A model generated the notes under the pieces. The model had not been told where the DNA came from. It did no database searches and saw only the letters and a list, made by a program, of their open reading frames with translations. From NCBI GenBank assembly GCA_003249035.1, contig QBMK01000028.1:1-53082 (forward strand): DNA of 53,082 nt, written 5' to 3'. The position numbers and the translations under genes were made by a program. Below, in pieces: positions 1 through 53,082 of the stretch (position 1 is its first letter; the number at the start of each line of letters is the position of its first letter). Source of the DNA: Pseudanabaena sp. GTDB taxonomy: Bacteria > Cyanobacteriota > Cyanobacteriia > Pseudanabaenales > Pseudanabaenaceae.

Positions 1-72
1 ACACTATCTACCAACTTAAATTTGGACTTTTGTCTGATTATTTAAAATCCCAACTCAAGCATCCTTCTATCC

Positions 73-315
73 CTATGGCTCTTGCGTAAGTCCTAACTGG
101 TATTTCTCAGTGAGATAGTTAGTATATTCTTCCTTAGCATCAAGTTCATCCATTCCAGTCGAACTTTTAGCTATACCTCTAAGGCTCGATAGATTACCAC
201 GTTTTACACTTGGTTGAGACTCCCGTTTTAGCGACTCTAGGAGAGTTTGCACCAACTGCCAGCGATCGCTAATTGGCAATTGCAACGCTTGTTTTTGTAG
301 TTCTTGTGATGTCAT
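73..315 (-). CDS. Small antitoxin-like protein (addiction-module component type)
   Basis: This predicted 80-residue protein opens with MTSQELQKQALQLPI followed by SDRWQLVQTLLESLKRE, a pattern common in short cyanobacterial antitoxin-like proteins; the N-terminal helix and variable charged C-terminus fit that class. I chose the ATG at 315 because the 53 codons upstream in the same frame are cysteine- and phenylalanine-rich and look non-coding. The family is usually followed by a PIN or RelE-type toxin, but the 72 bases downstream hold no convincing toxin start, so it may be an orphan or its partner may be lost. A decayed second copy of its gene lies at about 951-1060. The family-level call is by pattern recognition only. 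Confidence 0.6.
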   Translation of the reverse strand: MTSQELQKQALQLPISDRWQLVQTLLESLKRESQPSVKRGNLSSLRGIAKSSTGMDELDAKEEYTNYLTEKYQLGLTQEP

Positions 316-492
316 AACAAAGAATTTAAAGCTTACTTTGTATAAATTGTAATCTAGTTTAAAAATACGCAAACACAGAAAGCAAAAGTATACTTGTTGA
401 TAAGTCATTGGACTAAATCTAAGCCCATGACTGAATCTAATGCTGCTAGTACGACAATGAAACAATTCGCTCATGCATCCAAGTAAAACGTT

Positions 493-804
493 ATGTTAGC
501 CCTAAGTTATCCACATATCGAAAAAAGCGACAATCAACCCGCCAGACTTCAACGCATACCCCGCATTCGAGTAGTGCAAATCGTCATGGACTACCTCGCT
601 TATGGCTGGTCAGTCGAACAAATATGTCGTCAGCACCTTTATCTAACACCCGCCGAAGCCCATGCAGCAATTGGTTATTACTTCGACCACCAAAAAGAAA
701 TTGATCAAGAAATCAAGGAAGAATGGGAGCAAGTCCAAGGAAGTACTAGCCAATCTATGCGATCGCCTTTTTGTATCAGGATGCAAGCGCAAGGAGTTCT
801 GTAA
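493..804 (+). CDS. DUF433 family protein (probable antitoxin)
   Basis: This 103-residue protein contains a DUF433-like helix-turn-helix core: RIPRIRVVQIVMDYLAYGWS, then EQICRQHLYLTPAEAHAAIGYY (residues about 24-66). In DUF433 proteins the block is a small DNA-binding fold, often the antitoxin of a VapBC-like pair with a DUF5615 PIN-like toxin. No toxin gene follows: the next 400 bases are non-coding. It starts at the ATG at 493 and is divergent from the antitoxin-like gene at 73-315. The C-terminal tail after EEWEQVQG is short and rich in S, R and Q. The assignment to DUF433 is fairly secure; the antitoxin role is inferred. Confidence 0.7.
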   Translation: MLALSYPHIEKSDNQPARLQRIPRIRVVQIVMDYLAYGWSVEQICRQHLYLTPAEAHAAIGYYFDHQKEIDQEIKEEWEQVQGSTSQSMRSPFCIRMQAQGVL

Positions 805-950
805 ATAGAGAATGGATGAATACAGTTGAATATATTTCTTTCAAGTGAAATATTTGACAGAAATAGCGATCGCCTAATGACAAAAAAGTTTGGGAATACT
901 TCTATTAACGCTGTTCTACAGATGGAGAACTTTTATCTATAATCTCTCGG

Positions 951-1060
951 GTCGATAGATTATTAGACTTTATGATTGCTTGAGAATACCGTTTTAGCGA
1001 CTCTATGAAAGTTTGTACCAGCTGCGAGCGATGTATAAATTAAAGCTTACTTGTACAAGC
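951..1060 (-). pseudogene. Decayed duplicate of the antitoxin-like gene at 73-315
   Basis: The stretch 951-1033 matches bases 185-268 of the antitoxin-like gene in the same orientation. Shared blocks include tcgatagatta, ccgttttagcgactcta and agtttg-acca-ctgc-agcgat, with scattered substitutions and small indels. A further block, aagcttact-tgta, matches the 5' end of that gene. No open frame survives. This is a remnant of a duplicated or once-transposed antitoxin gene. The alignment was made by eye. Confidence 0.7.
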
Positions 1061-1070
1061 AAGCTTTAAT
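1039..1070. repeat. Near-perfect 32-bp palindrome inside the gene remnant
   Basis: Arms attaagctt-type: attaaagctt (1039-1048) pairs exactly with aagctttaat (1061-1070), and the centre cttgtacaag (1050-1059) is itself a perfect palindrome. Only one position pair breaks the symmetry. It overlaps the end of the decayed antitoxin copy. Confidence 0.7.
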
Positions 1071-1205
1071 CATAATGAGACTTATATTTTTTTAGTGCTT
1101 CGGTAGTTAGAGACATAATATTCCAGCCCAATGGTTGAAGTAATCACTTAGCTTTACCCCTAAACTAGAAAATAAATTAATCATACGCTTCAGGATATTT
1201 TAGGG

Positions 1206-2432
1206 ATGGATACTTGGGAAAGCTTTCGGATGGCAGGCAAAACCCTTGCCGCTAATCGCTTGCGAAGCACATTGACGATGCTCGGTATCATCATCGGCAA
1301 TGCTTCCGTAATCTTAATGGTTGGGGTTGGTCAAGGCGCGCAAAAATATGCGGCTCAACAATTCCAGTCCCTTGGGACTGATGTGATTTTTGTGATTACG
1401 GGGACTGACAATGCGCGTCGGAATGTAATTGCGCCGCCCAATCGCCTAGTGCTTGCCGATGCCGAAGCGATCGCCACTCAAGTACCAACCGTTCGCAGTG
1501 TTGCCGCGCAGATCAACGGCTCCGAGTTAGCGATCGCAGGCAACAATACTAAACGAGCCACACTGATCGGGACGACAGACACCTATGCGATCGTCCGCAA
1601 TGCTGAAGTTAGCTCAGGACGCTTTTTTAACGAAGAAGACATTAAGCGAAATGCGCGAGTGATAACAGTCGGAGCTGCGATCGCGAAAGAGTTATTCCCA
1701 CAGGGATCGGCAGTTGGTCAGACGTTGAGAATACGAGGTACTAGCTATGAAGTAATCGGCGTGATGTCAGAAAAAGGCGCTTTTCTGGGTACGAACCAAG
1801 ATGACACAATTTTTATGCCGATTACGACAATGTCTAGCCGACTAACTGGCAGAACTTCACCCTACGGAGTTGCCGTGGCTGTAATTAATGTGTCAGCAAC
1901 TAGCAACGACAATGTAGACGCTGCCCAATTCCAAATTTCTAATCTACTGCGATTACGTCACCGCACTTCAGATGTTAATGCTGAAGATACATTTACAGTT
2001 CGCACTCAGCAGGACGCACTAGCAATTGTTGGGAATATTACAGGCGCACTAACAATCTTACTTGCTGCGATCGCGGGTATTTCTCTGCTAGTTGGCGGTA
2101 TTGGCATTATGAATATCATGTTGGTGTCAGTCACAGAGCGCACAAGCGAAATCGGACTTCGCAAAGCGATCGGTGCTTCACCCAACGATATTCTTACCCA
2201 GTTCACGATTGAGGCAGTGATTTTGTCATTACTAGGTGGTGCGATCGGCACAGGTATTGGTGTTGGCGGCATTTTGCTCATCGCCGCAGTATCTCCATTA
2301 CAAGCTGGTGTATCCATCGGCGCAATTACCCTAGCAGTTGGCGTATCTGGCGGCATTGGCTTATTTTTTGGAATTTTTCCTGCTCGACAAGCTGCCAAAC
2401 TCGATCCAATTGTGGCTTTGAGAAGTATTTAG
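1206..2432 (+). CDS. MacB-type ABC transporter permease (MacB_PCD/FtsX family)
   Basis: This 408-residue protein has the layout of a type VII ABC transporter permease. There is one membrane segment near residues 22-43, a large extracytoplasmic MacB_PCD domain to about residue 275, then three membrane segments in the C-terminal FtsX domain. The motif ERTSEIGLRKAIGAS after the second membrane helix is diagnostic, as is the ending PARQAAKLDPIVALR. These permeases act as mechanotransmission exporters of lipoproteins, macrolides or peptides rather than classical importers. The matching ATPase follows 85 bp downstream. No membrane-fusion protein or TolC gene is adjacent, so the substrate cannot be told. 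Confidence 0.93.
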   Translation: MDTWESFRMAGKTLAANRLRSTLTMLGIIIGNASVILMVGVGQGAQKYAAQQFQSLGTDVIFVITGTDNARRNVIAPPNRLVLADAEAIATQVPTVRSVAAQINGSELAIAGNNTKRATLIGTTDTYAIVRNAEVSSGRFFNEEDIKRNARVITVGAAIAKELFPQGSAVGQTLRIRGTSYEVIGVMSEKGAFLGTNQDDTIFMPITTMSSRLTGRTSPYGVAVAVINVSATSNDNVDAAQFQISNLLRLRHRTSDVNAEDTFTVRTQQDALAIVGNITGALTILLAAIAGISLLVGGIGIMNIMLVSVTERTSEIGLRKAIGASPNDILTQFTIEAVILSLLGGAIGTGIGVGGILLIAAVSPLQAGVSIGAITLAVGVSGGIGLFFGIFPARQAAKLDPIVALRSI

Positions 2433-2517
2433 CCATTAGCTCTGAGCTATTCGCTTTGATAGGTTGCATCCATAACTAAAGTATCCAAAATTTCCCTTTT
2501 ACCTTTTTCTTTAAAAA

Positions 2518-3276
2518 ATGATTACTACTAGCACGATCGCAAGAATTCCCGAAATATCAGATGATTCAAGAAGAGAAATCGTCCGACTAAATCATGTCTG
2601 TAAATATTATGGTCAGGACGATACCCTAGTGAAGGCTTTAGATGATGTTAGCTTTGTAATTAAAGAAGGCGAATATTGCGCGATTATGGGTGCTTCTGGG
2701 TCGGGTAAATCCACTTGCATGAATATCATTGGCTGTCTTGATAGCAGCTCATCAGGGCAATATTTTCTGGATGAACAAGATGTTTCTCATATGGAAGAAA
2801 GCGATCTTGCTAGAGTTCGGAATCTCAAAATCGGATTTATCTTTCAGCAATACCATCTGTTACCACAGCTCTCGGCAATGGAGAATGTGATGTTACCAAT
2901 GGCTTATGCAAATATTCGTCCCAAGGAACAAAAAGAACGGGCAGTAGCAGCACTAGAAAGGGTTGCTATGGGACATCGGTTAAATAATCGTCCTAACCAA
3001 ATGTCTGGTGGACAGCAGCAGAGAGTAGCGATCGCGAGAGCGATCGTTAATCAGCCTGTGATGTTGTTAGCCGATGAACCTACAGGAGCACTTGATTCGA
3101 GAACTACTACCGAAGTAATGGAACTATTTGGTGAGTTGAATACTAGTGGGATTACGGTGGTGATGGTTACCCACGAAGCGGATGTGGCGAGAAATTCACA
3201 ACGAATTATCTGGTTCCGTGATGGACAAATCATTCACGATCGCCTCTCTCCATCAGATTTGAATCATGTCATTTAG
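2518..3276 (+). CDS. ABC transporter ATP-binding protein (MacB/LolD type)
   Basis: This 252-residue ABC ATPase shows Walker A GASGSGKST (residues 58-66), the Q-loop in FIFQQYHLLP, the signature SGGQQQRVAIARA, Walker B LLADEPTGALDS and the switch histidine in MVTHEADVA. The sequence LLPQLSAMENVMLPM after the Q-loop is typical of the LolD/MacB/FtsE class. It partners the permease encoded just upstream on the same strand. It extends about 20 residues longer at the N-terminus than the minimal family length; starting at a later codon is possible, but the ATG at 2518 is the first in frame. Confidence 0.94.
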   Translation: MITTSTIARIPEISDDSRREIVRLNHVCKYYGQDDTLVKALDDVSFVIKEGEYCAIMGASGSGKSTCMNIIGCLDSSSSGQYFLDEQDVSHMEESDLARVRNLKIGFIFQQYHLLPQLSAMENVMLPMAYANIRPKEQKERAVAALERVAMGHRLNNRPNQMSGGQQQRVAIARAIVNQPVMLLADEPTGALDSRTTTEVMELFGELNTSGITVVMVTHEADVARNSQRIIWFRDGQIIHDRLSPSDLNHVI

Positions 3277-3332
3277 AGATTAGCAAAGCTCGCAAGTTCC
3301 TCCAGTAATACCAATTTACAAAAAGGATGTGA

Positions 3333-5075
3333 TCAAAAACCTAAATCTGCTTTAGCTGCTTCTGCAACTCGCAAAACTTCTGGTGTAGAGATTTCTTCCC
3401 AAGGTACTTCGCCAATTTCGCGATAGAAAGTTTCATCGTAGGGACGGGTTTGTACTACCACAGGCATAGGTACAGCATGACCGAGAACCAGAGCTTGCTG
3501 CTTAGAATCTAGTTTTGACAAAATTGTTCGTAAATTGCCACTACCAGCTACACCAGTAAAAATTGCATCGATATCTTTCTCATCATTTAGCAAAGCTGTA
3601 ATTCTGGTTCCAATTTGGGACATTACTTCGTTATCAATTCCTGACGGGCGTTGATCGACGATTAAAAGAGTCACAAAATATTTCCGCATCTCGCGAGCAA
3701 TCGTCCCAAAAATAGTCTGTCTAGCCGTATTCGGAGCCAGAAAACGATGGGCTTCTTCGATAGTGATAGTTAACTGCTGGGGGCGATCGCAAATATTTTT
3801 AGTCTGCAAAAATCGCTCAGCCTGTTGCACATAGGAATGGTGAATCCGCCTCGTAATGATATTGGTCGCCAACATATAGGAAAGTAGATTTGATTGCGAA
3901 CCAAACTCTATTACGATGTGTTTCCCTGCTGCGATCGAATCGAGAATCCGCTTAATGAAGTTTTCGGGACAGGTTGGGCGTAAATACTTGAGATCATCTA
4001 GACGAGTGAGTTTACGCTGGAGCGCCATAATTGATGACTTACTCCCCATTTTCTGTTCGCAAAATTCTTGAATTTCGGAATTGGTCATAGCCAGTAATCG
4101 CGAAATCCAACTCTTTCCAAATTCATTGCGAAGGATAATTGCATTTTCTAAACTAGCTTCCGAGAGGTTCAATTCTTCACGGATTAGCATCAAATCTTCG
4201 ACATCGATTTGGTCATAGCTGATGTAAAGCTCCTGCGCATCTCTTACTCCCCGCCGCTTCGTTGAGTCTGGATCGAGGGTATAAATCTGCACCTGTGCAG
4301 GAAATAGCTGTCTTAACCCCTTAACTGTGCTAAATCTTTTACCTTCAGTTGCGGCTTCCCACCCATATTCTGAATGCATGTCAAAAATCAAATTCACCGC
4401 CGCTTGCTTACGGATAATTCCTGATAGTAATAGGCGCGTCAAAAAAGATTTGCCAGTTCCTGATTTGCCAAATATGCCGTTACTGCGCTCCACAAAGCGA
4501 TCGAGGTCAAGACAGATTGGTACAGGCATATCAATTGGCTGCCCGATCGCAAAGTTCCGTTTATGGGGATCATCTTCCCAACCAAACACAATCCGAAAAT
4601 CTCGCTCAGTCGCATCAAACACCTGCGAGAAATGGCTGGGGATCGTCTTCACTGGCAGGAGTTGAAAATCACTAATTTCTTCAACAGCTTCATAAGCTGG
4701 TGATTTCTTCCGCTTTGTTTTCTTAACGCGATCGCTATTCTGACTAGTGGCTCGTTGCGTGATTAGATCAAAAGGATTTGCAGGCACAAACATTAACATC
4801 GGCGTTAAGTTAATTGTGCCGAAAGTCCCTGTACCTGCCAAAATTTCGGTTAAAAAAGTATTCTCAGGATCGGGTGGATTCATCAGAATACGGGGGCTAG
4901 CCGTACCAAGAGTGACATCGGTAAGGATGCAAAAAAAGCGCGTATGCCGACCATGCACCACTAAAAACTTACCGACGCGCATATCTTCGACGGAAATCTC
5001 GCCATTTAGTCGAACTTCTAAACCGTCGCTTAAAGAACCCTGAACAACAATTCCTAATGGTTGCAATAAATCCAT
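3333..5075 (-). CDS. HerA-type DUF87 ATPase
   Basis: This 580-residue protein has an N-terminal beta-barrel (HAS-barrel-like, residues about 1-100) and a FtsK/HerA-fold ATPase. Walker A is GKSGTGKS (residues 203-210), and the Walker B region reads TITIEEAHRFLAP, followed by GTIAREMRKYFVTLLIVDQRPSGID as in bipolar DNA translocases. HerA works with the nuclease NurA in archaeal DNA end resection, and bacterial HerA relatives also pair with defence nucleases. No nuclease gene is adjacent here: the neighbours are an ABC ATPase (convergent) and an RNA-binding protein. In cyanobacteria a solitary HerA-like protein of this size is, to my knowledge, common and of unknown role. Confidence 0.88.
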   Translation of the reverse strand: MDLLQPLGIVVQGSLSDGLEVRLNGEISVEDMRVGKFLVVHGRHTRFFCILTDVTLGTASPRILMNPPDPENTFLTEILAGTGTFGTINLTPMLMFVPANPFDLITQRATSQNSDRVKKTKRKKSPAYEAVEEISDFQLLPVKTIPSHFSQVFDATERDFRIVFGWEDDPHKRNFAIGQPIDMPVPICLDLDRFVERSNGIFGKSGTGKSFLTRLLLSGIIRKQAAVNLIFDMHSEYGWEAATEGKRFSTVKGLRQLFPAQVQIYTLDPDSTKRRGVRDAQELYISYDQIDVEDLMLIREELNLSEASLENAIILRNEFGKSWISRLLAMTNSEIQEFCEQKMGSKSSIMALQRKLTRLDDLKYLRPTCPENFIKRILDSIAAGKHIVIEFGSQSNLLSYMLATNIITRRIHHSYVQQAERFLQTKNICDRPQQLTITIEEAHRFLAPNTARQTIFGTIAREMRKYFVTLLIVDQRPSGIDNEVMSQIGTRITALLNDEKDIDAIFTGVAGSGNLRTILSKLDSKQQALVLGHAVPMPVVVQTRPYDETFYREIGEVPWEEISTPEVLRVAEAAKADLGF

Positions 5076-5117
5076 GCCAAACCTGCATTAAGTCTGCATA
5101 CTTTTGCATAGCATAAC

Positions 5118-5154
5118 AAAATAGAGGAGAAAACTTAGTTTTCTCCTCTATTTT
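5118..5154. terminator. Hairpin terminator after the RRM gene
   Basis: A 17-bp perfect stem (5118-5134 with 5138-5154) around loop tta, with A/T-rich flanks. On the minus strand it follows the RNA-binding protein gene and precedes the HerA-type gene, so it fits an intrinsic terminator. Confidence 0.75.
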
Positions 5155-5208
5155 GCTTGCAATTAGTTGCTAATACTAATTTAGGACGCACTGCGTTCTA
5201 AAAAAAGT

Positions 5209-5568
5209 TTAGTAACGACCACCGCCGCCGCCAGATTTGTTATAGCCGCCGCGACCGCCGCCGCCGCCTCTGTTACCGCCGCCGCCGCCTCTGTTACCGC
5301 CGCCGCCGCCAAACGAGTCATTATTCTCGCGAGGCTTAGCCTTGTTAACTTTAAGAACGCGACCCATCCATTCAGCACCATCTAATGCTGTGATGGCTGC
5401 ATCTTCTTCAGCATCTGCACTCATTTCTACAAATGCAAAGCCGCGAGCGCGACCAGTTTCGCGATCGGTAGGGAAATGAACACGGGTGACCTTGCCGTAG
5501 TCTTCAAAAACTGGCTTTAAATGGTCTTGTGTAACTTCATAGGACAAGTTACCAACGTAAATAGACAT
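5209..5568 (-). CDS. rbp: RRM RNA-binding protein with glycine-rich tail (Rbp type)
   Basis: This 119-residue protein has a single RNA-recognition motif: RNP2 IYVGNL (residues 3-8) and RNP1 RGFAFVEM (residues 42-49). A glycine/arginine/asparagine-rich tail covers residues about 87-119. Cyanobacterial Rbp proteins of this build are single-stranded RNA/DNA binders; several are cold-induced, and some bind mRNAs of photosynthetic proteins near thylakoids. The tail is encoded by tandem 21-bp repeats. The 150-bp upstream region is AT-rich and could hold a cold-responsive leader, but nothing in it proves that. The start ATG at 5568 is preceded by a GGAGAAAGC-like ribosome site. Confidence 0.93.
   Translation of the reverse strand: MSIYVGNLSYEVTQDHLKPVFEDYGKVTRVHFPTDRETGRARGFAFVEMSADAEEDAAITALDGAEWMGRVLKVNKAKPRENNDSFGGGGGNRGGGGGNRGGGGGRGGYNKSGGGGGRY
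5254..5310. repeat. 21-bp tandem repeat in the glycine-rich tail
   Basis: Units at 5254-5274 and 5275-5295 are identical, followed by a 15-bp partial unit to 5310. On the coding strand each unit encodes the heptad N-R-G-G-G-G-G. Confidence 0.85.
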
Positions 5569-5775
5569 TATGCTTTCTCCAAGAATTCAATGAGTATGTA
5601 GAGATAGAGATGTCGGAGAGAAGCTTGTCACGATGAAACAGAAAAAAACTGTCAGTACAGAAAACAATTACTACAACCGATAAATACTTTTACCTTACAG
5701 CGCATATTCTAGCGCATATGCATTGAATATGCGCATAATGTTACATTTTGTTTATTTATGTATTAAGTGCTATTT

Positions 5776-5815
5776 TTCCAAAAGTAAAGGTGTCGCGATA
5801 CCTTTACTTTTGGAA
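5776..5815. terminator. Hairpin terminator after the McdB-like gene
   Basis: Arms 5776-5791 and 5800-5815 form a 16-bp perfect stem around an 8-base loop with palindromic core tcgcga. It lies directly downstream of the stop codon of the coiled-coil gene and is followed on the minus strand by an A/T-rich run. Confidence 0.7.
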
Positions 5816-5816
5816 A

Positions 5817-6485
5817 CTAGTCCATCCAACCAATATTTTTATTGTTTATACGTTGCAATTGCTCATTGGAGCCGGTTGGACGCGCATATGGATTGCGATC
5901 GCGATGGGGATAAGGCTGTTCAACCGGCTGTTTGCGAGGAGTTGCTCTATTGTTCTGAGGGCTTTGCGACACCAGTTGCGAAGCACTAGGTGGCTCAACT
6001 ACTGAGGGCTGAACTAATTCTTTAGTTGATTCTATAGTCTTGATCTGCTCCGAAAGTTGAATATTCGCTTCGGCTAAGCGCAAATTATCTCGTTTGACTT
6101 CAACTAGTTGTTGATCTAGTTCATTTTTGAGACTCTCGATCTCTGCCAGTGATTTCTGTAAAAGCTCGATATTGGTATGGCTAAATTTCAAATCCTTTTG
6201 CAAATCAGCTACAGTTTGTGAAAGTTCAGTTTCCCTTTGTCGAGATTGCGCGAGTGATAGCTCTAGGTCTGAAATTTTTGTCTTTGTGCGATCGTCCAAG
6301 CTTGGTGATTTTGCTACTGCATTTATTTCAGGACGATTAGAAGGTTTACTGGCTGTATCAGCAATAGTTTCTGCTTTTACTTCGATAGTTTGTTCAGTGG
6401 AATCGTTCTTAGCTGGAGCTTCAGTTTCTTTCTGGACTTCGTCACGCAATAAATCTGAAATTCCGACTTTCTTTTTAGTTGACAT
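5817..6485 (-). CDS. mcdB: Coiled-coil protein, candidate McdB (carboxysome positioning adaptor)
   Basis: This 222-residue protein has a basic N-terminus (MSTKKKVGISDLLRDEV), a low-complexity acidic stretch, a long predicted coiled coil (residues about 68-155, for example LSLAQSRQRETELSQTVADL) and a Pro/Gln-rich disordered tail. The tail ends in NNKNIGWMD, with a tryptophan three residues from the C-terminus. Published type 2 McdB proteins are described as small, disordered, coiled-coil proteins with an invariant C-terminal-region tryptophan, encoded next to a ParA-type McdA. This one follows a ParA ATPase gene after 72 bp on the same strand. McdB associates with carboxysomes and stimulates McdA to spread them over the nucleoid. 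The assignment rests on architecture and context; another ParA adaptor is possible. Confidence 0.6.
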   Translation of the reverse strand: MSTKKKVGISDLLRDEVQKETEAPAKNDSTEQTIEVKAETIADTASKPSNRPEINAVAKSPSLDDRTKTKISDLELSLAQSRQRETELSQTVADLQKDLKFSHTNIELLQKSLAEIESLKNELDQQLVEVKRDNLRLAEANIQLSEQIKTIESTKELVQPSVVEPPSASQLVSQSPQNNRATPRKQPVEQPYPHRDRNPYARPTGSNEQLQRINNKNIGWMD

Positions 6486-6516
6486 TATTTTTATTTAGTT
6501 CTATAAAACAGCTACT

Positions 6517-6557
6517 TGCATTATGAGAGTCAGCCGAAGGTAGACTCTCATAATGCA
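6517..6557. terminator. Hairpin between ParA and coiled-coil genes
   Basis: Perfect 15-bp arms 6517-6531 and 6543-6557 flank an 11-base loop. It sits immediately after the ParA stop codon and before the coiled-coil gene, so it may attenuate read-through within a two-gene operon and skew the ParA:adaptor ratio. Confidence 0.6.
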
Positions 6558-7199
6558 TTACCTTAAAATATCTCGCCTTAGTTCATCAACCACACGTCTA
6601 TAGTCTGCTTCTGCTTCTCTAGCATTTTTACCTTTCCATTCTGTAACTAATTTCCCATCTAGAGCAGCGCGTTCATGAGCTTTATAAGCTCTCACAAAAG
6701 CATGAAAAACAGGTACTCCAACTTCTTGCAAAGTATTTTGAGCCTCAAGTGCTTCATTAAGACATCGAGGATCAACACGGGTTAGCAGAACTCGATGGGG
6801 AACTTGAGCAGGTCGTACGGTACTTTTGACTGTATCGATGAGAGCAGTTAAATCCATCGGAGCGGGTGGACTGGGCAAAACCAAATAATCAGCGATCGCT
6901 ACAACTGTAGCTAGTGCATGGGAATGTAGTGCAGGTGGTGTATCTACCAATACTAGATCGTAACTGCTAAGTTTTGGCAATTTTCTTAAATGGGTGGGAT
7001 CGATTTCTTTGGCAATATCAAAACCCATGCCATTCTCGCTACGACCGACCCACCAAGACAAGCTTCCTTGTACATCAGCATCAACAACTAATACTTTAGC
7101 TTCCTGAGCCAAGATGCCTGCTAAGGCGATCGCTGTTGTTGTTTTACCTACCCCCCCCTTGCCATTGGTGACGACTACAATTTTTGGGGAATTTGCCAT
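6558..7199 (-). CDS. mcdA: ParA/MinD-family ATPase, candidate type 2 McdA
   Basis: This 213-residue protein is a ParA-family ATPase with deviant Walker A GKGGVGKTT (residues 13-21, including signature lysine 14 and lysine 19). It also has DADVQGSLSWWVGR (switch I) and LVLVDTPPALHS (Walker B/switch II). Its short length, without an N-terminal DNA-binding domain, fits the orphan chromosomal ParA class that positions cellular cargo. Followed by a coiled-coil partner with a C-terminal tryptophan, it best matches the type 2 McdA described in beta-cyanobacteria, which forms nucleoid-bound gradients that distribute carboxysomes. A generic ParA of unknown cargo cannot be excluded; no parB or parS-like site is visible nearby. 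Confidence 0.7.
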   Translation of the reverse strand: MANSPKIVVVTNGKGGVGKTTTAIALAGILAQEAKVLVVDADVQGSLSWWVGRSENGMGFDIAKEIDPTHLRKLPKLSSYDLVLVDTPPALHSHALATVVAIADYLVLPSPPAPMDLTALIDTVKSTVRPAQVPHRVLLTRVDPRCLNEALEAQNTLQEVGVPVFHAFVRAYKAHERAALDGKLVTEWKGKNAREAEADYRRVVDELRRDILR

Positions 7200-7258
7200 G
7201 CTGCTAAGTCTCTTAATAACTTCTAATTAGAAATATAACGCTTCGGGTTCTAAACCCC

Positions 7259-7313
7259 AAAATTGGTTGCGATAAAAGTTAGCGTTAGGCTGACTTTTAT
7301 CGCAACCAATTTT
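7259..7313. terminator. Large inverted repeat after lspA
   Basis: Perfect 21-bp arms (7259-7279 and 7293-7313) surround a 13-base loop. It lies downstream of lspA on the minus strand and upstream of the ParA gene, consistent with termination of the lspA transcript. Confidence 0.7.
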
Positions 7314-7353
7314 TATAATAAAAATTTATTAGAGAGAGCGTAGGGCAATTACT

Positions 7354-7836
7354 CTAGCTTTTTTGCTTTGATGGTTTAGAGACAAATAAAACAGCGATCG
7401 CTAAGCAAGCTAAACCAACATTAATCGAGACATCAGCAATATTGAAAATCGCAAATCGAATAATCCTGATATCGATAAAGTCAACTACATAACCAGCGAC
7501 AAAGCGATCTATACCATTACCTGCTGCTCCCGCTAAAATGCATCCATAACCGACCTGTTCCCACCGATTTAAGTTTTTCCCAAAAATCCCAAAGACAACT
7601 AATCCCAAGCTGACAATCATCGACACCCATTTAAGCCAATCGATCTGACCGCTAAACAGACTAAATGCAGCTCCTGTATTGGTTGCATAGGTAAGATGAA
7701 AAACACCATCAATTACTGGAACAGATTTTAAACCCTTGAGATATTGCACAGCCATATACTTAGAGATCTGATCGAGAACTAATCCCAAAATTGCCGCAGA
7801 CCAGTATAAAGAGTTCTCGATTTTGCCAGATGTCAT
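7354..7836 (-). CDS. lspA: Lipoprotein signal peptidase (signal peptidase II)
   Basis: This 160-residue, four-helix membrane protease removes signal peptides from diacylglyceryl-modified prolipoproteins. The conserved blocks are present: NTGAAFSL (residues 53-60), GAAGNGIDRF, GYVVDFIDI with catalytic Asp119, and FNIADVSINVG with catalytic Asp135. Length is normal for LspA. It acts after Lgt, whose gene is at 34484-35335 in this window. It lies between the hli gene and the ParA gene on the same strand, separated from both by strong hairpins, so it probably has its own transcript. Confidence 0.95.
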   Translation of the reverse strand: MTSGKIENSLYWSAAILGLVLDQISKYMAVQYLKGLKSVPVIDGVFHLTYATNTGAAFSLFSGQIDWLKWVSMIVSLGLVVFGIFGKNLNRWEQVGYGCILAGAAGNGIDRFVAGYVVDFIDIRIIRFAIFNIADVSINVGLACLAIAVLFVSKPSKQKS

Positions 7837-7877
7837 AACTAGTAAACGACTAAAAATTATTAAAAATAACTGAATAT

Positions 7878-7906
7878 AAAATAAGGGCGCATTGAGCCCT
7901 TATTTT
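7878..7906. terminator. Terminator after hli
   Basis: 11-bp perfect stem (7878-7888 with 7896-7906) with A/T-rich arms, immediately downstream of the hli stop on the minus strand. Confidence 0.75.
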
Positions 7907-7909
7907 TAC

Positions 7910-8083
7910 TTAGCTTATATCAATTAGACCTAGCCACGCCAACAAACCTTTGCCAGTGACAAACTCGATCGCTATGGCGATGATAAAACCGATCATTGCG
8001 GCTCGACCATTTAATCTTTCTGCATAGGTATTAAATCCCATTTTCGGATCAGTAGCCTGTGGTAATTGAGTTGGTTCAGTCAT
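7910..8083 (-). CDS. hli: High-light-inducible protein (one-helix chlorophyll-binding, Scp/Hlip)
   Basis: This 57-residue protein carries the one-helix chlorophyll a/b-binding motif AERLNGRAAMIGFIIAIAIE (residues about 21-40) and ends with a short lumenal tail. The E-x-x-N-G-R-x-A-M-x-G pattern is diagnostic of Hlips, which bind chlorophyll and carotenoid and protect photosystem assembly under excess light. I start it at the ATG at 8083, preceded by a good GAGGA ribosome site; an upstream in-frame codon at 8173 would add 30 non-homologous residues. It is divergently transcribed from rpaB, whose product is the known regulator of Hlip genes in other cyanobacteria. No canonical HLR1 site was found by eye. 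Confidence 0.92.
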   Translation of the reverse strand: MTEPTQLPQATDPKMGFNTYAERLNGRAAMIGFIIAIAIEFVTGKGLLAWLGLIDIS

Positions 8084-8162
8084 GATCGAAAAATCCTCAT
8101 TTTGCATGAAACTTAATATGATTTTATCGCAATCGCCAAAATATAAAGCACTGTGCACTCTA

Positions 8163-8200
8163 CTAAAGCCCAAAAGTTGAGCTCAGCTTTTGGGCTTTAG
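8163..8200. repeat. Perfect palindrome between divergent hli and rpaB
   Basis: Arms ctaaagcccaaaag (8163-8176) and its exact complement (8187-8200) flank a 10-base loop that contains the palindrome tgagctca. The region is divergent, so a terminator is not expected here. It could be an operator, a transcript leader hairpin or a parasitic palindrome. Confidence 0.7.
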
Positions 8201-8370
8201 TCAAAAAAGACTCAAAAGCTATCATAAATTCAGATTAAGTCTATTCTGAAACTTTAAGTTTTGTTTTCGGATTGTAACGACCGATTTCTTGTAAACTTAA
8301 CTAAATAAATATGTAAAACTATAAAATTTTACTGAATTGCAGCTAGCAACATAGTGGAGTGTAAACTGGC

Positions 8371-9105
8371 TTGGAAAACCATAAGGAAAAAATTTTAGTT
8401 GTAGACGACGAAGCAAGCATTCGCCGAATTCTGGAGACACGTCTGTCGATGATCGGTTACGAGGTCGTCACCGCCGCAGATGGCGAAGAAGCGATCGAAG
8501 TTTTTCATAAAGAGAACCCCGATTTGGTGGTTCTTGATGTCATGATGCCAAAGCTCGACGGGTACGGGGTATGTCAAGAGCTTCGCAAAGAATCTGATAT
8601 TCCGATTATCATGCTTACAGCTTTAGGTGATGTCGCTGATCGCATTACGGGGCTTGAACTAGGTGCAGATGATTACGTTGTCAAGCCTTTTTCGCCAAAG
8701 GAATTAGAAGCTCGGATTCGTTCAGTCTTACGTCGATTTGATCGCAATGGCATGACAGGCATCCCCAGTTCTGGCGTGATTCACATCAATACGATCAAAA
8801 TTGATACCAACAAGCGACAAGTCTATAAGTCCGATGAGCGTATTCGCTTGACGGGGATGGAGTTTAGTTTGTTAGAGCTGTTAGTTGGGCGATCGGGTGA
8901 AGCTTTTTCAAGAGCGGAAATCTTGCAAGAGGTCTGGGGCTATACACCAGAGCGTCATGTGGATACTCGCGTTGTCGATGTCCATATCTCTCGTCTGCGT
9001 GCAAAGCTCGAAGAAGACCCTAGTAATCCTGAGCTAATCTTGACAGCCCGTGGAACTGGATACTTATTTCAACGCATCATTGACGGCTCAGAATCTAAGC
9101 AATAA
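8371..9105 (+). CDS. rpaB: Response regulator RpaB (OmpR/PhoB family, Ycf27)
   Basis: This 244-residue regulator has a receiver domain with acidic pair D12-D13, phospho-acceptor Asp56 in LVVLDVMMP and lysine in VVKPF. A winged-helix domain follows (ILQEVWGYTPERHVDTRVVDV, then HISRLRAKL and ARGTGYLFQRI). The near-complete agreement with remembered RpaB sequences makes the name secure. RpaB, phosphorylated by the NblS/Hik33 kinase, controls high-light genes, including hli, and photosystem I genes. Translation appears to begin at a TTG at 8371, preceded by GGAGTG; the residues MENHKEKILVVDDE match the family N-terminus, so this start is preferred over any later codon. Confidence 0.96.
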   Translation: MENHKEKILVVDDEASIRRILETRLSMIGYEVVTAADGEEAIEVFHKENPDLVVLDVMMPKLDGYGVCQELRKESDIPIIMLTALGDVADRITGLELGADDYVVKPFSPKELEARIRSVLRRFDRNGMTGIPSSGVIHINTIKIDTNKRQVYKSDERIRLTGMEFSLLELLVGRSGEAFSRAEILQEVWGYTPERHVDTRVVDVHISRLRAKLEEDPSNPELILTARGTGYLFQRIIDGSESKQ

Positions 9106-9428
9106 GTGAAGGATTTATCCTTTTTTTGGATTTTGAGAGTCAGATATATAGAAGTATTGAATGCTCCAAATAATACCAAATCACAAAATGGCGCAGCCAT
9201 TTTGTGATTTTAAAACCTTTACTGTGTTTGGTTTTTAAATCACAAAAGTGTCGTCACACTTTTGTGATTTGGTATAAACCCCAAGATTGTTGCGGCGCGC
9301 TTTGCTCGCCGCAACAATCTTGGGGTTTATTTATTATGCAACCTCAAAAAATGATGAATTCTGACTTGAACAAAATCAAAACCATCCATAATGATCGCAA
9401 GAGCTTTCTAAAAAAAATTTTGACGATT
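9106..9428. other. rpaB-menA convergent spacer
   Basis: The 323-bp spacer is mostly occupied by the three palindromes. The stretch 9336-9440 encodes a 34-residue reading frame of low-complexity composition that runs into menA on the opposite strand; I do not regard it as a gene. Confidence 0.6.
9173..9330. repeat. Cluster of three perfect palindromes with shared arms after rpaB
   Basis: Hairpin A: 15-bp arms 9178-9192 and 9196-9210. Hairpin B: 15-bp arms 9237-9251 and 9256-9270. Hairpin C: arms about 22 bp, 9276-9297 and 9307-9328. A and B share the arm aaatcacaaaa, so the outer 16-mer at 9173-9188 also pairs exactly with 9260-9275 and the DNA can fold in two ways. Together they separate rpaB from the convergent menA gene and can end both transcripts. 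Confidence 0.8.
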
Positions 9429-10343
9429 TTAGAAAATTAAACTAATGCTTAGACATGCCCCAACGACAAAGTGTAAGGCAACTGCAATAAATCGACAATT
9501 GAGTAAAAGATCTGCTCGTTCATGGTTTTTACCAATGAATGTGCATAATTTCCATGCGATTGGGAAGCTAATTAATACAATCGCCGTCCAAATCGGGAAA
9601 AAGTCAAGGACGATCGCCGCAATGGCAACCACATAAATCACGCCACAAATCCAAGGTAAAAGTTGCGCCGATCGCTTAGTTCCTAAACGCACAACTGGCG
9701 AGCGCTTACCTGCGGCAAGATCATCGGCAACTTGATTAAAATGCGAACAAAACAAAATCAGGCTAGTAATGATTCCGACAATGATTGCAGCGGCAATAGA
9801 ACCAATCGACCAAGATTTAGTTTGACTGTAATAAGCAGCCGATACCCCTAAAGGACCAAAGGCAAAGAAACACAAAACTTCTCCCCAGCCCTGATATCCC
9901 AATCGAAAAGGGGGACCTTGGTAAATATATCCAAGAAAACAACAAAGGGCGATCGCACTGACAACAACTACATCTTGCTGTAGCCAAGAAATTGCGAGTA
10001 CGCCACTAATGCCAAGGAGTAGGCAAATATTAGCGATCGCAAAAATTAAGTTTTTTTTGCCAGTTAAGTTAACAACTGAATGCGCTTTATTAATATCGAT
10101 ACCTGTTTCGGCATCAAAGACATCATTGCAAAGATTTTCCCAGACTAAAATCAAAACGGCGGAAATCAGAAATGCAAAAAAAATGCTCCAGTCGATCATT
10201 CCTGTATTGCGATAAGCTACAGCCGTTCCTGTCGCAATCGGGACGATCGCGACACTATACATTGGAAACTTAATTGCTGCCATCCATAATTTTCGAGATG
10301 GTGTGGGGGGTATCTCAGGAGAATCAATGAGACTTTTTACCAT
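9429..10343 (-). CDS. menA: 1,4-dihydroxy-2-naphthoate (2-carboxy-1,4-naphthoquinone) phytyltransferase
   Basis: This 304-residue UbiA-family prenyltransferase has about eight membrane helices. The first Asp-rich motif is NDVFDAETGIDINKAHSVVN (residues about 93-112), and the second reads SHFNQVADDLAAGKRSPVVR. Phrases such as KAHSVVNLTG and GYIYQGPPFRLGYQGWGE are typical of the cyanobacterial/plant MenA branch that attaches the phytyl chain in phylloquinone synthesis for photosystem I. It lies divergent from pds. Length and motifs are intact. A tocopherol-pathway prenyltransferase is less likely because of the KAHSVVN and RSPVVRLGT motifs. Confidence 0.93.
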   Translation of the reverse strand: MVKSLIDSPEIPPTPSRKLWMAAIKFPMYSVAIVPIATGTAVAYRNTGMIDWSIFFAFLISAVLILVWENLCNDVFDAETGIDINKAHSVVNLTGKKNLIFAIANICLLLGISGVLAISWLQQDVVVVSAIALCCFLGYIYQGPPFRLGYQGWGEVLCFFAFGPLGVSAAYYSQTKSWSIGSIAAAIIVGIITSLILFCSHFNQVADDLAAGKRSPVVRLGTKRSAQLLPWICGVIYVVAIAAIVLDFFPIWTAIVLISFPIAWKLCTFIGKNHERADLLLNCRFIAVALHFVVGACLSISLIF

Positions 10344-10501
10344 ACTTGCTAAGATCCGATGTTTTGAGCGCTATCCTAACTTAAAACAAAAGCGAGATCG
10401 TCTGAAAGTTTTACTGACAAAAACTAGCGAATTATTAAGCTTTGCAAAGTAAGATAGAGATAATTAAGCATAAAAATTTAACGTACGGATATAGAAAGAA
10501 T

Positions 10502-11941
10502 ATGCGGGTCGCGATCGCTGGAGGAGGGTTAGCAGGACTATCCTGTGCTAAATATTTAATCGATCTAGGTCATCAGCCAATTTTGCTAGAGCGCAACGAT
10601 GTCCTTGGCGGCCTAGTTGCAGCTTGGAAGGATAAAGATGGCGACTGGATCGAAACAGGACTGCATAACTTCTTTGGGGCTTATCCAAATATGTTGCAGC
10701 TTATGGGGGAGCTAGATATTCTAGACCGTCTGCAATGGAAACGCCACGCTTTAATTTTTAACCAGCCTGAAAAGCCAGGCGTACTCTCTTGGTTTGATGT
10801 ACCTGACCTTCCAGCGCCTTTCAACATTATCATCTCGATTCTGCGCAACAACGACATGCTCAGTTGGAATCAAAAAATACGATTTGCGATCGGCTTGATT
10901 CCTGCGATCGTCCGTGGGGACAAATATGTAGCATCCATGGATAAATATACGTTTAGCGAATGGCTAGAAATGCATGGTATTGGTAAAGACATTACTACTG
11001 ACATCTTTATTGCTGTTTGTAAATCTCTTAAATTTATCGACCCAGATGTCATTTCAGCCACAATCCCTCTGCGTGCTCTGAATAAGTTTTTGCAACAAAA
11101 AGAAGGCTCACGAATTGCTTACTTAGATGGCGCACCACCTGAGCGTCTCTGTAAACCGATCGCGGACTATGTAATTGATCGTGGGGGCGAAGTGCATACT
11201 AGCGCAGGGCTAAAGCAGATTGTGCTGGACGCAGATGGCAATGTCGAGAAAATCATAATTCGAGGTGCTAACGGCGCACCAAATCAAGAAATCATTGCCG
11301 ACGCTTATGTGTCAGCAATGTCTGTAGATGTGATGAAAGACTTCATACCGATTTCATGGCAGTCCATGCCGTTTTTTCAACAACTAAATCATTTAGAAGG
11401 CGTACCAGTAATCAGCGTCCAAATCTGGTTTGACCGCAAGCTTACAGATATTGATCACACATTGTTTTCGCGATCGCCACTCCTCAGCGTTTATTCTGAT
11501 ATGAGCAACTCTTGCAAAGAGTACGCAGATCCAGACAAGTCAATGCTGGAATTGGTTTTTGCTCCTGCTGCTGATTGGATTGATCGACCCAATAGTGAAA
11601 TTATTGACGCAACCTTAAATGAACTGGCAAAACTGTTCCCGCAACACTTACCAAGTCCAGCTAAAGTCCTAAAGTCCCATGTAGTTAAGACTCCAAGATC
11701 GATCTATACTGCAATTCCTGACCGCGAAAAATTTCGCCCTACCCAAGCAACGCCCATTGCTAATTTCTTTTTGTCAGGTAGCTATACAGCACAACCATTT
11801 TTTGGCAGTATGGAAGGGGCTGTACTTTCTGGTAAGCTAACAGCACAGGAAATCCACAAAGCAAGTCAATCTTCTGGAAATAAAGTCCTTGGTCGAACCT
11901 CTAACGAAAACCAGTCAAATCCATCTGTCGTCAGTCCCTAA
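10502..11941 (+). CDS. pds: 15-cis-phytoene desaturase (plant-type, CrtP/Pds)
   Basis: This 479-residue flavoprotein begins with a dinucleotide-binding motif [19 protein letters not shown] and includes [16 protein letters not shown], typical of plant-type phytoene desaturase. It ends with the FAD-binding block [20 protein letters not shown]. It introduces two double bonds into 15-cis-phytoene using plastoquinone, giving zeta-carotene, at the membrane. The ATG at 10502 is chosen because it starts exactly at the Rossmann strand; 20 upstream codons from a TTG have no homologous character. crtB follows after four bases, so the two form an operon for the first carotenoid steps. Confidence 0.96.
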
Positions 11942-11945
11942 ACCG

Positions 11946-12833
11946 ATGGCAATTTGTCAGTCAGTCAATCTTGAGGAAGCCTACGAGATTTGTCGTTGCA
12001 TCACGGCTAAGTATGCTAAGACTTTTTATCTTGGCACGATGCTGATGTCACAAGCAAAACGACGCGCAGTTTGGGCTATCTATGCTTGGTGTCGTCGTAC
12101 CGATGAGCTTGTTGATGGGATGCAAGCAGACACTACAGATGCAGAAACGCTTTTTAGCTGGGAAAAGCAGTTAGAGGCGACATTTCGTGGTGATCCGATC
12201 CATGCGTCGGATATTGCTCTAGCCGATACGGTCAAGCATTACCCCATGCCAATTCAGCCTTTCAAAGACATGATCTCTGGAATGCGGATGGATCTCAAAT
12301 ACGATCGCTACCATACTTTTGACGATCTGCACTTATACTGCTATCGCGTCGCAGGCACTGTCGGCTTAATGTCAGCAGCAATTATGGGTTTTGAGACTAA
12401 AGATCCATCAGTAATTGCGACGGCGACCGAAGCGGCGATCGCTTTGGGTATAGCCATGCAACTGACTAATATTTTGCGAGATATTGGTGAAGACGCTCAG
12501 CGAGGACGCATTTATCTGCCCCTTGAGGATCTCCATTATTTTGACTATACCGAAAAAGATTTATTAAGCGGCACGGTTGACGAGCGATGGACTGAGCTAA
12601 TGCGTTTCCAAATTCAAAGAGCGCGTGAGTTTTACCAACATGCTGAAGATGGTATTTCGGCTTTATGCAAGGATGCCCGATGGCCAGTTTGGTCTTCGTT
12701 AATTTTGTATCGCAATATCTTAAAAGCGATCGAACACAATAATTACGAAGTATTTATGCGTCGTGCTTTTGTGCCTCGGTCTAACAAGCTGCTTACTTTA
12801 CCTTGGGCATGGCTCAAAGCTCAAACATCGTAA
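11946..12833 (+). CDS. crtB: Phytoene synthase
   Basis: This 295-residue trans-isoprenyl diphosphate synthase joins two geranylgeranyl diphosphates to phytoene. The two aspartate motifs are present: DELVD (residues 53-57) and DIGED in NILRDIGEDAQRGRIYLP. YAKTFYLGT and WAIYAWCRRTDE also match the family. The ATG at 11946 lies four bases after the pds stop and yields the usual N-terminus (short leader, then EAYEICRCITAKYAKTFYLG). An in-frame TTG at 11889 inside pds would add 19 unrelated residues. Tight spacing argues for translational coupling with pds. Confidence 0.96.
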   Translation: MAICQSVNLEEAYEICRCITAKYAKTFYLGTMLMSQAKRRAVWAIYAWCRRTDELVDGMQADTTDAETLFSWEKQLEATFRGDPIHASDIALADTVKHYPMPIQPFKDMISGMRMDLKYDRYHTFDDLHLYCYRVAGTVGLMSAAIMGFETKDPSVIATATEAAIALGIAMQLTNILRDIGEDAQRGRIYLPLEDLHYFDYTEKDLLSGTVDERWTELMRFQIQRAREFYQHAEDGISALCKDARWPVWSSLILYRNILKAIEHNNYEVFMRRAFVPRSNKLLTLPWAWLKAQTS

Positions 12834-12839
12834 TCACAA

Positions 12840-12932
12840 CAAAAAAGCATCGCGCAGCGATGCTTTTTTGTTTGCAAGGAACCAATTTTGTTGTGACGAC
12901 GCATTGCCTCGTCACAACAAAATTGGTTCCTT
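12840..12932. terminator. Two hairpins between convergent crtB and crtW
   Basis: First hairpin: 14-bp perfect stem 12840-12853 with 12857-12870 around gca, flanked by A and T runs. Second hairpin: 24-bp perfect stem 12876-12899 with 12909-12932. The second overlaps the last bases of crtW. Both transcripts can end here. Confidence 0.85.
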
Positions 12933-13692
12933 ATTTTAAGGCGATTTCCTTAGCATGAATGCTATGCAACTTATACCAAGGAGTTTTTGGATATTCATGG
13001 TGCTCCCAATGATAATGACCAAAGTTATAACAGCTAAAAAATGACCATAGATTAGAATAATAGTTGCTTTGCAAGCGTGGGGAGAAATAAGGGTTTTCGT
13101 ACACTTGGTGATGTGGTAGATAAGTACCAAAATAGAATAATTGTAAAGAACTCAACACAAGTGGAACGAGTACAAACAATATTAAATTGATAAATTCAAT
13201 ATGGAAAATGCTTGTTAACCCCCAAGTAAGTAGAATCATATTCACTAAGAAAATGATCAGCGATCGCATTGGAAAGTATTCACGGATGAACTTGGAATAC
13301 CAAAATATTGGGTTGGAAACACTACCGTAAAAATCAGGATCGCCACTTTGCGATGGATAGCGATGATGATTAAAATGATTGCTACAGCAAAGGTCGTAGG
13401 GCAGAAATCCATAAACTGTAACTGCAAATCGTCCAATTAGATGATTGAGACTTCTGTTGTTTGGAATTAGATTACCATGCATGGAATCATGGGCAAGGAT
13501 AAATAAGCCCGTATGTAGATAAGTCCGTCCCACAATAGAGAAAATTAACCAGAAAATAGAAGTGTCTGATATTGGAATAGTGAGTAGCTCAAATAGACTA
13601 ATAAACCACAGACTAATAATGATTACGGCTATTAGCAATCCAATCCAATCGTCTCCTTTATATACCTTTTGTAACGAAGTAAACATTTCCAT
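12931..13692 (-). CDS. crtW: Beta-carotene ketolase (CrtW type)
   Basis: This predicted 253-residue membrane di-iron oxygenase carries histidine clusters HDSMHG, HFNHHRYP and HYHWEHHEYP, and the block LSSLQLFYFGTYLPHH that distinguishes CrtW from fatty-acid desaturases. CrtW converts beta-carotene to echinenone and canthaxanthin, the ketocarotenoids that OCP needs. The ocp gene lies directly upstream on the same strand, which makes a functional pair likely. An in-frame TTG at 13728 falls on the edge of a hairpin, so the ATG at 13692 is preferred. Unlike many CrtW enzymes the second cluster reads HHRYPSQSGDPDFY. All ligand-type histidines look present. Confidence 0.88.
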   Translation of the reverse strand: MEMFTSLQKVYKGDDWIGLLIAVIIISLWFISLFELLTIPISDTSIFWLIFSIVGRTYLHTGLFILAHDSMHGNLIPNNRSLNHLIGRFAVTVYGFLPYDLCCSNHFNHHRYPSQSGDPDFYGSVSNPIFWYSKFIREYFPMRSLIIFLVNMILLTWGLTSIFHIEFINLILFVLVPLVLSSLQLFYFGTYLPHHQVYENPYFSPRLQSNYYSNLWSFFSCYNFGHYHWEHHEYPKTPWYKLHSIHAKEIALK

Positions 13693-13727
13693 ATTTTCAA
13701 AAGGCAATAGTAAAAACAGATAAAACA

Positions 13728-13757
13728 AAATCGGCAGCGCGATCGCGCCGCCGATTT
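13728..13757. terminator. Hairpin between ocp and crtW
   Basis: Arms 13728-13740 and 13745-13757 pair over 13 bases with one mismatch around gatc, in the 91-bp gap after ocp. Partial termination here would give much more ocp than crtW mRNA. Confidence 0.6.
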
Positions 13758-13783
13758 CAAAAGCGTAAATCGCTATAGCTAGA

Positions 13784-14743
13784 CTAACGAGCGAAGTTCG
13801 CCAACTCCTTAGGAGATGCGAGTAAGTCGATTGCTACAAAGAAAATTTTGTTGCTAGGATCAATCAGAAAACGCCAAGCGATGTTCATACCAACACCAGA
13901 GCCAAACCAAGGAGTTTGCACTTTACCAGTAATCTTGATTTGGGTATATCCGCCGTCAGCTGCTTCAGAAACTCCCTTCTCAGGAACAAGTACCAGATTT
14001 TGACATTCTTCTTTAAAAAATCTCAGGACTGCATCTTTACCAACAATTGGTCTTTGGAAAGGAGGCTGTAAAGCACCATCTGGGAGAAATAGAGCGATGA
14101 GAGCGTCAAAATCGTTGGCATTCATGTTGTTCATGTAGGACAACACCGTAGGATTGTTAATACCTTCAATACTGACTTCGGTGCGACTAGACATTTCTCG
14201 TGCAGGCGAGACTGGCTCAGCAACACGAGTATATTCACCCAATTTGCCAGCGTCATACCCCATATCCACAACTGAGTTGCGGAGAATTGTGATTTGTTGA
14301 CCAGGCTCTAAGCCTTTTAGAGTTTCTAGTACCGCAGTAGCATTAGCAGAAAGCTTATAACCAGTAGGAATTGGCGAAACAATGCCCTGTTCCATCCACT
14401 GACCAAGTTGGTACCAAAAACCTAGTTTGATATTCTGTGACCAGATAGCATAGGTGCGACAGATTGGAGTGTCAGAACGATTGGCTAGGTCACACATGAC
14501 CTGCTCTTGCTGTTGAAAATTCATTTTCTTGATTTCATTCAAGGTCAACTCAGCCAACTGCATACTTGCAGCTCCAGGAGCTGCGATCGTTACAGTTTTA
14601 CCCATCTCAAGGTAAGTAAACCAAATCCAAGCAAGTTGGTCTTCGGGGCTAAGTTGATTAAATCTTGCGGTAGTTGCTGGCACTACGTCAGCGGCAAGGG
14701 TATTAGGGAAAATACTTCTGGCTGAATTAATTGTGTATGTCAT
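13784..14743 (-). CDS. ocp: Orange carotenoid protein (OCP1 type)
   Basis: This 319-residue protein closely follows Synechocystis OCP: an all-helical N-terminal domain (SIFPNTLAADVVPATTARF, AAPGAASMQLAE), a linker, and a C-terminal NTF2-like domain (GALQPPFQRPIVGK, VQTPWFG, FFVAIDLLASPKEL). Carotenoid-contact residues are kept: Tyr44 and Trp110, with Tyr203 in the position of Synechocystis Tyr201. Arg155, needed for phycobilisome binding and domain closure, is present. OCP senses blue-green light and quenches phycobilisomes. The ATG at 14743 gives the family N-terminus; 17 codons upstream are not homologous. It is flanked by crtW and frp on the same strand, so synthesis of the ketocarotenoid, the quencher and its reset factor is clustered. 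Confidence 0.97.
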   Translation of the reverse strand: MTYTINSARSIFPNTLAADVVPATTARFNQLSPEDQLAWIWFTYLEMGKTVTIAAPGAASMQLAELTLNEIKKMNFQQQEQVMCDLANRSDTPICRTYAIWSQNIKLGFWYQLGQWMEQGIVSPIPTGYKLSANATAVLETLKGLEPGQQITILRNSVVDMGYDAGKLGEYTRVAEPVSPAREMSSRTEVSIEGINNPTVLSYMNNMNANDFDALIALFLPDGALQPPFQRPIVGKDAVLRFFKEECQNLVLVPEKGVSEAADGGYTQIKITGKVQTPWFGSGVGMNIAWRFLIDPSNKIFFVAIDLLASPKELANFAR

Positions 14744-15178
14744 AGGAGTGTTTTTAAAAGTACAACTGAAAAACTTGGGCTTATACTTCTGCATGAAGGA
14801 AAAAACAACTCCTAAATTCAGAAGTATAAAATCTCATAACTAGAAATTAGAATCTAATTAAAAACAATAAGAATTGTGTGGCATAAGCCATGACATGAAG
14901 ACATTCTTATCAAAATTATTATTTAGGAATAACCAAAGTTAAAAGAACTATAAAGATTTTATAGCAGTCTAATCAACTTAAATATATATACTCATATTGT
15001 GTTTACAATTACAAAACCTCTAAGGGTAGATATTGGATTCTACTTATCCTATCTGTAACTTTCATAGTTAATTACTTATGCAGTGTTTTTTTGAATTGGC
15101 AAAAACAACAATGCATAAATTAAAGAGGTCACGCTTCGCGCCACCTCTCTGTATAAATTTTTTTCTTACATACAAGTC
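14744..15178. other. ocp upstream region
   Basis: 435 bp between frp and ocp, strongly AT-rich. It must contain the ocp promoter unless ocp is read through from frp. An imperfect inverted repeat near 15119-15150 (aaagaggt ... acctcttt type with mismatches) sits just after the frp stop and may terminate frp. No other gene is visible. Confidence 0.55.
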
Positions 15179-15505
15179 TTACATACAAGTAAGCGCGGCA
15201 ATCTTGGCGATTTTGTCAGCATTCAAGCCTTCAAGTTCATTGAGGCTAAGCCAACCATCTTTAACCAACCCCGCAAACACAAAAACCAACGTGGGCAATC
15301 GATAATCGTATCGACCATCGACTTCATGACGTTTAACGCTCAAAAAATCGTGCAAACGCCACATATCCTCGATCTCAGCTAAAGAGCTTGCTCGATAGCG
15401 AACTGAGTCAATCAGAGCCCCGATCTCTCGCTTATAGGCAATATCAAAGGCTTTTTTAGCGACCTCTTCTTCTGTTATTGTCCACTCAGAATTTATTACT
15501 TGCAT
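15179..15505 (-). CDS. frp: Fluorescence recovery protein
   Basis: This 108-residue helical protein matches FRP through the core block MWRLHDFLSVKRHEVDGRYDYRLPTLVFVFAGLVKDGWL. The conserved Trp, His-Asp-Phe and Arg of the OCP-binding face of FRP are present (W and HDF in the block, R in KRHEVD). FRP binds the C-terminal domain of active OCP and speeds return to the orange form, releasing the phycobilisome. It precedes ocp on the same strand with a 435-bp spacer. Start ATG at 15505; the length agrees with the short form of the protein. Confidence 0.93.
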   Translation of the reverse strand: MQVINSEWTITEEEVAKKAFDIAYKREIGALIDSVRYRASSLAEIEDMWRLHDFLSVKRHEVDGRYDYRLPTLVFVFAGLVKDGWLSLNELEGLNADKIAKIAALTCM

Positions 15506-15708
15506 TATGAGAATTAAAATCTATAATATTTATTTATGTTAAGAATAATAACTATATATGATTTAAGTCACACAAATTGCACTAAATTTCTTTACTTTTA
15601 TTGCGATCGCAAAAATATCTGCAACTTAGATTAGTCAATATACCTGAGGTTTATCTAAAGAAAACTTTTCCGAAATTTGTGCTTTTGGATATTGCTATTT
15701 TCTTAAAA

Positions 15709-16605
15709 TTATGTTTCGGATTTATCGCAGCTAATCATCACTAAATCTTCAATATTTCGCATCATGGTATTACAGATATTATCTAAGGGTAAATCATTAG
15801 CATCATGCCCAAAGGGATCTTCTATTTGAATGCCAATTTCTTCAATGCCTAATAGAGTGAAGCTAATTAAAGCAACTATTGGTCCTGTCATCCATTGCAG
15901 TTGCTCGACCATTTGAAATGGAAGTGACAAAGAATAAATCATCAATAATTGCTTCAGATGAATTGAATAGGCAAGAGGGATTGGAGTTCTGAGAATACGT
16001 TCACAAATGCCTGTGACATCGATCATTTGGTTCAGAAGTTGAATCATATCGTTTAGCTGATAACGATCAAGTTTTTCTTGCAACGATTGCTCTTGCAGAT
16101 ATCTACTAATCCAAAATGCAATTTCAAGCGGTGGATGATTCATCGTTTTGAGGCGATGAAATTGTGCTAATGAGAGATTAGCTTCGAGTTCTGCATTGAT
16201 TGGTTCCGATCGCAAATGCAATTTCAAAGCGATCGCAAAGGCAGGTAATAGCTTGACAGCCGCGATTTTGGCTTGGCGATCGCTAAGATCTTTTTCTGCG
16301 ATCGCTACTAACATTTGTCTTGACAAATTACGAACTGTGTTAACCAGAGTTCCCCATGCTTTGCGCCCTTCCCAAAAGCGTTCGTATGCAGTATTGGTTC
16401 GGAATACGAGTAATAAGCCCAACACGATATTGGGCATGATGCTACCAATAATTGGGAGAGAGACTTTGACATTCATAAGGTGGAGTATGTATATCGCAAC
16501 ACCAAATAATCCGCATAAAAGCGCTCTAGGTAATACCTCAGGAATTACTGAGCCTTTCCAGCGCAGCGCAATATGAAACCACCCATCCTTTTTTTTCATT
16601 AGCAT
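15709..16605 (-). CDS. Bestrophin-like (UPF0187/YneE) anion channel protein
   Basis: This 298-residue membrane protein has the bestrophin/UPF0187 pattern: LPRALLCGLFGVAIYIL near the start, then PNIVLGLLLVFRTNTAYERFWEGRKAWGTLVN, which is the family hallmark. Cytoplasmic helices and a second pair of membrane helices near residues 215-250 follow. Bestrophins form pentameric chloride or bicarbonate channels; thylakoid homologues in algae and plants influence proton motive force or carbon supply. Its place beside ocp/frp suggests a light-related role, but that is only context. The substrate cannot be told from sequence. Confidence 0.9.
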   Translation of the reverse strand: MLMKKKDGWFHIALRWKGSVIPEVLPRALLCGLFGVAIYILHLMNVKVSLPIIGSIMPNIVLGLLLVFRTNTAYERFWEGRKAWGTLVNTVRNLSRQMLVAIAEKDLSDRQAKIAAVKLLPAFAIALKLHLRSEPINAELEANLSLAQFHRLKTMNHPPLEIAFWISRYLQEQSLQEKLDRYQLNDMIQLLNQMIDVTGICERILRTPIPLAYSIHLKQLLMIYSLSLPFQMVEQLQWMTGPIVALISFTLLGIEEIGIQIEDPFGHDANDLPLDNICNTMMRNIEDLVMISCDKSET

Positions 16606-16663
16606 CTTTCTATCAACGAATTACTTGAAGCAAGAAATTAGGGCTGTGCGATTTAATAGAGTA

Positions 16664-16728
16664 CCAAATATAAAACCAGAATTGGTGGGGCGGCTTCGCC
16701 GCCCCACCAATTCTGGTTTTATATTTGG
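16664..16728. terminator. 31-bp perfect stem after the LivM-type gene
   Basis: Arms 16664-16694 and 16698-16728 are exactly complementary around ttc, the longest uninterrupted stem in the window. It lies after the LivM-type gene and before the bestrophin gene on the minus strand. Confidence 0.85.
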
Positions 16729-16757
16729 ATTGGGACTTTATTTTTTTCGGAAGTCCC

Positions 16758-17705
16758 TTATTTAGCTTTAGAGATCGCTTTTTGGGTTGTGCGTTTGCAC
16801 CAACCTAAAAACTCTGGAGTAATAATCCCTTTAGGATAAAAAATTGTTCCAATCACAATCAACACCCCAAAAATAATTAAGCGCCCATCTTTAAGAAATT
16901 GCCCTAACCATAATGGCACTCCGTTAACACTTGAAATCCCTCGCAATGCTTCTGGCAAAGCTGTTAGAACAATGCCTCCGACCACGGGTCCCCAAAATGT
17001 GCGCGAACCACCAATTAGTACAAAAGCCAAAAAGATAATACTGGCATCAAAGGTTCCTTGACGAGCATTCCAGGTATTCAGGAAATGAGCACTCACGGCT
17101 CCCACCACACCTGCCATAATAGCCGCTAAGGTAAAGGCTAGAACCTTATAATATGTGGGGTTTATTCCCATTGAATCCGCCGCTAATTCATCTTCACGAA
17201 TCGCAATTAGCGCCCGTCCAACTCGGATTTTTTCCAGACGATACATAAATGCCATGCTCAACCCTAATAATGGCAATGCAATCCACAGATATTCTAAAGG
17301 CGACTGAAACGGCTGCGGGATGCCAAAGATACCCACGGCGCCACCAGTAATCTCAAGATTTAGGGCAACTACTCGCAAAATCTCGACAAAGGCAATTGTG
17401 GCGATCGCCAAATAAATTCCCCTTAAGCGCAAAACTGGAATTCCTAAAATCACCGCCAAGACACCTGATATAAGGCCAGCAACCAACATTTCGAGCAATA
17501 CCCACCAGATGGGCAAAGTTCCTGTTGTAGTCGTTAAAATTTTTGTAGAGGCGATCGCAGCGACATATCCACCTAAGGCATAAAATCCTGGTGTCGCCAA
17601 TGACAACTGCCCAGCCATCAATGGCAAATAAACAGAAATCCCAAGGATTGCACCAAAAATTGCCGATACAATCAAAAAGCCATAGGTGTTAAAAAATTCA
17701 GCCAT
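16758..17705 (-). CDS. LivM-type branched-chain amino acid ABC transporter permease
   Basis: This 315-residue inner-membrane permease shows LSLATPGFYALGGYVAA near the N-terminus, LRLRGIYLAIATIAFVEILR, and GRALIAIREDELAADSMGIN, the cytoplasmic coupling (EAA-like) loop of LivM/NatD proteins. About nine membrane helices are visible. In cyanobacteria NatD, with NatC, the NatA/NatE ATPases and the NatB binding protein, takes up neutral amino acids. None of the other subunits is encoded here; it lies alone between a strong hairpin and the divergent guaB3 gene. Scattered subunit genes are usual for this transporter in cyanobacteria. natD is the likeliest name but a UrtC-like urea permease is not fully excluded. 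Confidence 0.88.
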   Translation of the reverse strand: MAEFFNTYGFLIVSAIFGAILGISVYLPLMAGQLSLATPGFYALGGYVAAIASTKILTTTTGTLPIWWVLLEMLVAGLISGVLAVILGIPVLRLRGIYLAIATIAFVEILRVVALNLEITGGAVGIFGIPQPFQSPLEYLWIALPLLGLSMAFMYRLEKIRVGRALIAIREDELAADSMGINPTYYKVLAFTLAAIMAGVVGAVSAHFLNTWNARQGTFDASIIFLAFVLIGGSRTFWGPVVGGIVLTALPEALRGISSVNGVPLWLGQFLKDGRLIIFGVLIVIGTIFYPKGIITPEFLGWCKRTTQKAISKAK

Positions 17706-17969
17706 CTTTAAGTCAGATCTAGTTATTTTTTGCGATGAAGAACAAAGCTCTACTCTTAAAAAATAACCTCCTATCGCACTAATTAGCTATCATTAGTCAA
17801 TAAGCAGAAATACCTTAAGGAATTATTAAGATTTCCTGCAAGCCTCCCGAATATCAAGTAGCAATCATCATGCGATCGCCGCTTAAAACATTAACCCTTA
17901 GCGTAGATCTTAAAATGCAAGATTTTTACGTAACCCTTAACAAATATCAAATTCTAGAGAGTACAAACA

Positions 17970-19133
17970 GTGGACATTCAAATTGGGCGCGGTAAAACTG
18001 CACGCAGAGCCTATGGCATTGACGAAATTGCATTAGTACCAGGGGGCAAAACTCTCGATCCCAATGTTGCCGATACATTCTGGGAGATTGGGGGCATTCG
18101 TCGCGAAATCCCAATCATTGCTAGCGCAATGGATGGAGTTATCGATGTTGATATGGCGGTGAGACTTTCAAATTTAGGTGCATTGGGCGTACTCAACCTT
18201 GACGGTATCCAAACCCGCTATGACGATCCCACCCCAATTTTAGAAAAAATCGCCTCAGTGGGTGTTACTGAATTTGTCTCGCTCATGCAACAACTCTATG
18301 CCGAACCCGTAAAGCCTGAACTTATTAAAAAGCGCATCCGCCAAATCAAAGAAAAAGGCGGCATTGCTTGCGTAAGTAGTATCCCAGTTAATGCATTTAA
18401 ATATGGTGCGATCGCTGCCGAAGCTGGTTGCGACCTCTTCTTCTTGCAGTCCACAGTGGTTTCTACCACCCATATCGCCGCCGAAGGACTAGTCTCTCTC
18501 GATCTCGCCAAGTTCTGCCAAGAAATGCCATTCCCAGTCCTGATGGGCAACTGCGTCACCTACGATGTCACTCTAGAACTTTTAAGGGCAGGTGCAGCAG
18601 GTGTACTTGTTGGTATTGGGCCTGGAGCTGCATGTACATCTAGAGGGGTGCTTGGAGTAGGTATTCCTCAAGCCACAGCCGTTGCCGACTGTGCCGCAGC
18701 CCGTGAAGACTTTTTCAAAGAAACTGGCAAGTATGTACCTATCATTGCGGATGGTGGATTGATTACTGGTGGCGATATTTGTAAATCGATCGCCTGTGGA
18801 GCAGATGCCGTCATGATCGGCTCTCCCTTTGCTAGAGCCAAAGAAGCTCCAGGTCGTGGCTTTCACTGGGGGATGGCAACACCTAGCCCAGTCTTACCGC
18901 GCGGAACCAGAATTCGGGTTGGCACAACAGGCACGCTAGAACAGATTTTGCGTGGTCCTGCTGGACTTGACGATGGTACTCACAACCTCTTAGGGGCACT
19001 GAAAACTAGTATGGGAACCCTAGGCGCAGCAAATATCCGAGAAATGCAACAGGTTGAAGTAGTGATTGCCCCTTCACTCCTAACTGAGGGCAAGGTTTAC
19101 CAAAAAGCCCAACAACTTGGCATGGGAAAATAA
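17970..19133 (+). CDS. guaB3: GuaB3 family IMP dehydrogenase-related protein
   Basis: This 387-residue TIM-barrel protein begins at a GTG with MDIQIGRGKTARRAYGIDEIALVPG, the GuaB3 signature. It carries the catalytic-loop cysteine in GPGAACTSRGVLGVG (about residue 222) and an FMN/IMP phosphate-binding block IADGGLITGGDICKSIACGADAVMIGS. The CBS pair inserted in ordinary IMP dehydrogenases is absent. GuaB3 proteins of actinobacteria and cyanobacteria act in purine nucleotide interconversion; whether they run as IMP dehydrogenase or GMP reductase is a matter of recent work I cannot settle from sequence. No other purine gene is next to it. Confidence 0.92.
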   Translation: MDIQIGRGKTARRAYGIDEIALVPGGKTLDPNVADTFWEIGGIRREIPIIASAMDGVIDVDMAVRLSNLGALGVLNLDGIQTRYDDPTPILEKIASVGVTEFVSLMQQLYAEPVKPELIKKRIRQIKEKGGIACVSSIPVNAFKYGAIAAEAGCDLFFLQSTVVSTTHIAAEGLVSLDLAKFCQEMPFPVLMGNCVTYDVTLELLRAGAAGVLVGIGPGAACTSRGVLGVGIPQATAVADCAAAREDFFKETGKYVPIIADGGLITGGDICKSIACGADAVMIGSPFARAKEAPGRGFHWGMATPSPVLPRGTRIRVGTTGTLEQILRGPAGLDDGTHNLLGALKTSMGTLGAANIREMQQVEVVIAPSLLTEGKVYQKAQQLGMGK

Positions 19134-19146
19134 AAAATACAGCTAT

Positions 19147-19261
19147 AAGGAATGATTGGTGGCGCGGAGCGCCACCAATCATTCCTTGGTTTTTGATTTT
19201 TCCTAATATCAAGTGATACCAAAGCACAAAATGGCTACGCCATTTTGTGCTTTGGTATCAC
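19147..19261. terminator. Two palindromes between convergent guaB3 and glk
   Basis: First hairpin: 19-bp perfect stem 19147-19165 with 19169-19187 around gga. Second hairpin: 23-bp perfect stem 19213-19235 with 19239-19261 around tac. The second shares the core acaaaatggc-tac-gccattttgt with a hairpin at 29177-29209 and closely resembles one at 9178-9210. Confidence 0.85.
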
Positions 19262-19270
19262 TGTAGCCAT

Positions 19271-20320
19271 CTAAACAAAGCTTGCAGCGTGCAGCATTGC
19301 ACCAATTAGTCCTACTTCAGGATTAAGCACGATATGAATTGGAATATTTTCTAAAACAGGACTAACTCTGCCCTTGTTTTTTAAAACATGCAAAAACGTT
19401 CCATCTTTGAGTAAAGGTAATATTTTAGGAGCTATGCCACCTGCAATATATAATCCCCCATTAGGAATTAATTTCAAAGCTAAATCCCCAGCTTCAGCTG
19501 CGTATGTCTCCACAAATATTTGCATCGTTTGCGTAGCTAAATGATCGACATTAGTTTCGCTATTAATTCCGCAGTTTACTAAAGCCGCATTAGCGATCGC
19601 TGCTGCCACATCCACATTAGGAGCACCAGATTCCCAAAGTCGCACCTTTGCAGAAAGCTCAGCGGATTCAGGTGGAGCAGTTTGCCGATCGCGCAGGAAC
19701 TGATAAATTGACGCAATTCCCGTTCCCGAAGCTACGCGCTCAACCGATACGCGATCGTGACGCTTTTGCAAATATTGCAACAACTCAACTTCTAGAGCAT
19801 TTCTGGGTGCAAAGCCTGTATGCCCCCCCTCAGTGGGGTAAACCTCATAGCGATCGCCATTCCAGCCCAAATATGCTTCACCCAAGCCTGTTCCGGCTCC
19901 AATAATTGCAATTGGCGATTGTTCTGCCACTTTGCCATCTTGTAAGGTATGTAAATCATGGGGTTGCAGACCTAATACTCCATAGCCAATCGCCACAAAA
20001 TCGTTAATTAATCTAACTTTATCAATCTCAAACTCTTCGGCAATGCGATCGCTATCGAAAGTCCAGCCTAAATTAGTTAGATCTGATTTGCGATCATGCA
20101 CTGGACCAGCAATTCCAAAACAAGTAGATGCGATCGACGGCAATCCGCCAAGATTGATTTTGGCAGTTTCTACAAATTCGCGTAAAAGATCGGAGAAATT
20201 GTCATAGCAAGCACCAGCAAAGCGTTGTTCGTATAAAACTGTAAGCCCATCAGAATCTTTTTTGGCAAAACGCAAAAGAGTCTTTGTCCCGCCAATATCA
20301 CCAGCCAAGATCATAGTCAT
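19271..20320 (-). CDS. glk: Glucokinase
   Basis: This 349-residue ROK-unrelated glucokinase (Glk family) opens with ILAGDIGGTKTLLRFA, the ATP phosphate-binding motif. It continues with GIAGPVHD, LTNLGW and INDFVAIGYG with catalytic aspartate, then IAIIGAGTGLGEAYLGWNG and EGGHTGFAPR. It phosphorylates glucose to glucose-6-phosphate, feeding glycolysis or the oxidative pentose phosphate pathway. The first two possible ATG codons are six bases apart (20320 and 20314), so the exact start is open. It is convergent with guaB3 and followed upstream by a HEAT-repeat gene on the same strand. Confidence 0.95.
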   Translation of the reverse strand: MTMILAGDIGGTKTLLRFAKKDSDGLTVLYEQRFAGACYDNFSDLLREFVETAKINLGGLPSIASTCFGIAGPVHDRKSDLTNLGWTFDSDRIAEEFEIDKVRLINDFVAIGYGVLGLQPHDLHTLQDGKVAEQSPIAIIGAGTGLGEAYLGWNGDRYEVYPTEGGHTGFAPRNALEVELLQYLQKRHDRVSVERVASGTGIASIYQFLRDRQTAPPESAELSAKVRLWESGAPNVDVAAAIANAALVNCGINSETNVDHLATQTMQIFVETYAAEAGDLALKLIPNGGLYIAGGIAPKILPLLKDGTFLHVLKNKGRVSPVLENIPIHIVLNPEVGLIGAMLHAASFV

Positions 20321-20367
20321 TGTTATTTTCTTACCTAATCAAATCATCAAAGAAAAGTATTTTTAAG

Positions 20368-20456
20368 GCTCTATCTATATCTATAGCTATAGATAGAGCT
20401 ACTGTAGTTAAGTCATAAAATCCAAAATAGAGTTGCGGCTCGCGCAACTCTATTTT
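20368..20456. terminator. Two hairpins between HEAT-repeat gene and glk
   Basis: Hairpin one: 12-bp perfect stem 20368-20379 with 20388-20399. Hairpin two: 14-bp stem 20424-20437 with 20443-20456 around gctcg. They would end the HEAT-repeat transcript ahead of glk on the minus strand. Confidence 0.7.
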
Positions 20457-20513
20457 GAGTTTAGTTTTTTTTGCCTAACGTCTTTTGATACAGCTATATT
20501 TACAGATCATCTA

Positions 20514-21197
20514 CTAAAATTTGGTCTCAAGCTGATTGATCGCATATTGAGCTGCCGCTGAAACCTGAGGATGAGCATCTTTAACAAGGTAATTTAGCGC
20601 TGACCGACTCTTATCACATTTAAGGTGTCCTAAAGCTTCAGCTAAGCGTTGTCTAGTCAGCCAATCGTCAGACTGAGCAAACCGCAAAATTTGATCGACA
20701 CAGCGTAAATCTCCCACCTCACCCAAAGCTGCGATCGCGGCTTGATGCAACATCGTTTCTTCACTATCTAGGGCTTGAATGAGGGCATCGTAGGCTCGCA
20801 CATCGCCCAGATTTCCTAGCGAAACCGCTGCGCTAAAACGGACTAGCCACTCGGTATCCTCATAAAAAGCGCGTAGCAATGGCTCAACAGCTCGGTTGTC
20901 TTGTAGATAACCCATTGCCCCAGCCGCATCAGCGCGAATCCCATAATCATTCTCAGTTTCTAGAATTCTTGCCAAAACTGGAAAGCAGTCATCAGTATGC
21001 TTTAAACCTAGCGCAAATACTGCCATCGATCTAATCTGTAAGTTTTCATCATCAATCACCTTTAGAATCAGCGGTACAGCTTCATCGGGCGTTAAGTCTC
21101 GCAAAGAGACTAAAGCACGAAGGCGATCGCGCGAGTTTTCACTATTTAACTGTTGAGCAATATTGCTTAAATCTGGGTTTTGATCGGTTAATGACAT
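20514..21197 (-). CDS. HEAT-repeat protein (NblB/phycobilin-lyase-like superfamily)
   Basis: This 227-residue protein consists of about six HEAT-like alpha-helical repeats, visible as RDRLRALVSLRDL, LQIRSMAVFALGL, YGIRADAAGAMGYL, WLVRFSAAVSLGNLGD, MLHQAAIAALGEVGD and WLTRQRLAEALGHL. The size and repeat style resemble NblB and bilin-lyase-like proteins, which act in phycobilisome turnover, and a different cyanobacterial HEAT protein of unknown role. There is no phycobilisome gene next to it, although the window contains apcABC. I therefore leave it unnamed. The start ATG at 21197 follows an AT-rich leader. Confidence 0.85.
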   Translation of the reverse strand: MSLTDQNPDLSNIAQQLNSENSRDRLRALVSLRDLTPDEAVPLILKVIDDENLQIRSMAVFALGLKHTDDCFPVLARILETENDYGIRADAAGAMGYLQDNRAVEPLLRAFYEDTEWLVRFSAAVSLGNLGDVRAYDALIQALDSEETMLHQAAIAALGEVGDLRCVDQILRFAQSDDWLTRQRLAEALGHLKCDKSRSALNYLVKDAHPQVSAAAQYAINQLETKF

Positions 21198-21587
21198 AAA
21201 AAACCTATGTTAAAGCTTTAAGTATAGCTAGCATCAATTTAACTAAAGTGGATTAAAGTCCCAAATTAATGAATAGATTCAAGGAGAAGCGCTTCTTTAA
21301 CTCCGGATTGCCAAGTTATGATTTGTAGATAACCTGATCGAGTGACCAAATATTAAAAACGATTATGCTAGGATGGATACAAATCGATGGATCTATTTAG
21401 TTTATTTTAGATAAGCTGGCAGTAATAGGGGAATTTATTCAGTGAATTCAAGATTTTATAACCAAGAATTCGTAAAATAAAGCCGAAGTTATTGTTGATG
21501 TAAGATTTAAGAAATCTTTTCTTTGTGATGCACAATAGATTCAACATACAAAAAAGTCTAAAATATACTCTCGTGAGGAGTGAATCA
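21198..21587. other. Upstream region of the porin gene
   Basis: A 390-bp divergent region. It includes a short gagaagcgcttct palindrome near 21292 and an AT-rich tract ending at the strong GAGGAG ribosome site before the porin start. Reading frames in it are not gene-like. Confidence 0.5.
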
Positions 21588-23207
21588 ATGAAAAAACTAT
21601 CTTTGAATTTAGCTGGCAGCCTAAGCCTATTAGGCGTTATTGGTGCAGTCGCCGCAACACCAGCCTTTGCTGAAACCACCACAAATGTTTCGCAAATGAG
21701 CAAAGCTATGAACAGCGACCCTGTCGCTCAAAACGTAACTTCAGTATCTCAACTTAGCGATGTAAAGCCAACCGATTGGGCTTTCACTGCATTGCAGTCA
21801 TTGGTAGAGCGCTACGGTTGTATCGCTGGCTACCCTGACAGCACTTTCCGTGGGAAACAAGCAACCAGCCGCTACGAGTTTGCCGCAGGTTTGAATGCTT
21901 GCTTGGACAAAATCAATGAAATCATTTCCGCAGGCTTAGCTGACAAGGTTAGCAAAGAAGACCTAGCTACTTTGCAAAAGCTTCAAGAAGAGTTTGCTGC
22001 TGAACTAGCTATCCTTCGTGGTCGTGTTGATGCTCTTGAAGCTAAGACTGCTAGACTCGAAGCCCAACAATTCTCCACCACCACCAAGCTGACTGGTGAA
22101 GCGATCATGTCTGTACAGGGTGCTAGTGGTAACAATAACCCTGGGACTCCTACAAACACCAATATTTTCGTGTCTAGCCGCGTTCGTCTAAACCTCAACA
22201 CCAGTTTTACAGGTAGCGACCTGTTGCTAACTAGACTAGAAGTTGGTAGTGGCGGTGGTTCTGTTCCTGGAACATTTGGTGCTCTATCTGGTGCTCAAGC
22301 ATTTCCTACCAACTCCAGCAACGCCGGTTATGCAAGCTATGGTCAAGATTGGGCTGGTCTACCTTCAACCGTTACACTAGCAAAACTGCGCTACGACTTT
22401 AACGTTGGTGACGCTCGTGTTAGTGTTGGGCCTGTAATGCATGCCTACGATCACATCGACATCAATAGCTATGCTAATAACGAAGCTTTTGACTACTCTT
22501 CTACCTTCTTCATTAACAACCCACTTATGGTTTTTGTTAATGGTCAAACTGGTGGAGCTGGTGGTGCAATCGATTGGAACATTAGCAAGAGTGCTTTCAG
22601 CTTCCGTGCGCTTTACTTAGCTGCATATGGTAACCAGCCCTCTGCTGCTAATGGCGTTAACCGTGGTCTTTTTGGTGATACCTACCAGGGAACCGTTGAA
22701 TTGGAATATGCTCCAAAGAATGTCGATGGCGACAAAATCTTTGCCGTTAGACTGCAGTACACCAATGCCTCTGTAAACAACACTGGTGTTAACACTGGTG
22801 GTGTTAACGTTGAGTGGAAGTTTGCTAAGGGTGCAGCACTCTGGGGCCGTTATGGCTTTGGCACTCTAGATAACCGTGGCGTACCTAATAATATTCCCGG
22901 AACATTTAACTCTGGATTCGTCACCACTCCGACAACCAACACAACCATCAACGCCCAAACTTGGATGTTTGGATTTGCTTTCCCTGACTTGTTTAAGGAA
23001 GGAGCTATGGCTGGTATCGCAGTTGGTCAACCGATGATTACTAGTCAAGTTGGAAATTCAACTCAGACTAACTTGGAATTGTTCTACAACTTCCCAATCA
23101 CGAACAATATCCGCATTACACCTGACCTCCAATTCATCTTCAATCCTAACAACAGCACTCAGAGCACCATCTTCGTTGGTACTCTAAGAACTGTTTTCTC
23201 ATTCTAA
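21588..23207 (+). CDS. SLH-domain outer-membrane porin (OprB/Som type)
   Basis: This 539-residue outer-membrane protein starts at the ATG at 21588, behind a GTGAGGAGTGAATCA ribosome site. A signal peptide (MKKLSLNLAGSLSLLGVIGA ... TPAFA) is followed by an S-layer homology domain (DVKPTDWAFTALQSLVERYG, FRGKQATSRYEFAAGLNACL). Next comes a short coiled coil (LQEEFAAELAILRGRVDALE) and a large beta-barrel ending in ...IFVGTLRTVFSF with a terminal phenylalanine. This is the architecture of cyanobacterial Som/iron-uptake porins, in which the SLH domain anchors the barrel to the pyruvylated cell-wall polysaccharide. Substrate selectivity cannot be judged from sequence. A strong terminator follows. 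Confidence 0.93.
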   Translation: MKKLSLNLAGSLSLLGVIGAVAATPAFAETTTNVSQMSKAMNSDPVAQNVTSVSQLSDVKPTDWAFTALQSLVERYGCIAGYPDSTFRGKQATSRYEFAAGLNACLDKINEIISAGLADKVSKEDLATLQKLQEEFAAELAILRGRVDALEAKTARLEAQQFSTTTKLTGEAIMSVQGASGNNNPGTPTNTNIFVSSRVRLNLNTSFTGSDLLLTRLEVGSGGGSVPGTFGALSGAQAFPTNSSNAGYASYGQDWAGLPSTVTLAKLRYDFNVGDARVSVGPVMHAYDHIDINSYANNEAFDYSSTFFINNPLMVFVNGQTGGAGGAIDWNISKSAFSFRALYLAAYGNQPSAANGVNRGLFGDTYQGTVELEYAPKNVDGDKIFAVRLQYTNASVNNTGVNTGGVNVEWKFAKGAALWGRYGFGTLDNRGVPNNIPGTFNSGFVTTPTTNTTINAQTWMFGFAFPDLFKEGAMAGIAVGQPMITSQVGNSTQTNLELFYNFPITNNIRITPDLQFIFNPNNSTQSTIFVGTLRTVFSF

Positions 23208-23240
23208 ACTCGTGAAAAGACTGGTGTGAATTACCAGTCT

Positions 23241-23279
23241 AAAAAATAAGGTTAGCGCTTAGCGCTAACCTTATTTTTT
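23241..23279. terminator. Porin terminator
   Basis: An 18-bp perfect stem 23241-23258 with 23262-23279 around tta, with A and T runs, preceded by a smaller hairpin 23218-23240. It separates the porin gene from the convergent small secreted protein gene and overlaps that gene's stop. Confidence 0.85.
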
Positions 23280-23701
23280 TATCTAATGCCAATCAGTGTT
23301 TTTGCCATAGGGAAATAGGTTGCCCATATTTTAGGATCGGGGCGGCTTGCCCAGTCGCGGCGGGAAACAATTAATTGCAAAATAATAGCAGCTTGATCTT
23401 GATTTAGATTTTGCGCTGTGACTTTGACAGATACATCAGAAACAAGCACCTCACGATCAAATGTCCGTTGAGCCGCCGATCGCGCTAGTATTTCGGCTTG
23501 ACGTGTCATTACCGTAAATCCCTCGTCTTGGTTGACCAGTAGCCGAATATCGACCTCACGGCGCTCCGCAGCAGCACTACTCGCGATCGCAATGGTAGAT
23601 AGAGTTGCGATCGCTGAGACAAGTAAATATTTAGTTAATCTACGAAATGGCTGAGCCATAGAGAAATTAGGAGAAACATGCGATTCGTTTTTCATAGTCA
23701 T
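23279..23701 (-). CDS. Small secreted protein of unknown function
   Basis: This protein (about 140 residues) has a signal peptide in MAQPFRRLTKYLLVSAIATL followed by an AAA cleavage region. The mature domain of about 90 residues contains VDIRLLVNQDEGFTVMTRQA and VSVKVTAQNLNQDQAAIILQ. I do not recognise a named family, though it looks like a conserved cyanobacterial periplasmic or lumenal protein. The start is uncertain: ATG codons at 23701, 23695 and 23659 are all possible, and the last places the signal peptide ideally. It is convergent with the porin and divergent from the giant gene. Confidence 0.7.
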   Translation of the reverse strand: MTMKNESHVSPNFSMAQPFRRLTKYLLVSAIATLSTIAIASSAAAERREVDIRLLVNQDEGFTVMTRQAEILARSAAQRTFDREVLVSDVSVKVTAQNLNQDQAAIILQLIVSRRDWASRPDPKIWATYFPMAKTLIGIR

Positions 23702-23845
23702 CTTCGCCAGAAACTCACAAAAGAAATTATAGAAAAGTCGCCAAGATATTAGCAAAAAACTGGGAAAGATGTGTGCTATTGTCTGCTAACAAATTTGGCT
23801 TTAGAGTGTAGCCTACTTAAGAGTCAATTTCCCTACCAATTTTAG

Positions 23846-23890
23846 TAATCTTAGGATTTATGGCACTTTACGCTATAAATCCTAAGATTA
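23846..23890. repeat. Palindrome upstream of the giant-protein gene
   Basis: 15-bp perfect arms 23846-23860 and 23876-23890 flank a 15-base loop, 40 bases before the start at 23930. The two flanking genes diverge, so this may be an operator or a leader hairpin rather than a terminator. Confidence 0.65.
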
Positions 23891-23929
23891 CGCCTTATCT
23901 GTCGTTATGGAGGTCTTACAGGGGGCATT

Positions 23930-25069
23930 ATGTCAAAAGTTCTGATTAGTAGTATGATCGATCAAATTAATACATTGCTGACCCGACCAGTTGGATCGAT
24001 ATCAAGGAAATCATCCTCAGATACTATTCATCAGCAGAGAGAGCAACTAAAACAGCTTCGATCGCAACTAGAAAGCTTAACGGACTACTCACAGCTAAGT
24101 AATCTAGAGCAGCAATATCAAGCTTTAATAACATCCTTACAAGGGGAAAGTTATCCCCAGAATGAGCCAAGCCATGATCTGGCTAGCGAACAAACTAATC
24201 AAAATGACGCAAAAAACGAAGAAATCAGAACAAGAAAATTTAAAACAGATAAACTAGATATATTGCCCCCCTTATTATTTAGTGCAGAAGTTAGCAACTT
24301 ATTTGGCGCTGAATCTTACTTGACAGAGGAGACTAGCACAATGACTAATGGCACGCCTGAGCCTAATTCGACATTTGTTAACGATCGCATGATTGCTTCG
24401 CTTCAGCAAGCAATTCAACAGACATTGCAACAGGTTGTCAAAGAGTCAGTCCAGCAATCATTGCAGGAAGTGGTCAGCCAAACTCTCGCTACCGAAAGAG
24501 CGCTCATGGTAGGAGAGATTTCGGCGAGTATAAATCAAATAGTTGAATCCCAGCAGCGATCGCAAATAAGTCAAGAATTAATTGTTTTAAATCAACAAAA
24601 ACAAAAGTTAAACGATGAAATCTTGCAGTTAGAGTCCGATCGTGCGACTTGGATGAAACAGTTTCAAGAATTTCAAACAACTCAACAGGAAGTTTTAGAT
24701 AGATCGTTAAGTTCAGAAAATAACTACCTGAGCGAACAGATTTCTGATAACACTGTTAGCCCATTAAGAGAGCCTCAACAAGAAGAATTTACAAATAAAG
24801 TACAAGAACAAACCGATCGCTTTTTACTGCATCTAGATGAAATGTTTAACACCACATTTCGATCTCTAGAACAAGAAATTCAAGGCTATCAAACATCGAT
24901 AGTAGCCAAGCTTGGTCATATGGAAAGCCTAGAGCAAAAGGGTGAAGCCTTAATTAGTATCGGATTAGTCAACAGACTGGCCAGAGCTCCTCAATTACGG
25001 CTGAAGCGCTTTCAAGTGATGCAACCATATTACCCGAACTCCCCAATGATATTCCCGTCCGATATTTAG
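23930..25069 (+). CDS. Coiled-coil N-terminal part of a giant Hsp70-like protein (frame broken near 24980)
   Basis: This 379-residue ORF starts at an ATG behind GGGGGCATT. It contains an early helical segment (REQLKQLRSQLESLTDYSQL, residues about 34-53) and a long glutamine-rich coiled coil (residues about 150-325). The last true-looking stretch is QKGEALI..LVNRLAR. After that the frame changes character (APQLRLKRFQVMQPYYPNS) and stops at 25069. The next frame is open from 24958 and continues as acidic protein (SSSITAEALSSDATILPELP), so the coding sense passes from frame 2 to frame 1 between about 24977 and 24990. A one-base deletion, sequencing error or programmed shift joins it to the following ORF. 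Function of the intact protein is unknown to me. Confidence 0.75.
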   Translation: MSKVLISSMIDQINTLLTRPVGSISRKSSSDTIHQQREQLKQLRSQLESLTDYSQLSNLEQQYQALITSLQGESYPQNEPSHDLASEQTNQNDAKNEEIRTRKFKTDKLDILPPLLFSAEVSNLFGAESYLTEETSTMTNGTPEPNSTFVNDRMIASLQQAIQQTLQQVVKESVQQSLQEVVSQTLATERALMVGEISASINQIVESQQRSQISQELIVLNQQKQKLNDEILQLESDRATWMKQFQEFQTTQQEVLDRSLSSENNYLSEQISDNTVSPLREPQQEEFTNKVQEQTDRFLLHLDEMFNTTFRSLEQEIQGYQTSIVAKLGHMESLEQKGEALISIGLVNRLARAPQLRLKRFQVMQPYYPNSPMIFPSDI

Positions 25070-25098
25070 AAACTTTTACTGAACCTGCTGATGAAGAC

Positions 25099-28000
25099 TT
25101 GATCAATGCCCTATTAGCGGGTAATAAGTTTGGCGAGGCAGTCGAAGTTGAACCACTTGAAGCATCAACAATTGAGGCTGAGCTTCTTGGAGACGTTACA
25201 AATTCTTCAGAAGTGGAAACTAATGGTGAGGAGCTACTAACCTCAGCGCCAAATCTAGAAGATTATGAAGAAAACACAGAAGATGAAGATGTAATGAACT
25301 CTGCCGAACTGCAAAGTTTATTAAGCGAAGACTCTCCTGTTCATTCAATGGAGCCAATTGTAGAAATACAAGCCGATCCGTTAATTGATCTAGCTGATTT
25401 CGGCACGAGTATTATTCTTGATCCTCAAAGTGCGATCGCTGCTCGTGAGTTAAACCCTGATTTTGATTTTGCTGCTGCGACGCAAGTAGTCGAGAGATTC
25501 GATGCTCCAAGAAATCGAATGGAAGAAAATGAAGCAGAAAGTAATAATCAAGAATTCCTTTCATTAAATTTTCCTACGGATGACATAGTCAGCGAATCTG
25601 GAGAATTAATTGATGATCCTGAGCTTTTGCAATGGTTAGAGGAAAGTAATAATCGCCTTAATTCAACCAGCAATATTTCTGACATTGCACCAGATGAGGA
25701 TTTATTGTTATGGCTAGGTAATGAAGCTCTCGACATGGCTAAACTACCTACTCAGGAAGGAACCCAATCACAAATGTTCAATGCTTCGGCGTCTGACATA
25801 CAAGTTTTTAATGATTCTCAAATCGATCCTATTTCTGCTGCTGATATAGATTTGGGAATACACAACGATGAAGCAGATGATATAGAATCCAAAATTGAAC
25901 AATTTTTAAATTATTCAAATAGCGATCGCGCTGATGATTCTGATGAATCACTAATTCTACTGACCAGTAAAAATATCAATGATTCTACTTTTCCAGAATG
26001 GGGAGATTCATTAGTTGATGATCTTAATTCTGACCTAGAACGCCTTGATGCTGGAGGCGAATCAGATGAGCTAATCTCAGCTAATCTTGACAAATTTATT
26101 CGTAATACTCCTTACGCACTAACCAATTGGGAAGCTGAAGAAGCCCAAGCCTATCCCACAATCATCGAAGTCTCAGCTAGAGAGACAAGTGATTTAAATG
26201 TTCAGACCCATCCATCAACCGACGCATTAGAATTAGCACCAATTACTGAAAATCCTAATTCCTCATCAATGGATCGATTTGCCGATTCAGTCCCTGAGCA
26301 ACCTGAACAGCTAGAAGTGGTTGTAGATATCGCTGATTTACAAAGATCTTCAGGCTCATTCAATAATTTCCCTGAGATTCTTGATAATTCTGATGCCCTT
26401 TTTGAAGTAAAGCCAGAAGAGCAGATACCCGAAAGCGCATTGCCTCTCTACTCCAATTCATCCGCTGCTGATGTTGATGATATGGATGCAATTTTTGCTG
26501 AAGTAATTGCCGAAAATGCAGCTAAATTTACTCAAGCAACTCCATCTGTGCCTAGTGATGAACTTGATGACTTGTTATTGTTTGTGCCCACTGACGCCAT
26601 TACTCACGGAACAAGCATCAAGGCTAATCCAATCCTAGATGGTGAGGCTGAGATTGAAAAAATTTTATTTGGATTCGATCCAATTACTAAGGCATCAGAA
26701 TCTGAACCTGAATCTGAATTGATAGAAACTGATACAGTCATGCAAGCTTTCCCAACAGAAAGCTCTGATAAGCTTGATATTGTTGCCCAAACAATAATAC
26801 GACCTCTGCCTTCTCCTGAATTGATAGAAGAATCGATCGAAGAAGAGCTAGATACAATTTTGCAAGGTTTTGCTCAGGATGAATCAATAGATGTAATTGA
26901 TACTTCAGCCGTGACTGGATTTGTGGCAATCGAAGAAGTTGCAAAAGTTTCAGAAAATCATAATGCTGATATCATTCAAGAAGAAGATGATGATGATGAT
27001 TGGTCTGTAGCACTAGAGCAACTTGAATCCAAGCTAGCACAGCCAACTATAAACAAAGAAGATAATTTTAAGGCTGAACCTTCTGAGTTGTCAGCAGATG
27101 AGTTCTTTGCTTCCTTAGAATATGAAAAGCTAGATGATTTAGCAAATACTACCGAACAAGCCACTGCCGCAAACCCTTCAGACAAAATATCGACTGAAGC
27201 GATCGCTGATTTCATTGATTTAGAGAATATCCCTGAAGATGAGGAAGACGACTTATTGCTCAATGAGTTTGCAGATGCTCAGGGCGACGCTCCAAGTAAT
27301 GTTGCAGATAATGAATGGGATAATTTATTAAAGGATTTGAACTCATTTAACTTTAACGAACCATTACTTGATGATCGGCGTGCGCAGCTTGGGCTGTCAT
27401 CTGTAGCACCAATTAGTGACACAAGTGAAAATGTTTTCGATATTGACTCACTAGTATTAGAATCCCGAAGTACCGCTCTGATTCCTGCTCCACCAGAGAA
27501 AGAAGTTTATAGCCTTGATGATACTTGGGTTTTAGGTATTGATTTTGGTAGTACAGCAATAAGGGCGAGCTTACTTAATGCTGATAATGGAAGGGTATAT
27601 TCTCTATCTATTGATAATTCTGATGAAATGCCATGCAAAATATTTTGGTCTGAAGATCACAGCTTTGATGACCCGATCGCTAAAGATATTCGGACAATCC
27701 GTGCAGGATCGCAGGATTCAGGGTTAGACAATGGCGAATTAGCTCTCGTTAATTTTAAACAGTTTCTGAAACTAGGCTTGCCTTATCGCGGTGTGAGTAC
27801 TTGGCAGCCAATCATCCAATGGTCTGATTCTTGCCAAGTGAATCTGCGCTGGTTAATTGCTGCCCTCAAAAATTTACTGGAGCAAATTCCAACTCATGCC
27901 AATCATCCCAAACTTCCTGATGTTGGTTTGATTTTGATGAAGCTTAGTGGCGTTGTTTTTGGTTATCCTTCTAAGTGGTCAGATACATATATTCTCAATA

Positions 28001-29172
28001 TACGAGAAGCAATTCTTAAAGCAAAGCTAGTTAGCCAAGCGGAGCAGGTAATGGCTGTCGATCAAGCGATCGCTCCCGTTTTATCTTTGCTTCACGAGCA
28101 AAAAATCTCTCAAGAAATTACGCTTTTAATAGATGCAGGAGCTATTACAACCAGCCTCTGTTTGACCAATGGGCTTAGTGAGAATAAAGATCGTTCAAAT
28201 CTCCATGTCCGTAGTCTTGACTATGCAGGTATTAGCATCAGTCAAGATATTGTCGTTAACTTGTTCTATCCACACTGGCAGCTAATCACTAATCCTAATC
28301 GCCATCTCTGGAATTTTGATCATCTCTGCTTGCCTGAGATTGGTGCTGCTGAGCCCCAACAACGTATGCTCCTTCAGCAATATTTATTAAGCTCCAATCT
28401 TGGTCAACAAATGTTGGAGCTTGCCGATCGCGTCAAGGTCGCATTTGGTAGAGATGTGGGTACAGATAGTTGGAATGAAGATCTGATGGGACAACCGATC
28501 GTCGTCCTACGACGTGAGTTGGAAAACTTAATTTTGCAACCATTTGTCCAACGACTCAATCGAGAACTTAATATCATTCTCTGTAATGAGGGAATGCTCG
28601 GCGAAGATGTTCGTCAAGTACTGCTGCTGGGTTGCACTATGTATATTCCCTTGCTATCACGTTGGCTAGCCCAAAAGCTGCCAAATGCCAAGATTGACTC
28701 ATTAACCACTTCTGTAGTTGCTAATGGCTTAGCCGTATCTCCTCTCTATCCCAATTTTCAAGATGTTGCACGTCAACAATATTCTGATTATTTTCTTCTT
28801 CAAGAGATTTGTCGTCTCAACCTCACTCAATCGGTTAATCCAACTCAACTTCTCCAACAATTACAAATGCGCGGGATTAATATCAAAACATGCCGCGATC
28901 GCATTTTGAGTATTCTGCAAGGTGATTTACCAGAGGGGCTATTCCCTTGGCAAGAACCAGAAAGCCCAATGATTTTAGAAGATCCGACCCTAAGTAATGA
29001 GTTGTTTTCAGGTCGATTGTTTGAGATGGAGACGGATGGTACATATCAGCCCAATGTGACTAAATTCCAGCAATTGCGAGTTTATTTACAAGCGATTATC
29101 GGCAATATGAGTCAAACGCTGAGTGAGCCTCTTGTTTTTCCTGAGATCAAAACCTTGGCGATCTCCAAGTAA
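25099..29172 (+). CDS. Giant acidic protein with C-terminal Hsp70/actin-fold ATPase domain
   Basis: This 1,357-codon ORF is open further upstream to 24958 but has no ATG until codon 66; the nominal start at 25099 is a TTG, so I read it as the continuation of the preceding ORF. About 800 residues are acidic and disordered, with recurring short motifs of the type D/E-x-L-L-x-W/F-L (PELLQWLEES, EDLLLWLGNE, DELDDLLLF, DNEWDNLLKDL). From about residue 808 comes an Hsp70/actin-like ATPase: phosphate-1 LGIDFGSTAIRASLLN, middle block GVVFGYPSKW and AILKAKLVSQAEQVMAVDQA, phosphate-2 LLIDAGAITTSLCL, and adenosine motif VLLLGCTMYIPLLSRWLAQK. No classical substrate-binding domain follows. A cytoplasmic, multivalent scaffold with an ATPase head is an inference. 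hisF lies downstream behind hairpins. Confidence 0.8.
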   Translation: MINALLAGNKFGEAVEVEPLEASTIEAELLGDVTNSSEVETNGEELLTSAPNLEDYEENTEDEDVMNSAELQSLLSEDSPVHSMEPIVEIQADPLIDLADFGTSIILDPQSAIAARELNPDFDFAAATQVVERFDAPRNRMEENEAESNNQEFLSLNFPTDDIVSESGELIDDPELLQWLEESNNRLNSTSNISDIAPDEDLLLWLGNEALDMAKLPTQEGTQSQMFNASASDIQVFNDSQIDPISAADIDLGIHNDEADDIESKIEQFLNYSNSDRADDSDESLILLTSKNINDSTFPEWGDSLVDDLNSDLERLDAGGESDELISANLDKFIRNTPYALTNWEAEEAQAYPTIIEVSARETSDLNVQTHPSTDALELAPITENPNSSSMDRFADSVPEQPEQLEVVVDIADLQRSSGSFNNFPEILDNSDALFEVKPEEQIPESALPLYSNSSAADVDDMDAIFAEVIAENAAKFTQATPSVPSDELDDLLLFVPTDAITHGTSIKANPILDGEAEIEKILFGFDPITKASESEPESELIETDTVMQAFPTESSDKLDIVAQTIIRPLPSPELIEESIEEELDTILQGFAQDESIDVIDTSAVTGFVAIEEVAKVSENHNADIIQEEDDDDDWSVALEQLESKLAQPTINKEDNFKAEPSELSADEFFASLEYEKLDDLANTTEQATAANPSDKISTEAIADFIDLENIPEDEEDDLLLNEFADAQGDAPSNVADNEWDNLLKDLNSFNFNEPLLDDRRAQLGLSSVAPISDTSENVFDIDSLVLESRSTALIPAPPEKEVYSLDDTWVLGIDFGSTAIRASLLNADNGRVYSLSIDNSDEMPCKIFWSEDHSFDDPIAKDIRTIRAGSQDSGLDNGELALVNFKQFLKLGLPYRGVSTWQPIIQWSDSCQVNLRWLIAALKNLLEQIPTHANHPKLPDVGLILMKLSGVVFGYPSKWSDTYILNIREAILKAKLVSQAEQVMAVDQAIAPVLSLLHEQKISQEITLLIDAGAITTSLCLTNGLSENKDRSNLHVRSLDYAGISISQDIVVNLFYPHWQLITNPNRHLWNFDHLCLPEIGAAEPQQRMLLQQYLLSSNLGQQMLELADRVKVAFGRDVGTDSWNEDLMGQPIVVLRRELENLILQPFVQRLNRELNIILCNEGMLGEDVRQVLLLGCTMYIPLLSRWLAQKLPNAKIDSLTTSVVANGLAVSPLYPNFQDVARQQYSDYFLLQEICRLNLTQSVNPTQLLQQLQMRGINIKTCRDRILSILQGDLPEGLFPWQEPESPMILEDPTLSNELFSGRLFEMETDGTYQPNVTKFQQLRVYLQAIIGNMSQTLSEPLVFPEIKTLAISK

Positions 29173-29176
29173 TCCC

Positions 29177-29301
29177 AAAACACAAAATGGCTACGCCATT
29201 TTGTGTTTTTAAAACCAAAAAAAAAAGGCGGTGCGAAGCACCGCCTTTTTTTTTTGGTTTTAAAAACACTACAGCGCTTTGCGTTCTAAGCAAAGCGCTG
29301 T
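29177..29301. terminator. Three consecutive hairpins between the giant gene and hisF
   Basis: Hairpin one: 15-bp stem 29177-29191 with 29195-29209. Hairpin two: 24-bp perfect stem 29211-29234 with 29238-29261, including A10 and T10 runs. Hairpin three: 11-bp stem 29271-29281 with 29291-29301. This is a very strong barrier; hisF must have its own promoter within the last 45 bases or inside this cluster. Confidence 0.85.
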
Positions 29302-29345
29302 AAAATACTCACTCTTGCTGTGATTTTGGAAAATTTAAAGAGCTT

Positions 29346-30119
29346 ATGCTAGCGAAACGCATTTTGCCTTGTCTAGATGTAAAAGCAGGTCGGGTCGTCA
29401 AAGGAATCAACTTTGTCGATCTTAAGGATGCTGGAGATCCAGTTGAGTTGGCACAGGCTTATAACCTTGCAGGAGCCGATGAACTGGTATTTTTAGACAT
29501 CACAGCCACCCACGAAGATCGCGGCATTATTTTGGACGTGGTCTATCGTACTGCCGAGCAAGTATTTATTCCACTCACAGTGGGTGGTGGCGTGCGAAAC
29601 CTAGATAATATTCGCGAACTTCTGCGAGCAGGTGCAGATAAGGTGAGCATGAATTCGGCGGCAGTAAATGATCCAGATTTAGTTAATCGCAGTAGCGATC
29701 GCTTTGGTAATCAGTGCATTGTTGTGGCGATCGATGCCAGACGTAGGAATGATCCTAATAATTTCGGTTGGGATGTATATGTACGGGGGGGACGTGAAAA
29801 TACTGGTATTGATGCGCTCTGGTGGGCGCAAGAAGTTGTCAAGCGCGGCGCAGGTGAAATTTTACTTACTAGTATGGATGCTGATGGGACAAAGGCAGGT
29901 TATGATCTGGAGCTAACTCGTCAAGTTGCAGATTTAGTGGAAGTTCCTGTAATAGCTTCAGGTGGTGCGGGTAATTGCGAACATATTCTGCAAGCAGTGA
30001 CTGAAGGTAGAGCTGAAGCAGCTCTGCTGGCTTCGTTACTTCACTATGGTGAACTAACGATCTCGGAGATTAAAGATTATCTTAGTGCTAACCAAATTCC
30101 TGTGCGATCTCTGCATTAG
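29346..30119 (+). CDS. hisF: Imidazole glycerol phosphate synthase subunit HisF
   Basis: This 257-residue (beta/alpha)8 barrel is the cyclase subunit that, with HisH glutaminase, forms imidazole glycerol phosphate and AICAR in histidine synthesis. The N-terminus [20 protein letters not shown] includes catalytic Asp11, and the second catalytic Asp is in IVVAIDARR. Phosphate-binding loops TVGGGVRN and IASGGAGN are intact. Length is normal. No other his gene is adjacent, as is usual in cyanobacteria. Confidence 0.97.
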
Positions 30120-30120
30120 G

Positions 30121-30161
30121 AGTTTGGTTGTGGCGCGACGAAGCCGCGCCACAACCAAACT
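30121..30161. terminator. hisF terminator
   Basis: 17-bp perfect stem 30121-30137 with 30145-30161, starting two bases after the hisF stop and before the methyltransferase gene on the same strand. Confidence 0.8.
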
Positions 30162-30191
30162 GGTTTTATTTCAAGAGAGCAAAAATTTTTT

Positions 30192-31175
30192 ATGGCTACA
30201 AATTCTCCCATGGCGAAACTAGAACTCAAACTAGATCAACCCGATGATTGGCTATACGATCGCTCAGTGTTAGGGTGGGTAATCAATCCGACCCTTAGCA
30301 AACAGTTGCCATTTCTATACCGCATCTTCAGTTTGTACTGTAAGTTGTATTTTGGGCTCACAGGCAAAAGCTATCTCAAAGGCGGTAGAGAATTATTCAG
30401 ATTTCTATCAAATATTTTCTATCGACTTTCTCCAGATCAATATTTAGAGCTAGAGCTATCTGGCTATAAAGTATTTCTCAATCCCACTGATATGCGCCTC
30501 TTTCAAGTGGTGAACGAGCTAGCTAGTGGAGATACCGACACGAGAGTTTTATCTCAATTACTTTCTGAAGGTGATACTTTTCTGGATATTGGCGCAAATC
30601 ATGGGAGCTTTGCGATCGTGGCAAGCAAGATGGTTGGAGCGAATGGTTTTGTACTGGCAATCGAGCCTCAGCCACGCTTAGCCAATGCTTTAGAAAAATC
30701 TCTGACTGCCAATGCGCTCTGTAAATTCCAGATTCATAATCTCGCCGTTGGTGATACTGATGGAGAAATAGAATTATTAGTGCCAATTGGGACATCTGGC
30801 TCGGCGGGAATATTTCCAGAACATTCGGCAACTCATCAATACAAAACCTTCACAGTTCCAATCAAGCGGTTTGATGAGTTAGTAGATTGGCAAAAGTTTA
30901 CTGGCAAAGTTTTACTAAAACTTGATGTAGAAGGTAGTGAATGTGCGTTTCTTTCAGGCTCAAGCAAAATGATTACGTCTCTCAAACCAACTCTCATTAT
31001 TGAAATCCATCCCACTAGTCTCAAAGCCGCTGGCACAACGGGAGTTAGGCTAAAAGAGTTATTGCAAGCGCTTGGCTATACAAGCTATAGAGAAATGAAC
31101 GATAGCGATCGCACTTTTGCACTACAAGATTTAAATACAGATGTCCAAAGAAATGTGGTCATGAAGATGGCATAA
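30192..31175 (+). CDS. FkbM family methyltransferase
   Basis: This 327-residue protein has an N-terminal extension of about 100 residues and then an FkbM-type SAM methyltransferase domain. Motif I is FLDIGANHGSFAIVASK, followed by FVLAIEPQPRLANALEK, VGDTDGEIELLV and VLLKLDVEGSECAFLSGS. FkbM enzymes O-methylate sugars, polyketides or lipids; the N-terminal part (LSPDQYLELELSGYKVFLNP) is typical of proteins working on surface glycans. No sugar cluster is adjacent, so the substrate is not deducible. Confidence 0.88.
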   Translation: MATNSPMAKLELKLDQPDDWLYDRSVLGWVINPTLSKQLPFLYRIFSLYCKLYFGLTGKSYLKGGRELFRFLSNIFYRLSPDQYLELELSGYKVFLNPTDMRLFQVVNELASGDTDTRVLSQLLSEGDTFLDIGANHGSFAIVASKMVGANGFVLAIEPQPRLANALEKSLTANALCKFQIHNLAVGDTDGEIELLVPIGTSGSAGIFPEHSATHQYKTFTVPIKRFDELVDWQKFTGKVLLKLDVEGSECAFLSGSSKMITSLKPTLIIEIHPTSLKAAGTTGVRLKELLQALGYTSYREMNDSDRTFALQDLNTDVQRNVVMKMA

Positions 31176-31176
31176 A

Positions 31177-31212
31177 CAGAAAAAAAGAGCGCTAAAGAGC
31201 TCTTTTTTTCTG
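31177..31212. terminator. Bidirectional terminator between fkbM-type gene and ndhD
   Basis: 14-bp perfect stem 31177-31190 with 31199-31212 with A7 and T7 runs, between convergent genes. Confidence 0.85.
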
Positions 31213-31228
31213 TGCAGAATTTCTATCT

Positions 31229-32845
31229 TTATTCAACAATTCCCAAAATAGTTTGAGGGTTTGAGCGGGTTAGTTGTGGAGCAATCAATCCAGAAGAATA
31301 AAGATGAGGATTGGTTTGAGCCACTAAACTAAAAGCATCGCGAGCTTGTTCAGTTACAGCAACAGTTTTCACATCGTATGTCTGAGTCGCCAATTTGGGA
31401 TAAAACCCGATCGCGACAATCGGCACAAGCAAGCAAGCGGCAATAAATACTTCACGAGGTTTCGCATCGCTAACATACTTATCTAAATGCAACGCGAGAT
31501 TCGGTTGACCATAAAAGACTTGACGCAAGGTCGAGAGAAGATAGATCGGTGTGATAATTACCCCAACTGCTGCAAGACAGATCATCACGATCTTAAAGTT
31601 AGAAGCATAGACATCACTGGTAGTGATACCCAGAAAAATATTTAACTCACTCACAAATCCGCTCATCCCTGGGAGCGCAAGAGATGCCATCGCCGCTGCC
31701 GTCATTAGGGCAAAAGCCTTAGGCATGATTTTGGCGATACCGCCCATTTCATCCATCATCAATGTATGAGTGCGATCATAGGTTACACCCGAGAGGAAAA
31801 ACAACGCCGCTGCAATTAATCCGTGAGAAATCATTTGTAGTAATGCGCCACTTACACCCAAATCATTAAATGATGCTAATCCTAAAAGGATAAAGCCCAT
31901 GTGCGAAATCGAAGAATAAGCAAGGCGACGCTTCAGATTTTGTTGCGCGAACGCTGCCATTGCGCCATAGACAATGCCAACTACACCCAAAACTGCAAGC
32001 AAAGGCGCAAAGTAAACATGAGCGTTTGGCAACATTTCAATATTGAAACGAATAAGTGCATATCCCCCCATCTTCAGCAATACCCCAGCTAATACCATCG
32101 ATACTGGCGCAGAGGATTCACCATGAGCATCTGGTAACCAAGTATGCAAAGGGAAAATTGGCAACTTTACCCCAAAAGCAATTAAGAAACCTGCATAGGC
32201 GAGTAACTCAAAAGCGATCGGATATTGCTTCATCCCCATCTCTGCCATATTAAATGTCGTTGTATCCCCGTAGAATGCCATCGCTAAACCAGCGACCAGA
32301 ATAAAAATCGAACCTAGTGCTGTGTAGAGAATAAACTTTGTTGCAGCGTAAAGACGCTTCGGTCCACCCCAAATTGAAATCAACAGATAGACAGGAATCA
32401 GTTCTAATTCCCACATGAAGAAAAATAATAATAAATCTTGAGCCGCGAATACGCCGATCTGAGCACTGTATAAGCAAAGCATCAAGAAATAGAATAACTT
32501 CGATTTGTTCGTAACAGTCCAACTTGCAAAAATGGCAAGGGTTGTAATCAAGCCTGTCAATAAAATTAGCGGCATCGATAAACCATCAACCGCCAAAGCC
32601 CAGTTCAAACCAAGTTGAGGAATCCAATCATAGTTTTCTGACATCTGGAATGATGCTTCATGGAGATTGTATTGACTCCAGAATGCGTAGACCATTAAAG
32701 ACAATTCAATAAATCCTACTGCCATTGAGTACGATCGCACATTCTTGGCATTACCGTACTTGTCAGGTATAAAAGGAATCGCAAAGGCTGCTACAAGTGG
32801 TAACAGTAAAATAGTGGTAAGCCAAGGAAATTCTGCAACAGACAT
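31229..32845 (-). CDS. ndhD: NAD(P)H-quinone oxidoreductase subunit D (NdhD, chain 4)
   Basis: This 538-residue proton-pumping membrane subunit has about 14 helices. Signature parts include [17 protein letters not shown] with the buried glutamate, [37 protein letters not shown] and [17 protein letters not shown]. The sequence resembles NdhD1/NdhD2, the forms found in respiratory and cyclic-electron-flow NDH-1, rather than the CO2-uptake forms NdhD3/D4; I cannot fix the paralogue. No ndhF lies beside it, which also fits D1/D2 more than the D3/D4 type. Start ATG at 32845. Confidence 0.95.
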
Positions 32846-33222
32846 GATGAGGATAAATACTTACTCGTTAATTCAATTGTATTAAGAATTTGTAAACTTG
32901 TGTTAAGCCTTTTGATATAAAAGTTAACAAATCATTAAATCGTTCAAATAGACTCAAAGCTATACCAGAAGTCATTTTCCAGGATGTAGACTGACATTCA
33001 TCTATAAATTGTCATCAAAATAATGAATATCATCGCTTTATTACTATCGTTAAACCTCAAAACTAGAAATAGCAATTCGCGCTCTTTCTAGTTTCTCAAT
33101 GAGCAAGTGCGATCGCGAGACAATTTCTATTAAGATCAAATACCTACAGAATTTAAGAAAGAATTGTTGCCATAAGGTGTAATTCTTTCAAATCCATAAA
33201 CCTTATACGCTCTGACACACAA
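32846..33222. other. ndhD-aminotransferase divergent region
   Basis: 377 bp of AT-rich sequence between divergent genes, with one HIP1-like gcgatcgcgag stretch. I see no gene, hairpin or recognisable riboswitch. Confidence 0.5.
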
Positions 33223-34404
33223 ATGAAGACTTGGCTCAAACCTGCTCAGCGATTAGAAAAACTTCCTCAATATGTTTTTGCACGCTTAGATGAGTTGAAG
33301 CTCCGAGCTAAAGAGCAAGGTCTAGATTTGATCGATCTTGGTATGGGGAACCCAGATGGACCGACCCCTGAACCAGTAGTCGAAGCAGCGATCTCGGCTT
33401 TAAAAAATCCCAAAAATCATGGCTATCCGCCCTTTGAAGGTACTGCAAGTTTTCGCAGAGCAATTACTAACTGGTACAAGCGCCGTTATAACGTGCAACT
33501 CGACCCTGAAGGCGAAGCCTTACCTCTGATTGGCTCAAAAGAAGGATTAGGACATTTAGCGATCGCCTACATCGATCCAGGTGATGTTGTGCTAGTGCCC
33601 AGCCCTGCCTATCCTGCGCACTTTCGAGGACCATTGCTAGCAGGTGGGGAAATTCATGAAATGATTCTCAGTGCTGAAAGTAACTGGCTAATCGACTTAT
33701 CCGCAATTCCTGAAGAAGTCGCCCAACGTGCCAAGTTAATGTATTTTAACTATCCTGCTAATCCCACAGGCGCGATCGCACCCCGTGAATTTTTTGAAGA
33801 AGTGGTTGCATTTGCAAAAAAATACGAGATTTTATTAGTTCACGATCTCTGCTATGCCGAACTTGCATTTGATGGCTATACACCTACAAGTTTGCTGGAA
33901 ATCGAAGGCGGTAAAGATGTGGGCGTTGAATTTCACACTCTCTCCAAAACCTATAACATGGCAGGTTGGCGCGTCGGTTTTGTGGTTGGCAATCGTCATG
34001 TGATTCAAGGTTTACGCACCCTCAAAACTAACCTCGATTACGGAATCTTTTCAGCGATCCAAGTTGCCGCAGAGACTGCCCTACAATTGCCTGACACTTA
34101 TTTAGAGGCTGTCTGCGACCGATATAAAGAACGCCGAGATTTTTTGATCGCAGGCCTAGCCGAGCTAGGTTGGGATATCCCCAAAACCTATGCCACCATG
34201 TATCTCTGGATTCCTGTACCTGCGGGGATGACATCTGCTGACTTCGCTCTAAAAGTATTAGAAAGTACAGGCGTGGTATTCACTCCTGGAAGTGCTTTTG
34301 GTCAAGGCGGTGAAGGCTATGTCAGAATTAGTTTGATTGCTGATTGCGATCGCCTTGGCGAAGCACTTAATCGACTTAAGCAAGCTGGAATACGTTACAA
34401 ATAG
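33223..34404 (+). CDS. Class I/II PLP-dependent aminotransferase (AlaC / DapL-like)
   Basis: This 393-residue fold-type I aminotransferase includes DLGMGNPDGPTP, YPPFEGTASFRRA, FNYPANPTGAIAP, VHDLCYAELAFDG and the PLP lysine in HTLSKTYNMAGWRVGF. This is the branch annotated variously as aspartate, alanine or LL-diaminopimelate aminotransferase in cyanobacteria. LL-DAP aminotransferase proper is usually longer (about 410) with a different N-terminus, so glutamate-pyruvate or glutamate-aspartate exchange is at least as likely. The gene stands alone behind a 377-bp intergenic region. Confidence 0.9.
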   Translation: MKTWLKPAQRLEKLPQYVFARLDELKLRAKEQGLDLIDLGMGNPDGPTPEPVVEAAISALKNPKNHGYPPFEGTASFRRAITNWYKRRYNVQLDPEGEALPLIGSKEGLGHLAIAYIDPGDVVLVPSPAYPAHFRGPLLAGGEIHEMILSAESNWLIDLSAIPEEVAQRAKLMYFNYPANPTGAIAPREFFEEVVAFAKKYEILLVHDLCYAELAFDGYTPTSLLEIEGGKDVGVEFHTLSKTYNMAGWRVGFVVGNRHVIQGLRTLKTNLDYGIFSAIQVAAETALQLPDTYLEAVCDRYKERRDFLIAGLAELGWDIPKTYATMYLWIPVPAGMTSADFALKVLESTGVVFTPGSAFGQGGEGYVRISLIADCDRLGEALNRLKQAGIRYK

Positions 34405-34422
34405 ATATATAGATACAAAGAT

Positions 34423-34453
34423 ATAAGATGTGGCGCTTTGCACCACATCTTAT
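34423..34453. terminator. Hairpin between aminotransferase and lgt
   Basis: 11-bp perfect stem 34423-34433 with 34443-34453. An in-frame GTG for lgt lies within the stem, which argues against that being the real start. Confidence 0.7.
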
Positions 34454-34483
34454 TATCTGAATTACCCTGGTGAAAAGGAAAAA

Positions 34484-35335
34484 GTGTTTAATCTGTTACC
34501 TTTAGCTTTTGAATTTACATCTCCGGGTCCGATCGCTTTTGAGGTTGGGCCACTTTCGATCCGTTGGTATGGATTGTTAATCGCTTCAGCGATAATTTTT
34601 GGAACGGTGCTAGCGCAAAAACTTGCTGAAAAACGTAATGTCGATCCAGAACTGGTTGGGGATCTGGCAATTTGGCTTGTTGTTGGTGCGATTCCCTGCG
34701 CGCGTCTTTACTATGTCCTATTTGAATGGCATCGTTTTCAGACACAAGATTGGTACAAAGTATTTGCCATATGGGAAGGAGGCATTGCTATTCATGGAGC
34801 AATTATTGGTGGGACGATCGCAGCAACTATTTTTTGTAAGCGTCACCAAATCTCCACATGGTTGATGGCAGACATCGTCATGCCTGCTGTGATCTTGGGG
34901 CAAGCGATCGGACGTTGGGGTAATTTTTTTAATTCTGAAGCCTTTGGCAGTCCGACAGATTTACCATGGAAATTGTTGATTCCCAGCAATCGGCGCCCAC
35001 CTGAGTTTGTCAACGAATCTTACTTTCATCCCACATTCTTGTATGAATCGCTATGGAACTTAGGCGTATTTGGAATTTTAATGTTTACATTCCTGAGATT
35101 TCCAAAACAGAGAACTGGAACTGTGACTATGCTCTATGCGATCGGATACAGCCTCGGCAGATTTTGGATCGAAGGTTTGCGCACTGATAGCTTGATGGTG
35201 GGTGGACTTCGTACTGCTCAGATGATTAGTTTGGCTGCGATCGTCGCAGGTGTTTTTGGTTTGGTTTGGCTATACGGTCTTCGTCGCCGTCTTCCCGACA
35301 CCACCCCAAAAGAAGTACCGACCGAAACCTTATGA
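34484..35335 (+). CDS. lgt: Prolipoprotein diacylglyceryl transferase
   Basis: This 283-residue, seven-helix membrane enzyme transfers diacylglyceryl from phosphatidylglycerol to the lipobox cysteine. Signature parts: [25 protein letters not shown] (with the essential HGG-like histidine region), and the Lgt box [13 protein letters not shown], followed by [12 protein letters not shown] and [13 protein letters not shown] start at the GTG at 34484, preceded by AAGGA, because the family N-terminus begins about 9 residues before SPGPIAF. The longer form from 34430 would begin inside a hairpin. Its stop overlaps the next gene by four bases. Confidence 0.93.
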
Positions 35336-35958
35336 CAAAATTGCCTCATACAGATCCTCGCGAAATGGTGGAAACCGCATTCCTTGCGAGTACCACCGCC
35401 ATGTTGTTTCTAATTAACTATTACTTTCCCCTTGGCCCTTTGCTGAGAATGCTGTTTCCATTACCTACAGCTTTAGCCTATTTACGCTGGAATAGTCGCG
35501 CCGCATGGATGGCAATGGCTGTAACAGCTCTACTTCTGGCAATTCTAATGGGGCCAACCCGTAGTATTCAGTATATTGTTCCGCATGGTTTAGTTGGGGT
35601 CACCCTAGGATATCTATGGAAACGAGATTTTCCTTGGTCGGGTTCGCTTAGCGTTGCCACAATGATTGGCTCAATTGGAACTGGTTTTCAGTTTGCCTTT
35701 TTATCAGTTTTGTTAGGTGAAAACGTCTGGAACTATTCAATTGTTCAAATTACAGGGTTACTAACTTGGGTTATGCAACTTTTCGGATCGCTCGAACAGC
35801 CGGATTTTGCGACAATTCAGATTTTTGCGATCGCGGCAATTATCTTTAGTAACTTTGCCTATCAATTACTCGTCCATTTAGTCGCTTGGATTGTGCTTGA
35901 TCGCCTAGGCAATCCCATTCCAAGTCCTCCAAAATGGATAGAGTCTTTATTGGCTTGA
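35332..35958 (+). CDS. DUF2232-like membrane protein
   Basis: This 208-residue protein has about six hydrophobic helices, from [21 protein letters not shown] to [22 protein letters not shown]. The ATG at 35332 overlaps the lgt stop (ATGA), so the two are translationally coupled. A longer frame from 35266 overlaps lgt coding sequence and is not needed. The pattern [21 protein letters not shown] with internal membrane segments resembles the DUF2232 (YybS/ECF S-component-like) family. The function is unknown; coupling to lgt suggests a link to envelope or lipoprotein biogenesis. Confidence 0.8.
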
Positions 35959-36129
35959 TCGCAAAACATCCTCTTAAGTGAGTTTTTACATTTAACAGCC
36001 CGCATAGCTGAGGTAATCTTTGGAAAAACTTAATTAATTGACACAATCTCGAATAAGAAATTATACTTATTGATTAATCGCCAAAATGAGTATAATCCTG
36101 AAATATTGGCGTAAATAATTTTCGTTACT

Positions 36130-36462
36130 ATGACCAATCCTACCGAATCCAATCAAACTGTAATTACAAAATCATCAATTCCTCTATCCGAAAGAGAGCT
36201 GCAAGTGATTGAATTAGTAGCTGGTGGCTTAACTAACCATGATATCGCAGTCAAATTAGCGATTAGCAAACGAACTGTTGATAATCACATCAGTAATATT
36301 TTAACTAAAACAAAGACTGACAATCGGGTGTCTCTCGTCCGTTGGGCTTTGCAATGGGGAAAAGTCTGCATTGATGAAGTTAACTGCTGCATAATCGGTA
36401 CTCCTTCAGTTAGTAATGTTCTAGATACAAAAGATTTAGGTCAGGAATTAGAAAGTGCCTAG
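36130..36462 (+). CDS. Small LuxR-type transcription regulator (PedR-like)
   Basis: This 110-residue protein has one LuxR/GerE helix-turn-helix domain (LSERELQVIELVAGGLTNHD, then IAVKLAISKRTVDNHISNIL; residues about 19-80) and no receiver domain. After it comes KVCIDEVNCCIIG, with three cysteines. The free-standing small LuxR regulator PedR of Synechocystis is redox-controlled through a cysteine; this protein may be its homologue, but I judge by architecture only. It is followed by a small gene overlapping by eight bases. The upstream region, 172 bp, is divergent from nothing (the previous gene is on the same strand). Confidence 0.8.
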   Translation: MTNPTESNQTVITKSSIPLSERELQVIELVAGGLTNHDIAVKLAISKRTVDNHISNILTKTKTDNRVSLVRWALQWGKVCIDEVNCCIIGTPSVSNVLDTKDLGQELESA

Positions 36463-36730
36463 CGGGGATTTACCAATTAATCGTTTCAGGGTTGTTTACA
36501 GTCCTGATATTGCTCTAGCTATGTATAGAGAGTTAGCGTCACATATCGAACAAATTGATAATGTTAATGCTGAATTGTTTTGGCAAGAAAGTACTGAATT
36601 TAGTTATTTAGGTAGTCAAATCGGTGGGATATGGCTTACCTATCCCCAATCAATATCTAAGCAATCTCAGCTATTAATAAAAAATATTTTGAACCATTAC
36701 GGTAATTGGACATCTGACCCCAAACATTAG
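36455..36730 (+). CDS. Conserved hypothetical protein coupled to the LuxR gene
   Basis: This 91-residue protein begins at a GTG at 36455 that overlaps the end of the regulator gene by eight bases. Visible blocks are RFRVVYSPDIALAMYRELAS and SYLGSQIGGIWLTYPQ. It has no membrane segment or known motif. The pattern looks like a conserved cyanobacterial family that I cannot name. Overlap indicates co-translation with the regulator. Confidence 0.7.
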   Translation: MPSGDLPINRFRVVYSPDIALAMYRELASHIEQIDNVNAELFWQESTEFSYLGSQIGGIWLTYPQSISKQSQLLIKNILNHYGNWTSDPKH

Positions 36731-36768
36731 AAGAGTGAACTCTACAAACTTTTCTATATTAAAGAATT

Positions 36769-37458
36769 ATGACAAGACGAATATTTACTGATTTCGATGG
36801 TCCTATCATGGACGTGTCGGAGCGATACTATCAGGTTTATTTATATTGTTTGGACAAAATCAAGAAACCCGAACAGATAGTTAAGACTTTATCAAAGTCT
36901 GAGTTTTGGGAATTAAAGCGATCGCAGGTACCGGAAAAAGAGATAGCTAATTTATCAGGATTTGATGAAGAGAAACAATGTATAGCTTTTGCTCACTTGC
37001 GACGTGCCACAGTTCATACAAATCCATATTTTGATTACGATCGCCTGATTGATAGCGCAATTCCAGCACTCCAGAAAGCTCAACAATCGGGCATAGATCT
37101 AGCTGTGATGACCATGCGTCGCCGTCGCGAGCTCGAACCTGTACTTGATCAATATAATTTAAGACGCTTTTTCCCTAGTGATCGCATTTTTTGTCTGGAC
37201 GATGACTATGTAAAAACAGTCGATACCCAAGACAAACCCAAATTAATGAAAACTGCTCAAGCTAATCTGCCAAAGGTAGAGCAGCAATGGATGATTGGCG
37301 ACACTGAAGCTGATATTATTGCAGCTCAGACTTATCAGGTTCCAGCGATCGCCGTACTTAGTGGTATTCGCAATCAAAATCAACTAGAAAAATACAAACC
37401 AAGTCAGATCTTTCCTAACTTGCTGGCATCAATAACAACAATTCTGCATAAACAATAG
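36769..37458 (+). CDS. HAD-superfamily hydrolase
   Basis: This 229-residue protein shows HAD motif I FTDFDGPIMD (nucleophile Asp8, acid Asp10), motif II in LAVMTMRRR, and motif IV WMIGDTEADIIAAQ. The cap region is about 85 residues, helical. It is similar to phosphoglycolate-phosphatase-like HADs, but the substrate is unknown. Its last codons fall inside the long palindrome at 37445-37497. Convergent with the NblA-like gene. Confidence 0.85.
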   Translation: MTRRIFTDFDGPIMDVSERYYQVYLYCLDKIKKPEQIVKTLSKSEFWELKRSQVPEKEIANLSGFDEEKQCIAFAHLRRATVHTNPYFDYDRLIDSAIPALQKAQQSGIDLAVMTMRRRRELEPVLDQYNLRRFFPSDRIFCLDDDYVKTVDTQDKPKLMKTAQANLPKVEQQWMIGDTEADIIAAQTYQVPAIAVLSGIRNQNQLEKYKPSQIFPNLLASITTILHKQ

Positions 37459-37497
37459 AAAAGCAGCGCAATGCGCTGCTTTTCTATTGTTTATGCA
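37445..37497. terminator. 25-bp palindrome including the end of the HAD gene
   Basis: Arms 37445-37469 and 37473-37497 are exactly complementary around aat. The left arm includes the last codons and stop of the HAD gene. It can serve both that gene and the convergent NblA-like gene. Confidence 0.85.
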
Positions 37498-37504
37498 ATT
37501 CAGA

Positions 37505-37678
37505 TTACATTCCCCCTAAAAATTCTTGTTTAGCAATTTTTACCATCATGGCTTGCTGTCCCAAATAAAGCATGTGCAGCTCAGTTAGCAATTGCTTTGC
37601 TGCATCTATATCAATATTTTGGATCTGTTGGCAAAACATCATATGGGTAAATTGCTTTTCGACAGGTAAGTCACTCAT
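37505..37678 (-). CDS. nblA: NblA-like phycobilisome degradation protein (small, easily missed gene)
   Basis: A 57-residue ORF begins at the ATG at 37678, behind a GAGGT ribosome site seven bases upstream. It reads MSDLPVEKQFTHMMFCQQIQ, NIDIDAAKQLLTELHMLYLG, QQAMMVKIAKQEF and LGGM. The spacing matches NblA/Ycf18: E-x-Q-F near residue 7-10, a Q-x-x-M/I-x-x-x-x-A block at 18-27, L-x-x-L at 31-34, and a paired helix ending near residue 54. NblA tags phycobilisomes for ClpC/ClpP degradation under nutrient stress. The C-terminal end differs from the usual YQELLKHQW. It lies just downstream of the HAD gene and ahead of apcC on the same strand. The name is tentative; a different short helical family is possible. 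Confidence 0.65.
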   Translation of the reverse strand: MSDLPVEKQFTHMMFCQQIQNIDIDAAKQLLTELHMLYLGQQAMMVKIAKQEFLGGM

Positions 37679-37904
37679 AAGTACCTCTTTTACAAATCAA
37701 TCAATGACACTAAACTATGACAATAACCAATAGCTTGAAGTTTCTTAACACCAGATATTAGTCACCGTGTCAACATAACGTAACAATACTTTAAAGTTAT
37801 TGAGAAAACTGTATCATGACAAACATTTTTCCTAGATATACCCAAAGAAATATTTTCTATAAAAAGTCATAAAGGTATTCCTTATGATGGCTATAAGCAA
37901 ATAT

Positions 37905-37956
37905 ATGTAAAACCGAGAAGAGAGTTGCGCCGCAACTCTCTTCTCGGTTTTACATA
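37905..37956. repeat. 51-bp near-perfect palindrome with one-base centre
   Basis: Left arm 37905-37929 is complementary to 37931-37955 over 25 bp, with only base 37930 unpaired at the centre. No gene ends within 130 bp on either side. Confidence 0.8.
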
Positions 37957-38034
37957 AGAAATAGCAGTGCGGGGCAAAGACTGGCGACGGCTATTTACGT
38001 GACTATAGATATCGTCTTAAGCAAGGCGATCGCT

Positions 38035-38089
38035 CCAAACCAAAAAAGCAGAAAATTCACAACGTGAATTTTCTGCTTTTTTGGTTTGG
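38035..38089. terminator. apc operon terminator, 26-bp perfect stem
   Basis: Arms 38035-38060 and 38064-38089 around aac, just after the apcC stop on the minus strand, with a T run on the minus strand side formed by the arm itself. Confidence 0.85.
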
Positions 38090-38103
38090 GGATAAGAAAA
38101 AAA

Positions 38104-38307
38104 CTAAAGCAAGCCAGTATTTGCGCCTTGCTTGCCAGTAGCTAGTTCAACTTTTATAATCTTGCCGCCCATTTTCATAATGCGTTGCTGTTCAGCGAAC
38201 CAGTTGTCATAGGACACTAACTTCGTGAAATAGGTATTTTGCAACTCTCGTTGTGTACGAATGCGAGTTTGACTAGGTACACAAGCAGTGATTTTAAAAG
38301 TCCGCAT
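38104..38307 (-). CDS. apcC: Allophycocyanin core linker (Lc 7.8)
   Basis: This 67-residue linker reads MRTFKITACVPSQTRIRTQR through WFAEQQRIMKMGGKI. That is the classical CpcD-like core linker capping terminal allophycocyanin trimers of the phycobilisome core. Length is standard. The start is preceded by a strong AAGGAGAT ribosome site seven bases upstream. It is the third gene of apcA-apcB-apcC, separated from apcB by 188 bp with a hairpin. Confidence 0.97.
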   Translation of the reverse strand: MRTFKITACVPSQTRIRTQRELQNTYFTKLVSYDNWFAEQQRIMKMGGKIIKVELATGKQGANTGLL

Positions 38308-38393
38308 AGCGGCGATCTCCTTCAGAGCCAGTTATTTTAAAGATAAATTAGAAGTTAATTTCAAAGAAATATTTCTATATTGATATAAGCGTT

Positions 38394-38432
38394 GGCGGCA
38401 AGATAGATAGCTAAAGCTACCTACCGCCGCCG
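38394..38432. terminator. apcB-apcC intergenic hairpin (attenuator)
   Basis: An imperfect inverted repeat: ggcgg at the left pairs with ccgcc at the right, with an inner arm around agct. In known apc operons a hairpin between apcB and apcC lowers linker mRNA relative to the subunits; the position fits this. Confidence 0.55.
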
Positions 38433-38495
38433 CCTTGTACATATTAGTTAATTAAAAAATCAATAATAAATAGCAATTAACGCCATATCAAGCAA

Positions 38496-38981
38496 TTAGC
38501 TCAAGCCAGAGCTGATGTAGTCAAGGTATACACCCAATTCTTTACCAGCTTCAGAACCAACGATGCTAGCAGCAACTTCTTTGATTGCTTGGATAGCTTG
38601 AATGGTAGAAACTACAGGTACTCCTAAGGAGTTGTAGGTTTCTTTCAAGCCATTGAGTACACGTTCGTCAAGAATCGAAGCGTCACCAGCAAGCATTGCA
38701 TAGGTTGCATAGCGCAAGTAGTAGTCGAGGTCGCGGATACATGCGGCATAACGACGGGTGGTGTACATGTTGCCGCCGGGACGGGTAACATCTGAGTACA
38801 ACAAGGACTTGGCAACAGCTTCTTTAACGATGGTTGCAGAGTTAGCAGAGATAGCGGCAGATGCACGAACACGAAGTTCGCCAGTTGCGAAATATGCTTT
38901 TAGCTTTTCGAGAGAAGCGGCATCAAGGTACTTACCTTGAACATCAGAAGAATTGATGACGGAAGTAATTGCGTCTTGCAT
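38496..38981 (-). CDS. apcB: Allophycocyanin beta subunit
   Basis: This 161-residue phycobiliprotein starts [20 protein letters not shown]. The phycocyanobilin-binding cysteine is Cys81 in [20 protein letters not shown]; Asn71 in GGNMYT is the methylation site typical of beta subunits. It forms the heterodimer with ApcA in the phycobilisome core. Second gene in the operon; the spacer to apcA is 135 bp. Length and motifs are complete. Confidence 0.98.
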
Positions 38982-39116
38982 TTTTGTATATCTTTTAGGT
39001 TTGCAATTAGTTTTTTGAATTACGGATTCAGAATTCTGAATAGCTTAAATTCTGTTTTTAAAGAAAATCAATTCAAGAACAATCTAAAAATAATCTAAGA
39101 AAGTTCAAGTGCCGAT

Positions 39117-39602
39117 TTACTGCATTGCACCGATGACGTAGTCAAAGTAGTAACCAGCTTCGGCTGCATCTTCACCAGACAACAATGCTGCTGCTGCATT
39201 TTTTAGACCACGTACACCTTCAACAACGCCAGGAATAGGAGTGCCTAAAGAGTTGTACATTTCCTTAACGCCAACTAGACCGATTTCTTCGATAGGTGTG
39301 ACATCGCCAGAAACAACTCCGTAAGTGATCAATCGGAGGTAGTAGTCGAGATCACGCAAGCAGGTTGCGGTCATTTGTTCGCCGTATGCATTTCCACCAG
39401 GAGAAACAACATCAGGACGCTTTTGGAAAAGTTGATCGCCAGCTTGCTTAACGATACGCTCGCGGGATTCGGTCAAGGTTTGGGCAATGCGAAGACGGCG
39501 CTCACCAGAGCTTACAAAGCCTTTAATACGATCTAGTTCGCCAGGGCTGAGGTAACGTGCTTCAGCATCTGCATTCACGATAGACTTCGTGACTACGCTC
39601 AT
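39117..39602 (-). CDS. apcA: Allophycocyanin alpha subunit
   Basis: This 161-residue phycobiliprotein reads [20 protein letters not shown] with chromophore Cys81 in [20 protein letters not shown]. It matches the main core ApcA rather than ApcD or ApcE. The ATG at 39602 follows GGAGAAAAAATTA. It is the first gene of the apcA-apcB-apcC unit. No apcE lies immediately upstream, so this operon is promoted from the 250-bp region 39603-39854. Confidence 0.97.
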
Positions 39603-39854
39603 TTAATTTTTTCTCCAATCAAAAATGTGAATAAAAACGATTGATGTGATGCCATACCATGCAAATTTGCTTTAGCTTTAGCTATGTCCTAAGGACGATC
39701 GCAAAAACATTATGTGCAGATCCGACATGGAAGGTTTCTTTGTCAAAGCAATGATTACCAAAACATTTTGAAGCATTGCGATGTCTACAAGCTTTTCTTC
39801 ATCACACTTCTTAACAATTATTATGTTATCACCAGACTAGAAATGTTAGATCAA

Positions 39855-40169
39855 TTAGGCTGAAAGCAAAGCTGCGCCATGAGTTGCGACCCCTCCGAGG
39901 ATCATCAGCCCTGCTGGCATAAACTTTTTGGTTTTGATTAGACGCACGATAAAGACGATCACTAGCAGAGCTGCGATCGCCATACCAGCGATTTTGCCCC
40001 ACTCTTGATTTTGGGCGGCGGCAGTTCCAGCGACGATCAATCCCACACCGCTGATGCTGCCTGAGATTATGGACGCCTTGCTTTGGCTTTTTGCAAAACC
40101 AATGATCCCGCCAACAATCGAGACAACTCCATAGACAAGCAAGGCAATGGTACTTGGGGAGAAATTCAT
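39855..40169 (-). CDS. TMEM14 family small membrane protein
   Basis: This 104-residue protein has four hydrophobic helices: IALLVYGVVSIVGGIIGF, ASIISGSISGVGLIVAGTAA, GMAIAALLVIVFIVRL and MILGGVATHGAALL. These fit the TMEM14/FAX family. Plastid FAX proteins move fatty acids across membranes; a role in fatty-acid or lipid transport in cyanobacteria is plausible but not proven here. It lies upstream of apcA on the same strand. Confidence 0.85.
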   Translation of the reverse strand: MNFSPSTIALLVYGVVSIVGGIIGFAKSQSKASIISGSISGVGLIVAGTAAAQNQEWGKIAGMAIAALLVIVFIVRLIKTKKFMPAGLMILGGVATHGAALLSA

Positions 40170-40279
40170 AGGTGTATGTCGAGTTTTAAAACTAGGCTAA
40201 TAAAAAATACTATCGACCATGCTAGCGAACAGTATTTCTAGGCGATCGCTAATTCTAAAGTTTGGTTACACAAGTTTAC

Positions 40280-40360
40280 AAATAGACATGGGTCACGCTC
40301 TGCGTGACCCATGTCTATTTCAAAAATAAAGGCGGCGCACAGCGCCGCCTTTATTTTTGA
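40280..40360. terminator. Two adjacent perfect hairpins
   Basis: First: 19-bp stem 40280-40298 with 40302-40320. Second: 19-bp stem 40320-40338 with 40342-40360. The two abut, between the LysM-M23 peptidase gene (ending at 40392) and the TMEM14 gene, as expected for termination of the peptidase transcript. Confidence 0.85.
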
Positions 40361-40391
40361 TGTGAGATTTAAAGCCGATGGATAGCAAAAT

Positions 40392-41351
40392 TTAGAGCAA
40401 AAATAAATTGGTCATAACGGATGCGATGCGGTTGAGATATGGAGCTGGATCAAGGGCTACCCAACCATCACCAGACGAGACCATGATCTCAAAGTGCAAA
40501 TGTGGACCCGTTGAACGTCCTGTTGACCCAACAATGCCCAGTTGCTGACCTTGAGCTACACTCTGTCCTTGCGAGACATAAATTGCCTCAAGGTGGGCAT
40601 ATCGCGTGCCTATGGAGCCATGATCTAGTTCGACAAGGTTGCCATAACCATCGCCCCAACCTGCAAAATCGACACGTCCTGCTTTGGCAGCAAGTACTGG
40701 TGTACCAAAAGACGCGCCAAGGTCGATGCCGCTATGAAATGACCAGATGGCAGTGACAGGATTCATTCGCCAGCCATAGTTTGATGTGACAGGCACAGAG
40801 TATGGCAGAGGATATCCACCTGTTTGGAAGATGACATCAGGATTGCCTGAGCCTCGAGATGCGATCGCAGAATTGAAGGGAACGGGTTCAGGCTTCCAGA
40901 TTGCCCCAGGCACAAATACGACTTGTGGTTTCCGTTGACAGCCGTTACGCTCAAACAGAACATCGGCGCGAATGTTGTATTTTTTGGCAACGGTTGTGTA
41001 GTTTTCTTCGTTTTTGAAGCGATAGGTTAGACCGTCTAGGGGTGGAATCGATAAAGTTTGACCAACCTTGACTTCGCCACTTCGGACTTCAGGGTTTAGC
41101 CCCATCAAAGTTGCAGTTTTAAGTTCGTATTGCTTAGCGATCGCTACTAGAGTCTCGCCTTGCTTAACTTTGTGCTGGACAAGATCATCAAGTGTTGGTT
41201 TACCACAAAGCTCTTCTGCCTCTTTTGCATTAGATTGATCAATCGGAGTTGATGGGGTTGAGGTAGTTGCAAGTATGGCTAAGGGAAACAAACTCGCGAT
41301 CGCACTAGTAATTAAAACTGGGAGTAGGGAAATTTTCCAAGTCGGGTTCAT
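40392..41351 (-). CDS. LysM-domain M23 family metallopeptidase
   Basis: This 319-residue exported protein has a signal peptide or membrane anchor (residues about 1-30), a LysM peptidoglycan-binding domain (VKQGETLVAIAKQYELKTATL), a second LysM-like segment, and a C-terminal M23 lysostaphin-type domain. Zn ligands are seen in SFHSGIDLG (H-x-x-x-D) and PHLHFEI (H-x-H). The protein can hydrolyse or, if inactive, bind peptidoglycan cross-links, usually as a divisome or cell-separation regulator. The motifs look complete. Divergent from the inositol-monophosphatase family gene. Confidence 0.93.
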   Translation of the reverse strand: MNPTWKISLLPVLITSAIASLFPLAILATTSTPSTPIDQSNAKEAEELCGKPTLDDLVQHKVKQGETLVAIAKQYELKTATLMGLNPEVRSGEVKVGQTLSIPPLDGLTYRFKNEENYTTVAKKYNIRADVLFERNGCQRKPQVVFVPGAIWKPEPVPFNSAIASRGSGNPDVIFQTGGYPLPYSVPVTSNYGWRMNPVTAIWSFHSGIDLGASFGTPVLAAKAGRVDFAGWGDGYGNLVELDHGSIGTRYAHLEAIYVSQGQSVAQGQQLGIVGSTGRSTGPHLHFEIMVSSGDGWVALDPAPYLNRIASVMTNLFLL

Positions 41352-41506
41352 GGAGTATTACTTGAAATATATATGAAAAAACTGTGAGGCAGTAGGATGC
41401 TAAATTTGTGATTTGATAACAAGTAACAAAAAATGAAGAATTATGACAATAATCTTCACAAAATAAATGCCTAAATATTCTCGCAGAGATCGGCTCTTTA
41501 AAGACA

Positions 41507-41535
41507 CCACCGATCTGGTGAAATTAGATCGGTGG
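41507..41535. repeat. Palindrome in divergent intergenic region
   Basis: 10-bp perfect arms 41507-41516 and 41526-41535 flank a 9-base loop, about 100 bp upstream of the phosphatase start and 155 bp upstream of the peptidase start. It may be a regulatory site or a hairpin of the same family as the other palindromes. Confidence 0.55.
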
Positions 41536-41635
41536 AATTCGCTCTGCTAATTTTGTTGGCGTTATTTTAGCGATCGCTACAGTAATCCCATCTTTAAAAC
41601 AATCTGAAATCAACTAAACAACACTTCTAAAGATC

Positions 41636-42487
41636 ATGATAAATTCACTAGCTTCTGTTAGTAAAGAGCAACTACAAACCTTCTTAGATATTGCTACTGA
41701 GGCAGCTTGTGCGGGTGGTGCAGTCCTGACCTCATATATGGGAAATCTTAAGGAAAAAGAGGTTGAAGAAAAGCGTCCAGGAGATTTAGTGACGATCGCA
41801 GATAAAGAATCGGAAGCAATGGTTCTCTCAATTTTGCAGAGACACTTTCCTGAGCATGGAATTTTGGCAGAAGAGTCGGGTGTATTAGGGAATACCGAGA
41901 GTCGATATTTATGGGCGATCGATCCTCTGGATGGCACAACTAATTATGCTCATCAATATCCATTTTCATCAGTTTCGATCGCTTTATTGATAGATGGAAT
42001 TCCCTCTGTTGGGGCAATTTACGATCCATTCCGCGATGAAATATTTCGGGCGGCAACAGGGTTAGGCGCAACTCGTAATCGTTTACCAATTCATGTTTCT
42101 AAAACTACTGAACTCAGCCGCAGTTTGCTCGTAACTGGCTTTGCCTACGATCGCACTCTCGTTGAGGATAATAATTACGCTGAGTTTTGTCATTTCACGC
42201 ATATCACTCAAGGCGTGCGGCGCGGAGGTTCGGCGGCGATGGATTTAGCCTATGTGGCTTGTGGACGCTTAGATGGTTATTGGGAGCGCGGCTTATCTCT
42301 ATGGGACTTGGCGGCGGGCGTGGTGGTCGTGCGTGAGGCTGGTGGTATTGTTACGGCTTACGATGGTAGCGAACATATTCCTAAGTCTGGAAGGTTGCTA
42401 GCGACCAATGATCATATGCACGAACAAATGATTGCAGAATTAGCATTAATCAAGCCTTTACCGTTTAAATTTCCCTTTGGACGTTAG
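41636..42487 (+). CDS. Inositol monophosphatase family protein
   Basis: This 283-residue enzyme shows the metal-binding blocks of the family: DLVTIADKESE, GILAEESGV, WAIDPLDGTTNYAHQYP (about residues 93-109) and GLSLWDLAAGVVVVREAGG. The fold hydrolyses inositol-1-phosphate and related sugar phosphates, and some homologues handle 3'-phosphoadenosine phosphates or fructose bisphosphate. A SuhB-like function is the default call. Start ATG 41636; the frame is complete. Confidence 0.93.
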   Translation: MINSLASVSKEQLQTFLDIATEAACAGGAVLTSYMGNLKEKEVEEKRPGDLVTIADKESEAMVLSILQRHFPEHGILAEESGVLGNTESRYLWAIDPLDGTTNYAHQYPFSSVSIALLIDGIPSVGAIYDPFRDEIFRAATGLGATRNRLPIHVSKTTELSRSLLVTGFAYDRTLVEDNNYAEFCHFTHITQGVRRGGSAAMDLAYVACGRLDGYWERGLSLWDLAAGVVVVREAGGIVTAYDGSEHIPKSGRLLATNDHMHEQMIAELALIKPLPFKFPFGR

Positions 42488-42504
42488 CTTCGTTCTAAAA
42501 AAAT

Positions 42505-42545
42505 AGAATAAAAAAGCTGGTGCAAAGCAACAGCTTTTTTATTCT
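42505..42545. terminator. Bidirectional terminator between phosphatase and aspartoacylase-like gene
   Basis: 15-bp perfect stem 42505-42519 with 42531-42545, with A and T tracts in the arms, overlapping the stop region of the convergent gene. Confidence 0.85.
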
Positions 42546-43570
42546 GGGATTGGGAAACGTTCCATTAGGTAGCAGAGACAATCTTGACGAACAATATCGG
42601 TGTTGAGACTAAGCATTGATGGCATCACAGAGACTTTTAAAATAATTTTGCCATTTTGAATTTGAAAATAGAGATCGCCTTGTTCTTCTCCTTCTTCGCT
42701 TAAAGCTGATAAATAAGCTCTCTCAGTTTTTGCATGCCCAAAGCTAGTCCCAATAGGTAATTCACAGAAATTCAAACAATCCATCTCGGTTGGAAAAGTA
42801 ATGTCATCATTAGGCTCGTCCGTAAAGCTGAAATTAACTTGTTCAGGGACTTTTACGATCGCCACTGTGTGAAACAGATCAATATCTGCGATCGCCGAGT
42901 CAGGGAGATCATCAAAACTATCAAGATTTAGACAGGTTTCTACATATTCCAACGCATGAGCCGTGCCATCAGGTTTATCAGGTTGACCACATTCCAAAAC
43001 GATCGCAGGGCAAAACTTACCAAAAGCGTAGGATTGCACTGTCTTGGGGCTAGTGTAATACACCACAGTTTTATCAAATAGTCGTGCTAAATGTCGGGAA
43101 TGCTTGTCTAAGCGGGTAATGCAGCCATAGTGAGGATTTCTCCCTGTATTGTTGTGAATGTCTATGCTGGCAAATACACCGCACGATCGCATTTCAGTAA
43201 TTACTTGTTGTGCCATGATTTGCTCTGGCAATGGCTCTGATGAGTCTCCGATTTGCCAAATACGATTGTAGTCAGGCTGATGGTCTAAATGTCTTTGACA
43301 ATATCTAGCACCTTCGATATTGCCGATAAACAAAGAAAGCGATCGCGGTAGTTTTTTATTTTGATATTTACGAAGTAACTCGCGCATCGCTAACCAACTG
43401 GTTGTTTCATTGCCATGTAACAAAATCGAAACAAATAATGCTGGTTGGCGATCGCCTTCGAGGTGGATCAGTGTGGGGTGCTTTAGTAATTGCCAAAGTT
43501 GAGTAGATTCAAGATCTAGTAAGCCATCGGGTATGCGATCAAAAATATCAAGCATAAAAAATATATTCAT
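42539..43570 (-). CDS. Succinylglutamate desuccinylase/aspartoacylase-family (M14-like) protein
   Basis: This 343-residue zinc carboxypeptidase-fold protein shows LHGNETTSW (Zn ligands His and Glu), the histidine block SIDIHNNTGRNPHYGC, and IVLECGQPDKPDG with the catalytic glutamate. The family removes acyl groups from N-acyl amino acids. Residues after about 235 form a separate acidic C-terminal domain. Two ATG codons (43570 and 43555) could start it. The substrate is not deducible. Confidence 0.85.
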   Translation of the reverse strand: MNIFFMLDIFDRIPDGLLDLESTQLWQLLKHPTLIHLEGDRQPALFVSILLHGNETTSWLAMRELLRKYQNKKLPRSLSLFIGNIEGARYCQRHLDHQPDYNRIWQIGDSSEPLPEQIMAQQVITEMRSCGVFASIDIHNNTGRNPHYGCITRLDKHSRHLARLFDKTVVYYTSPKTVQSYAFGKFCPAIVLECGQPDKPDGTAHALEYVETCLNLDSFDDLPDSAIADIDLFHTVAIVKVPEQVNFSFTDEPNDDITFPTEMDCLNFCELPIGTSFGHAKTERAYLSALSEEGEEQGDLYFQIQNGKIILKVSVMPSMLSLNTDIVRQDCLCYLMERFPIPE

Positions 43571-43601
43571 ACAAAGACGAAGCTAAGCGCCGTCTCTATT
43601 A

Positions 43602-44071
43602 ACTGGAGTTTAGACTAAATTGCATGTAGTTTTAGTGCTTCAGCCCATTGAGCAATCGTCAAAAAGCTTATTTAACGTGAGTTCGGGATAAGGATTTAAC
43701 CCAATATCACGCTCTATAGTAGTCCCTGCAAGGAAAAAAGATATCTATAAAACCAGTGTTTTTTGCCTAACGATAAAGAATTTAAAGTGAAAGTCGCGAT
43801 TTTTGACTGTTTCAGCATCGCTCTGGAGAATATTACTTAATAGATATAGGCTTCAGCCTTTCTTCTCCCGAACTGACGTTATTTAATAGGCTGTGTGGTA
43901 AAAACTATCCCTCTCCAGGGGAAATTATGGGACTTATTGAATAGTTTGAGCAGAATTGCATTTGCAACGAAACACTCAATAAATTGAGATTCCCACATAA
44001 AGTTGACCTTAAGCAACGCAAAGTCATGCGTCTAGCCTGTAGCCAATGGGGTGATTAGTCTAAACTCCAGT
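43602..44071. mobile_element. 470-bp element with 17-bp terminal inverted repeats (MITE-like)
   Basis: The sequence actggagtttagactaa at 43602-43618 is exactly inverted at 44055-44071. The bases just outside both ends read ATTA (43598-43601 and 44072-44075), a possible 4-bp target duplication. Inside lies a second inverted pair, aacgt-agttcggga, at 43675-43689 and 43866-43880 (one mismatch), suggesting a nested shorter element of about 220 bp. No transposase gene is intact within it. I read it as a non-autonomous element or decayed insertion sequence; no family name is assigned. Confidence 0.6.
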
Positions 44072-44075
44072 ATTA

Positions 44076-44147
44076 AAACAAAAGGCACGCATAGCGTGCC
44101 TTTTGTTTGTAAAGATAATTTAGGCGCACCAATTGGTGCGCCTAAAT
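44076..44147. terminator. Two palindromes after psaC
   Basis: First: 15-bp stem 44076-44090 with 44094-44108. Second: a perfect 30-bp palindrome 44118-44147 with 13-bp arms around aatt. They lie downstream of psaC on the minus strand. Confidence 0.8.
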
Positions 44148-44234
44148 CTAAATGCAGGATAAAGAATAATTGCACTTAACGAAAATAAACAAGAATCTTA
44201 ATCTAACTAAAAAATAATTATAAAAACTATCAAA

Positions 44235-44804
<570 letters not shown>

Positions 44805-45711
44805 ACCTAAGTTGCTACCCATAGATTAACGCTAAGAGCAAGGACAAAGAGCATGACTTTAAGCTCAAAGCCCTTGGCAGTCACAGCATGAATAGATTTA
44901 GGTAAAAGCTGGGATATCAAACTACCCGTAGTTTCGATTACTTTGCGCTTATGGTGCTGGAGAAACTGAACATAGCCAGGTACAGGACGTTGTGAATTGC
45001 ATTTTCGAATAGGCGAGAGCTGGATATTCTCGGCTTCAAGCAACAAATCCTCAATTTCATAATCGTTGTAAGCCTTGTCTGCATAAACTACACTGCCTTC
45101 AGGTAAAGCAAATGGAAATACCCTCAACCCCTTAACATCAGCAAATGAACCTGAAGTTAGAAAAAACTCTACAGGTTCCCTTGATGCTGTGACCATCAAA
45201 TGGATTTTAATACCGTAGAAATATCGTTTCTTGCTGGCTTGATAGCCTCGATACTCCTCATCTCCGTCATAGATTTTTGACCTTGGAATGCGGATATTGT
45301 CACAGACTGGAATTGGAAAACTATCAATGCTGTAAACCGATTCGGTGTTCAGTTATTTCCATGCTTGTCCTAGTCACTCAAACAACATCAATAGCATCGA
45401 TTCAACCCTATACAGCCTGCGATTGAATCGACTCCGACTCAGCATTTTTGGAATGTATTGCGGCTCTGAGAGATCTTTTCTTGCTTTCTCAAAATTTCCA
45501 CCAAAATACAGAACTGCAACTATGGCTGTGGTCATTACTTCGGCATCACTCATCTGTTCCTGGCGATCTCCTTGGTGATTCATCGCTCGGAGAATGTCGT
45601 CACAGAGGCAATAAATCGCTACAATTTCATCATTCATTTTTCTTGCTGCTACTCGGCTTTTATCCTTTGTAGCAGCATTTTTTTCTCGTTACCATAGGTA
45701 GCAACTTGGGT
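44805..45711 (-). mobile_element. Degenerate IS982-family insertion sequence
   Basis: About 907 bp bounded by imperfect inverted repeats. The left end ACCTAAGTTGCTACCCATA and the complement of the right end ACCCAAGTTGCTACCTATG agree at 17 of 19 positions. It carries one transposase reading frame interrupted by two stop codons. No clear target duplication was found. It sits between psaC and tatA. Confidence 0.85.
44807..45637 (-). pseudogene. IS982-family transposase with two premature stop codons
   Basis: The frame spans 277 codons and reads as one protein: MNDEIVAIYCLCDDILRAMN at the start, then a stop TGA at 45374-45376 and a TAA at 45353-45355. It continues in the same frame through SIDSFPIPVCDNIRI, VYADKAYNDYEIEDLL and the end NLWVAT. 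The TGA replaces a likely leucine codon and the TAA a likely glutamine. The DDE residues are in IDSF, ADKAY and the ETTGS region. No frameshift is needed, only two point mutations, so inactivation is recent in relative terms. Confidence 0.9.
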
Positions 45712-45871
45712 TAAATTAGAATTGTTCGGTATTGCTTTAATTCTTGCTCATTGCTTCAGTATTGTTTAACAGTCTAGGATAGCAAGCCTTTAGATCAGCT
45801 TATCCTAGCTCTAAAATCCTGCTATCTTTAGAATTACAATAGTTTCGTTCTCTACAAAAAGGTCATTCTCA

Positions 45872-46165
45872 ATGAATATTTTTGGTATTGGCTTGCCTGA
45901 GATGATTCTGATCATGCTCGTGGCACTCTTGATATTTGGACCCAAAAAATTGCCAGAAATTGGTCGCAGTATGGGTAAAGCAATTAAAGGCTTTCAAGAT
46001 GCTTCTCGTGAATTTGAATCTGAATTTAAGCGCGAAGCCGATCGCCTAGAGCAACCTATGGCTATTGCTGATAAATCTCCTGTACAGCCCATCTCCGAAG
46101 TTACCACTCCAGTAGCTGCATCTTCAGAAGAAACTAAGGAAGTAGTAACTGCTTCGGATGCTTGA
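45872..46165 (+). CDS. tatA: Twin-arginine translocase subunit TatA/E
   Basis: This 97-residue protein has one N-terminal membrane helix (MILIMLVALLIFGPKKLPEI), then the amphipathic helix GRSMGKAIKGFQDASREFES, and a hydrophilic variable tail. FGPKKLPEIGR is the TatA/E hallmark. It forms the channel-like assembly for folded proteins with TatC and other Tat subunits. The next gene, pth, overlaps its end by eight bases. Confidence 0.93.
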   Translation: MNIFGIGLPEMILIMLVALLIFGPKKLPEIGRSMGKAIKGFQDASREFESEFKREADRLEQPMAIADKSPVQPISEVTTPVAASSEETKEVVTASDA

Positions 46166-46802
46166 GACTCAATCTATTTCTCTAATTGTGGGGCTTGGCA
46201 ACCCTGGTGCGGAATATGAGCGCACCCGTCACAATATTGGATTTATGGCGGTTGATCGGTTAGCTACATCTTGGAGTATCTCACTCGGCAAAGAACAGCG
46301 ATTTTATGGCATTTTTGGCGAAGGAAGATTATCGACTCGATTAGCCGGCAGCGGTAAAATACGGTTGCTCAAGCCCACTACATACATGAATGTCTCAGGT
46401 CAATCTGTGCGAGCATGTGCCGATTGGTTTAAGGGAAATCCTGAAAACATCTTGGTTATTTATGACGACATGGATTTGCCACTTGGGAAATTACGATTGC
46501 GTCCCTCTGGTTCGGCAGGTGGGCACAATGGCATGAAATCCATAATTTCGCATTTGGGCACTCAAAACTTTCCTCGACTTCGGCTTGGTATTGGGCGGGG
46601 CGGCAAAGATGAAGGTGATGGCGCGATCGCGTCCAAAGCAAATCAAAATGTTACCAACCACGTTTTGGGAGGTTTTTCGATCGCAGAAACTAAAATCTTG
46701 CCCGAAATTTTTAATCTTGCTGAATCTACAGTGCATAGTTTTTTAGCTGATGGGATAGAAAAAGCAATGAGTTTATATAACAGTCGAAGTATAGAAATTT
46801 AA
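46158..46802 (+). CDS. pth: Peptidyl-tRNA hydrolase
   Basis: This 214-residue enzyme releases stalled peptides from tRNA. The catalytic set is present: Asn15 in LGNPG, His25 in RTRHNIGF, Asp in YDDMDLP and Asn in GGHNGM. PTTYMNVSG is also conserved. A moderately long C-terminal extension is usual. It overlaps tatA by eight bases, implying co-translation. Ends at 46802. Confidence 0.96.
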   Translation: MLETQSISLIVGLGNPGAEYERTRHNIGFMAVDRLATSWSISLGKEQRFYGIFGEGRLSTRLAGSGKIRLLKPTTYMNVSGQSVRACADWFKGNPENILVIYDDMDLPLGKLRLRPSGSAGGHNGMKSIISHLGTQNFPRLRLGIGRGGKDEGDGAIASKANQNVTNHVLGGFSIAETKILPEIFNLAESTVHSFLADGIEKAMSLYNSRSIEI

Positions 46803-47110
46803 AAAGAGTTAGTAGAGTTGCACAAAGTCCTACAGCAATTTGATTTCAAACCTGCCACAAATTAGTAATATAAAACCCATTGCGGGGCTTTGCCCTGCGA
46901 CCCTTCTTGTGGAGGGTTTGATAGAGTACTGCTGTATCTATCTAAATCTCAAACTAGACGATTTGCTGATTTGATATTCCGAGGCTTTTTTAGGACTGTT
47001 TACAGGGTATGATAAGACGGATTTTCATGAACCTTGGATATATCTTAGTAGCCAAATTGCTTAGACATATTTAGTGCCATTTAATCGTAGTGATGAGGAG
47101 AACGTAATTT
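46803..47110. other. pth-nucleotidyltransferase spacer
   Basis: 308 bp. It holds one imperfect hairpin near 46882-46898 (gcggggc ... gccctgc) and, at its end, a GAGGAG ribosome site for the next gene. No ORF of note. Confidence 0.5.
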
Positions 47111-48253
47111 ATGAAAGCCATGATTTTGGCTGCGGGTAAAGGTACTAGAATCCGCCCGATCACGAATATCATGCCTAAACCCATGATTCCGATCATGCAA
47201 AAGCCTGTGATGGAGTTTCTCGTTGAGTTACTCAGACAGCACGGCTTTGATCAGATTATGGTTAACGTTAGTCACTTGTCAGAAGAAATCGAAAACTATT
47301 TTCGAGATGGTCAAAAGTTTGGCGTACAGATGGCATATTCCTTTGAAGGAACCATTATTGATGGCAAACTCCAAGGTAGTGCGCTGGGTTCGGCTGGCGG
47401 TCTCAAAAAAATCCAAGATTTCTCCCCGTTTTTTGATGATACTTTTGTTGTTCTGTGTGGCGATGCTTTGATCGATCTTGATCTCACCTATGCGGTGAAC
47501 TGGCATCGGCAGAAGAAATCTCTGGCTACGATTATTACTAAAACTGTTCCTAAAGATCAGGTGTCTAGCTATGGAGTTGTGGTTACGGATTCTGATGGCA
47601 GAATTAAGCAGTTTCAGGAAAAGCCAAGTATTGAATCTGCGCTTAGCAATACGATCAATACAGGTATTTATATCTTCGAGCCAGAAATTCTTGATTATGT
47701 TCCTTCGGGCGTAGAGTTTGACCTTGGTAGTGATTTATTTCCTAAATTAGTTGCTGATAACTTGCCCTTCCATGCAATTTCTATGGATTTTCAATGGGTT
47801 GATATTGGTAAAGTCCCCGACTATTGGCAGGCCATCCAAGATGTGCTTGCTGACAAAATCAAAAATGTGAATATTCCAGGGCATGAAATTAGACCAGGAG
47901 TTTATACAGGATTAAATGTTTCTGTAAACTGGGATAAAGTTGATATCCGTGGCCCAGTCTATATTGGCGGCATGACCCAAATTGAGGATGGAGCTACCAT
48001 CATTGGACCTACGATGATTGGACCTAATTGTCATGTCTGCAGTGGTGCTGTAGTTGAGCGCAGCGTGATTTTTGAGTATTCGCGCTTATCTGATGTGCGG
48101 TTAGTCGATAAATTGGTGTTTGGTCGTTATTGTGTTGACAAAACGGGGGCAACTATTGATTTACAGGCAGCTGCACTAGATTGGCTAATTACCGATGCCA
48201 GACATCAGCAGAAATCTCAGTCTCCCTTAGAATTTTCTAAAGTTCTTTCTTAA
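47111..48253 (+). CDS. Sugar-1-phosphate nucleotidyltransferase (GlmU/RmlA/ManC-like)
   Basis: This 380-residue protein has an N-terminal nucleotidyltransferase domain starting MILAAGKGTRIRPITN, with VVLCGDALIDLDL (metal-binding Asp) and FQEKPS. A C-terminal left-handed beta-helix follows (IEDGATIIGPTMIGPNCHVCSGAVVE). It probably makes GDP-mannose or a related UDP/dTDP-sugar from sugar-1-phosphate; cyanobacterial homologues are often annotated as mannose-1-phosphate guanylyltransferase. Ribosome site GATGAGGAGAACG precedes the ATG at 47111. The frame is intact. Confidence 0.92.
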   Translation: MKAMILAAGKGTRIRPITNIMPKPMIPIMQKPVMEFLVELLRQHGFDQIMVNVSHLSEEIENYFRDGQKFGVQMAYSFEGTIIDGKLQGSALGSAGGLKKIQDFSPFFDDTFVVLCGDALIDLDLTYAVNWHRQKKSLATIITKTVPKDQVSSYGVVVTDSDGRIKQFQEKPSIESALSNTINTGIYIFEPEILDYVPSGVEFDLGSDLFPKLVADNLPFHAISMDFQWVDIGKVPDYWQAIQDVLADKIKNVNIPGHEIRPGVYTGLNVSVNWDKVDIRGPVYIGGMTQIEDGATIIGPTMIGPNCHVCSGAVVERSVIFEYSRLSDVRLVDKLVFGRYCVDKTGATIDLQAAALDWLITDARHQQKSQSPLEFSKVLS

Positions 48254-48254
48254 T

Positions 48255-48289
48255 AAAGATAGAGCATCGCATTGCGCTGTTCTATCTTT
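48255..48289. terminator. Terminator between nucleotidyltransferase and amidase genes
   Basis: A 12-bp stem (48255-48266 with 48278-48289) with one G-T wobble, between convergent genes. Confidence 0.7.
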
Positions 48290-49758
48290 TATCTGCCGCG
48301 AACTCTCATAAACTGGTCGATACCGCGCGCGATCGCATCTGCCATCCGTTTTTGATAATCTGGGCTACTTAAATTTCTAGCTTCTGCTGGATTAGTTACA
48401 AAGCCAGTCTCAACTAGAATTGCAGGCATTGAAGTTTTGGCAATCACATAAAAACCTGCACCTCTAACTGAGCGATCTCTTGCACCTGTACCCGTTATGA
48501 TCTGTGAATGCACGTAGTTAGCTAGCTCTCTTCCTACTGTTGAGTTACGGGAATGATAGGTCTCAATACCGCTAATACCGCTATTGCCTGGGGCAAGAGA
48601 ATTAGCATGTACGCTTACAAATACATCGGCATTGATTCTTTCAGCAGCGGCAACACGGGGTTCTAAGTCGATTTCTACATCATTAGTACGAGTGTAATAA
48701 ACGGTGTAACCCATACTTTGCAGGGCTTTTCCTAGTTTGAGACTGATTGGCAAAACGACATCTTTTTCTTGAATGCTATTGTCAACAGCACCAGGATCGT
48801 TGCCGCCATGCCCCGCATCGACGAATATTACTCCCCGACGGCGATCGCCTGTATTTGGAGGGGCTTGTTTAACGGGAATGTTGCTAGGTAAAGATGTTTG
48901 ATTGCTGGGAGCAGCGCTATTTAACGAAACCTGTAGTTTAATTTGTTGGTTGGTGAAGCGCTGCGTTTCGCGAACTTGCCAACCTGCGACCGTTTTAATC
49001 CCTATTTCAACTGAGTTTCCCACCTGCGACAGTCGAATTCTTTCAATGGGACTATTGGCAGCAAGACTGGGGCGCTGCAAATTTGACGAGATTTTAGCGT
49101 TAGCAACCGTTACGTTATAGGTTCCAGAGGCACGATCAATAGTGACCCGATAGTTTACTGGTTGGTTTGCTTCCACAATTAATTGTCCAGTATTACTAAA
49201 ACTTAACTTCTCGATCGCCGAAGGTGTCGAAGACACTTGGCTGGGAGTATTGATTGGTCTAGGCAGAGTCAAACTAGGACTGATTGGCGGATTAATCGGA
49301 ATTGCTTGAGCAGTTTGATTAGATGGTGTGAGCAATAGAGTTCTGGTGGCAGCATTGTACTGGCTTAGCCAAGCAACTTTGCTATTAGGATCACTGCTAT
49401 CTAAGTCAAAAACTAATCTAGCGATCGCAGGGTTATTCTGAAATTGAGCAACTCTGACTTGCTTAATGCCAAGTCGATTCATCGGCACGGTTGCTTTATG
49501 AAGTTCTTGTGCCAAATTTGTATTTTGCAGATCTACAATCAATCGATCAGGATTATCTTCGCGTTGAATCCGAATTTGAGGATTGGCGTTGACAGTCAAC
49601 ATCAATCCATTAGTAATTGGTCGAATACTGTTTAGTTGTAATGCACTAGATTGGTTAGATTTATTTGTCGACTGTGCTTGTACCTGTCCCAATATAGGGC
49701 TTACATAGCTAGTAGCCACAGTCATCAAAATTCCAACTGCTAGTTGTCGATATCGCAA
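48289..49758 (-). CDS. amiC: N-acetylmuramoyl-L-alanine amidase with AMIN domains (AmiC type)
   Basis: This 489-residue cell-wall amidase has a signal peptide, two AMIN-type beta domains (LQLNSIRPITNGLMLTVNAN; LSFSNTGQLIVEANQPVNYR) and a C-terminal Amidase_3 domain. Zn ligands appear in VDAGHGGNDPG, VHANS and VETGF. It cleaves the stem peptide from glycan and, in filamentous cyanobacteria, tandem AmiC proteins drill septal nanopores. I start at the TTG at 49758 because an AGGAGA site sits six bases before it and the signal peptide begins there; the longer TTG at 49806 lacks one. Its paralogue follows upstream on the same strand. Confidence 0.94.
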   Translation of the reverse strand: MRYRQLAVGILMTVATSYVSPILGQVQAQSTNKSNQSSALQLNSIRPITNGLMLTVNANPQIRIQREDNPDRLIVDLQNTNLAQELHKATVPMNRLGIKQVRVAQFQNNPAIARLVFDLDSSDPNSKVAWLSQYNAATRTLLLTPSNQTAQAIPINPPISPSLTLPRPINTPSQVSSTPSAIEKLSFSNTGQLIVEANQPVNYRVTIDRASGTYNVTVANAKISSNLQRPSLAANSPIERIRLSQVGNSVEIGIKTVAGWQVRETQRFTNQQIKLQVSLNSAAPSNQTSLPSNIPVKQAPPNTGDRRRGVIFVDAGHGGNDPGAVDNSIQEKDVVLPISLKLGKALQSMGYTVYYTRTNDVEIDLEPRVAAAERINADVFVSVHANSLAPGNSGISGIETYHSRNSTVGRELANYVHSQIITGTGARDRSVRGAGFYVIAKTSMPAILVETGFVTNPAEARNLSSPDYQKRMADAIARGIDQFMRVRGR

Positions 49759-49873
49759 AGTAGTTCTCCTGTTGACATATGAGGCTCTATAAAGATGAGC
49801 TATCAAACAGCTAGATTCTAGATATTTTTTTGATCGAGGGCGATTTCTCTAAACCACATCAATTTTTGGGTAT

Positions 49874-51334
49874 CTATCTTCTGTAAGATTTCAAAAATTG
49901 ATCGATTCCTTGAGCGATCGCGGTTGCTAAGCGCTCTTGATAATTGCCATTGACCAATCTTGATGCTTCCGATGGATTCGTAATATATCCTGTCTCCACC
50001 AGAATTGAAGGCATCGAAGTTTTGCGAATTACATAAAATCTAGCCGACCTCACACCACGGTCAGTTGCACCTGTACTAGCAATTATTTGCTGATGTACAA
50101 ATTCTGCAAGATTCTTACCTAAAGACGCACCTGGAGCATGATAAGTTTCAACCCCATTTACCTGAGAGGCACTTGCATCTAAAGAATTTACATGAACACT
50201 TACAAATGCAGTTGCCCTAGCATTCTCAGCCATTTGCACTCTTGGTTCTAAGTCGAGATCAATATCTTCAGTGCGCGTATACATCACAGAATATCCCATC
50301 TGCTGCAATATTCTTCCTAGCTGTTTACTGATTGCTAGCACAATATCTTTTTCGTAAATTCCGTTTCTTGTCGCTCCCACATCTGGGCCACCATGTCCTG
50401 GGTCGATCACGATTAGCTGGCGACCATTGTTAGCACCATAGTTTGGCTGAATCTGCGATTGCTGATTTTTGGGACTGCTTGCAGTGACTTGTCCGACACT
50501 TGTCAACTGTAGGGCGATCGCCTGTGGATTCGTTCTGATAGCCTCGCGAATTTGCCAACCAGCGATCGCTTTTACACTAACAACTACTGCATCACCCACC
50601 TGATTGAGCCGAATTTGTTCAATGGGGCTATTTGCTCCTAAGACTGGGCGGCGTAACTGAGATGAAATCCGAGTCGTAGGAATTGTCAAACTATAAGTAT
50701 TAGTTGCTAAATCTAGGCTGCCGCGATATGAGATCGCTCGACTAGCCTGAATTACCAGTTGTCCATAACCATTAAACGACAATCCGTCAACCGTTGTTGA
50801 TGAGCTGCTGTTAGCTGGAGGCGAACCTGTCACTGGTAAACTACTAGGATTATTTGTCGTTCCTGCTATTCCAACGGGGCGGAGTATCAATAAACCACGC
50901 GCTTGATCAAAAGAACTTTGCCAACTGGCGGGACTATTACTATCCAGATCAAAAACTAGCCGAGCGATCGCAGGAGACTTTTGAAACTGGGCTACTCTAA
51001 TTTGCTTTACCCCATTGCGATTTACAGCTACTAGAGAGTTATGTATCCATGGTGCAACTTCTGTAGCCTGTAAATCTAAAATAATGCGATCAGGATTAGC
51101 CACGCGCGATGTACTCATCTGAGGCATGCCATTGATCTGTAAAACAAATCCATCAGCACTGACCTGTACATTACGTAGCTGTAACGGTTGAGCCGAAGGT
51201 GGTAATTGTGCTTGGAGACTGCTATTTGGTAATGGCAAATCAAACGAAGTTTGGGCAACTGCTTTTGTCCCTAGACATAGACTAGCAGTCAACCCAAAAA
51301 CTAGCGGTAGATATCGTTTATAAGGTTGATTCAA
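49874..51334 (-). CDS. amiC: N-acetylmuramoyl-L-alanine amidase with AMIN domains (second copy)
   Basis: A second 486-residue amidase of the same design: signal peptide (MNQPYKRYLPLVFGLTASL), two AMIN-type domains, then Amidase_3 with IDPGHGGPDVGA, VHVNS and VETGYI. It starts at a TTG at 51334, behind GGGAG. The two copies share most motifs but differ in the linker, so they are an ancient tandem duplication. The order murI - this gene - first amidase on the minus strand resembles the amiC1-amiC2 / murI neighbourhood of heterocystous cyanobacteria. Confidence 0.93.
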   Translation of the reverse strand: MNQPYKRYLPLVFGLTASLCLGTKAVAQTSFDLPLPNSSLQAQLPPSAQPLQLRNVQVSADGFVLQINGMPQMSTSRVANPDRIILDLQATEVAPWIHNSLVAVNRNGVKQIRVAQFQKSPAIARLVFDLDSNSPASWQSSFDQARGLLILRPVGIAGTTNNPSSLPVTGSPPANSSSSTTVDGLSFNGYGQLVIQASRAISYRGSLDLATNTYSLTIPTTRISSQLRRPVLGANSPIEQIRLNQVGDAVVVSVKAIAGWQIREAIRTNPQAIALQLTSVGQVTASSPKNQQSQIQPNYGANNGRQLIVIDPGHGGPDVGATRNGIYEKDIVLAISKQLGRILQQMGYSVMYTRTEDIDLDLEPRVQMAENARATAFVSVHVNSLDASASQVNGVETYHAPGASLGKNLAEFVHQQIIASTGATDRGVRSARFYVIRKTSMPSILVETGYITNPSEASRLVNGNYQERLATAIAQGIDQFLKSYRR

Positions 51335-51379
51335 AAGATTACTCCCATCAAATCGACTAGAGCGTCCCGAGCTAAAGCT

Positions 51380-52210
51380 TTAAGACAGCAATTCTACAGG
51401 AGATAGAGAAACTTTTTCCACCAAAGGTAACTTTCCTAACCAGCGACGTGAAACTTGAGCAAAGCGATCTGGCTCGCTACTCACAAAAAATTGGGTTTTA
51501 GCGCGATCGCAACGATTATCTAAACATTTCAAACCCATCAGATCTAACTCCTGACCCGCAGCTCTCACCACATAAGAAGCAGGATTTACCAAAGCCACAT
51601 GAGATGGCAAAATTTGACGTAAAACCCCTGACAAATGTGGGTAATGTGTACAACCCAAAACCAAAGTATCAATATTTGCCTCGATAAGTGGTTGTAAATA
51701 TTCCCTTGCTACTTTCAATGTGTATGGATCGTGAATGCGATCGGACTCAATCAAAGGAACAAACTCAGGACAATCTATCTGAAAAACCTGCGCTTGGGGA
51801 TCGCTCTCACAAATTGCTCTTACATAAGCTTCACTCTTAACAGTTGCTGTTGTGGCAATTACCCCAATCCGTTTGCCTTTGCCAACTGCTGCTCGCGCCC
51901 CTGGCAAAATTAAACCCAAAATTGGCAGATCAAAATCCTTTCTGACTATATCTAGTGCCAATGCCGAACTGGTATTGCAAGCCATGATTGCCATCTTGAC
52001 CTGCTTAGACTGCATCCAGTGCAAAATCTCATATACATAGCGAATAATTTCTGATGGCGATCGCTTGCCATACGGTAGTCGCGCCGTATCGCCAAAATAA
52101 ATCACAGATTCATTTGGCAATTGGCGATGAACTTCTTGTAAAACCGTAAGTCCCCCAACCCCGCTATCAAAAACACCAATAGGGAACCGAGCTTCTTGCT
52201 GCAAAAACAT
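51380..52210 (-). CDS. murI: Glutamate racemase
   Basis: This 276-residue enzyme supplies D-glutamate for peptidoglycan. IGVFDSGVGGLTV (Asp15-Ser16), the first catalytic cysteine in AIMACNTSSA (Cys78) and the second in VLGCTHYPHL (Cys187) are all present. FGDTARLPYGKRS also matches. The 45-bp gap to the next gene, an amidase on the same strand, suggests a cell-wall operon. Confidence 0.96.
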   Translation of the reverse strand: MFLQQEARFPIGVFDSGVGGLTVLQEVHRQLPNESVIYFGDTARLPYGKRSPSEIIRYVYEILHWMQSKQVKMAIMACNTSSALALDIVRKDFDLPILGLILPGARAAVGKGKRIGVIATTATVKSEAYVRAICESDPQAQVFQIDCPEFVPLIESDRIHDPYTLKVAREYLQPLIEANIDTLVLGCTHYPHLSGVLRQILPSHVALVNPASYVVRAAGQELDLMGLKCLDNRCDRAKTQFFVSSEPDRFAQVSRRWLGKLPLVEKVSLSPVELLS

Positions 52211-52417
52211 TCACATCCTCACACTTCACATGCATCACAGTAAAGCATACTTTTTAAATAGTGCGTATCAGACTAACTAATTAACCGCAGACACAAGTGC
52301 CCCAGCCACTTATACTTTTTCTAAGCAATCTATAAATTGCCCATGCAAATATAGCTATAGCTATCTGCACACAAAAACAAAAACTCACCATTAACAAAAT
52401 TTAAGGAGTACCCACCA

Positions 52418-52936
52418 ATGGACTTATCTCGCATTCCCCCACAACCTAAAGCTGGAATCCTCAACGTCCTAATCGAAATTCCCGCAGGGAGCAAAAACAA
52501 ATATGAATTTGATAAAGACCTGAATGCCTTCGCCCTAGATCGTGTTCTTTTCTCATCAGTCCAATATCCCTACGACTATGGCTTCGTCCCCAATACGCTT
52601 GCCGATGATGGTGATCCCCTAGATGGCATGGTGATTATGGATCAACCCACATTTCCTGGTTGTGTTATCCCTGCGCGTCCCATTGGGATGCTAATCATGA
52701 TTGACGGTGGTGATCGTGACGAAAAAATCCTTTGTGTACCCGCTAAAGATCCTCGCTATAACGATGTCAAGACCTTAGCGGACATTGCTCCTCATCGCCT
52801 TGAAGAAATCGCCGAGTTTTTCCGCTCTTACAAAAACCTAGAAAAGAAAGCCACTGAAATCAGAGGATGGGAAGGTGTCGAAGCAGTGCAAGCACTCGTA
52901 ACCAAATCTATTGAAGCTGCACTACCTAAATCCTAA
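52418..52936 (+). CDS. ppa: Inorganic pyrophosphatase (soluble, family I)
   Basis: This 172-residue enzyme hydrolyses PPi to two phosphates with Mg2+. The metal-binding set DGDPLDG (Asp64, Asp66 and Asp69) is intact, as are YDYGFVPNT and [26 protein letters not shown], a strong ribosome site, precedes the ATG at 52418. Length is standard. Confidence 0.97.
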
Positions 52937-53020
52937 AAATTTTTCAGGCTCTGAAAAGGCTCCACCGAAAGGAATAGGCAGAACGAAAAAACAAATTTGG
53001 CAACAAAAAGGAAAAAGGGG

Positions 53021-53049
53021 TTGACAAGTCCAACTAAGCAAGCTAACTT
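53021..53049 (+). promoter_or_regulatory. Sigma-70-type promoter reading off the right edge
   Basis: A consensus -35 box TTGACA (53021-53026) is followed after 17 bases by taactt (53044-53049), a weaker -10 match. A purine-rich stretch, ggagagaggag, follows. What it drives is outside the window; a stable RNA gene is possible but unproven. Confidence 0.5.
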
Positions 53050-53082
53050 AGTAAAGCGCTGAAGGGAGAGAGGAGCGAAAGC

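Follow-up and report, generated by a model that had tools for sequence, protein, structure and literature searches.

How does what reads as one giant protein come to be written in two reading frames? The window, that is, the whole 53,082-nucleotide stretch analysed, is contig C20 of a Pseudanabaena sp. draft genome (60 contigs, 4.55 Mb, 95.5% completeness). On its plus strand ORF1 (23930-25069, 379 aa counted from its ATG) overlaps a second frame, ORF2 (open from 24958 to 29172, 1,404 codons), across 24958-25069; the two stand in a -1 relation and together read as a single protein. An earlier note, made from the letters alone, took them for one gene of about 1,740 residues, broken by a one-base deletion or a two-base insertion at 24977-24990, and left a choice among sequencing error, pseudogene and an undescribed programmed shift. 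The extent that it gave for the second frame is confirmed; its other claims are best judged against the relatives.

The gene lies in one open frame in all 25 other Pseudanabaena genomes, 24 of them with a complete copy (1,670-1,896 aa from ATG, a range into which the proposed length fits) and one, G006, with a copy truncated where its contig stops. For G010 and G024 the search match overran a stop, which lies at the C-terminal end of the match and closes the open frame. The N-terminal and Hsp70-like parts share an open frame also in L056-L058, three more members of the family with strong matches to both parts, and among the loci compared the window is the only one to hold them in different frames. 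ORF1 and ORF2 are thus one gene: the single fused homologue that the earlier note had proposed to look for is present throughout the genus. A search with the Hsp70-like part covered 58 genomes, the window's own included, and gave a match in 50; the nearest named relatives in the protein search (9 loci) are eight Pseudanabaena and an uncultured cyanobacterium. The giant protein, of about 1,750 aa, is core to Pseudanabaena. In the window's own assembly the junction has one match and the Hsp70-like part one BLAST-level match, and no intact backup copy was therefore found; a more sensitive profile search of that assembly returned two additional, weaker matches.

Where the frame changes is fixed by the orthologues. 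The 5' part follows the ancestral frame from 23930 to 24958 (343 codons, a mostly helical/coiled-coil N-terminal domain), which is the start of the single ORF in the 25 same-genus genomes. A nucleotide alignment of the junction with the 25 orthologues places a 10-base gap between 24958 and 24959 in the window, with direct alignment afterwards. The spacing pattern gives the same result: from KGE[AE]LI to [RK][IM] there are five codons in 25/25 same-genus orthologues, of which the window retains the first, AGT at 24956-24958, together with the final two bases ahead of CGG (24961). From 24961 the second frame reads RISQQTG..., the same continuation as in the orthologues. The one-base indel at 24977-24990 is accordingly ruled out by the orthologue alignment, which needs none. 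ORF1, which had been read as genuine through LVNRLAR near 24985, leaves the ancestral frame after residue 343, and its tail (24959-25069) runs in a frame that the orthologues do not use, from SIGLVNRLAR, whose first residue is the last in-frame codon, to PSDI and a premature stop at 25067-25069. Coherence of the second frame begins at 24961, not near 24985; the break had been placed 27 bases late because the out-of-frame IGLVNRLA resembles ALVNRI by chance. Two copies of ATTAGT, 11 bases apart, lie on either side of the deletion point (24953-24969), and the sole homopolymer of at least four bases within 24940-25069, CCCC at 25041, does not lie at the lesion.

That the two frames overlap in the required -1 relation would suit a programmed ribosomal frameshift or transcript slippage that connects them, but the orthologues make such a mechanism extremely improbable. 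The frame changes in 0/25 of them, and a shift would not restore the residues that are missing. In agreement with the earlier reading, no canonical -1 heptamer (X XXY YYZ) was found in phase within 24958-25069. AAAGGGT at 24937 is in phase and lies upstream of the overlap; a -1 slip at that point would meet TAG at 24955-24957 and therefore cannot join the frames. With no relative that shifts and no usable slippery site, programmed frameshifting was rejected, and of the three possibilities first listed only sequencing error and pseudogene are left.

Another way to keep both halves in use is gene fission, in which the giant protein would have just come apart at a domain boundary: the coiled coil would be made as a protein on its own, the acidic linker and Hsp70-like part would have a start of their own, and both products would still be under selection. 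The break falls exactly between two structural regions, stops are absent from both parts, and the mildly raised omega described below is compatible with looser selection. The second part alone, however, could be made only from an ORF at 25099-29172, which opens with TTG, the earliest ATG, GTG or TTG of the second frame, or from a start further on; its first ATG is at 25294, 112 codons in (the earlier count was 65). TTG 25099 is preceded by a purine-rich stretch that is weak at most, and there is no recognised excess of promoters (13 promoter-like sites in the region vs 13.9 in shuffles). The parts are separate genes in no relative, the pattern that the earlier note had named as contrary to a single gene, and all 17 of the strongly conserved residues encoded at 24961-25098, upstream of that TTG, are still intact in the old frame. 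Fission is therefore an unlikely explanation, if less so than a programmed shift.

The best account is a deletion that inactivates the gene. One loss of 10 bases at 24958/24959, where the coiled coil ends and the acidic linker begins, would shift the frame of everything downstream in the gene; translation would stop at 25069, and the product would be no more than a coiled-coil fragment followed by 36 junk residues. The locus shows one of the marks of a frameshift pseudogene, a frame-disrupting lesion set against single-frame homologues in 25/25 relatives. Frameshift pseudogenes and singleton frame transitions are among the cases treated for prokaryotic genomes by Antonov et al. (2013; PMC3711429); as in the cases described there, the frame transition lies within a conserved gene and is explained by an indel, not by a recoding motif, while the present one differs in that it is confined to one genome, consists of a 10-base deletion and is accompanied by no further decay.

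The deletion is probably a genuine, recent, inactivating mutation and the gene a fresh pseudogene; both the presence of the lesion in the organism and the loss of function are what we infer from the sequence. The main rival, appreciably less probable though the most serious of the alternatives, is an artefact in which the gene is intact in the organism and 10 bases were dropped in assembly or consensus calling. Since all 25 relatives have kept the gene, its loss would not be an obvious one, which counts against a real deletion and for the artefact, as does the lack of a second lesion or a stop in 1,745 codons. For the artefact there are also the 17/17 intact residues just downstream, the short ATTAGT repeats on both sides of the spot and the draft state of the genome. 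Common sequencing errors, however, would not usually remove 10 bases cleanly where there is no long repeat or homopolymer, and the size of the gap together with the absence of a long homopolymer at it favours a real lesion.

A real lesion is also favoured by the state of the rest of the contig, since no other broken gene was seen in the part compared. When the frames of five relatives were set against the window, no other real gene lay in two frames across ~19.2-44.6 kb, the extent of useful matches in the stretches fetched, and each of 14 control genes aligned without stops to 3-8 relatives. Two further candidate frameshifts, which would have spoken for a faulty assembly, were rejected, both on the minus strand and both judged non-coding: at 23282-23861 the match lies upstream of the conserved start, and at 41296-41546 the frames of two of three relatives are without any M. 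Elsewhere on the minus strand, at 38496-39602, two adjacent 161-aa ORFs lie on the same strand, and the matching frames of relatives are ~98-100% identical.

The third argument for a real lesion is that amino-acid change is faster in the Hsp70-like part, though the controls share part of the speed-up. Parsimony singletons, with a raised N/S in the window, preceded a codon model built for this analysis and fitted to each part with the window branch set against the rest. The window-branch omega is 0.276 vs 0.174 in the N-terminal part (2dlnL 3.3), 0.272 vs 0.170 in the acidic part (2dlnL 7.8) and 0.156 vs 0.062 in the Hsp70-like part (2dlnL 18.8). Eight other tips, treated in the same way, give 2dlnL of at most 1.8 each in the Hsp70-like part and at most 0.5 in the acidic part; two of them reach values as large as the window's in the N-terminal part, G005 with 6.1 (lower) and G018 with 3.5 (higher). 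Among the 14 control genes fitted singly only oprB is raised (2dlnL 8.6). This gene, just upstream at 21525-23207, encodes an OprB-type porin with an SLH domain, and its window-branch omega is 0.172 vs 0.102. Pooled controls give a window-branch ratio of 1.41 (14 genes, 4 taxa) or 1.48 (11 genes, 5 taxa), and of 1.22 without oprB.

With the ratio fixed near the control values, the Hsp70-like part remains raised for 4-5 taxa (2dlnL 9.8 at 1.4, 6.9 at 1.5); with 7 taxa, for which the control fit did not converge, it is not clearly so (2.8 at 1.7, 0.9 at 2.0). Neither the N-terminal nor the acidic part is conspicuous against the control ratios. Of residues conserved in the genus, the window has changed 32/618 and G015, a tip of similar length, 11/609 (Fisher test p 0.0016, computed with 607 instead of 609); in L044 and L055, two more divergent relatives, the conserved residues lost outnumber those lost in the window.

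The same sequence limits the age of the break. The remaining 1,745 codons hold no stop codon and no second indel, in keeping with the earlier view that this is not an old pseudogene. Full neutrality over 10-12% of the branch, the share that the omegas suggest, would produce 7.9 expected stops, with a probability of 0.0004 of seeing none; not all of the extra amino-acid change can therefore have come after the break. For an unselected gene, an expectation of no more than 3 stops corresponds to an age below ~4% of the branch. If the break is real, then, it appears to be recent, and any relaxation of selection would mostly have preceded it.

What would have been lost is a conserved, uncurated cyanobacterial type of protein which, as its sequence is read here, is predicted to consist of a coiled coil, an acidic linker of ~850 residues, a divergent Hsp70-like ATPase domain and a C-terminal module. 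An AlphaFold2 model of residues 1-342 (mean pLDDT 68, pTM 0.25) has three helices within 2-70 and further ones at 147-272 and 282-341; a stretch of low confidence lies between. The linker (24961-27504 in the second frame, 848 codons), presumably disordered by its composition and conservation profile, has 202 D/E vs 36 K/R in 849 residues counted, and the orthologues measured also carry an acidic linker. Repeats of an acidic-hydrophobic motif are not claimed for it: the window has 8 vs 5.4 (sd 2.1) in shuffles, and others reach up to ~3 sd.

The Hsp70-like nucleotide-binding domain (27505-28740), to which an actin fold is assigned by homology, begins with an invariant GxDxG and has conserved DxGA-like and LxxGG/ST-like blocks. 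It is followed by the C-terminal module (28741-29169; YSDYFLL...RGIN...C.DR...), which occupies the place of the Hsp70 substrate-binding domain and is conserved in 18 aligned members. Used as a profile (A2), the C-terminal 555 residues match DnaK chains (PDB 8w1m among them) with a best E of 1.3e-7 over profile positions 166-412, in the second half of the nucleotide-binding domain. Ten of the 18 members match Hsp70 (PF00012) at E up to 0.1, whereas for the domain of the window itself Pfam gives no match at E 0.1, and the three parts of the window's gene have no useful match in Pfam or NCBIfam. The domain is thus homologous, if divergent, to the nucleotide-binding domain of the Hsp70 family; unlike Hsp70, the protein has its own C-terminal module and giant coiled-coil and acidic regions in front, and a substrate-binding domain was not detected in a sequence test, in which the best stretches of 42 PDB matches all end by profile position 414 of 555. 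A fold model of the Hsp70-like part, built on a shallow alignment (10 rows; mean pLDDT 38), was set aside.

Other actin-like ATPases are matched weakly as well. PilM_2 (PF11104) is matched by 9/18 members, and PilM and MreB chains are matched at E ~5e-4, but these matches are weaker than those to DnaK, and the neighbours scanned hold no pilus genes, with the OprB porin upstream and HisF and an FkbM-type methyltransferase downstream. In the gap 3' of the giant gene, at 29269-29303 on the minus strand, there is a strong terminator-like hairpin of 14 pairs with a T-rich tail.

The Hsp70-like ATPase domain and C-terminal module of the window (27505-29169) and of L057-L068 form an uncurated cyanobacterial family of two sizes, short in frames of 594-975 aa and giant in frames of 1,300-2,600 aa. 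Of 96 genomes sampled from the class, 42, the window's own included, match at E below 1e-75. In 19 of them the open frame is at least 1,300 aa long and in the other 23 it measures 594-975 aa, frames truncated by contig ends being counted too. A search for literature on Hsp70 or Hsp70-like proteins with a coiled coil in Pseudanabaena or cyanobacteria found none. Judged by its architecture alone, the intact protein may be a nucleotide-controlled scaffold of a kind undescribed in cyanobacteria: the coiled-coil rod would oligomerise, a long acidic tether would connect it to an Hsp70-like switch predicted to bind and hydrolyse ATP, and the C-terminal module would stand in for the substrate-binding domain of the chaperone.

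The lesion looks like ordinary gene damage and not like a new way of gene reading, and where two frames overlap in this manner, comparison with orthologues should precede any appeal to recoding. Of more interest is the by-product, a widespread and uncurated cyanobacterial protein type, with strong matches in 42/96 of the class genomes sampled, which in Pseudanabaena is of giant size and combines a coiled coil with an acidic tether and a divergent Hsp70-like ATPase domain. Provided that the deletion is real, the strain would be a natural mutant for this giant protein.
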